From a bacterium (lineage in GTDB: Bacteria > Bacteroidota > Ignavibacteria > Ignavibacteriales > Melioribacteraceae): a DNA stretch of 38,314 nucleotides. Shown in pieces: positions 1 through 38,314 of the stretch. The translations under genes were made by a program, and so were the position numbers. Position 1 is the stretch's first letter. Each line of letters starts with the position of its first letter. The stretch is from assembly GCA_027398005.1 (NCBI GenBank), contig DAHYUM010000006.1, positions 1 through 38,314 of the forward strand, read 5' to 3'. The notes beneath the pieces were generated by a model. It was given only the letters and a program-made list of their open reading frames with translations, made no database searches and was not told the DNA's origin.

Positions 1-1
1 G

Positions 2-868
2 GTTATTGATAAGAATACAGTTCTTGTGTCATCCAATGAAGTGCCGGAACCTGCGGCTGTAAGGTTTGCATTTACCAATACCGGGTCATCTAATTTATAT
101 AATTCGTACGACCTGCCCGCTTCTTCATTCAGAACCGATACTATCCGATTCTACAAACCGGACATTTTCATATCGGCATCGGTTAATAAATCAGCCGGCG
201 CGCTCGAAGTAAAACTCTCATCTGCCGATAAAAATGCGGTATTGCATTATACTACCGACGGGAGCGAGCCTGTTTTAAATTCTCCCGAATATAAAGAACC
301 GGTTCTGCTTTCAAATACGGCCGAACTGAATGCAAAGACATTCAGCGGAAAAACCCCATCCATTAACAGTCTTCAGCTTAAATTCGAAAAACACCTCGCA
401 TTCGGCAAACCGGTTGCATATAAGGAACCCTATTCCGCTAAATACGCCGCATCAAAAGAATATACTCTTACCGACGGCGTTAGGGGCGGAAATAATTTTA
501 ACGACGGATTCTGGCAGGGATTCCAGTCCGTTAATTTCGATGTTACTATAGACCTCGGCGCTCCTTTGGAAATTCACACCATAAGCGCGGGATTTTTAAG
601 GGCAATGGCATCGTGGATATTCCCTCCTAAAAAAGTTGAGTTCTACACATCGGATGATGGAATAAATTTCACCAAAAAATTTGAGATTGTTAATCCGGTT
701 CCAACCGGATACGGAGACGTTGCGCCTGAAACTTATACCGCCCCGCTGCAAAATACTACTGCCCGTTTTGTAAGGGTATTTGCCGAAAACCAGAATACAA
801 TACCGGAATGGCATCAGGGCAAAGGGGGCAAGGCCTGGCTTTTTGCTGATGAAATAATTGTTAAATAA
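2..868 (+). CDS. C-terminal part of a sialate O-acetylesterase-like (SGNH/DUF303) protein with chitobiase-like and F5/8 type C-like C-terminal domains (5' truncated by window edge)
   Basis: Frame is open from base 2 (VIDKNTVLVSSNEVPEPAAVRFAF...NLYNSYDLPASSFRTD). The 'vS..v..P.avRyaf...nLyn..gLPAs.FRTD' pattern is typical of sialate O-acetylesterase C-termini. It is followed by LHYTTDGSEP (chitobiase-like) and a discoidin-like module ending ...FVRVFAENQ...ADEIIVK. Confidence 0.72.
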   Translation, partial: VIDKNTVLVSSNEVPEPAAVRFAFTNTGSSNLYNSYDLPASSFRTDTIRFYKPDIFISASVNKSAGALEVKLSSADKNAVLHYTTDGSEPVLNSPEYKEPVLLSNTAELNAKTFSGKTPSINSLQLKFEKHLAFGKPVAYKEPYSAKYAASKEYTLTDGVRGGNNFNDGFWQGFQSVNFDVTIDLGAPLEIHTISAGFLRAMASWIFPPKKVEFYTSDDGINFTKKFEIVNPVPTGYGDVAPETYTAPLQNTTARFVRVFAENQNTIPEWHQGKGGKAWLFADEIIVK

Positions 869-879
869 TAAACGGACCG

Positions 880-3819
880 ATGATGAAAAAGCATTTTTTA
901 TTAATTTATTTTTTGATTCTATTTATTGCCTCGGGCACTATAACGGCACAGAGGGAAAAATTACTAATGGATTTCGGGTGGAAATTCCATCTCGGCAACG
1001 CCGCATCCCCCAAAGAGGATTTCGATTACGGCCTGGGGGCTATCTTCGCAAAAGCAGGTTCGGCCGTAGGCGCTATTAAGCCTTCGTTCGACGATTCCCA
1101 ATGGCGGAATGTTGACCTGCCGCACGATTGGGCAGTAGAACTGGGATTCGTAAATATTAAAGATGAAGATGTAATGAGCCACGGCTATAAACCGGTAGGC
1201 AGACAGTTCCCCGAATCTACAATAGGATGGTACAGAAAAACATTTATAATTCCGATTGAGCAGAAAGGGAGCCGTTTCACAATTAAATTCGACGGGGTTT
1301 TCAGGGACTGCAATGTATGGCTTAATGAGAATTTCATCGGAAGGAATTTAAGCGGCTATAACGAATTTTCTTTTGATGTAACCGATTATATACAGTACGG
1401 AAGAAAGAATGTTCTTGTAGTGCGTGTGGACGCAAGCCAGTACGAAGGGTGGTTTTATGAGGGAGCCGGCATTTACAGGCATGTATGGCTTATAAGGAAC
1501 AATCCTCTTAACATACCCGAATACGGCATTTTTGTAAAAACCGGGGTAAACGGCAAAGCGGCCGATGTAAGCATTGATACTAAAGTTGCCAACCTTTCCG
1601 GTGAAAAGGAAAAGTTCTCAATTATAACCTCCATTTTAGATAAAAGCGGAAAGACTGTCGCCTCGGTCAAGACCGGCGGTCTAGCTCTCTCCTCTTTCGA
1701 ATCGGCTGGAACAGCGCAGAAAATCAAATTCAGCAATCCGCACCTCTGGTCGCTTGAAGACCCTTATCTATATAAACTCGTTTCGGTAATAGATAAAAAC
1801 GGCAAGACGATTGACCGGAGGGAAACCGAATTCGGCATCCGCACAATTAAATTCGATAAGGATAAGGGTTTCTTTCTCAACGGCAAACATGTTAAAATTA
1901 AAGGGGTCTGCGACCATCAGGACCACGCCGGCGTAGGTTCGGCTTTGCCGGACAGGCTTCAGTATTTCAGGATAGAGAAGCTTAAAGAGATGGGGGTAAA
2001 TGCATACCGCACAAGCCACAATCCCCCGACAACCGAACTTCTTGAAGCATGCGACAGGCTCGGGATGCTGGTGCTTGACGAAAACCGGCTTATGGGCAGC
2101 ACTCCCGAATTTATTAAACAGTTTGAAGGATTGATATTAAGGGATAGGAACCATCCATCGGTTATTGCATGGTCTATCGGCAACGAGGAATTTGCAATAC
2201 ATAATACACCAATAGGAAAAAACATTGCCGCCTCCCTTTTGCGTGTTCAGGAAAAGCTTGACCCTACAAGGCTTGCAACTTACGCAGGCAATAATGGCAA
2301 CTCATTCGAAGGGATTAACGAGATTATTCCTATACGCGGTTTTAATTATATGAACATAGCCAACATAGATAAATACAGAAAAGACCACCCGGACCAGATT
2401 CTTTGGGGCAGCGAAGAAGCAAGCACCCTTTGCACGCGGGGCATATTTGCCAACGATACCGCCAAAGGATATGTGAGCGACTACGATATAAACATACCCG
2501 GATGGGGCAGCCGCGCTGAAAACTGGTGGAAGTTCTATGATGCGCGCGAATGGCTTGCAGGCGCATTCGTATGGACAGGCTTCGATTACAGGGGCGAACC
2601 TACCCCCTATTCATGGCCCTGCATTAATTCTCATTTCGGAATTATGGATGTATGCGGCTTTCCTAAAACTAATTATTACTACTACCAGTCATGGTGGACC
2701 GGCAAGGATGTACTTCATATAGCCCCCCATTGGAACTGGCCAGGTATGGAAGGGAAAAACATTAAAGTATGGATTAATACCAACTGCGAAAATGTTGAAC
2801 TCTTTCTTAACGGCAAAAGCCTGGGCAAAAAGAATGTAGAAAAGAATTCGCATCTTGAATGGGATGTTGCATACGAACCGGGCACTCTTGAAGCGCGCGG
2901 CATTAAAAACGGAAGAACCATTACTTCCAAAGTTGAAACAACCGGCAGGCCGGAGCGCATTATTCTTACACCCGACAGGAACAGCATTAATGCAGACGGC
3001 GAAGATCTTTCAATTATAACCGTAACCGCACTCGATAAAAAAGGAAGGGAAGTCCCCGATGCATCGAACTTCATCCGCTTTGAGGTTGAAGGAGAAGGAA
3101 AGATAATAGGGGTTGGCAACGGAGACCCCAGCTGCCACGAACCGGATAAGCACCTCGACGGCAATTATTCCCGCAGTTTATTCAGCGGCAAATGCCAGGT
3201 TATAATACAGTCCTCTAAAATGCCCGGTACAATTAAGGTTAAGGCGTTTTCAGACGGACTTGAAAGCGGAAGCACGGTAATAAATTCAAATCCGGCGCCT
3301 GTCCGGCCCGTTGTAGGCACGTTAAATTCAAACCTGATTAAACACCTCGCCTTAAACAAGCATGTAAAATATTTAAGCACTTATAACGATAAATATTCGG
3401 CCGGAGGAAACGGCGCGCTTACAGACGGCCTTGCAGGCACTAAGGATTACCTTGACGGGCAGTGGCAGGGATTTGAAAAAGTAAATCCGGCATATATTAT
3501 CGATCTCGGCTCGGTGATGGAAATTAAAAAAGTAGAAACCGGATTTCTGCAGGATATTAATTCATGGATATTCCTTCCTTCAAAAGTAAGCTATTCCTTT
3601 TCGGAAGAGGGAAAAGATTTCAGCACTCCCGTTGTAATTAAGAACAACATTCCGCTTGACGAGCAGGGACAGTTAATTAAGAAATTCATCTACAGCAGTG
3701 CTCCGTTCAAAACCCGTTTCATTAAAGTGGAAGCTGAAAACATAGGCTTCTGTCCCCCATGGCATAAAGGCAAAGGGGGCTGGGCGTGGGTTTTTGCCGA
3801 TGAAACCGTTGTAGAGTAA
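880..3819 (+). CDS. GH2 family beta-galactosidase-like glycoside hydrolase, secreted, with C-terminal F5/8C-like module
   Basis: Signal peptide; GH2 sugar-binding domain (GWYRKTFIIP...FDGVFRDCNVWLNENFIGRN); acid/base motif SIGNEE; WGSEEAST and GAFVWTGFDYRGEPTPY motifs; discoidin-like C-terminus. Confidence 0.92.
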   Translation: MMKKHFLLIYFLILFIASGTITAQREKLLMDFGWKFHLGNAASPKEDFDYGLGAIFAKAGSAVGAIKPSFDDSQWRNVDLPHDWAVELGFVNIKDEDVMSHGYKPVGRQFPESTIGWYRKTFIIPIEQKGSRFTIKFDGVFRDCNVWLNENFIGRNLSGYNEFSFDVTDYIQYGRKNVLVVRVDASQYEGWFYEGAGIYRHVWLIRNNPLNIPEYGIFVKTGVNGKAADVSIDTKVANLSGEKEKFSIITSILDKSGKTVASVKTGGLALSSFESAGTAQKIKFSNPHLWSLEDPYLYKLVSVIDKNGKTIDRRETEFGIRTIKFDKDKGFFLNGKHVKIKGVCDHQDHAGVGSALPDRLQYFRIEKLKEMGVNAYRTSHNPPTTELLEACDRLGMLVLDENRLMGSTPEFIKQFEGLILRDRNHPSVIAWSIGNEEFAIHNTPIGKNIAASLLRVQEKLDPTRLATYAGNNGNSFEGINEIIPIRGFNYMNIANIDKYRKDHPDQILWGSEEASTLCTRGIFANDTAKGYVSDYDINIPGWGSRAENWWKFYDAREWLAGAFVWTGFDYRGEPTPYSWPCINSHFGIMDVCGFPKTNYYYYQSWWTGKDVLHIAPHWNWPGMEGKNIKVWINTNCENVELFLNGKSLGKKNVEKNSHLEWDVAYEPGTLEARGIKNGRTITSKVETTGRPERIILTPDRNSINADGEDLSIITVTALDKKGREVPDASNFIRFEVEGEGKIIGVGNGDPSCHEPDKHLDGNYSRSLFSGKCQVIIQSSKMPGTIKVKAFSDGLESGSTVINSNPAPVRPVVGTLNSNLIKHLALNKHVKYLSTYNDKYSAGGNGALTDGLAGTKDYLDGQWQGFEKVNPAYIIDLGSVMEIKKVETGFLQDINSWIFLPSKVSYSFSEEGKDFSTPVVIKNNIPLDEQGQLIKKFIYSSAPFKTRFIKVEAENIGFCPPWHKGKGGWAWVFADETVVE

Positions 3820-3859
3820 AATAAATCAAGCCGATAATATTCAAATTCTAATCATTAAT

Positions 3860-3888
3860 AAGAAAGATTGCCCCGGGCAATCTTTCTT
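3860..3888 (+). terminator. Hairpin AAGAAAGATTGC-CCCGG-GCAATCTTTCTT downstream of GH2
   Basis: Near-perfect inverted repeat in the intergenic gap after the GH2 stop; T-rich 3' side. Confidence 0.6.
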
Positions 3889-4001
3889 GTATTATTACCT
3901 TCATAATTATAACTTATATATACGTAATTCATTACCGCTTACTATTATTTATGCGGCGGATATACGGGGGCAAAGTTTTATTAATTAATCCGGAGTTCTA
4001 A

Positions 4002-6719
4002 ATGAATTTATTTTTTACCAATAAGATAAGAATGGCTGTTCTTACGGCCCTTCTATTTGTATTCAACATTGCATACGCGCAGAATGTAATCCAAAGCACA
4101 CCTGCCGAACAGCGTATGAAGATGTATGAAAACCATATTAAGCTTGTAAAGGAATCCCCTTTCGGCAGTTTCAAATGGCAGTTCCTGGGCCCTACAAACA
4201 TAAGCGGCCGTATGACCGACGTAGCGGTTGTAACACCGCGCGGCAAAAACTATACAATTTATGTAGCCGGTGCAACCGGGGGCGTATGGAAAACTGACAA
4301 CGACGGAACCTCGTGGGAACCGGTATTCGAAAACGCCCCCTCAACTTCCATAGGCGATGTTACTCTCGCTCCTTCCAATCAGAATATAGTTTGGATTGGA
4401 ACAGGCGAAGCCAATATATTCCGCAGTTCAAATGCCGGAGCGGGGGTATATAAATCCACAGACGCCGGCAAGACATGGAAACACATGGGGCTTGTTAACA
4501 CATACACAATTCCAAGAATTGTAATTCACCCGACAAATCCGGATATAGTTTACGTAGCGGCATCGGGCGCGGAATGGACATACAATAAAGACCGCGGGGT
4601 TTATAAAACCACCGACGGCGGAAAGACATGGGAAAAAATATTCTACAAGAATGAAAAGACCGGCGTAATTGATATGGTTATGGATCCGAAAGACCCGAAC
4701 ACTATTTATATTGCCACATGGCAGCGCATAAGAAATAAATGGAACGACCCCAGAACCGAACCGGGCTATACGGGAAGCTCGATATACAAAACCGTTGACG
4801 GTGGAAAGAACTGGACCGAAATTACCAACGGCCTGCCCCAGCCCGATTACCGCGGAAGAATAGGAATTGATGTTGCCGCTTCGAATCCGAATGTTGTTTA
4901 TGCATTCATAGATAATTATAAAATAATAAAGGAAAACAAAGACCCCGAAAACGTTGATGCTTACGGACGCCCGAGAGGAGGCACAATTAAAGGCGCAACC
5001 GTTTACAGATCGGACGATAAAGGAAAGAGCTGGAAACAGGTAAGCGAAGATTCACAATTTATGGAGGGATTATCAGCAACATACGGATGGGTATTCGGAC
5101 AGTTACGAGTTGACCCGAATGACGAAAATAAAGTATTCATTATGGGGCTCGGGCTTAATATCTCGCGCGACGGTGGAAAGACCTTCAAGCACATGGGAAA
5201 TTTCCATTCCGATAACCACGGTTTATGGATTGACCCGGCAAATTCAAATTTTATGGTGAATGTTAACGACGGCGGAATTGCACTTACATACGACGGCGGC
5301 GAAAACTGGCGCGATTTTACGGATAATCTTCCTCTCGTCCAGTTCTTTAATATTGCGGCCGACCAGGGGGACCCGATTCATATTTACGGCTCTATTCAGG
5401 ACCATGGCAGCTTCCGCGCAATTGTCGATTTAAGCAGAGGCAAAGATAATATTCCGGCACAGAAATTTGAAAGGGCTCCCGGATGGGAAGGAAGCATTCA
5501 TCAAATCGATCCTACAAATCCAGATATTGTTTACGCCGCTAGCTTCTACGGCTCCCTTTCACGCACTAATATGAAAACCGGCGAATCGAAAGATATTATG
5601 CCTAAAGCCGCTAAGGGAGAACCTGCTTTAAGGGGACAGTGGCTCGCCCCTCATATTATTTCTCCACACAATACCAAAACTCTCTATATGGGATTCCAGT
5701 ATTTATTTAAATCTACCGACCGTGGAGATACATGGACTAAAATAAGTCCCGACTTAACCTACAACGATCCGAACAAATCGGGAGATATTCCATACCAGAC
5801 AATATTCTCAATCAGCGAATCCCCCATTATACCCGGTTTAATTTTCGTTGGCACCGATGACGGAAGAGTTCACGTTACAAAAGATGACGGAAAGAACTGG
5901 AAGGAAATTGTTAAAGGATTGCCCTACGGGAAATGGGTATCGGAACTGGTAGCATCGCAGTACGACGCTAACACCGTTTATATGTCGCAGAACGGTAAGA
6001 GGGATGATGATTTCGCCCCCTACCTATGGAAATCGACCGACTGCGGAGAAACATGGACAAGCATTGTAAACAACCTGCCAACCGGTCCTATAAACGTTAT
6101 TAAGGAAGACCCGCAGAATCCGGATATATTATATGTAGGGAACGATTTCGGCGTGTATGTTTCATTCAACAAAGGTGAAAGCTGGCATTCGCTTCAGGCA
6201 AATCTGCCTACAACATACGTACACGACCTTGTAGTGCATCCGAGAGAAAACTTATTAATTATCGGCACTCACGGAAGAGGCGCATGGGCAATGGATATAG
6301 CTCCTCTGCAGAGTGTTGACGAAAAATTCCTTGCTAAAGACCTTGCACCTGTAGGCACACAATTCGAATCGTCACTGCCGCAGGGTAGAAGAGGGAGATT
6401 CTTCCGTTCATCCCCCGCCCGATTCTCTTTCTATACGAAAGAAGAAGGGGAAGTTAATGCCGGAATATTTGATGCGGCCGGAAAGAAAATAAAGGAACTT
6501 AAAATTAAAGCAGGCAAGGGATTTAACTTCGGCACCTGGGATATGACTGCGGGAACCGACGGTAAAACTCTTGTTGAACCGGGCACATATAAGATTAATA
6601 TTTCAAAAGGAAATGCGGCCGTAACAATTAATATGACAGTTAAGAAAGCCCCATCCATTCAGCGGAGTGAAGAAGAAACCGAAGAAATGGAAGAAATGGG
6701 GGGAGTTTCGGTAATGTAG
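4002..6719 (+). CDS. Secreted BNR/VPS10 (sortilin-like) beta-propeller glycosyl hydrolase-like protein
   Basis: Signal peptide plus repeated Asp-box-like motifs (YKSTDAGKTWK, YKTTDGGKTWE, YKTVDGGKNWT, YRSDDKGKSWK, ISRDGGKTFK, FKSTDRGDTWT, VTKDDGKNWK, WKSTDCGETWT, VSFNKGESWH). Confidence 0.85.
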   Translation: MNLFFTNKIRMAVLTALLFVFNIAYAQNVIQSTPAEQRMKMYENHIKLVKESPFGSFKWQFLGPTNISGRMTDVAVVTPRGKNYTIYVAGATGGVWKTDNDGTSWEPVFENAPSTSIGDVTLAPSNQNIVWIGTGEANIFRSSNAGAGVYKSTDAGKTWKHMGLVNTYTIPRIVIHPTNPDIVYVAASGAEWTYNKDRGVYKTTDGGKTWEKIFYKNEKTGVIDMVMDPKDPNTIYIATWQRIRNKWNDPRTEPGYTGSSIYKTVDGGKNWTEITNGLPQPDYRGRIGIDVAASNPNVVYAFIDNYKIIKENKDPENVDAYGRPRGGTIKGATVYRSDDKGKSWKQVSEDSQFMEGLSATYGWVFGQLRVDPNDENKVFIMGLGLNISRDGGKTFKHMGNFHSDNHGLWIDPANSNFMVNVNDGGIALTYDGGENWRDFTDNLPLVQFFNIAADQGDPIHIYGSIQDHGSFRAIVDLSRGKDNIPAQKFERAPGWEGSIHQIDPTNPDIVYAASFYGSLSRTNMKTGESKDIMPKAAKGEPALRGQWLAPHIISPHNTKTLYMGFQYLFKSTDRGDTWTKISPDLTYNDPNKSGDIPYQTIFSISESPIIPGLIFVGTDDGRVHVTKDDGKNWKEIVKGLPYGKWVSELVASQYDANTVYMSQNGKRDDDFAPYLWKSTDCGETWTSIVNNLPTGPINVIKEDPQNPDILYVGNDFGVYVSFNKGESWHSLQANLPTTYVHDLVVHPRENLLIIGTHGRGAWAMDIAPLQSVDEKFLAKDLAPVGTQFESSLPQGRRGRFFRSSPARFSFYTKEEGEVNAGIFDAAGKKIKELKIKAGKGFNFGTWDMTAGTDGKTLVEPGTYKINISKGNAAVTINMTVKKAPSIQRSEEETEEMEEMGGVSVM

Positions 6720-6737
6720 TTAAAAAGTATTTTGTTA

Positions 6738-6766
6738 AAGCCGCCTCTTAAGGGCGGCTTTTTTAT
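6738..6766 (+). terminator. Rho-independent terminator (AAAGCCGCC-TCTTAA-GGGCGGCTTTTTT)
   Basis: GC-rich hairpin followed by a T run, 19 nt after the stop codon. Confidence 0.9.
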
Positions 6767-7254
6767 GCAAAAAAAGTTGTTAAGACCTAGTATCTTTTTA
6801 ACTCAAACCATTCAAAAAACCCTTATTATGCCCCATTTTCGCAATATTATTCGGACATATTGTAAACTTTAAAAAATATATTAATCAATTTTAATAGAAA
6901 TTATACTTCAATGTCCTTATTTTAATTATGTGATTTTATTATTGTATGCGGTTATGGCAAGGCACAGGAAAACAATGGAGCGGAAAAAGGCAGGAACAGA
7001 GAGATTGATTTTTTTACCTGCCCGTTTAAAGAACTTATTTGAATTCTTTTCTTCAAATATCCGGGAAGAAATTCCATTCTTTTTTTCATATCATAAAAAC
7101 ATCTCCTCCCCTGCGTGCAATCCTAATGCCAATGCTCCCGCGTTCAACAAATAAAAATCTTCCGGCGGATGAATAATCCGGACGGATAATTTAAAGCCGG
7201 CTTATACCGGCGCAGAATAAGAGAATGAATTAATTTCAATTTTACGGATGTGTT

Positions 7255-7605
7255 ATGAATGTGTTTACTTTGATTCTTTATATGTACGCTATTGCCGCGG
7301 CAATCTCATTCTTTGTAGCCCTTATAATTCACGCCATCTATTTTGTAATTAAAATTATGGAAAAACAGAAATCGGGCAAAAACGAGCCGATGCCTCTTTC
7401 GGCCGCTAACTTTAAGGAGGTTCAAACCGAGGCCGCTTTAATGGAAAACGAAGGGGAAGTTATGGCCGCTATTGCTATGGCTCTGTTCCTTCATTCAAAG
7501 GACCTTCACGACGAGGAGACTTTGAAACTTACAATTAAAAAATCGGCGAGGCCATATTCACCTTGGAGCTCTAAGATTTACGGACTAAATATTTACAAAC
7601 GCTAA
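7255..7605 (+). CDS. OadG-like (sodium pump decarboxylase gamma subunit) small membrane protein
   Basis: N-terminal single TM segment, hydrophilic C-terminal part, located 22 nt upstream of an OadB-like gene; 'EGEVMAAIAMALFLHSKDLHDEE' resembles OadG-associated sequences. Confidence 0.65.
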   Translation: MNVFTLILYMYAIAAAISFFVALIIHAIYFVIKIMEKQKSGKNEPMPLSAANFKEVQTEAALMENEGEVMAAIAMALFLHSKDLHDEETLKLTIKKSARPYSPWSSKIYGLNIYKR

Positions 7606-7627
7606 ACGGAAAATGTAAAGGCTTCTT

Positions 7628-8848
7628 ATGGAAATGAAAGATATTATGAATTTATTTCAGGGGGTTTCAACCCTGCTCAGTTCGGGACCAGCAGTATTAT
7701 TTACGCGAATCGGCCTAATGCTTTTAGGAATGCTTCTTGTGTATCTTGGAAAGAAAGGTGTATTGGAACCTCTTCTTATGATCCCGCTCGGAATTGGAAT
7801 GGCGGCAATTAATGCCGGAATCTTATTCATGCCCAACGGCTCTATGGGCAATTTATTTCTCGATCCTCTCGTATCTAAACCGGATGACCTGATAAATATT
7901 CTGCAGATTAATTTCCTGCAGCCTATTTATACCTATACATTCAGCAACGGACTGATTGCCTGCTTCGTATTTATGGGCATCGGAGTTCTGCTGGATGTAA
8001 GCTTTCTTATTGCCCGCCCCTACTTGAGCATGTTCCTCGCACTCTGCGCTGAACTTGGCACTTTCTTAACCGTGCCTATTGCTATGGCATTGGGACTCAA
8101 TATAAAGGACGCGGCTTCTATTGCAATGGTTGGAGGGGCCGATGGGCCTATGGTGCTATTCACTTCACTTGCCCTTTCTAAGGAGCTTTTTGTGCCGATT
8201 ACCGTGGTGGCATATCTTTATCTGGGACTCACATACGGAGGATATCCCTATTTAATTAAACTCCTCGTGCCCAAAAGAATAAGGGGAATTGCCCACGAGC
8301 CGAGGAAAAACGTTAAAAAAGTAACTGCCGGACAGAAACTCGCTTTTTCGGTAGTTGCGTGCACAGTACTCTGCCTTCTATTTCCGGTCGCGGCTCCATT
8401 ATTCCTTTCCCTGTTCGTAGGAGTGGCAATACGCGAAAGCGGATTGACTCATTTAATCGATTTTATTGGCGGTCCGTTATTGTACGGCTCTACATTCTTC
8501 CTAGGACTTCTTTTGGGAGTTCTCTGCGATGCCCACCTGCTTCTCGATCCGAAAATTCTGCTTCTTCTTGTCCTCGGTATCGTTTCCCTCCTTCTTTCGG
8601 CTATTGGCGGACTTATAGGAGGCTACATTATGTACTTTATTACAAGGGGCAAGTTTAATCCGGTTGTTGGTATTGCGGGCGTAAGTTGTGTGCCTACAAC
8701 CGCAAAGGTGGCGCAGAAATCGGTAAGCGCGGTAAATCCGAAAGCGCTTATTCTTCCCGAGGCAATCGGAGCCAATATTAGCGGCGTTATTACAACGGCT
8801 ATTATTGCCGGCATTTATATTACTATTATACCTATGTTCTTTAAATAA
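7628..8848 (+). CDS. oadB: Sodium ion-translocating decarboxylase beta subunit (OadB/GcdB/MmdB family)
   Basis: Polytopic membrane protein with the family motifs GGADGPMVLFTSLAL (OadB 'GGADGP') and NPVVGIAGVSCVPTTAKVAQK...ANISGVITTAIIAGIY. Confidence 0.92.
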   Translation: MEMKDIMNLFQGVSTLLSSGPAVLFTRIGLMLLGMLLVYLGKKGVLEPLLMIPLGIGMAAINAGILFMPNGSMGNLFLDPLVSKPDDLINILQINFLQPIYTYTFSNGLIACFVFMGIGVLLDVSFLIARPYLSMFLALCAELGTFLTVPIAMALGLNIKDAASIAMVGGADGPMVLFTSLALSKELFVPITVVAYLYLGLTYGGYPYLIKLLVPKRIRGIAHEPRKNVKKVTAGQKLAFSVVACTVLCLLFPVAAPLFLSLFVGVAIRESGLTHLIDFIGGPLLYGSTFFLGLLLGVLCDAHLLLDPKILLLLVLGIVSLLLSAIGGLIGGYIMYFITRGKFNPVVGIAGVSCVPTTAKVAQKSVSAVNPKALILPEAIGANISGVITTAIIAGIYITIIPMFFK

Positions 8849-8867
8849 TAGGGTTAAAACTGTTTTT

Positions 8868-8906
8868 AAGCCGCTCATATTCGTTATGAAGCGGCTTTTT
8901 TATTTT
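8868..8906 (+). terminator. Rho-independent terminator (AAGCCGCTCATA...TATGAAGCGGCTTTTTT)
   Basis: Hairpin with T-tract directly after the oadB stop. Confidence 0.88.
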
Positions 8907-8966
8907 ATTTCTCACTTCTCTTTTTGTAAATTAAGACTAATTGAAAAACCGCATAAGGATTTATTT

Positions 8967-9482
8967 ATGAAAACCAGATTGCTCCTTTTCTTTGCCGTAA
9001 TCTTTTTAACCGCTCAGGCTTTCAGCGCGCAGACTAAAATGAAAACCATTGAGGAAAAAGAAGGGGGATTTTCATACAGCGTTCCTGCTTCATGGTCAAT
9101 CGGACAAATTGAAGGAATGCAGTTCCAGATTGCACGCGATAAACCGGTTAACGGCTTCGCTGCCAATATTAATGTACTGCAGGAAAAAAACAATTATAAA
9201 TTCGACGATTATGTTAAGCTTAATATTAAACAGCTTACCGAATATATGAGCGACTATAAAGAACTGGATACCGATAATTTTACCACATCAGCGGGATTAA
9301 AAGGGAAACGACATATCTGTTCCGATAAGCAGGTGGGCAAAAACCTTATTCAGGTGTTTTATTTTCTTGAGGGGAAGGATAAAACAAAGACAATAGTAAC
9401 CGGCTCGTGCCTGGCAGAAACAAGGGATAAGTATGTTCCCCTTTTCGATGAAATCGCTAAATCGTTCAAGGTTATTAAGTAA
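8967..9482 (+). CDS. Small secreted PsbP/DUF1795-like protein
   Basis: ATG at 8967 gives a clean signal peptide (MKTRLLLFFAVIFLTAQAFSAQ); the ORF-track start at 8805 overlaps the oadB end and the terminator. Pattern 'GGFSYSVPASWSIGQIEGMQFQIARD...ITGSCLAETRDKYVPLFDEIAKSFKVIK' resembles PsbP-like/DUF1795 folds. Confidence 0.7.
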   Translation: MKTRLLLFFAVIFLTAQAFSAQTKMKTIEEKEGGFSYSVPASWSIGQIEGMQFQIARDKPVNGFAANINVLQEKNNYKFDDYVKLNIKQLTEYMSDYKELDTDNFTTSAGLKGKRHICSDKQVGKNLIQVFYFLEGKDKTKTIVTGSCLAETRDKYVPLFDEIAKSFKVIK

Positions 9483-9508
9483 ATTCCACAGCTATAAATG
9501 AATTTTCA

Positions 9509-9531
9509 CAGCAGGGGCATTGCCCCTGCTG
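9509..9531 (+). terminator. Hairpin CAGCAGGGGCATTGCCCCTGCTG
   Basis: Perfect palindromic stem shortly downstream of the 9482 stop. Confidence 0.7.
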
Positions 9532-9672
9532 TATATTTAATCAATTCATCCCAAATGTACTGCAGATTTATAAAGTAATATTAGTTTCCTCCATTTAAAA
9601 TCACAGATACTATTAAATTTTTTGCAATGTTATAATATTGCAATGCTGTTTCCATTAAAAAATTTCTTAATA

Positions 9673-9735
9673 CCCCCCCCCCTTTAATCCCCCCTCCTTA
9701 GCAAGGAGGGGGGCAGGGGGGGTGGTCTAAGGGGG
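9673..9735. repeat. C/G-rich palindromic intergenic repeat: C10 tract, perfect 11-bp inverted repeat CCCCCCTCCTT-AGC-AAGGAGGGGGG, then G7 and G5 tracts
   Basis: Read directly from sequence; resembles dispersed G-rich palindromic intergenic repeats of environmental bacterial genomes. Confidence 0.75.
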
Positions 9736-10087
9736 AATTATCGTTCCTGGCACATCCGCTGCTTACTGCACTTACCTGTTGGTTTACCGTACCGTTTGTT
9801 TGCATTTTCCTGTCCTAAAACAGTACAAAGATTAATAAACATTAATAAGTATGTTCAATATTTTGGACTTATTAAGAGGACTCACTTCTCTAATTATAAT
9901 TAATTATTCCTTCGCTTAGTTTCTAATAAACCCTCATATTTCCTGTTTTGTCTAACATCAGCATTAATAATTGAGAATCTTTAATTGGTTCTTATTATCT
10001 CATTAATTACAATTAATAAAAGATGGAAACAATTCCCTCTTTTAATTGTTATTTTTCAAACTTAGTTATTGAAAAAACAGGTATAAA

Positions 10088-11194
10088 ATGCACTTAACAA
10101 AAAAATCGTATCTATTCATCGGAAGTATAATTCTGATACTTGGCTTAATAATAGTTATTAAACTGGCATCCTCAAACACTTCCAAGATGCCCCCGCCGAA
10201 ACCTCTTGTAGTTTTGGGCAAATTATCCGTTCAGGAAATTCAAAAAGGAGAAACACTAACCGGCGATATAGTCCCGCTTCAGCAGGCTAATATCTATCCT
10301 AAAGTGAGCGGCAATATCGAAAAAATATTTGTGGATATAGGCGACCGCGTTGCGGCTAATCAGGTTATCGCGCTTATCGATACTACAATTTATTCCCAGA
10401 ACGCAAAACTGGCAAAGGCAAACCTTATGCAGGCGCAGGCTAATCTGCAGAACGCTAAATTAAACTGCGACAGGAACAGGAAACTTCTCGACCAGAAACT
10501 TGTTGCCCAGCAGGATTATGATAATTCCAAAGCCGCATTGGATGTTGCCTCGGCCCAGAAAGAAGCCGCACAGGCTACTTATAACAATGCGGTTACACAG
10601 CTCGGCTACTGCAAAATTACAGCTCCTTTCCAGGGCACTATAACAAAAAGATTTTTCGATCCCGGCTCTTATGTAGCTTCCTCCGCAGGCTCGCAAAGTT
10701 CCGTGCTCTTTACAATACAGAGCGTTGACCATCTTAAAACAACCGTTAACGTACCCGAAAGAACCGTCCCCTTCATTGCCGGCATTAAGGATGTTATTGT
10801 TACAGCCGACGCACTCCCCGGTAAAGTATTTAAAGGAAGGGTAAGCCGTTCAAGCCAGTCTATTGATATGGCTACCAGAACTATGCCCGTTGAAATTGCA
10901 ATTGAGAACCCCGGCTCGGTTCTAAAACCGGGTATGTTCGCTACAGTTCAGCTTATAATAGATAAAAAAGCCGATTCGGATGTGATTCCTACCGAAGTGG
11001 CCCTTAGCGACGACCGGGGGGATTATGTATTTACCGTTAACCCCGATTCTACCGTGGCAAAAAGATATGTTAAACTCGGCATCAGATTAGATAAAATTAC
11101 CGAAGTTGTTTCGGGACTCACCACCGGCGATAATATCGTTTTCGTTGGACAAACATTAATTAAAGATAAAATGAAAGTTAAAATAGCGAAATAA
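10088..11194 (+). CDS. RND efflux periplasmic adaptor (HlyD/MFP family)
   Basis: N-terminal TM anchor, biotinyl-lipoyl-like halves (LQQANIYPKVSGNIEKIFVDIGDRVAANQVIALID), coiled coil, and KITAPFQGTITKRFFDPGSYV. Confidence 0.93.
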   Translation: MHLTKKSYLFIGSIILILGLIIVIKLASSNTSKMPPPKPLVVLGKLSVQEIQKGETLTGDIVPLQQANIYPKVSGNIEKIFVDIGDRVAANQVIALIDTTIYSQNAKLAKANLMQAQANLQNAKLNCDRNRKLLDQKLVAQQDYDNSKAALDVASAQKEAAQATYNNAVTQLGYCKITAPFQGTITKRFFDPGSYVASSAGSQSSVLFTIQSVDHLKTTVNVPERTVPFIAGIKDVIVTADALPGKVFKGRVSRSSQSIDMATRTMPVEIAIENPGSVLKPGMFATVQLIIDKKADSDVIPTEVALSDDRGDYVFTVNPDSTVAKRYVKLGIRLDKITEVVSGLTTGDNIVFVGQTLIKDKMKVKIAK

Positions 11195-11197
11195 ATT

Positions 11198-14100
11198 ATG
11201 TGGCTAACCAGACTCGCTCTTAAATATCCCATTACAACATTAATGATGGCAATTGCGGTTTTTGTATTGGGATTCGTATCGTTCGTACAATTGCCTATAG
11301 ATATGCTTCCCAACATCCAAATTCCCGTTGTTAGCGTTATTACTTATAACAGCGGCGCCGGCCCTACGGATATGGAACAAACCGTTACTGTGCCTATTGA
11401 ACGCGCCGTAAGTTCTACCAACAACGTAAGCTACGTCCAGTCAACTACACGCGAAGGCATTTCATCGCTGCGCGTTTATTTTAACTGGGATGCCAGCACC
11501 GATGTGGGGCTTATAGACGTAATTCAAAAAGTTAACAGGGTGCTTAACCTGCTCCCCGCTTCCGCTTCTCAGCCCCTCGTGCTCAGGTTCGATATTACCA
11601 ATATTCCGGTCTGTACCGTTGCGCTTAACGGCGACCTTGACCAGCGAGCTTTATACGACCTTGCGTACAATGTAATTGAACCCCAGCTTGAACATATACC
11701 GGGTGTGGCGTACGCTCAGGTTGCCGGCGGCAAGATTAGGGAAATTCATATTAAAGTTGACCGCAACAGGCTCGACGCGCTCGGCCTCTCGCTTCAGCAG
11801 GTTACACAGGCTGTTGCCAATTCCAATCTTATAGTTCCTTCGGGGGACCTTAAATCGGGCGTGTTCGATTACTCGCTAAAAACCGAAAGCCAGTTTAATG
11901 TCGTTGCACCCATGGGAGATATTGTAATTAAAAACCAGAACGGCGTGCCGGTTAGAATAAGGGATGTTGCCTATGTTGAAGATTCGTATCAGGAACAGAC
12001 CGAAATTATCCGCAATAACGGCAAGGAAGGGGTTGTAATCCGCGTTCAGAAAACTTCGGGCGCCAATACCGTTCAGGTTGTTAACGCAATTGTTAAAGCA
12101 CTTACACAATTAAGGGATGTGCCCCCTTCGGTTAAGGCTTCGCTGGGCACAGACCAGAGCCTTTATATTAAACAATCTATAAGCGGACTAATGCAGGAAG
12201 CAATCCTCGGCGCGCTTCTGGCTACGCTTGTTATTCTCATATTCCTGCGTAATTCAAAAAGCGCAATAATTATCTTCCTCGCAATTCCTCTTTCAATTTT
12301 TGTAACCTTTATCTTCTTCCGTTTCAGCGATACAACGCTGAACATTATGACTTTCGGAGGGCTGGCGCTTGGAATTGGGCGGCTGGTGGATGACTCGATA
12401 GTTGAGCTCGAAGCAATTTCGCGCCATTACGGCAGTATGAAAACTGACGGCAAACCTAAAATGCTTGCCACACTCGATGCCGCCGGCGAAGTTGCCGCTC
12501 CTATTTTTATATCCACCTTAACAACGGTAATAGTTTTCCTTCCGGTTGTTTTCCTTTCGGGTATTGCAAAGCTCCTTTTCCTCCCTCTGGTTATAACCAT
12601 TACCGTGGCGCTCTTCGCGTCATTCTTCGTTTCGCGTACCGTTACTCCCCTGCTCTGCTATAATTACCTTGTCGCAGAACGCGAGGCGGACCCCGATTCG
12701 AAAAAATTCTCGCACCGGGTTCAGATTTATTTTAAAAACCTTCTGGATAAAGTTGATAATACATACCAGAACATTCTTACTCTGGCATTAAAACATAAAC
12801 GCGTTGTAATCTTCAGCGTGCTTGGCATCGCGGTTGTTTCTTTCATTCTTTTCAAGTTCATTGGCACTGAATTTTTCCCCGATACCGATGAAAGCCAGTT
12901 TACGGTTACTGCAAAACTGCCCGTCGGCACACGCATTGAAGAAACCGAAAAACTTGTAGAGAAAATTGAAGGCATAATTAAAAACAACGTCCCCGAAGCC
13001 AAGACGGTCATTTCCGATATCGGCGTCCCTTCGGCTAAAGGGGGAAGCCCCTTCGGAGGCAACTCGGGGGGACACGCGGCTAGCATTTCCGTCTCGCTTA
13101 CCGACCCTGCCGAAAGGAACAGAACCGTGTTCGATATCGTTAAATCGCTCCGCCCTAAACTTTCTAACCTTCCGGGGGCGCAGGTGTTCATCAATACCGG
13201 GGGCTTCCTTAAATTCCTTCTCAACTTCGGCTCCTCGGCCCCTATAGATATTATTGTAAGCGGACAGGATTTTGATACCGCGAACAAACTTACACAGGAG
13301 ATATACGATATTGTTAAATCGACTCCGGGCGCTACCGATGTGCAGATTACACGCGAACTTAACCTGCCCGAATTGAGCATCTCAATCAACCGCGAAAAAG
13401 CGGGCTCGCTCGGCGTTAGCGTTTCGCAAATCTCTAATACCATTACCACCGCTATTTCCGGCACCGTCGCTTCGGTATTTACCGACCCCGCAACCGGAAA
13501 CCAGTATAATATCCTTGTTAGAATGGGGGAAGATTACCGCGATAAAATTGACGACATTAAAAACTTAAGCGTCGCCAATTCGCAGGGTCAGCTTATTAAA
13601 CTTTCGAACCTTATTAATGTAAGCATAGTCAAAGCCCCAATACAAATAGACAGGAAATACCAGGAAAGGATTGTTGAGGTTACGGCAAACAATACGGGAC
13701 GCGACCTCGGAAGCATTTCCAAGGAAATTAACGAGAAGATGGCCGGCGTGCATATTCCATCCGGATTTAATGTGCAGGTTAGCGGCAACGTTGAACAGCA
13801 GCAGAAAACTTTCGGCGATCTGGCTCTGGCGCTTGGGCTCGCCATCATCCTCGTATATATGGTTATGGCTTCGCAGTTCCAGTCACTTATCGATCCTTTC
13901 ATTATTATGTTCACCGTTCCATTGGGTATGATTGGAGTTGTCTGGGCACTCTTCCTTACCGATACCACATTATCGGTTACTTCTTTCGAAGGGGTAATTG
14001 TTATGATAGGCATTGTGGTTTCCAACGGCATTCTTCTAGTGGATTATACCAATAAGCTCCGCAAGGCGGGCATGAGCCTGCACGATGCCGTTATTAGAGG

Positions 14101-14341
14101 GGGAAGAACAAGGTTAAGGCCTATTCTTATGACCACACTCGCTACTGTGCTGGGGCTTATTCCCCTTGCAATGGGTATGGGGGGAGAAAAATCGCAGGCC
14201 CCTCTGGCTATTGCGGTTATTGGCGGACTTACAGTTTCTACTGTACTTACACTTCTCTTCGTGCCTACTCTTTATACCATCTTCGAAGAAAGATTCAGCA
14301 AAAGAAAAAATAAATTTCAGGATGAAATTGAAAATGCGTAA
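11198..14341 (+). CDS. RND (AcrB/HAE1-type) efflux inner-membrane transporter
   Basis: 1047 aa; 'LPIDMLPNIQIPVVSVITYNSGAGPTDMEQTVTVPIE', 'GRLVDDSIVELEAI', 'GGRTRLRPILMTTLATVLGLIPLAMG'. Confidence 0.96.
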   Translation: MWLTRLALKYPITTLMMAIAVFVLGFVSFVQLPIDMLPNIQIPVVSVITYNSGAGPTDMEQTVTVPIERAVSSTNNVSYVQSTTREGISSLRVYFNWDASTDVGLIDVIQKVNRVLNLLPASASQPLVLRFDITNIPVCTVALNGDLDQRALYDLAYNVIEPQLEHIPGVAYAQVAGGKIREIHIKVDRNRLDALGLSLQQVTQAVANSNLIVPSGDLKSGVFDYSLKTESQFNVVAPMGDIVIKNQNGVPVRIRDVAYVEDSYQEQTEIIRNNGKEGVVIRVQKTSGANTVQVVNAIVKALTQLRDVPPSVKASLGTDQSLYIKQSISGLMQEAILGALLATLVILIFLRNSKSAIIIFLAIPLSIFVTFIFFRFSDTTLNIMTFGGLALGIGRLVDDSIVELEAISRHYGSMKTDGKPKMLATLDAAGEVAAPIFISTLTTVIVFLPVVFLSGIAKLLFLPLVITITVALFASFFVSRTVTPLLCYNYLVAEREADPDSKKFSHRVQIYFKNLLDKVDNTYQNILTLALKHKRVVIFSVLGIAVVSFILFKFIGTEFFPDTDESQFTVTAKLPVGTRIEETEKLVEKIEGIIKNNVPEAKTVISDIGVPSAKGGSPFGGNSGGHAASISVSLTDPAERNRTVFDIVKSLRPKLSNLPGAQVFINTGGFLKFLLNFGSSAPIDIIVSGQDFDTANKLTQEIYDIVKSTPGATDVQITRELNLPELSISINREKAGSLGVSVSQISNTITTAISGTVASVFTDPATGNQYNILVRMGEDYRDKIDDIKNLSVANSQGQLIKLSNLINVSIVKAPIQIDRKYQERIVEVTANNTGRDLGSISKEINEKMAGVHIPSGFNVQVSGNVEQQQKTFGDLALALGLAIILVYMVMASQFQSLIDPFIIMFTVPLGMIGVVWALFLTDTTLSVTSFEGVIVMIGIVVSNGILLVDYTNKLRKAGMSLHDAVIRGGRTRLRPILMTTLATVLGLIPLAMGMGGEKSQAPLAIAVIGGLTVSTVLTLLFVPTLYTIFEERFSKRKNKFQDEIENA

Positions 14342-15608
14342 ATATATTATATCATTCACTTTACTGCTTGCACTTGCGGGGGTATCGTTCGCGCAGACCG
14401 ATACCCTTACGGTTGATAAATGCATTGATATTGCCTTAAAGAACAATCCCATGATTAAAATTGCCGAAAGCAATTACGACGCTTCCGCTGCCAACCTTAC
14501 CGGAACACGCTCTACACTGCTTCCGCAAGTGGCCTTTAATACCAGCTGGAACCGCAACGGGGGCAGTTTCTTTGTAGGGCCCACGGCCAGGGAAGCTACT
14601 TACGAAAATTATTCATACGGTTTCCAGCTTCAACAGATGCTGTTCGATTTCGGCAAATCCTATTCACGCCTTTCGGCTACAAGCGACCTTAAAGACGCTT
14701 CCATGCAGGACCTAATCTCTTCCAGGCAGAACCTAATACTTAATACATACATTGCCTATTTCAATTACCTGCAGGCGGTCAGAATTAAGGGGGTAAGCAT
14801 AGAATCGCTAAGGCAGGCGCAGGAACACCTTAAACAGGCGCAGAGCTTTTACGATGTAGGCAAAAAACCGCAGTTCGACGTGCTTAAGGCTAAAACCGAC
14901 GAGGCCAACGCGCGCGTTACACTTATCAATTCAGAGAATAACCTTACGGTAAGCCGCCTACAGCTGGAGAACGTTCTTAACGTTAAGCTTCAGCCCGGCT
15001 TTATTCTTAAGGATAACCTCGAGATTACAAAAGATACCGTAAGCCTTCAAAGCGCTCTTGATGAAGCCAGGAATAACAGACCCGAATTTATTGGCGCTAA
15101 ACTTAGAATGGACGCCAATAAATCGTTCCTTACTTCGGCATGGACCGCCAACCTGCCTACTATAAGCTTAACAGGCGGATATAACTGGAGAACTTTTTCG
15201 CTTAAGCAGAATTTCCTTAATTCGTGGAACCTCGGGGTTACCTTATCGCTTCCGGTTTTTCAGGGCTTCTCTCTGCAGGCGGGCATAGACCTTGCGCGCG
15301 CTAATTATAAAAATGCCGAGGCTACTCTGGATAATATAACACAAACTATCAACCTCGATATTCAACAGCAGTATGCAAATGTTCAGCTTGCGCTTGCTAA
15401 AATTGACGCCACACGCTCACTGCTTGAACAGGCTAAGGAAACTTTAAGGCTGGCTGAAGCAAGGTATAAAGAGGAAGTAGGCAGTCCTATTGAAATTACC
15501 GACGGCAGGATTACAATGCTTAACGCGCAGATTTCTTTTGTGCAGGCCTTGTACGATTATCAGGTGGCTAATGTGCGCTTGCAAAAGGCTATGGGCACGC
15601 TTAAATAA
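14334..15608 (+). CDS. TolC-family outer membrane efflux protein
   Basis: Signal peptide from ATG 14334 (MRKYIISFTLLLALAGVSFAQ) or 14322, overlapping the RND stop; TolC repeats; the ORF-track start at 14166 lies inside the RND gene. Confidence 0.93.
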   Translation: MRKYIISFTLLLALAGVSFAQTDTLTVDKCIDIALKNNPMIKIAESNYDASAANLTGTRSTLLPQVAFNTSWNRNGGSFFVGPTAREATYENYSYGFQLQQMLFDFGKSYSRLSATSDLKDASMQDLISSRQNLILNTYIAYFNYLQAVRIKGVSIESLRQAQEHLKQAQSFYDVGKKPQFDVLKAKTDEANARVTLINSENNLTVSRLQLENVLNVKLQPGFILKDNLEITKDTVSLQSALDEARNNRPEFIGAKLRMDANKSFLTSAWTANLPTISLTGGYNWRTFSLKQNFLNSWNLGVTLSLPVFQGFSLQAGIDLARANYKNAEATLDNITQTINLDIQQQYANVQLALAKIDATRSLLEQAKETLRLAEARYKEEVGSPIEITDGRITMLNAQISFVQALYDYQVANVRLQKAMGTLK

Positions 15609-15636
15609 AATGCTTTCTGCTTTCCAGTTTATTATT

Positions 15637-15664
15637 AAGCCCTCTTAGTGAGGGCTTTTTTATT
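15637..15664 (+). terminator. Rho-independent terminator of the efflux operon (AAGCCCTC-TTAGT-GAGGGCTTTTTTATT)
   Basis: Hairpin plus T-tract, 28 nt after the tolC-like stop. Confidence 0.9.
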
Positions 15665-15684
15665 GGGGATAAAAAATCGATTTA

Positions 15685-15715
15685 AAATAAAAAGAGGCGC
15701 CTGAAGCGCCTCTTT
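15685..15715 (-). terminator. Rho-independent terminator for the minus-strand GH block (AAAGAGGCGC-TTCAG-GCGCCTCTTTTTATTTT on the - strand)
   Basis: Perfect 10-bp stem with T-tract on the minus strand, 15 nt beyond the GH38 stop. Confidence 0.9.
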
Positions 15716-15729
15716 TAATAGCGGTTTAT

Positions 15730-18700
15730 TTATTTAACCACAATTTCATCTGCGGCAATAACGGCGTTTGTGCCGGCGTTGCGGTGCCAAGCGGGCAAAG
15801 TGCCCGTATTAACCGCAAACACCCTTATATAGCGCGCCTGTTTGTTAACGGTAAGGTTAAAATGCTTAACCCCCGCCGTTTCATCCTGTTTTATTTCATT
15901 CTTCTGTTCGGCGGCATTGGTAAAGTTTTTATTATCGTCCGAAACCATTACCTGCACCGAAACGGGGGGAAGTATTCTTCTCCCCTGGTTAATAAGAAAG
16001 TCAACGTCAACCTTTGCAACGTTCCTTATTTGCCCAAGGTCAAGCGCAACATCCATATTATCCTTGTTAAAGCTCTGCCACCCCCTGTTCCCCCTTTCGG
16101 GCGAGGCTTTAACCATATCTATAAGCATATTTTCCCAATCGCCCCATCTCTGCGCGGGCATTGTATTATAGCTTATAGAAACAACGGGCAGCGATTTGCT
16201 GTAAAGCCCTGTTCCAACGGCACTTAAAATCTTACCCTCTTCAAGCGCAACAGCATTAATCATACAGCTTTCATTAATTGTAAAAGGCCCGGTATAAAGT
16301 TTGGAGGAGGTGGTAGGGGTAGAGCCGTTGGTAGTATAATAAATTATGGCGTTCAGGCCGGCGCTTATTACAACCGTTTCGGGGGTATTGCCAATATATG
16401 CCTTCTGTGGAACAACAATAGGCTGTGCGCTTGCCTCAAAGCGGGTAAAGTTGATATTGTTTCTAACAATATCATCCGAAAGGTTCTGCGCCGGAACTGT
16501 ATTGTCGTTATCGTTCAATGCGGCGGTAAGGGCAAAAATCCTTATTCTGCCGTTATCGGGGAGTGTAATTTCCGTCGCGTTTTCCGGAAGGTCAATTTTA
16601 TACTTGAACATATAGCCGTAAATATAAGGCTCGTTTTCGCCATCCCTAAAATGGCGGTGAGTTGTAAAGTATCCTATATCATCCTTCTTAAGGTATCCGG
16701 GGGTAAGGCCTGTATAAACCACATCGGGCCTGTCGAAGTTGGTTTCTTCGGGTGTGGCGTTTTTCCAGTTGCGGCGGTCCCACTGCCCAATAAAGCCCGA
16801 CCAGTATTGAACGGGGATGCTGATTTCCTTTCCGTTAACCTTAAAAGTGGCGTTGTTAAGTCTGTCGGATGAAGCGGCAAGAATATAAAGCTTATTATAT
16901 CCGGCTGGTATTTTAATTGTCTGCCCTGCGCATGCAACGGCGTTGTTCATTCCGTCTGCCTTGGGGCCCAATTTAAACTGAACGTCGTCTGCGGTAATAA
17001 CATCAGGCAGAAGTTCGGCCGGGTAAGTTTTTCCGTTTTCCCCCATATCGCCGTCCGCTTTATGCGCGTCGTAGCTTATAACGTCGGCGTTATAAGGCAG
17101 TTCAACAAAAGCGTTCTTAACCGGCGCAAGTTTCACATCCGATGGATTAAGTGTAAGAGAAAAAGTCTTAAGCCTGTAGGGCTCGGCGTCAAATTCAAGT
17201 TTTCCGCCCCTTACATTAGCGGTTCCCAAATCGAGTTCCTGGCCGTTAACTTCCTTTGCCGATGCAATTTCGCCGGCGAAGGAAACTTTAACGCCGTTAA
17301 CCTGTTTTCCCGTGGTTTCAACAAAGCGGGCAATAATGTTATCGCCGTTTTCGGCTTTCTTTAAAGCGGTTAAAACAACATCGTTATTATTAATTTTAAC
17401 GAACGAGAATTCCCTGCCGAGCTTTCCATCGTGCTTAGCCGCCTGGAACGCTACAAGAGGCTGGTTAACCCTTAAAGCCTGCGCGTTCGAATTCCCTTTA
17501 CGCCAGTCCCCTTTATGTCCGTATAATGCGTAAAGCATTTCGTGATGCCCGAACTCCTGAACAGCCTGGTCGGAGTATCCTCCTCTTGTGCCCGGAGTGT
17601 AAAGGAGCGTTAAGCGCACGGTGCTGTCGTCCGGTTTATCCGAGCCGTACTTGCAGTCGTCAATAACCGAAACGCCGTAACTGCCGCTCTTATCGGTAAG
17701 GTCGAACCATTGATGTGCCGGCACTTCGAATTTAAGCGAATCGTTCGTGCCTCTTTCAATTGTGCCTACGCCAAGGTTATAAGTAGCGTTGTAATTCTTA
17801 ACCGTAAGGGGGAATGTGGCTTTTAATGATGTTTCCTTGGTAGCCCAGTCAATCTGCGTGTTGAATTCAACTCTATCGCAGGCACCGCCGGCATTAAGGC
17901 GCACCTGTTCAACAAATTTTGAATTGCGCGCTTCCCTTTCAACTTCAAGAGCAATACGCGCCGGACCGTTTTCAACAATTTTAATTTTAGCGGGACCTTC
18001 AACATATCCGGTTGGAGGGTTTTTCCTGTCGGCCCAGTCCATGTTCCATGCCGGATAATCCTGCGGCCTTTCATATTGGAACGCCAGTTTAACAGGAGCC
18101 GAAAGAAGTTCTTTTTTGGCCTGCTTATCGTAAATGCTTGTAATGTTGCCGTCGCTGCCAACCTTAACAAGATATTTTCCGTTTTCAAGAGAGGATTGTG
18201 TAATCTTCAATCCGGTTGACATTTTTGATGGTTTATCCGAAGGGCGGACGTCGAATGTAGTGTAGCTAACCGAAGGGGTCTTTGCAAGGAATACAACCGT
18301 TACCTTATTCCCCTCCGTTTTAACAATCTGCGAAGGCACTTCGTCGTTTTCGGCATTGTAAACTTTTACATATTCCGGAGCTTTATCGAACAGTACCGAT
18401 GCTTCAACGCAGTCTTCCCTTTCGAATGAAAGAGGGTTGAACACCACAACAGGCATTCCTTTAACTTCGGTATTCATTCCCCTAACAACCGCGCCCGATG
18501 CGTCCGCGAATATAGAGCCGAACTGGTTGGCGGCAATAAGCTCGTCGTTCCATGCAAAATCGTATGCGCGGGGGATGCTTGTGCCGGGCAGAATATCGTG
18601 GAACTGCGAACCGAGAACGAGGCGCCATGCTTCGTTCATCTTTGCGCGGTTATAATTTTCGCCCCCAAGCCATTCTCCCATAACCGAAGAGGCTTCGGCT

Positions 18701-19671
18701 TTGTATGCAAGAAGTTCGTTCTTCCTATTCATCCTTTTCATAAATCCAGCCGAGGTAATTGAACCGGCGGAGTGGTTCGTCAAAAGGAATTCGCCTTTAT
18801 AAACCGGCAGTTTATCTTTAAGCGCCGGGGTAATATCGTCAAACATTTCGGCCGTGGTAGAGAATAATATTTTTACCTTTCCTTCATCCTTAATGCTCTT
18901 ATCCACCCACATAACCGATTCCTCTGCGGGCGCGCCACCGACGTCTCCGGTTCCGAAATACATATATTCGGCCCCTACGCCGTATTTATTCAATGCATCC
19001 GTTACTCTTTTCATCCACTCGGAATTATTCAAATCGGCTCTTACTCTGGTAGTATAACTGCCCGGGTTTAAAGCCGCAACAACGGATTGCCCGTCTACAC
19101 CAACCCATTTACCAACGCTGAAGGGAATGCCAACCGATGAGCCCCATGTAAGTTTCTGTGTTGAAAAACCTTTTATGCCGCAGTGTGCCAGAATAGAAGG
19201 AAGAGATTCGAGATACCCGAAACAATCGGGCAGAATGAATTCGTTGCTTGTAACGCCGAATTCTTTTCTGAAATAATCGCTGCCCAATAGAATCTGCCTA
19301 ATCATCGATTCGAACGAAGGGGCAAGAACGTCGTTCTCTTCCATTGAAGAGCCCGCCGGAAACCAGTTCCCCTTTGCAATATACTTCTTAACCTTTTCAA
19401 ATTCGGCAGGGTAATATTCTTTCATCATCATGTAGCGGTCGGCGCCGCTGAAATTGAAAATATAATCGGGATATTTTTCGAACAGCCTGAAATTATCGGC
19501 CATAGTATTCCAGATATATTCATTAATAGTAGTCTGATAATCCCACCGCCATTCGGTATCGAGGTGCGCATAGCCTATTGTATAAAGCACGGGCACTTTT
19601 GCAAGGTCGTACTTCTGCGCGTTTACCGTAACGGCAATGAGGAACAAAAACAGGAGTAATGCTTTTTTCAT
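15730..19671 (-). CDS. GH38 alpha-mannosidase-like enzyme, secreted, with chitobiase-like and F5/8C-like C-terminal modules
   Basis: YAHLDTEWRWDYQTT, PDCFGYLESLPSIL, FHDILPGTSI motifs; C-terminal YYTTNGSTPTTSSKLYTGPF (chitobiase-like) and discoidin-like end (ARYIRVFAVNTGTLPAWH...ADEIVVK). Confidence 0.9.
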   Translation of the reverse strand: MKKALLLFLFLIAVTVNAQKYDLAKVPVLYTIGYAHLDTEWRWDYQTTINEYIWNTMADNFRLFEKYPDYIFNFSGADRYMMMKEYYPAEFEKVKKYIAKGNWFPAGSSMEENDVLAPSFESMIRQILLGSDYFRKEFGVTSNEFILPDCFGYLESLPSILAHCGIKGFSTQKLTWGSSVGIPFSVGKWVGVDGQSVVAALNPGSYTTRVRADLNNSEWMKRVTDALNKYGVGAEYMYFGTGDVGGAPAEESVMWVDKSIKDEGKVKILFSTTAEMFDDITPALKDKLPVYKGEFLLTNHSAGSITSAGFMKRMNRKNELLAYKAEASSVMGEWLGGENYNRAKMNEAWRLVLGSQFHDILPGTSIPRAYDFAWNDELIAANQFGSIFADASGAVVRGMNTEVKGMPVVVFNPLSFEREDCVEASVLFDKAPEYVKVYNAENDEVPSQIVKTEGNKVTVVFLAKTPSVSYTTFDVRPSDKPSKMSTGLKITQSSLENGKYLVKVGSDGNITSIYDKQAKKELLSAPVKLAFQYERPQDYPAWNMDWADRKNPPTGYVEGPAKIKIVENGPARIALEVEREARNSKFVEQVRLNAGGACDRVEFNTQIDWATKETSLKATFPLTVKNYNATYNLGVGTIERGTNDSLKFEVPAHQWFDLTDKSGSYGVSVIDDCKYGSDKPDDSTVRLTLLYTPGTRGGYSDQAVQEFGHHEMLYALYGHKGDWRKGNSNAQALRVNQPLVAFQAAKHDGKLGREFSFVKINNNDVVLTALKKAENGDNIIARFVETTGKQVNGVKVSFAGEIASAKEVNGQELDLGTANVRGGKLEFDAEPYRLKTFSLTLNPSDVKLAPVKNAFVELPYNADVISYDAHKADGDMGENGKTYPAELLPDVITADDVQFKLGPKADGMNNAVACAGQTIKIPAGYNKLYILAASSDRLNNATFKVNGKEISIPVQYWSGFIGQWDRRNWKNATPEETNFDRPDVVYTGLTPGYLKKDDIGYFTTHRHFRDGENEPYIYGYMFKYKIDLPENATEITLPDNGRIRIFALTAALNDNDNTVPAQNLSDDIVRNNINFTRFEASAQPIVVPQKAYIGNTPETVVISAGLNAIIYYTTNGSTPTTSSKLYTGPFTINESCMINAVALEEGKILSAVGTGLYSKSLPVVSISYNTMPAQRWGDWENMLIDMVKASPERGNRGWQSFNKDNMDVALDLGQIRNVAKVDVDFLINQGRRILPPVSVQVMVSDDNKNFTNAAEQKNEIKQDETAGVKHFNLTVNKQARYIRVFAVNTGTLPAWHRNAGTNAVIAADEIVVK

Positions 19672-19718
19672 TTTATTCCCTCGGTATTTATTATTAATTG
19701 ATTGTACGGCATATCAAG

Positions 19719-19740
19719 AGCCGGGCATTAAAGCCCGGCT
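19719..19740 (-). terminator. Hairpin AGCCGGGC-ATTAAA-GCCCGGCT between GH3 and GH38 genes (possible attenuator or terminator)
   Basis: Perfect 8-bp GC-rich stem; only a weak T-tract on the minus strand, so termination may be partial. Confidence 0.5.
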
Positions 19741-19754
19741 TTAAATAAATATAA

Positions 19755-22349
19755 TTATTCAACTGTTAATTTAACTGTTTTTAAATCTTTATCCGCCGAA
19801 GAAGAGCCGGTCATTAATTCATATACACGCTTTTCAACCGTAAAACCCTCCTTATCCTTATAAATAGAAAGCATCTCGGGGGTAATGCGGAATTTTACTG
19901 TCATTGTCTGGTTCGGATTTAAAGTAATTTTTTCAAATCCCTTTAAGCTCTTAACGGCGTCGTTTTCAGCCGTCCCTTTTCCTTTAACATAAAGCTGTAC
20001 CACTTCGCTTCCTTTAACTTTACCCTTATTGGCTACATCCACATAAAGCCAAACCGGTTCCCCCTCTTTTATTTTATCCTTTTCGAGGCGGGCATTGCCG
20101 AATTCGAAATTTGTGTAGCTCAATCCGTATCCGAAGGGATAAAGCACATCGCCGGTAAAGTAACGGTATGTTCTTTCCTTCATTCCGTAATCGGTAAAAG
20201 CGGGCACCTGCGAAATTGATTTATAGAAAGTAACCGGAAGTTTACCGCTCGGGTTATAATCGCCCAACAGAACATCGGCAATAGCATCGCCTGCGGCCTG
20301 CCCCGGGTACCATGCTTCAACAATGGCGGGTATATTATCGTTTGCCCAGTTGATTGAAAGCGCGCTTCCATTTAAAAGCACAAGCACAACGGGTTTGCCT
20401 GCCGCCGCAATTTTTTTAATAAGGTTTTCCTGCGTATCGGGCAGGTCAAGCGAAGTGCGGTCGCCCCCGGCAAAACCTTTAACCTTAACATTCATTTCCT
20501 CCCCTTCAAGGCGGGGCGAAAGCCCCATAAACATCACAACGGCGTCGGCATTCTTAACTGCGGCAAGTGCGCGTTCTTCAAGCCCTTCGGCAGGCGGAGC
20601 CCAAACAAACTGCATGAACGAACTGCGCATTGAACCGGTGTATTCTATTTTTACCTTGTAAGGTTTTCCTTTTTCCAGGTCAACAAATTTGTATGCTTTC
20701 GAAGCTTCATGTTCGCTGAAGAATTTAACCAGCAGCGAATCTTCAAAATAAATTTTAAATCCGTCAAGGCCGTATCCGCCGATTGCATAGCGCCCCGATT
20801 TTCCGGGTACTATATAACCGCTCCAACGAGCCGCAAAAACGCCACCGGCATTGTTTTTAACGGGCGATTTAGTCCACCAGTTAAAATCAATCTGCCTGTC
20901 AATTCTCTTAAGCGCCGGCTCCCCTTTGAAATCCTTATTATCGAAATACTCGGCATTGAATCCGTGTTTCTTAAGGTCGGGCGAAGTGAAAATTGCCGTT
21001 TCCCCTACAGTCTCAAAAGCGGGGATTCCATCCGCAAGGTCGCATCCTCTTTCATAAACAATTTGAGCCCTGGGCAGTTTGTTTTTTAAACCCTGCAGAG
21101 GAGTAACCGGATGCGAAGCATAACCGTTGTAATTGCCGTAGAGAATTTCAATATCGTTGGCATTCGGGCCAATTACGGCAATGTTCTTAATGCTTTTCTT
21201 AAGGGGAAGAGTATTGCCCGCATTTTTAAGAAGCACAATCGATTCCCTTGCGGCTTTGAGCGCCATCTGTTTGTTCTCTTTCGAATCGAGCCTGGATAAA
21301 CCGTATTTGTTAAATGGCACCATCCCTTCGGGATCGAACTGCCCTAATTTCATTCTTGCGGTAAAAAGCCTCTTCAAGGGAAGGTCCAGCTCTTTCTCTG
21401 TTATAAGCCCCTGTTTAACTGCGCTTACAAGGGAGGGGAAAGAGTTGCCGCATTCAAGGTCGGAGCCGGCTTTAACCGCCATAGCCGAGGCTTCCTCTTT
21501 TGTAGGCACTATTTTATGGGTCTGGTAAATATCGGCTACAGCCCAGCAGTCCGTTACAACATATCCTTTAAAATTCCATTCGTTGCGCAGGACCTGCTGT
21601 AAAAGCTCGTTGCTTCCGCAGCAGGCGTAATCGCGGAAACGGTTGTAAGCGCACATTACCGAATAAACCCCCGCATCCTGAACTAAAGTCTTAAATGCCG
21701 GCAGGTATGTTTCCCTCAAATCATATTCGCTTACATTGGCGTTGAATACATGCCTGTCGGGTTCGGGACCGCTGTGCACTGCAAAATGCTTGGCGGTAGC
21801 AATAACCTTAAGGTATTTCGGATCGTTTCCCTGCATTCCTTTTACGAACTGCATTCCAATCTGCCCCGTAAGGTAGGGGTCTTCTCCGTAGGTCTCCTGT
21901 CCGCGCCCCCATCTCGGATCGCGGAATATATTAATATTAGGGGACCAGAATGTAAGTCCCTGATAAATACCATGCTTGTTATGTTTAATTGCGTCGTTAT
22001 ATTTAGCGCGCGCTTCATCCGAAATTGTATTGGCAACATAGTAGATAAGATCCCGGTTCCATGTAGCGCCCAATCCAATAGCCTGCGGAAAGACAGTAGC
22101 AAGGCCGTTGCGTGCAACGCCGTGCAATGCCTCGTTCCACCAGTTGTATTCCGGAATGCCGAGGCGCGGAATAGCTTTGGCTGTATAAACCATCTGGCTT
22201 ACTTTCTCTTCGAGGGTCATTCTGCCTACAAGGTCTGCCGCCCTCTCTTCGAATGAATATTTTGTATCGAGGTATTTCGGCTTATCCTGCGCATGAAGCG
22301 ATACAAAGAGGATAAGGAATAAAAAAATCATTTTAATGTTAGTTTTCAT
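19755..22349 (-). CDS. GH3 glycoside hydrolase (beta-xylosidase/beta-glucosidase type) with PA14 insert and FnIII-like C-terminus
   Basis: Signal peptide; GVARNGLATVFPQAIGLGATWN; nucleophile region YVVTDCWAVADI; PA14-like (AARWSGYIVPGKSGRYAIGGYGLDGFKIYFEDSLL); GDYNPSGKLPVTFY; PFGYGLSYTNFEF. Confidence 0.93.
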   Translation of the reverse strand: MKTNIKMIFLFLILFVSLHAQDKPKYLDTKYSFEERAADLVGRMTLEEKVSQMVYTAKAIPRLGIPEYNWWNEALHGVARNGLATVFPQAIGLGATWNRDLIYYVANTISDEARAKYNDAIKHNKHGIYQGLTFWSPNINIFRDPRWGRGQETYGEDPYLTGQIGMQFVKGMQGNDPKYLKVIATAKHFAVHSGPEPDRHVFNANVSEYDLRETYLPAFKTLVQDAGVYSVMCAYNRFRDYACCGSNELLQQVLRNEWNFKGYVVTDCWAVADIYQTHKIVPTKEEASAMAVKAGSDLECGNSFPSLVSAVKQGLITEKELDLPLKRLFTARMKLGQFDPEGMVPFNKYGLSRLDSKENKQMALKAARESIVLLKNAGNTLPLKKSIKNIAVIGPNANDIEILYGNYNGYASHPVTPLQGLKNKLPRAQIVYERGCDLADGIPAFETVGETAIFTSPDLKKHGFNAEYFDNKDFKGEPALKRIDRQIDFNWWTKSPVKNNAGGVFAARWSGYIVPGKSGRYAIGGYGLDGFKIYFEDSLLVKFFSEHEASKAYKFVDLEKGKPYKVKIEYTGSMRSSFMQFVWAPPAEGLEERALAAVKNADAVVMFMGLSPRLEGEEMNVKVKGFAGGDRTSLDLPDTQENLIKKIAAAGKPVVLVLLNGSALSINWANDNIPAIVEAWYPGQAAGDAIADVLLGDYNPSGKLPVTFYKSISQVPAFTDYGMKERTYRYFTGDVLYPFGYGLSYTNFEFGNARLEKDKIKEGEPVWLYVDVANKGKVKGSEVVQLYVKGKGTAENDAVKSLKGFEKITLNPNQTMTVKFRITPEMLSIYKDKEGFTVEKRVYELMTGSSSADKDLKTVKLTVE

Positions 22350-22369
22350 TTTCTCCCTCTGAATTAATT

Positions 22370-24841
22370 TTATTCAAGAGTAAATGTTTTTTTCAGTTTA
22401 ATGTCTTTGGAACTGCTGCCGATAAGCACTTCAAATGCGCCCGGCTCGGCAACCCAGTTATGAACAGCCGGATTGTAGAAAGAGAGCTCATCTTTGCCTA
22501 TGTTAATTTTAACCTGCCTGGTCTCCCCCGGTTTAAGATATACTTTCGCAAATCCTTTCAGCTCCTTGTAAGGGCGGGGCAGGCTTGCTTCAACATCGTG
22601 CAGGTAAAGCTCTACAATTTCCTTGCCCGCCATTTTGCCGGTGTTCTTAACATCAACAGTAACTGTCAGTTTCTGCCCCGGTTTAATTTTGGATGAACTG
22701 AGCTTTATATTGCTGTAAGAAAATGTGGTGTATGAGAGGCCGTACCCGAATGGGAAGAGAGGCTCAACATTATTTTTTTCGTATCCGCGGTACCCTACAA
22801 AAATGCCCTCCTTGTAAGTGACCTTCAAATCTTTGTCATCATCGTAATAGCTGTTGTAAACGGGATTATCCTCCCATTTCTTCTCGAAGGTTACGGGCAG
22901 TTTGCCTGAAGGATTTGTTTTGCCGGCAATAATTTCGGCAAGGGCTACAGCACCCGACTGCCCCGGATACCATGAGTGAATGAGAGCGGGTACTTTATCA
23001 ATCCATTCCGCAATACCGGCATTCCCCCCGGCGTTGAGCACTACTATTGTGTTCTTATTTACCTTAGCTACAGCATCAAGCAGTTCAACCTGTTCTTTCG
23101 GGAGAGAGAAAGGACGGTCGAACCCTTCCCCTTCAGTCTCGTGATTGAAACCGATACAAAGAATTACAGCATCGGAATTTTTTGCAAGTTTAACTGCTTC
23201 ATCAAGCGGATCCCCGTCGGTAAGAGGCCCGTATCCAAAACGGATTGATGCGTCCCCCCCTGCCTGGTAATATTCAAGCACTATGTTATATTCCTGCCCC
23301 GCATTAAGAGTGGTCTGGTAAACATCGGTAAGTTCGGCATGGTCTTCCCATTTATCAATAACTTTTACTCCGTCAATAAAGAGCCTAAATCCGTCATCGC
23401 CGCTTACTGCTATTCTGTATTTGCCATCCTTTTCCGGTTTTATCTTACCCGTAAAGCGTGCCGAGAAATTCTGGTTTTCAAATCCATCTGCAAGGGGACG
23501 CGCAAAGGAAAGATTTATCGATTTGAAACTGCGCGTCAACGCGGGCATCCCTTCAAGGTTTTTGTTCTTATAAAATTCCCCTTTAGCCCCGTCTCCTTCA
23601 AAAACCGTATTCCTGAAGAATGCGGGGGATATTTTCTGAATTACACCCGGTGCGAAATTAACCTCGCATCCGGCAATCTGTTTAACCGCTTCGAAATAAG
23701 AAACGGGGTTTAAAGGATTAACGTAACCGCTGCCCCCTCCCCCTGCGTTAACGGGGTCGCCGTTGGGGCCTATTACTGCTATTCTCTTTAGCTTCTTCAT
23801 ATTAAGGGGAAGAATGTGCCTGCTGTTTTTAAGCAGAACAATACCGCCGCGGGCGGCTTCAATAGCGATATTGTTCGCGGCTTCAAGGTCGGGGGTATAT
23901 TTCTGGTGTATCTTAGTCGAATCCATAAATCCGAAACGGAAATACATTCTTAAAATTCTTCTTATTTTATCGTTCAGCACATCTTCTTTTATCTTCCCGT
24001 TTTGAACCGATTCGGTAATCAGTTCAGGATTCATAAATTTTCCCGAAGGCATTTCAAGGTCGAGGCCGTGGTTTGCGGCGTTAATGCCGTCGTATGTAGA
24101 ACCCCAGTCCGACATGACAAATCCTTTGAATCCCCACATTTTTTTGAGTACCTGGTTGAGAAGATAATCGTTTTCCGAAGCGTGAATACCGTTAACCGGA
24201 TTGTAGGAATTCATTACCGATGCGACTTTCCCCTCCTGAACTGAAGCCTTGAAAGCGGGGAAATAAATTTCATTCAGAGTGCGTTCGTCAACTTCGCTGT
24301 CAACCCTGTGCCTGTCATATTCCTGGTTGTTTGCGGCGAAATGTTTTGCGGTAGCCATAACATCCTGGCTCTGCACCCCCTGAATGTAAGCCGAAGCAAT
24401 TTTACCCGCGAGAAAAGGATCCTCGCCGAGATACTCAAAATTCCTTCCGCACATGGGGGCCCTGTAAATGTTCATTGCAGGCGCAAGCATAATCTGCACA
24501 TCTTTTCCCTTTGCCTCTTTGCCGACCGATACGCCCACTTTTTTCATCAGGTCGGTATCGAATGACGAAGTAATTAATATAGCCGCGGGGTAAGCAGTTG
24601 AAGGGCCGTAATTACGCACGCCGGCGGGGCCGTCGGCCATACGTACAAGAGGAATACCGAGCCTCTTGAGAGGCCTGATATCAAACCCCTGATATCCGCC
24701 AATCATTTCGGCTTTTTCCCGAAGCGTCATTTTGCTTATTATTGCGTCAATCTTTTTTTCATCTGCATTGCCCGAATCCTTTTTCTGGCAGAAGACCGGA
24801 GAAGCAATTAGAAGCAAAGCAATTATGATTTTAAATTTCAT
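22370..24841 (-). CDS. GH3 beta-glucosidase-like enzyme with PA14 insert
   Basis: Signal peptide; GFVMSDWGSTYDGINAANHGLDLEMP; PA14-like (FSARFTGKIKPEKDGKYRIAVSGDDGFRLFIDGVKVID); GKTNPSGKLPVTFEKKWED; PFGYGLSYTTFSY. Confidence 0.94.
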   Translation of the reverse strand: MKFKIIIALLLIASPVFCQKKDSGNADEKKIDAIISKMTLREKAEMIGGYQGFDIRPLKRLGIPLVRMADGPAGVRNYGPSTAYPAAILITSSFDTDLMKKVGVSVGKEAKGKDVQIMLAPAMNIYRAPMCGRNFEYLGEDPFLAGKIASAYIQGVQSQDVMATAKHFAANNQEYDRHRVDSEVDERTLNEIYFPAFKASVQEGKVASVMNSYNPVNGIHASENDYLLNQVLKKMWGFKGFVMSDWGSTYDGINAANHGLDLEMPSGKFMNPELITESVQNGKIKEDVLNDKIRRILRMYFRFGFMDSTKIHQKYTPDLEAANNIAIEAARGGIVLLKNSRHILPLNMKKLKRIAVIGPNGDPVNAGGGGSGYVNPLNPVSYFEAVKQIAGCEVNFAPGVIQKISPAFFRNTVFEGDGAKGEFYKNKNLEGMPALTRSFKSINLSFARPLADGFENQNFSARFTGKIKPEKDGKYRIAVSGDDGFRLFIDGVKVIDKWEDHAELTDVYQTTLNAGQEYNIVLEYYQAGGDASIRFGYGPLTDGDPLDEAVKLAKNSDAVILCIGFNHETEGEGFDRPFSLPKEQVELLDAVAKVNKNTIVVLNAGGNAGIAEWIDKVPALIHSWYPGQSGAVALAEIIAGKTNPSGKLPVTFEKKWEDNPVYNSYYDDDKDLKVTYKEGIFVGYRGYEKNNVEPLFPFGYGLSYTTFSYSNIKLSSSKIKPGQKLTVTVDVKNTGKMAGKEIVELYLHDVEASLPRPYKELKGFAKVYLKPGETRQVKINIGKDELSFYNPAVHNWVAEPGAFEVLIGSSSKDIKLKKTFTLE

Positions 24842-24893
24842 ATTTTCAACCTCTGTTAGTTATTCCTTTAGGCATAATAAATAAAGTGTCTAA

Positions 24894-27452
24894 TTAATTT
24901 AAATCGTATTCTTTCAGTCCCGCGTCTATATAGCGGTTCCCGTCGGTCCATTTGCAGTGAATTGCAATTACATTGTTCCCCTTTCTAAGAAACTGCTTTG
25001 CCGTACCGCCCAGTTTGAGCGTAGTATAGTTTGAACACGCGCCCGAGTAACTGCCCAACAATTTCCCGTTCAAATAAATTTCCGCATCGTCATTCCAGTT
25101 AACAATAAGCGCAAGCCCTTTATCCGAAGGGTTAATGCAGTTGAATGTATTGCGTATATATATATCGGTTGTAAGCCATTCGGTATTTGTGTTGAAATAC
25201 CCTTTGGGTCCGAAACCGGCAGGCCCTTTATCCCAGTCCGAATCGTTGAATTCGGTGTTCATCCAGCCATCGGCAGGCTTAACGGTTGTATAGGTCCAAT
25301 CAATCTTCTCTTCTCTGGCAGTCGGAAGAATAGTCTTTCCGAACTTGAGAAATTTTAAGGGAGCCCATTCCCCTGTAACGTCGGTTCCTTTAGCGGACCA
25401 TTTTTTCCAAAGATTCTTTTCAGTAAGCATTTTCATGAAGAAGCCGCCTACAACCGAGCGTGCCTGGAAACCAACCTGATATGCGTTATCGGTTATATAC
25501 CAGTCCGATAGCGGAACGCGGTTCGGTGTCCTATCGGCAAATTTGTAAACGGGATTAAATAATGCCTTAAAATCATTCATATTATAAGCCAGCGAGGCGG
25601 TCCATGTAATCCAGTCGTTTTTGGTATATCGCTGGCGGCTGTCCAAAGGCAGACCGAATTGCGCCTGCTGTTTCTTGTAGAAAGAAATTTCCTTATCTAT
25701 TACGCTCTTAGGGAAAAGATTAAGCCCGAGAACTTTATCCCATATGATATTATATTTCTGGCTCCAGGTGCCGGGGCGGTCAAACGCCAGTTTGGTATGG
25801 TCTCCGTCGGCGGCCTGTTTAATCCACTCCTTAACCATAGCTTCTGCTTTAGAGCGGAATTCTTTTGCTTTATCTTTCATCCCGAGCATATCGCACAGCA
25901 TAGAATAGGAACCGATAGCCACAATAGCTTTAGCCGAAAGATTAATGTTATGCGCAAGGTGTCCTGCAAAGTCATCGGTGCAAAGCTGGTTTTCCGGGTC
26001 GAACCCTTTCGATAAAAGATACCCGGCCCATTTTTCAAGCACGCTCCAGTTATCTTTTGCAAAACCGGCATTGCCTTCAACCTTTGCAAGGGCGGCCATC
26101 ATAATAACCATATTGCCTGTTTCTTCAACGGGCATCTGGTCTTCCTCGGTTTCCTCGCCGCCGCCGTAAACCTGTCCCGTAGCATAAGGATAGGTGCCCA
26201 AATCGTGAGGCGCGAATGCGAATTTCCATTTCGGCGAAGCGGAATAATCGAGAAGAGGTTTAAGCATTGCTTTTGTAAGGGCGGGACTGAATAAAAAGAA
26301 TAACGGGCTTGCGGGATAAATAACATCAACCGTAGCAATACATCCATTGCTGAAATTTTCCTTTGCGAATATAAGGGGTTTGCCGTTGGCATCGGCGGCA
26401 AGCTTATGCGCGGCAAGGCTCTGCCTGTAAGCAAGGGCGCACATTTGGGCATATTCACTTCCCCCCGCCGCGGTTAAATCTTTCATTAATCCGGAATCGA
26501 ATTTTTCGCATTCGCTTTTAATCTTTGGGTATTCATCCGATGCTTTAACAAGGAGCTGTTCCATATCCATTCCGTTTCTGCGCCACCATGGACGCAAATC
26601 GGTATCGAAATAACGGATGCTGTAAATATCGTCGTATCCTACCATTACCGTACGGGCTTCGCTTTTGCTGCCTACCTTACCCAAATCCATTGAATAAGAC
26701 ATTGCGAAAAACCGGTCGTTAACTTTGCGCGGCTGCGGGGCATCGTTCGGACGGGTGATTTTACCGCTTTTAATAAATTCATTCTGAAGCGCATCTTTTG
26801 CGTCCACCGCCGAAACAATCCCTTCTTTGGAAGGAGCCGCAAGATAAGCATATCCCCAGTCGATGCGCAGGTTATCGCCGCTCTTGCCCAATATCTGCTG
26901 GCTCCGGGTTCCAACGCGCATTACATTCAATCCGGCAACAGAAGGATAATCCCATACTATCTGCTGGTCGGTTGTGTTAACTGCAATTTCGCTGCTTACA
27001 TCGAAATAGAGCTGAACATCGTGTTTCCGGCCGTCATTCGATTTCACGTCCCATTCAACATAGGTAACCGGCCTAGACATGATATCGAGGTCGGAAGGAA
27101 GGAGAGGGGAAATGAACGAAAGCTTCAGCGAAACCATTTCATTTCTAAATTCATATATTGAGCTTGTAGGAAGCACTTTAAGCGATACCTGAGTAAGAGG
27201 CTTAAGGTAGCTGGGACTGCTTCCCATAATCCTGTAGGCATTGCCGTCAATTCTAATTATGCAGTGCATCGGATGGTTTGTTCCGGTCCAGTGAACCGTT
27301 TCGCGGTCCCATAAATTATTCGAAGGGGACCAGATGCTGAAATAGGGATCGTGAGTAACAAGGGGAACCGAAGGGGGGCGGAACTGGCCCGCCTGCTGTG
27401 CGAAAATGGAGCCGCACAGCAGAAGAGCAATTAATGTCAATTTCAATTTCAT
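24894..27452 (-). CDS. DUF5127/DUF4965/DUF1793 'glutaminase A'-like secreted protein with C-terminal galactose-binding-like domain
   Basis: Likely start MKLKLTLIALLLCGSIFAQQ (27452; ORF-track start 27476 adds MINFKEEI). 'RPPSVPLVTHDPYFSIWSPSNNLWDRETVHWTG', 'CALAYRQSLAAHKLA', 'FSPALTKAMLKPLLDYSASPKWKFAFAPHDLGTYPYATGQVYGGGEETEEDQMPVEETGNMVIM' are characteristic of this family. Confidence 0.85.
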   Translation of the reverse strand: MKLKLTLIALLLCGSIFAQQAGQFRPPSVPLVTHDPYFSIWSPSNNLWDRETVHWTGTNHPMHCIIRIDGNAYRIMGSSPSYLKPLTQVSLKVLPTSSIYEFRNEMVSLKLSFISPLLPSDLDIMSRPVTYVEWDVKSNDGRKHDVQLYFDVSSEIAVNTTDQQIVWDYPSVAGLNVMRVGTRSQQILGKSGDNLRIDWGYAYLAAPSKEGIVSAVDAKDALQNEFIKSGKITRPNDAPQPRKVNDRFFAMSYSMDLGKVGSKSEARTVMVGYDDIYSIRYFDTDLRPWWRRNGMDMEQLLVKASDEYPKIKSECEKFDSGLMKDLTAAGGSEYAQMCALAYRQSLAAHKLAADANGKPLIFAKENFSNGCIATVDVIYPASPLFFLFSPALTKAMLKPLLDYSASPKWKFAFAPHDLGTYPYATGQVYGGGEETEEDQMPVEETGNMVIMMAALAKVEGNAGFAKDNWSVLEKWAGYLLSKGFDPENQLCTDDFAGHLAHNINLSAKAIVAIGSYSMLCDMLGMKDKAKEFRSKAEAMVKEWIKQAADGDHTKLAFDRPGTWSQKYNIIWDKVLGLNLFPKSVIDKEISFYKKQQAQFGLPLDSRQRYTKNDWITWTASLAYNMNDFKALFNPVYKFADRTPNRVPLSDWYITDNAYQVGFQARSVVGGFFMKMLTEKNLWKKWSAKGTDVTGEWAPLKFLKFGKTILPTAREEKIDWTYTTVKPADGWMNTEFNDSDWDKGPAGFGPKGYFNTNTEWLTTDIYIRNTFNCINPSDKGLALIVNWNDDAEIYLNGKLLGSYSGACSNYTTLKLGGTAKQFLRKGNNVIAIHCKWTDGNRYIDAGLKEYDLN

Positions 27453-27481
27453 AATTTCCTCTTTAAAATTTATCATTCAAA

Positions 27482-29757
27482 CTAATTGGTCTTAATTAAA
27501 ACAACGCCGTGCGAAGGAATCATCGCTTTAAATTCATTTTTAAACGAGCCGAGATTCTTTTGCCGCCACAGGTCGCGCAGTTTAACATTATCATTAATTC
27601 CCGCATCGCCGAAATTAAGCGTAAACGATTCGCTGTTTTTGCCCAGGTTGAAGATTCCGAATGCGAATGTTCCGTCGGCAAGTTTTTTCTTCCACACCTG
27701 AATGTCTCCCTTCTTAATTACAGGCACGGCCTGGCTGCCCAGCGGATCCTGATCGAGAGCAAGCACTTCATCGTTGGTTAAAAGATTAAGGGTAAAATCA
27801 TCCAGTCTGGTTAAATCGCATCCTATTAATAAAGGAGCAGAAAGCAGAGACCAAAGTGTTATATGAGTGTATTGTTCATCGGGTGTAAGTCTAGTAGGGT
27901 GCAGGCTGGGCCCCCAACCAACCCATCCAACAACAAGCATATCGGGGTCGTTCCAGTGCCCCGGTTTTGCAAAAGGTGCGTTTTCAATCTGCGAGAATCC
28001 AATTCCGCTCATGCTTTCCCATGTATCGGTAATATCGCCGGTTGTGCGCCATAAATTGCCGTCAACCGATGCGCCCCATTCACAAACTTTGCTCATTCCG
28101 TATTGGCATAAACTGTAAACAATATCCCTGTCAATTTTCTTTAATGCGTCCTGCATAACCGTGTAAGGCTTAATCCTTTATGCGCGTGTTGTATCTTTTG
28201 CAATTCCGTCGTAAGAACACCAGTCGTATTTAAGATAATCCACGCCCCATTTGGCATACGACTGCGCGTCCTGAAGTTCGTGCTGATACGAAGCAGTATA
28301 GCCGCCGCATGTTAAAGGTCCGGGGGAAGAATAAATGCCGAATTTAAGTCCGAGGGCGTGAATGCTGTCCCCCAATGCTTTCATATTAGGGAATTTCTCA
28401 TTTACAATTATATTTCCCTGTGCGTCTCTTTTAGGCGCAGTTGATTTGCCCGGAATTTCCCATCCGTCATCTATATTAATATATGTCCAACCATGCCTTG
28501 CAAGTCCCTTTTGTGCGTACACTTTAGCCGAAGCCACAACTTTATCCTGGTCAACAGTAAGCCCCAGCAGTTCCAGCTGTTCCATCCCATAGGAGGAGTA
28601 AGGGCAAGAAGAGTGCCAATTACAAATTTGATATTTTCCTTTGCGGAGCCGAGCTTGTTTTTAACAATAAGGGTAACGTTATATTCCCCTTCATCTTTAA
28701 CGGAACCGGAGATGATTCCCTTCTTCGGGTCAACAGTAAGACCCGCGGGGAGATTTACAGCTTCATAGTTAAGGGGTTCGTTTCCAGTAGCGGCAATTTT
28801 ATAAAGGAATGGTTTGCCGGCTCTTTCGCCGTAAACTTTAGCCCCATTAATTCTCGGTTTTGCCGATGGTTTAGGGGTAAGGATGTATGGGGTCTCTTCG
28901 CGTAAGGACATAGTTTCATTAACGCCGTCGAATTTAAATGTATAATCGACGTAGTTAGCCTGGTCCTGATTTTTAATTTCCACCGAAGAATTTATTTTCT
29001 GCCCCGGTTTAAGAACCACGTGCATCTGTTTGTTGTAAGTTACTTTACCGGTCAGTTTATTTTCGGCTTTAACCGAAAACAGTCCCTTAAGTGTACTTTT
29101 ATCGTAGGTATTCCGGATGCTGAAATTCTTTTTAATGGAATTCTTTTTATACTCGAAAGGGAATTTGGCAATATCGAGGGAGATATATTCGCTTACATTA
29201 GCCATTCCCACGTACTGGTTGCCGGTATAAATGCCCCCCTGGCCACCTTCATCGTAAACCCTAACGGCAATAACATTTTCCTTATCCCACATAATAGCCG
29301 GGTTATCGGCGCCGATTGTATAGCGCCTGTTATAATCCCATAAATTAGTAGGGGCATTAATAAATTCCTTATTCGGAAAGGTGCCGGCCTTAACGTTTTT
29401 ACCGTTTATGCCAATAAGCGTTCCGTTAAGAAATGTCTGGTCGAAGTTATTAATTTTCCCCAAAAAGATTTTAAGACTGTCCTTTAAGTAAGCATTATTC
29501 TTAAGGGAAGAGGGGATAAAAATTTTAACTCGGTACCAGGCATAACCGTCGTATGGGTCGTACCCCTGTTCCTCCCAAATCTTATTCACGCCGATTAATT
29601 TCCAGGCCGAGTCGTCGAATCCGGGTTTAGCATAATCGAGATTATCCCCCTGAATGAATTTCCAGGAAACGGGGAATTTAATATCGCCGCTCTGTGCTTT
29701 TAAAGCGCACAGCGAAACGAAGAAAAGTAAAACTGACAGATGAATGATTTTCCTCAT
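27482..29757 (-). pseudogene. GH27 alpha-galactosidase with N-terminal beta-sandwich and putative Ig-like domain, interrupted by a 1-nt frameshift (~28562-28565) and an in-frame TAA (28178-28180)
   Basis: Three consecutive ORFs (29757-28471, 28585-28178, 28156-27482) together form a continuous GH27: ALTPPMGWNSWNCWG | LTVDQDKVVASAKVYAQKGLARHGWTYINIDDGWE...YLKYDWCSY...A * RIKPYTVMQDALKK...PGHWNDPDMLVVGWVGWG. Adding one G restores an uninterrupted length of 2277 nt (759 codons) apart from the TAA. Confidence 0.88.
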
Positions 29758-29778
29758 TTTGATTCCTCTTTATCTATA

Positions 29779-32412
29779 TTAATTATTAATAAGTAATTCA
29801 TAATAAGGCCTGAACATAGGTTTATCTTTCTGAACGCGGTTAATCATATCAAGAATAACTTTTCTATCCGAGTTGAACTGCGTAAGAATTTTAGCGGCTT
29901 CTTTAGGCTCGCGCGAAAGGAACAATCCGGTTTGCGAGGATTTGATGATAATACCGCTGTTAGTATCGCCGTCGTTCCAGTTGGACTGGTCCCAGAAGGC
30001 TTTAACGCCTGCAAGGAATTTTACGAACGAATAGAGCCTTTTAAATTCACCCGCTTTGGCGTTGAGCAGGTTTTCATCGGAGGCGGGCAATGTAATTTCG
30101 AATACATATTTGCCGGCCACATTTTCTTTTGGAGTAAGTATTTTAACAGTCAGCTTATCGCCGTCATAAACCCATTCCCCTGTTTTTAATTCTGCGCCCT
30201 GTTTGAATGCCTTACCGTTTAGCTTAACCGATTCTGGGGGGAAAGAGTTAACAAGCCTAAGTTCATAATACCTGTTCCTAACCATTCCGGGGTAATTCCC
30301 TTCGGCGGGATGAACTGTTACAATAAGCTTATTCCCCTTTCTTTCCTGATCTACTTTAATGAAAGCATATTTCCCTTTCTTAAAATCCTGATTGTTTCCT
30401 TCGTCCTCGTACAATTTAGCGCTGCCGCTCCTGCCCGGAAAAACCGTGAATATGGTTCTATCCACTTTTTGTTCGAGATTTTTTACTTGCGGCTGCATTG
30501 GAATTATAGCCCCGGCCTTAACATAAACCGGAATTTCATCAATTGTAAATGCCCTTTTAACAATCCTGCCCCCATCAAGCATTGCTCCGGTAGCCCATTC
30601 AATCCATTGTCCTTCGGGGAGCCAGGTGGATTGATAAGTAAACAGGCTGTCTTTGCCAACCGGTTTTGTAACGGGGTTTACAATCATATCGTTACCGTAG
30701 AAATATTCGTTGCGGAATGCATAAGCTTCTTCGTTACGGGGGTATTCATAATACAGGGGTTTGCAGAGCGATATGCCGTCGTCGTAGGATTCGCGGGCGG
30801 CTGTATAGATATAAGGAACTATAGAATAGCGGAAATCTATAAGGTCGCGCATCATAAAGAAGTATTCGGACGGATATTCCCAAATTTTTCTTTTAATTCC
30901 GGGATCGTGAGTTGCGTGAGTTTTAAGCAGAGGGCTGAACACGCCGAACTGGAACCATCTTGTAAGAAGTTCCGGGTCATTATCCTGATTGAGATGATGC
31001 CCTCCGATATCGTGTCCCCAGAAACCGAAGCCCACATTAGCTGCGGTAGTAGTAAAGTAGGGCTGATAATCGAGGCTGGCCCAGGAAATTTTAGTATCGC
31101 CCGAAAAGCCGATTTGATAGCGGTGATTGCCAAGGCCGCCCCAGCGGTGATAAATAAATGGACGGGCTCCGTTCCTTCTTTCCATATCGCTGAAATGAAC
31201 ATAGTTCAAATAAAATGTAGGGTTAACGCCCGGAATGGTGGTAGTGGACCACTGCTGCCAGTCGAGCCACCAGAAATCAATTCCCATTTTTTCCATTGGA
31301 TGAAGCATAATTTTAAAATAATTTTTGGCGTATTCCTTATTGGTTATATCGAACGGAATATATTTTTTAGTGGCGGGGTCTATTCCCATAGCCTTAGCCA
31401 TTTCGGGATATTTTTCCTCGTGCGGCTGAATGCCCGAAGCGGGGTGGATATTAAGGCACATCTTTAAGTCTTTTGCCTTTTTCCAGTTCAGCAGGTCCTG
31501 CGGAAATGGAAAATAATTTTTATCCCATGTAAATCCGGTCCAGCCTATAGGCTGTCCGGCCTGGTCTTTAATTCTCTTTCCATCCTTAAAAAATTCCTTT
31601 TCACTGGTAAGATGCCAGTCCATATCAATAACAAAAACATCGAGTGGTATATTAAGGCTTTCGAAAGTATTTTCAATTTCCATCACTTCTTTCTGCGTAT
31701 AAGGCCAATATCTTGAATACCAGTAGCCGAATATAAACTTAGGCGGAAGCGCAATCTTTCCGGCAGTTTCGGTAAAATCCTTCATTGCCTGTTTGTAGTT
31801 GTAGCCGTAGCCGAAGAAATAGAGGTCCTGATATTTTTTATCGGGACGCGCTGTAACCCAGGGCCAGTCGGAATTATCGAACAACGGTTTCTGTGAATCA
31901 TCCACCATATACCAACCGTCGCGCGAAATAATTCCCTCTTCGAGCTTTAATTTAGTGGAAGGGTCCTTCGGATTTGAATATTCGCCGTCGGTGCCGTCAA
32001 GGGTTCTTCTTGTGCCGAGAAGGTTCCCCTTATTTTCGTCCCCGAATTTCCAAATCTTATGTTCGCTCCCCAGATTAAATTCAACCTGCAGGTTAGATGG
32101 AGTGAACATTCCGCTGTCCGTTTTATAGCGGAGCTTTAATTCGTCCGTAGCAATTTCAATCCATCCCTCTTTTTCCGATTTAGTAAACTTCGGAACGGGA
32201 AGTTTCCTGTTAACGAATGTAAGTGAAGCCCTGTCTTCGAATTTCCCGTCTTCGCTCCATTCCATTCTTATAACGCGCGGGGTAAGGATAGTAAAGCGGG
32301 CGTTGCCCTGAACTACGACCGCTTTCGGATCGGCAACAGAATTGTATTTCTGTGCTGAAGTGAAAGAGGCCGCAAATAAAATTAGTGCCGCCGTAAATAA
32401 TTTCAATTTCAT
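29779..32412 (-). CDS. GH31 family glycosidase (alpha-xylosidase/alpha-glucosidase-like), secreted
   Basis: FGYWYSRYWPYTQKEVMEIENTFESLNIPLDVFVIDMDWH; GIDFWWLDWQQW; HRWGGLGNHRYQIGFSGDTKISWASLDYQPYFTTTAANVGFGFWGHDIGGH; C-terminal DUF5110-like region. Confidence 0.93.
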   Translation of the reverse strand: MKLKLFTAALILFAASFTSAQKYNSVADPKAVVVQGNARFTILTPRVIRMEWSEDGKFEDRASLTFVNRKLPVPKFTKSEKEGWIEIATDELKLRYKTDSGMFTPSNLQVEFNLGSEHKIWKFGDENKGNLLGTRRTLDGTDGEYSNPKDPSTKLKLEEGIISRDGWYMVDDSQKPLFDNSDWPWVTARPDKKYQDLYFFGYGYNYKQAMKDFTETAGKIALPPKFIFGYWYSRYWPYTQKEVMEIENTFESLNIPLDVFVIDMDWHLTSEKEFFKDGKRIKDQAGQPIGWTGFTWDKNYFPFPQDLLNWKKAKDLKMCLNIHPASGIQPHEEKYPEMAKAMGIDPATKKYIPFDITNKEYAKNYFKIMLHPMEKMGIDFWWLDWQQWSTTTIPGVNPTFYLNYVHFSDMERRNGARPFIYHRWGGLGNHRYQIGFSGDTKISWASLDYQPYFTTTAANVGFGFWGHDIGGHHLNQDNDPELLTRWFQFGVFSPLLKTHATHDPGIKRKIWEYPSEYFFMMRDLIDFRYSIVPYIYTAARESYDDGISLCKPLYYEYPRNEEAYAFRNEYFYGNDMIVNPVTKPVGKDSLFTYQSTWLPEGQWIEWATGAMLDGGRIVKRAFTIDEIPVYVKAGAIIPMQPQVKNLEQKVDRTIFTVFPGRSGSAKLYEDEGNNQDFKKGKYAFIKVDQERKGNKLIVTVHPAEGNYPGMVRNRYYELRLVNSFPPESVKLNGKAFKQGAELKTGEWVYDGDKLTVKILTPKENVAGKYVFEITLPASDENLLNAKAGEFKRLYSFVKFLAGVKAFWDQSNWNDGDTNSGIIIKSSQTGLFLSREPKEAAKILTQFNSDRKVILDMINRVQKDKPMFRPYYELLINN

Positions 32413-32505
32413 GCTGAATTCCTTTAATTGATGCTTGTAATTATTCTGTTATCAGAATTTATATTCATCGGTAAAATGTTTATAAAAAACATTTCTTTAC
32501 CGCAA

Positions 32506-33618
32506 TTAATTATTTAAAAGTTTTTCCAGAAGCTTAATCAGCTCTTCGCCGTGCAGGTTTTTGGCAATAATCCTCCCTTCCCTATCCAGCAGAATAGAAG
32601 AGGGTATATAATGCACCGCGTAAAGAGAGCCCACCCTTGCCGGTTTATATTTTTCGGGAAATTCGTCAATCACATTAATCCAGGGGAGTTTATCGCCGTT
32701 AACCGCATTAAGCCATGCTTCTCTTTTCGAATCGTCCGATATGCCGAGTATCTCAAAATCCTTACCATGATAATTATTATAAATTTCCTTCATCTGCGGG
32801 AAAGATTCGCGGCATGGAACGCACCACGATGCCCAGAAATCGAGCAGAAGATATCTGCCCCTTAGCGAGCTTAGTTTTATAATTTTACCATCGGCTGTTT
32901 TAAGTTCAAAATCGGGGGCAATACTGCCCGGCTGTATGCGGCTTATAGCATCGTAATCCTCTTTTATTCTGGGATAATAAATACTTTCTTTCGCTTCGGG
33001 GCCAAGGCGGTTAAAGAGGTTTTCAATTTTCTTAAAGTCGTTGTTATAATCGTTTGTATTAAAAAGAAGAAAATAAGCCGATACTGCCGAATTGGGATGT
33101 GCGTAAACGAACTCCATTACTTTCTCTTTATTCTTTTCCTGAAAATCCTCAAGTTCTTTTGAAAGAATTTTCTTTTTAGCATCATCCTTTTCGGCGCGGC
33201 TTAATTCGTAAACGCTGTCAATCTGTTTCCGGTAATAGGAGGAAACGAGAAGATAGTCGTCGTTGCTTTTAGAACCCTTAACCAGAACGGGCAATGTGTT
33301 ATTCTTTGTTTTCCCGGCGGCATCGGCAGTAACATTATTATTCCCCTTTTCAACAAACAGTTCAAAGCGGATTTTACTTTCGGGTAAATAAACCGAGCAA
33401 AGGGCCGGTGCGCTCAGCTTTCCGGTAAAATGTATTTTTCCTTTTTTAATAAGCGCCGTATCCTTATCGGCAATCTTATTCCCCGAAAATGGGAACGAAA
33501 TAACCGCCTTCCCTTCCTTTATCCCTTTTATGGAAACATTTAAATTAAACTTTGCGTCCTGCGCATGCAGGCATACCGCGGTAAACAAAAAGAACAGGAT
33601 TCCCAATCTGTTTAACAT
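32506..33618 (-). CDS. TlpA-like thiol:disulfide oxidoreductase with N-terminal DUF4369-like domain
   Basis: Signal peptide; C-terminal thioredoxin fold 'GSIAPDFELKTADGKIIKLSSLRGRYLLLDFWASWCVPCRESFPQMKEIY' with CxxC (CVPC). Confidence 0.93.
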   Translation of the reverse strand: MLNRLGILFFLFTAVCLHAQDAKFNLNVSIKGIKEGKAVISFPFSGNKIADKDTALIKKGKIHFTGKLSAPALCSVYLPESKIRFELFVEKGNNNVTADAAGKTKNNTLPVLVKGSKSNDDYLLVSSYYRKQIDSVYELSRAEKDDAKKKILSKELEDFQEKNKEKVMEFVYAHPNSAVSAYFLLFNTNDYNNDFKKIENLFNRLGPEAKESIYYPRIKEDYDAISRIQPGSIAPDFELKTADGKIIKLSSLRGRYLLLDFWASWCVPCRESFPQMKEIYNNYHGKDFEILGISDDSKREAWLNAVNGDKLPWINVIDEFPEKYKPARVGSLYAVHYIPSSILLDREGRIIAKNLHGEELIKLLEKLLNN

Positions 33619-33652
33619 ATCTTACTCCTTATTAAGTTAATGTGCACAGTCA

Positions 33653-34663
33653 TTATGCCGAATCCCTTATAATGAGCTGTGTATCCAAAACAATTATTTT
33701 ATTTTCCCCTTTATTCCCCTTTCTAATTCTTTCAATAAGTACCGAAGCTGCTGTTTTGCCCATTTCGAAAGAAGGCTGTGCTATTGTAGTGATGCCGGGG
33801 GTTATCAGACTTGTAATTATATTATTCGAAAAGCCTACAATCGCAATATCGCGCGGTATTGCCAGCCCTTCTTCCCTTATTTTCTGAAATGCGCCGATAG
33901 CCACCGGATCGTTAACCGCAAAAATTGCATCGGGACGTTTTTTCATTTTCAATATTTTAGCCATAGAATTGTAGCCGTCAATTTCATTCATTCCCCCCGA
34001 TATAATCAGGCTCTTTTCCGGCTTAATCCCAATTTTACCAATCGCTTTAACATAACCTTTGTAGCGCTGACTGCAATTGCTCAGGTTATCGGGGCCTTTT
34101 AAATGGGCAATTCTTTTATACCCTTTTGCCAGCAAAAAGGAGACTGCGTCGAATGCCCCTTTTTCATCGTCAATTATCACCTTATCGGCCGCGATGTCTG
34201 TGCATACTCGGTCGAAAAATACAAGAGGGGTTTTGCGTTTCAATACTTTTTTAAAATGTGTTCCGTTCAGTGTGCTTTCCGATATTGAGGCTATTATGCC
34301 CGCTACACGGTGATTAAGAAGAAGATCGATATTGAGGCTTTCCCTTTCGGAAGACTCGTTAGACTGGCATAGCAGAAGAGTATAACCCGATTTATAAATG
34401 ACCTCTTCAATACCGCTTATTGCCGTAGCGAAAAAATCGTGTGTAATTTCGGGAACTATTACCCCTATGGTGCTGGTGGTGTTTGTCTTAAGTCCCTGCG
34501 CAATAGGGTTGGGACTGAAGTTGTTCCTGGCGGCAATCTGTTTAATTTTTTTAATTGTATTTTTATTAATATCGGGGTGATTTCTCAAAGCGCGGGAAAC
34601 AGTTGAGGGGGAAACTCCCGCAAGGCGGGCAATATCTAATAATGTTTTATGCTTCACAGGCAC
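33653..34663 (-). CDS. LacI-family transcriptional regulator
   Basis: HTH 'KTLLDIARLAGVSPSTVSRALRNHPDINKNTIKKIKQIAARNNFSPNPIAQGLKT' plus periplasmic-binding-like effector domain. Start taken as GTG 34663 (or 34657), not the TTG at 34675, which lies in a perfect operator palindrome. Confidence 0.94.
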   Translation of the reverse strand: MPVKHKTLLDIARLAGVSPSTVSRALRNHPDINKNTIKKIKQIAARNNFSPNPIAQGLKTNTTSTIGVIVPEITHDFFATAISGIEEVIYKSGYTLLLCQSNESSERESLNIDLLLNHRVAGIIASISESTLNGTHFKKVLKRKTPLVFFDRVCTDIAADKVIIDDEKGAFDAVSFLLAKGYKRIAHLKGPDNLSNCSQRYKGYVKAIGKIGIKPEKSLIISGGMNEIDGYNSMAKILKMKKRPDAIFAVNDPVAIGAFQKIREEGLAIPRDIAIVGFSNNIITSLITPGITTIAQPSFEMGKTAASVLIERIRKGNKGENKIIVLDTQLIIRDSA

Positions 34664-34671
34664 ACGTCTCC

Positions 34672-34683
34672 GCAAACGTTTGC
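34672..34683. promoter_or_regulatory. LacI-family operator GCAAACGTTTGC (perfect 12-bp palindrome)
   Basis: Perfect palindrome with central CG, typical of LacI/GalR-family sites, directly upstream of the lacI-family gene. Confidence 0.85.
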
Positions 34684-34713
34684 AAAGATCTTCATAATCT
34701 TTGATAATGTCAA
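34683..34713 (-). promoter_or_regulatory. Bacteroidota-type promoter for lacI: TTG(ACA) -33 at 34711-34713, 20-nt spacer, GATCTTTG (TAnnTTTG with one mismatch) at 34683-34690
   Basis: Minus strand reads TTGACATTATCAAAGATTATGAAGATCTTTGCAAACGTTTGCGGAG; spacing matches the TTG-N17-23-TAnnTTTG consensus. Confidence 0.6.
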
Positions 34714-34815
34714 CATTTTGCCTTAAACAGGCTTAATTTCAAAGGATTTGTTCAGCCGATTAATACATAATAAAGGCTTTAAGCCGTCAACGGATAAAAA
34801 AACAAACCGGTAAAA

Positions 34816-36300
34816 TTATTCAGTGAATTTATTCAGTCTGCCAAGCCATAATCCGTAAGCATCGGCAATAATTTCCCTATGGGGGGCAATGGGATAAATT
34901 TCATTTACAATTTTCAGATTGCCGAATGCTTCGGCCAAAGATTTATAGAACCCGGCGCCCACTGCCGCGCCCCGTGCGGCCCCCTGAGCTCCGTCGGAAT
35001 TGTATAATTCTATCTTAGCGCCGGTAATATCGGCAAGGGACTGTGCAAACACATTGCTTAAAAACATATTCGCGCTGTTCGCCCTGATAATGCCGGTATC
35101 AATACCCATAGAGCGCATAATCTCGAATCCGTATTTGAAAGAGAACGCGATTCCCTCCTGCCCGGCGCGGAATATATCGGCATCGGTATGCCTGTTAAAA
35201 TCGACTCCCAGAATATGACTGCCCATATTCTTATTGCGCAGAATTCTTTCGGCACCGTTGCCGAAAGGAAGAATTGAAATCCCTTTAGAACCGGGTTCGG
35301 AAGTGCCGGCAATAGAGTTTATCTCCTCGTACGATATTTTACCCGCAAAATGTTTTCGTACCCAGGAATTTAAAATACCCGTGCCATTAATACAGAGGAG
35401 GATGCCGATTCTTTTATTTTCGGCCGAATGATTTACATGCGCAAATCCGTTAACGCGGGACTTGCTATCGAACACATATTTATCGGTTACGCTGTAAAGC
35501 ACGCCCGAAGTGCCCGCAGTGGCGGCAGTTTCGCCGGGATTAAGGACGTTGAGAGAGAATGCGTTATTCGGCTGATCACCTGCACGGTACGAAACAGGAA
35601 TGCCTTTAATAAGTCCCAAAGCCTGCGCGCTCTCCTCTGTAAGAACCCCCTGAACCGAAAAGACCGGCTTAATTTCGGGAAGAAGAGAAGAATTAAATCC
35701 GAAATACTTAATTACTTTTGATGACACCCGGTTCTCTTTGAAATCCCAGAATATCCCTTCGCTTAAACCGGGTACAGATGTAACAACCTCGCCGGTTAAT
35801 TTAAAAGCTATATAATCCCCCGGAAGCATAATCTTATTAATTTTATTATACTTTTCGGGTTCGTTATCCTTAACCCATTTAAGTTTCGAGGCGGTAAAAT
35901 TGCCGGGGGAATTAAGTAGAGAACCTAGACAGTATTTTTCGCCCAGATCTTTTAATGCCTTATTGCCTATATCAACGGCGCGGCTGTCGCACCAAATAAT
36001 GGAATTGCCCAGCAGATTGTTTTCTTTATCGGTAAGCACAAGGCCGTGCATCTGGTAAGAAATGCCGATGCATTTGATTAAAGAAGGGTCTATATTATTT
36101 TCGGCAAGCAGTTTTTTAGTTAGTATCTTAAGATTATTCCACCATGTATCCGGGTTCTGTTCGGCAAAACCGGGCGAAGGGGAAATAATATCCATCTCGG
36201 TCTGCGGATAAAATCCGCCGGCAGCAAGCCCGCCTGTTTCAATATTGATAATTGCCCCTTTTATCGAAGAGCTGCCGATATCGTAACCAAGACTATACAT
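34816..36300 (-). CDS. xylB: FGGY-family carbohydrate kinase, xylulokinase-like
   Basis: 'YSLGYDIGSSSIKGAIIN', 'ISYQMHGLVLTDKENNLLGNSIIWCDSRA', 'KLKWVKDNEPEKYNKINKIMLPGDYIAFKLTGE', 'GTSGVLYSVTD'; the QMHG pattern is typical of xylulokinases. Confidence 0.85.
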   Translation of the reverse strand: MYSLGYDIGSSSIKGAIINIETGGLAAGGFYPQTEMDIISPSPGFAEQNPDTWWNNLKILTKKLLAENNIDPSLIKCIGISYQMHGLVLTDKENNLLGNSIIWCDSRAVDIGNKALKDLGEKYCLGSLLNSPGNFTASKLKWVKDNEPEKYNKINKIMLPGDYIAFKLTGEVVTSVPGLSEGIFWDFKENRVSSKVIKYFGFNSSLLPEIKPVFSVQGVLTEESAQALGLIKGIPVSYRAGDQPNNAFSLNVLNPGETAATAGTSGVLYSVTDKYVFDSKSRVNGFAHVNHSAENKRIGILLCINGTGILNSWVRKHFAGKISYEEINSIAGTSEPGSKGISILPFGNGAERILRNKNMGSHILGVDFNRHTDADIFRAGQEGIAFSFKYGFEIMRSMGIDTGIIRANSANMFLSNVFAQSLADITGAKIELYNSDGAQGAARGAAVGAGFYKSLAEAFGNLKIVNEIYPIAPHREIIADAYGLWLGRLNKFTE

Positions 36301-36422
36301 ATACCCCTCATTGATGAAGAAATCATTCCGCCTGATGAAAAGGCACCGGGCAACCTGTAAAATATTTTTTACGCCGGATAAAAAATAAGATTAATAAAAA
36401 ATAAATGCTATTTAAACAGTAC

Positions 36423-36477
36423 CCGGATGAAGCTCCGGTTTGGCAATTCATCCAATTCATTTTATTGCTTTGCCAAA
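36423..36477. promoter_or_regulatory. Upstream region of the FGGY kinase with hairpin CCGGA-TGAAGC-TCCGG and interrupted inverted repeat TTTGGCA...TGCCAAA
   Basis: Inverted repeats at 36423-36438 and 36439-36445/36471-36477, upstream of the minus-strand kinase. Confidence 0.35.
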
Positions 36478-36697
36478 AACGGATATAAATTAGTATGAAA
36501 GTGTAAATTGTTTTCAGCAAAAACCGATTATCATATATTTATATTACCGCACAAAACGGCACATTAAATCCTATATAAATTCATTCGAATTTATTACAAA
36601 ATTGAGGTATTTATAATAATGGGAGAAGAGGTGCGATTTAATTTTCATTATAGTAAAAGCAGAAATAACCATTTTAAGTTAAGAATACTTAAACCTG

Positions 36698-36728
36698 TTG
36701 AAAATTAAGACGCATCCCCTTATTTTTG
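36698..36728 (+). promoter_or_regulatory. Bacteroidota-type promoter TTG-N20-TATTTTTG upstream of the 65-aa ORF
   Basis: TTG at 36698-36700 and TATTTTTG (perfect TAnnTTTG) at 36721-36728, 21 nt before the ATG. Confidence 0.6.
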
Positions 36729-36749
36729 TAGAAACAAATCGGGGAACAA

Positions 36750-36947
36750 ATGGCTGAAGAAGTTGTAATTCATTACAGATTCCGCAACAGAAAGACGGGC
36801 GACTTTAAAGACGCATACATTAAAATTCCTGATATTGAAAAATACGCGGTCGGCCACAAGAAGCTGTTTGATATTCACGAATACAGAGTGTGCGAAAGAA
36901 GGCTAGTATCGAAAGAGGAATTTGAAAAGAAGCCTCACGTATTTTAA
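36750..36947 (+). CDS. Small (65 aa) hypothetical protein
   Basis: ATG start, own promoter-like element and downstream hairpin; MAEEVVIHYRFRNRKTGDFKDAYIKIPDIEKYAVGHKKLFDIHEYRVCERRLVSKEEFEKKPHVF. Confidence 0.75.
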   Translation: MAEEVVIHYRFRNRKTGDFKDAYIKIPDIEKYAVGHKKLFDIHEYRVCERRLVSKEEFEKKPHVF

Positions 36948-36970
36948 TTTCTGTTTATCTGCCCCCATTG

Positions 36971-37010
36971 AAATGCTTCATTAAATAATAAGAATTTGAA
37001 GCATTTTCTC
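36971..37010 (+). terminator. Hairpin AAATGCTTC...GAAGCATTTTCTCCTTTCT after the 65-aa ORF
   Basis: 9-bp perfect stem, 18-nt loop, followed by a T-rich stretch. Confidence 0.55.
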
Positions 37011-37048
37011 CTTTCTATTTTATCTTCTTTCATATATTATTGTGTCGT

Positions 37049-37591
37049 ATGAAAAAGATATATGCCATAACATCATTACTGCTAATCATATTTCTTCTCC
37101 AGGGGGAGAAGAGAGAATTCAGCATCAACAACATATCATCACTTTCCGATTACTACCGTTATTACACATCAAACTTAAACTCGCTAAGCCGGAAACATTC
37201 GGCAAAATTATTTTCACTTACCGATGAAATTATTAAAACGCGGAATTATTCTCCGCTTTTGAAGAATGTTGTCATAATCGATACTTCGATAGTTGGAAAA
37301 CACAAGGACAGGAACGGCTATTACATACGCACCGCAAGCAGGTCGGCAAACAATCTTTTATGCGAACTTAAATGCAGCAGGGAGCTTTATTATAAAATTG
37401 CCCGAAGGCAAAATCCCCGCTATCTGATTGCGGTAAAAACAAACTCACTTAAGGCAAGCGACCGTGTAATAGAACTCGATTCAATTGACAACAGAAGCAT
37501 TTTCGTAAACCGGGGAGAGAACTTTCTTCTTAACGGCGAATGCCTGGATGCGGTGGAACTTCCCTACGCAAGGATTTTTTCTAACGAATAA
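37049..37591 (+). CDS. Hypothetical exported protein (180 aa)
   Basis: ATG 37049 gives a signal-like N-terminus MKKIYAITSLLLIIFLLQGEKREF; the ORF-track start (TTG 37040) is less likely. Confidence 0.7.
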   Translation: MKKIYAITSLLLIIFLLQGEKREFSINNISSLSDYYRYYTSNLNSLSRKHSAKLFSLTDEIIKTRNYSPLLKNVVIIDTSIVGKHKDRNGYYIRTASRSANNLLCELKCSRELYYKIARRQNPRYLIAVKTNSLKASDRVIELDSIDNRSIFVNRGENFLLNGECLDAVELPYARIFSNE

Positions 37592-37620
37592 CTACTAACT
37601 GCTAAATTAAAAGAGGTACT

Positions 37621-38314
37621 ATGAAAACCAGACTAATGCTGACGGTTTGTATTATGCTTGCCGCATCAGCAATATTTCCGCAGATTAAAATAGATGACAA
37701 AACCAGCCTTAATTATGTTAAAACAAATCTTGGTTTCCTGGCATCGGACGAATTGGAAGGAAGGGAAACCGGTACAAGAGGCGAAAAACTTGCCGCTATG
37801 TTTATTGCCTCGGAACTGCAGAAATACGGAATAAAGCCTTACGGCGATAACGGCACTTATTTCCAGAACATTAAATTAACATCCAACACATACGATTCCG
37901 GCTCTAAAATATTCTTCGCATCGGCAGACGGAAGCGGTAAAATGGAATTCGCACTCGGTAACGATTTTCTTAAAACAGCAGGGCCCGTTTGCGACGAATC
38001 ATACATGAAATCAACGGCGCCTGTTGTGGTTGCCGGATTCGGTATTACCGCGCCCGATTTTAAATATGACGACTATGCCGGCATTGACGTTAAGGGTAAA
38101 GTGGTTATTGTACTGCCCGACGAGCCTTACAGCGATAACCCGAGCTATTTCGACGGCACTAAAGCTTCAAAATATTCCAACGCGAACTATAAAATAACAA
38201 ACGCCATTAATCACGGGGCGGCCGGAATCATCTTTTTCCCCGAAAGCTGGAGAATGAAATTCTGGGATATCTTCAAGAAAAGCTCTATGAACGCACCATT
38301 TTCGCCGGTACACA
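37621..38314 (+). CDS. M28-family metallopeptidase (3' truncated by window edge), secreted, with PA-like insert
   Basis: Translated by hand: MKTRLMLTVCIMLAASAIFPQIKIDDKTSLNYVKTNLGFLASDELEGRETGTRGEKLAAMFIASELQKYGIKPYGDNGTYFQNIKL... 'LASDELEGRETGTRGEKLAAMFIASEL' is typical of M28 aminopeptidases. Not in the ORF track because it runs off the end. Confidence 0.85.
   Translation, partial: MKTRLMLTVCIMLAASAIFPQIKIDDKTSLNYVKTNLGFLASDELEGRETGTRGEKLAAMFIASELQKYGIKPYGDNGTYFQNIKLTSNTYDSGSKIFFASADGSGKMEFALGNDFLKTAGPVCDESYMKSTAPVVVAGFGITAPDFKYDDYAGIDVKGKVVIVLPDEPYSDNPSYFDGTKASKYSNANYKITNAINHGAAGIIFFPESWRMKFWDIFKKSSMNAPFSPVH

Follow-up and report, generated by a model that had tools for sequence, protein, structure and literature searches.

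Two frame lesions in a GH27 alpha-galactosidase gene of a draft Melioribacteraceae genome, and the error background of the assembly

The locus described here raises the question whether a secreted GH27 alpha-galactosidase-like gene, which carries a one-base deletion and an in-frame TAA, is broken in the organism or only in its assembly. The window (the whole stretch of 38,314 nucleotides that was analysed) corresponds to contig C304 of a draft genome (G000) that comprises 2.93 Mb in 337 contigs, 87.6% complete and with an estimated contamination of 2.7%. It is probably a short-read assembly, judging from an N-run and from its very short contigs, many of them of 500–1300 bases.

The interrupted gene and its neighbours

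The gene lies on the minus strand at 27482..29757 and would have about 758 codons if read through. Its parts are a signal peptide, a sugar-binding-like N-terminal part, a He_PIG Ig domain, a Melibiase_2 barrel and Melibiase_C. A single ORF for the complete GH27 enzyme is absent owing to a frameshift at 28562–28565 and a TAA at 28178–28180. The first ORF (28471..29757, minus strand, 428 aa) holds the N-terminal domains, He_PIG, the initial residues of the GH27 barrel and an out-of-frame tail. A downstream open frame with an internal ATG start (27482..28156, minus strand, 224 aa) holds the second half of the barrel and the C-terminal domain; its product is unable to fold as a whole barrel.

The frameshift site is a GGGG run (28562..28565, minus strand) with one base fewer than in the homologues, reading TGG GG- CTT against W-G-L. 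Frame 0 reaches PMGWNSWNCW at this run, and homology resumes one base off as LTVDQDKV. The TAA (28178..28180, minus strand; TTA on the plus strand) follows in the direction of reading, and the translation continues in the same frame across it (...DYLKYDWCSYDGIAKDTTRA-*-RIKPYTVMQDALKKIDRDIVYSLCQ...). A fifth-order Markov model of codon positions, with the same genome as training set, changed frame at the GGGG run and then kept one frame through the TAA. It gave one coding frame on both sides of the stop, with scores of +15.3 over the 150 bases upstream and +9.2 downstream, while the remaining frames scored −27.9 or worse. In a Pfam profile search with X placed at the stop, Melibiase_2 (158.5 bits, curated cut-off 23) and Melibiase_C (62.5 bits, cut-off 22.9) formed a single continuous match spanning the TAA. 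The initial annotation had reported the stop with its same-frame continuation and had counted it as the second of two independent lesions in a GH27 gene that is otherwise well preserved. Translation, the Markov model, Pfam and an alignment of about 90 homologues confirmed the former, and the GGGG deletion together with the TAA bears out the latter. The lesions are not a chance reading, for intact homologues can be aligned over the full length of the flanks.

A third anomaly falls within the same 480 bases. It is a TGT (Cys) at 28082..28084 (minus strand), 94 bases downstream of the stop, where at least 93% of the homologues have Trp. Like other GH27 alpha-galactosidases (PF16499 and PF17801; e.g. 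PDB 6f4c, 1uas, 4ogz), the translated gene shows a continuous match over barrel and C-terminal domain and the KYD and RTTGD motifs; it differs from them in the one-base deletion, the TAA and the replacement of a near-invariant Trp by Cys. Alignment with solved alpha-galactosidases showed the catalytic motifs retained as WGVDYLKYD and WRTTGDI. We take KYD and RTTGD to be the carriers of the catalytic acids (nucleophile and acid/base; KYD, RxxxD), as in characterised GH27 enzymes.

The gene is part of a glycoside-hydrolase cluster in the order GH38, GH3, GH3, GtaA-like, GH27, GH31. The intact neighbours, all on the minus strand, are a GH38 alpha-mannosidase with two GH3 enzymes (15730..24841), a member of the DUF4964/DUF5127/GtaA six-hairpin family (24894..27476) and a GH31 enzyme (29779..32412). 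The GtaA-like and GH31 genes have open frames, with close homologues lacking. Adjoining genes for a TlpA-like protein, a LacI-type regulator and a sugar kinase, identified by reading the sequence, are also open. Elsewhere, a GH31-like stretch at G079:C5:80288-81691 was seen to contain four internal stops (one TGA, three TAA) and looks like a truly decayed gene.

Comparison with homologues and age of the lesions

In the alignment of about 90 homologues, Glu is the commonest residue at the column of the TAA (24 E, against 16 A, 11 S and 10 D). The nearest ortholog, in Melioribacter sp. MnB_16 of the GTDB collection (VEPI01000112.1, L012:4807-7083), reads DTSRVERIKPYTVMQDAL at the stop region with GAA at the TAA column, and in other near homologues this codon is GAA or GAG. 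From the Glu-rich column and these codons, a one-base change from a Glu codon to TAA is the simplest reading, which agrees with the single substitution proposed in the initial annotation and makes Glu the probable original codon. The MnB_16 ortholog has the same domain order and the same length (758 codons), and is 81% identical in the GH27 part and 59% in the N-terminal part. It differs in being open throughout and in its genomic neighbourhood. It and the other homologues are open at both lesion columns. Among the relatives searched, no further member of the genus was found.

Relative to the MnB_16 ortholog, with five outgroups, no rate acceleration was detected in any of three segments of the gene. 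Of 105 near-invariant GH27 columns, the only deviating one was the Trp-to-Cys site, and one deviation is the median of the homologues; there is thus no excess of damaged conserved sites. These two results together mean that constraint was normal until very recently, or still is. A very young inactivation would leave no rate signal. In the same genome an intact GH27 paralog, 60% identical and free of stops, is present at G000:C335:5102-6181. A second copy of the interrupted region was not found in the assembly.

Lesions elsewhere in the assembly

The coding-frame scan covered 781 kb of the genome and looked for places where the coding signal runs on past a stop or a frame slip. Six convincing places were found outside the window gene, four in-frame stops and two frame slips, and these counts are lower bounds because the filter used (no nearby start codon) misses true cases, including both lesions of the window. 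The first of the four stops is a TAA at the second Ser of the KMSKS motif of ileS (L103:4018, G000:C303, minus strand). It lies in the only ileS of the assembly, the sole match above the curated cut-off in a profile search of the genome; of 29 relatives, 27 have Ser at this position and two have Thr. Isoleucyl-tRNA synthetase is essential, and a cell without it cannot live. The ileS stop must therefore be false, or not be in every cell, or be suppressed, and it is a strong sign of false bases in the assembly. One TAA at a different position was also observed in ileS of another fragmented genome of the family (L295, G052:C320:4588-7746).

The other stops are a TAA in an amidase-like gene (L125:4374, G000:C264, minus strand) and a TGA in a gene for a protein with transmembrane domains resembling ABC-transporter membrane parts (L093:9040, G000:C337, minus strand), both open in relatives, and a TAG in a fliK-like gene (L107:7597, G000:C270). 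The frame slips are in a fliG-like gene at a poly-A run (L107:2413, G000:C270) and, by one base at a GG run, in a histidine kinase (L106:7285, G000:C280, minus strand). These five genes were named by reading the sequence. The fliG-like slip and the fliK-like TAG stand 5 kb apart on the same contig, and the histidine kinase slip is similar to the GH27 lesion. A further possible stop case, L105:7908, is not among the six. Candidates L194:14125 and L130:7727 were rejected as ordinary gene borders with TTG/GTG starts, and L125:15596 on account of a doubtful reading frame.

The same scan of 989 kb in three relatives (G008, complete, 400 kb; G007, 189 kb; G012, 400 kb) gave zero in-frame-stop candidates and three weak frame-slip candidates. 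A possible frame slip was noted at L188:3659 (G008:C1), in an apparent arginyl-tRNA synthetase gene of a single-contig genome.

In every change that could be assigned, a G:C pair has become T:A: a Glu codon turned into TAA, the Trp codon TGG into TGT (Cys), and a Ser codon into TAA. The pattern consists of these three changes only, as the homologues for L093, L107 and L125 are too distant for assignment. G:C to T:A is the direction expected of oxidative damage artefacts (PMC12390751). Three changes are too few for an argument.

Assembly error as a probable explanation, and its rivals

As the origin of the GH27 lesions, consensus error comes slightly ahead of real recent inactivation, with a probability of about 0.52. 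Under this explanation the TAA would be a false base in a draft metagenome assembly, where the coding strand apparently reads T in place of G. It would lie in a region of poor read support that also lost one base from the G run. The lesions are in the sequence, the homologues are intact, and other broken genes, an indispensable one included, are in the assembly. A fatal lesion in ileS together with lesions elsewhere means that the assembly contains false lesions, and the two in GH27 are no better supported; error accordingly ranks at least level with pseudogenisation. We infer a shared error origin of both GH27 lesions, and also the type of damage. Further findings favour error: neither acceleration nor an excess of damaged conserved sites is seen, as expected of a still-functional GH27; lesions elsewhere, with an essential single-copy gene among them, exceed the level in the three relatives; and the base missing from GH27 lies beside a homopolymer. 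Internal stops serve as an established indicator of assembly error, influenced by assembler, platform and coverage; in drafts they often result from assembly and low coverage, and they track the overall assembly error (Cooley and Wright 2024, PMC11017572). The present assembly resembles the spurious pseudogenes described there in its scattered internal stops and frameshifts, here including an essential gene, but differs in that the error origin is here probable rather than proven.

What speaks against error is that two or three lesions fall within 480 bases of a single gene, and a dispensable one. Beyond the window, 742 kb contain about six convincing lesions; at that rate we estimate the chance that two strike a given gene at roughly 2 in 10,000. 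This clustering exceeds what the background predicts and is improbable unless errors cluster locally. Substitution errors are, moreover, usually rare in short-read assemblies.

Genuine recent inactivation, in which a frameshift and a nonsense substitution deprived the population, or its dominant strain, of this GH27 but spared the paralog and the rest of the cluster, falls somewhat short of even odds. Translation would then end within the barrel's first third, without yielding an active enzyme. Two disabling lesions and a radical Trp-to-Cys change clustered in one gene are in its favour, as are the dispensability of GH27, the presence of an intact paralog and the open frames of all cluster neighbours. 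It is weakened by the equally fatal lesion in the essential single-copy ileS, which means that the lesions of this assembly are not to be trusted at face value, and by the lack of a conserved-site excess. The locus resembles a recent bacterial pseudogene in that a dispensable gene, which has an intact paralog, carries two disabling lesions that are absent from orthologs, but no relaxed constraint is detectable here and the lesions themselves may be false. The initial annotation had read the locus as recent pseudogenisation within an intact operon. Its recency holds, no loss of constraint being seen, and so do the open neighbours; breakage in the organism is not established, and sequencing or assembly error had not been weighed, though the lesions in unrelated genes, ileS among them, demand that it be ranked at least level with pseudogenisation.

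There is a slim chance that mixed strains are responsible, the consensus having merged broken and intact alleles; some cells would then lack the lesions, or the two would sit on different chromosomes. The fragmented draft with its estimated contamination would allow for this, but no second copy of the region was found in the assembly.

Recoding or suppression, that is, read-through of the stop with programmed frameshifting upstream to give a full-length enzyme, is very unlikely; the initial annotation had called recoding possible but less likely. The frame does continue past the TAA with protein-level constraint retained downstream, but 141 of 209 long genes end in TAA, which makes it the usual stop, the interrupted genes carry all three stops (TAA, TAG, TGA), none of the 31 tRNAs found has the anticodon UUA, CUA or UCA (an incomplete tRNA set, the assembly being 87.6% complete), and the homologues have sense codons in the normal frame. 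No X XXY YYZ slippery heptamer was present in the needed register, and with the homologues in frame programmed frameshifting was rejected. Still more remote is the prospect that the stops in both ileS and GH27 are real and usefully read through to full-length proteins.

Before an apparent pseudogene within an intact operon of a draft metagenome-assembled genome is given a biological reading, the background of errors in that genome should be measured. Here a comparable lesion in one essential gene suffices to lower trust in all single-lesion pseudogene calls of the assembly. The finding is ordinary under either error or inactivation. If the lesions are real, they represent the ordinary loss of one of two GH27 enzymes. 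If consensus error is their origin, the organism would have an ordinary full-length secreted GH27 alpha-galactosidase within its glycoside-hydrolase cluster, and the intact enzyme would remove alpha-galactose residues from the glycan on which the cluster acts.
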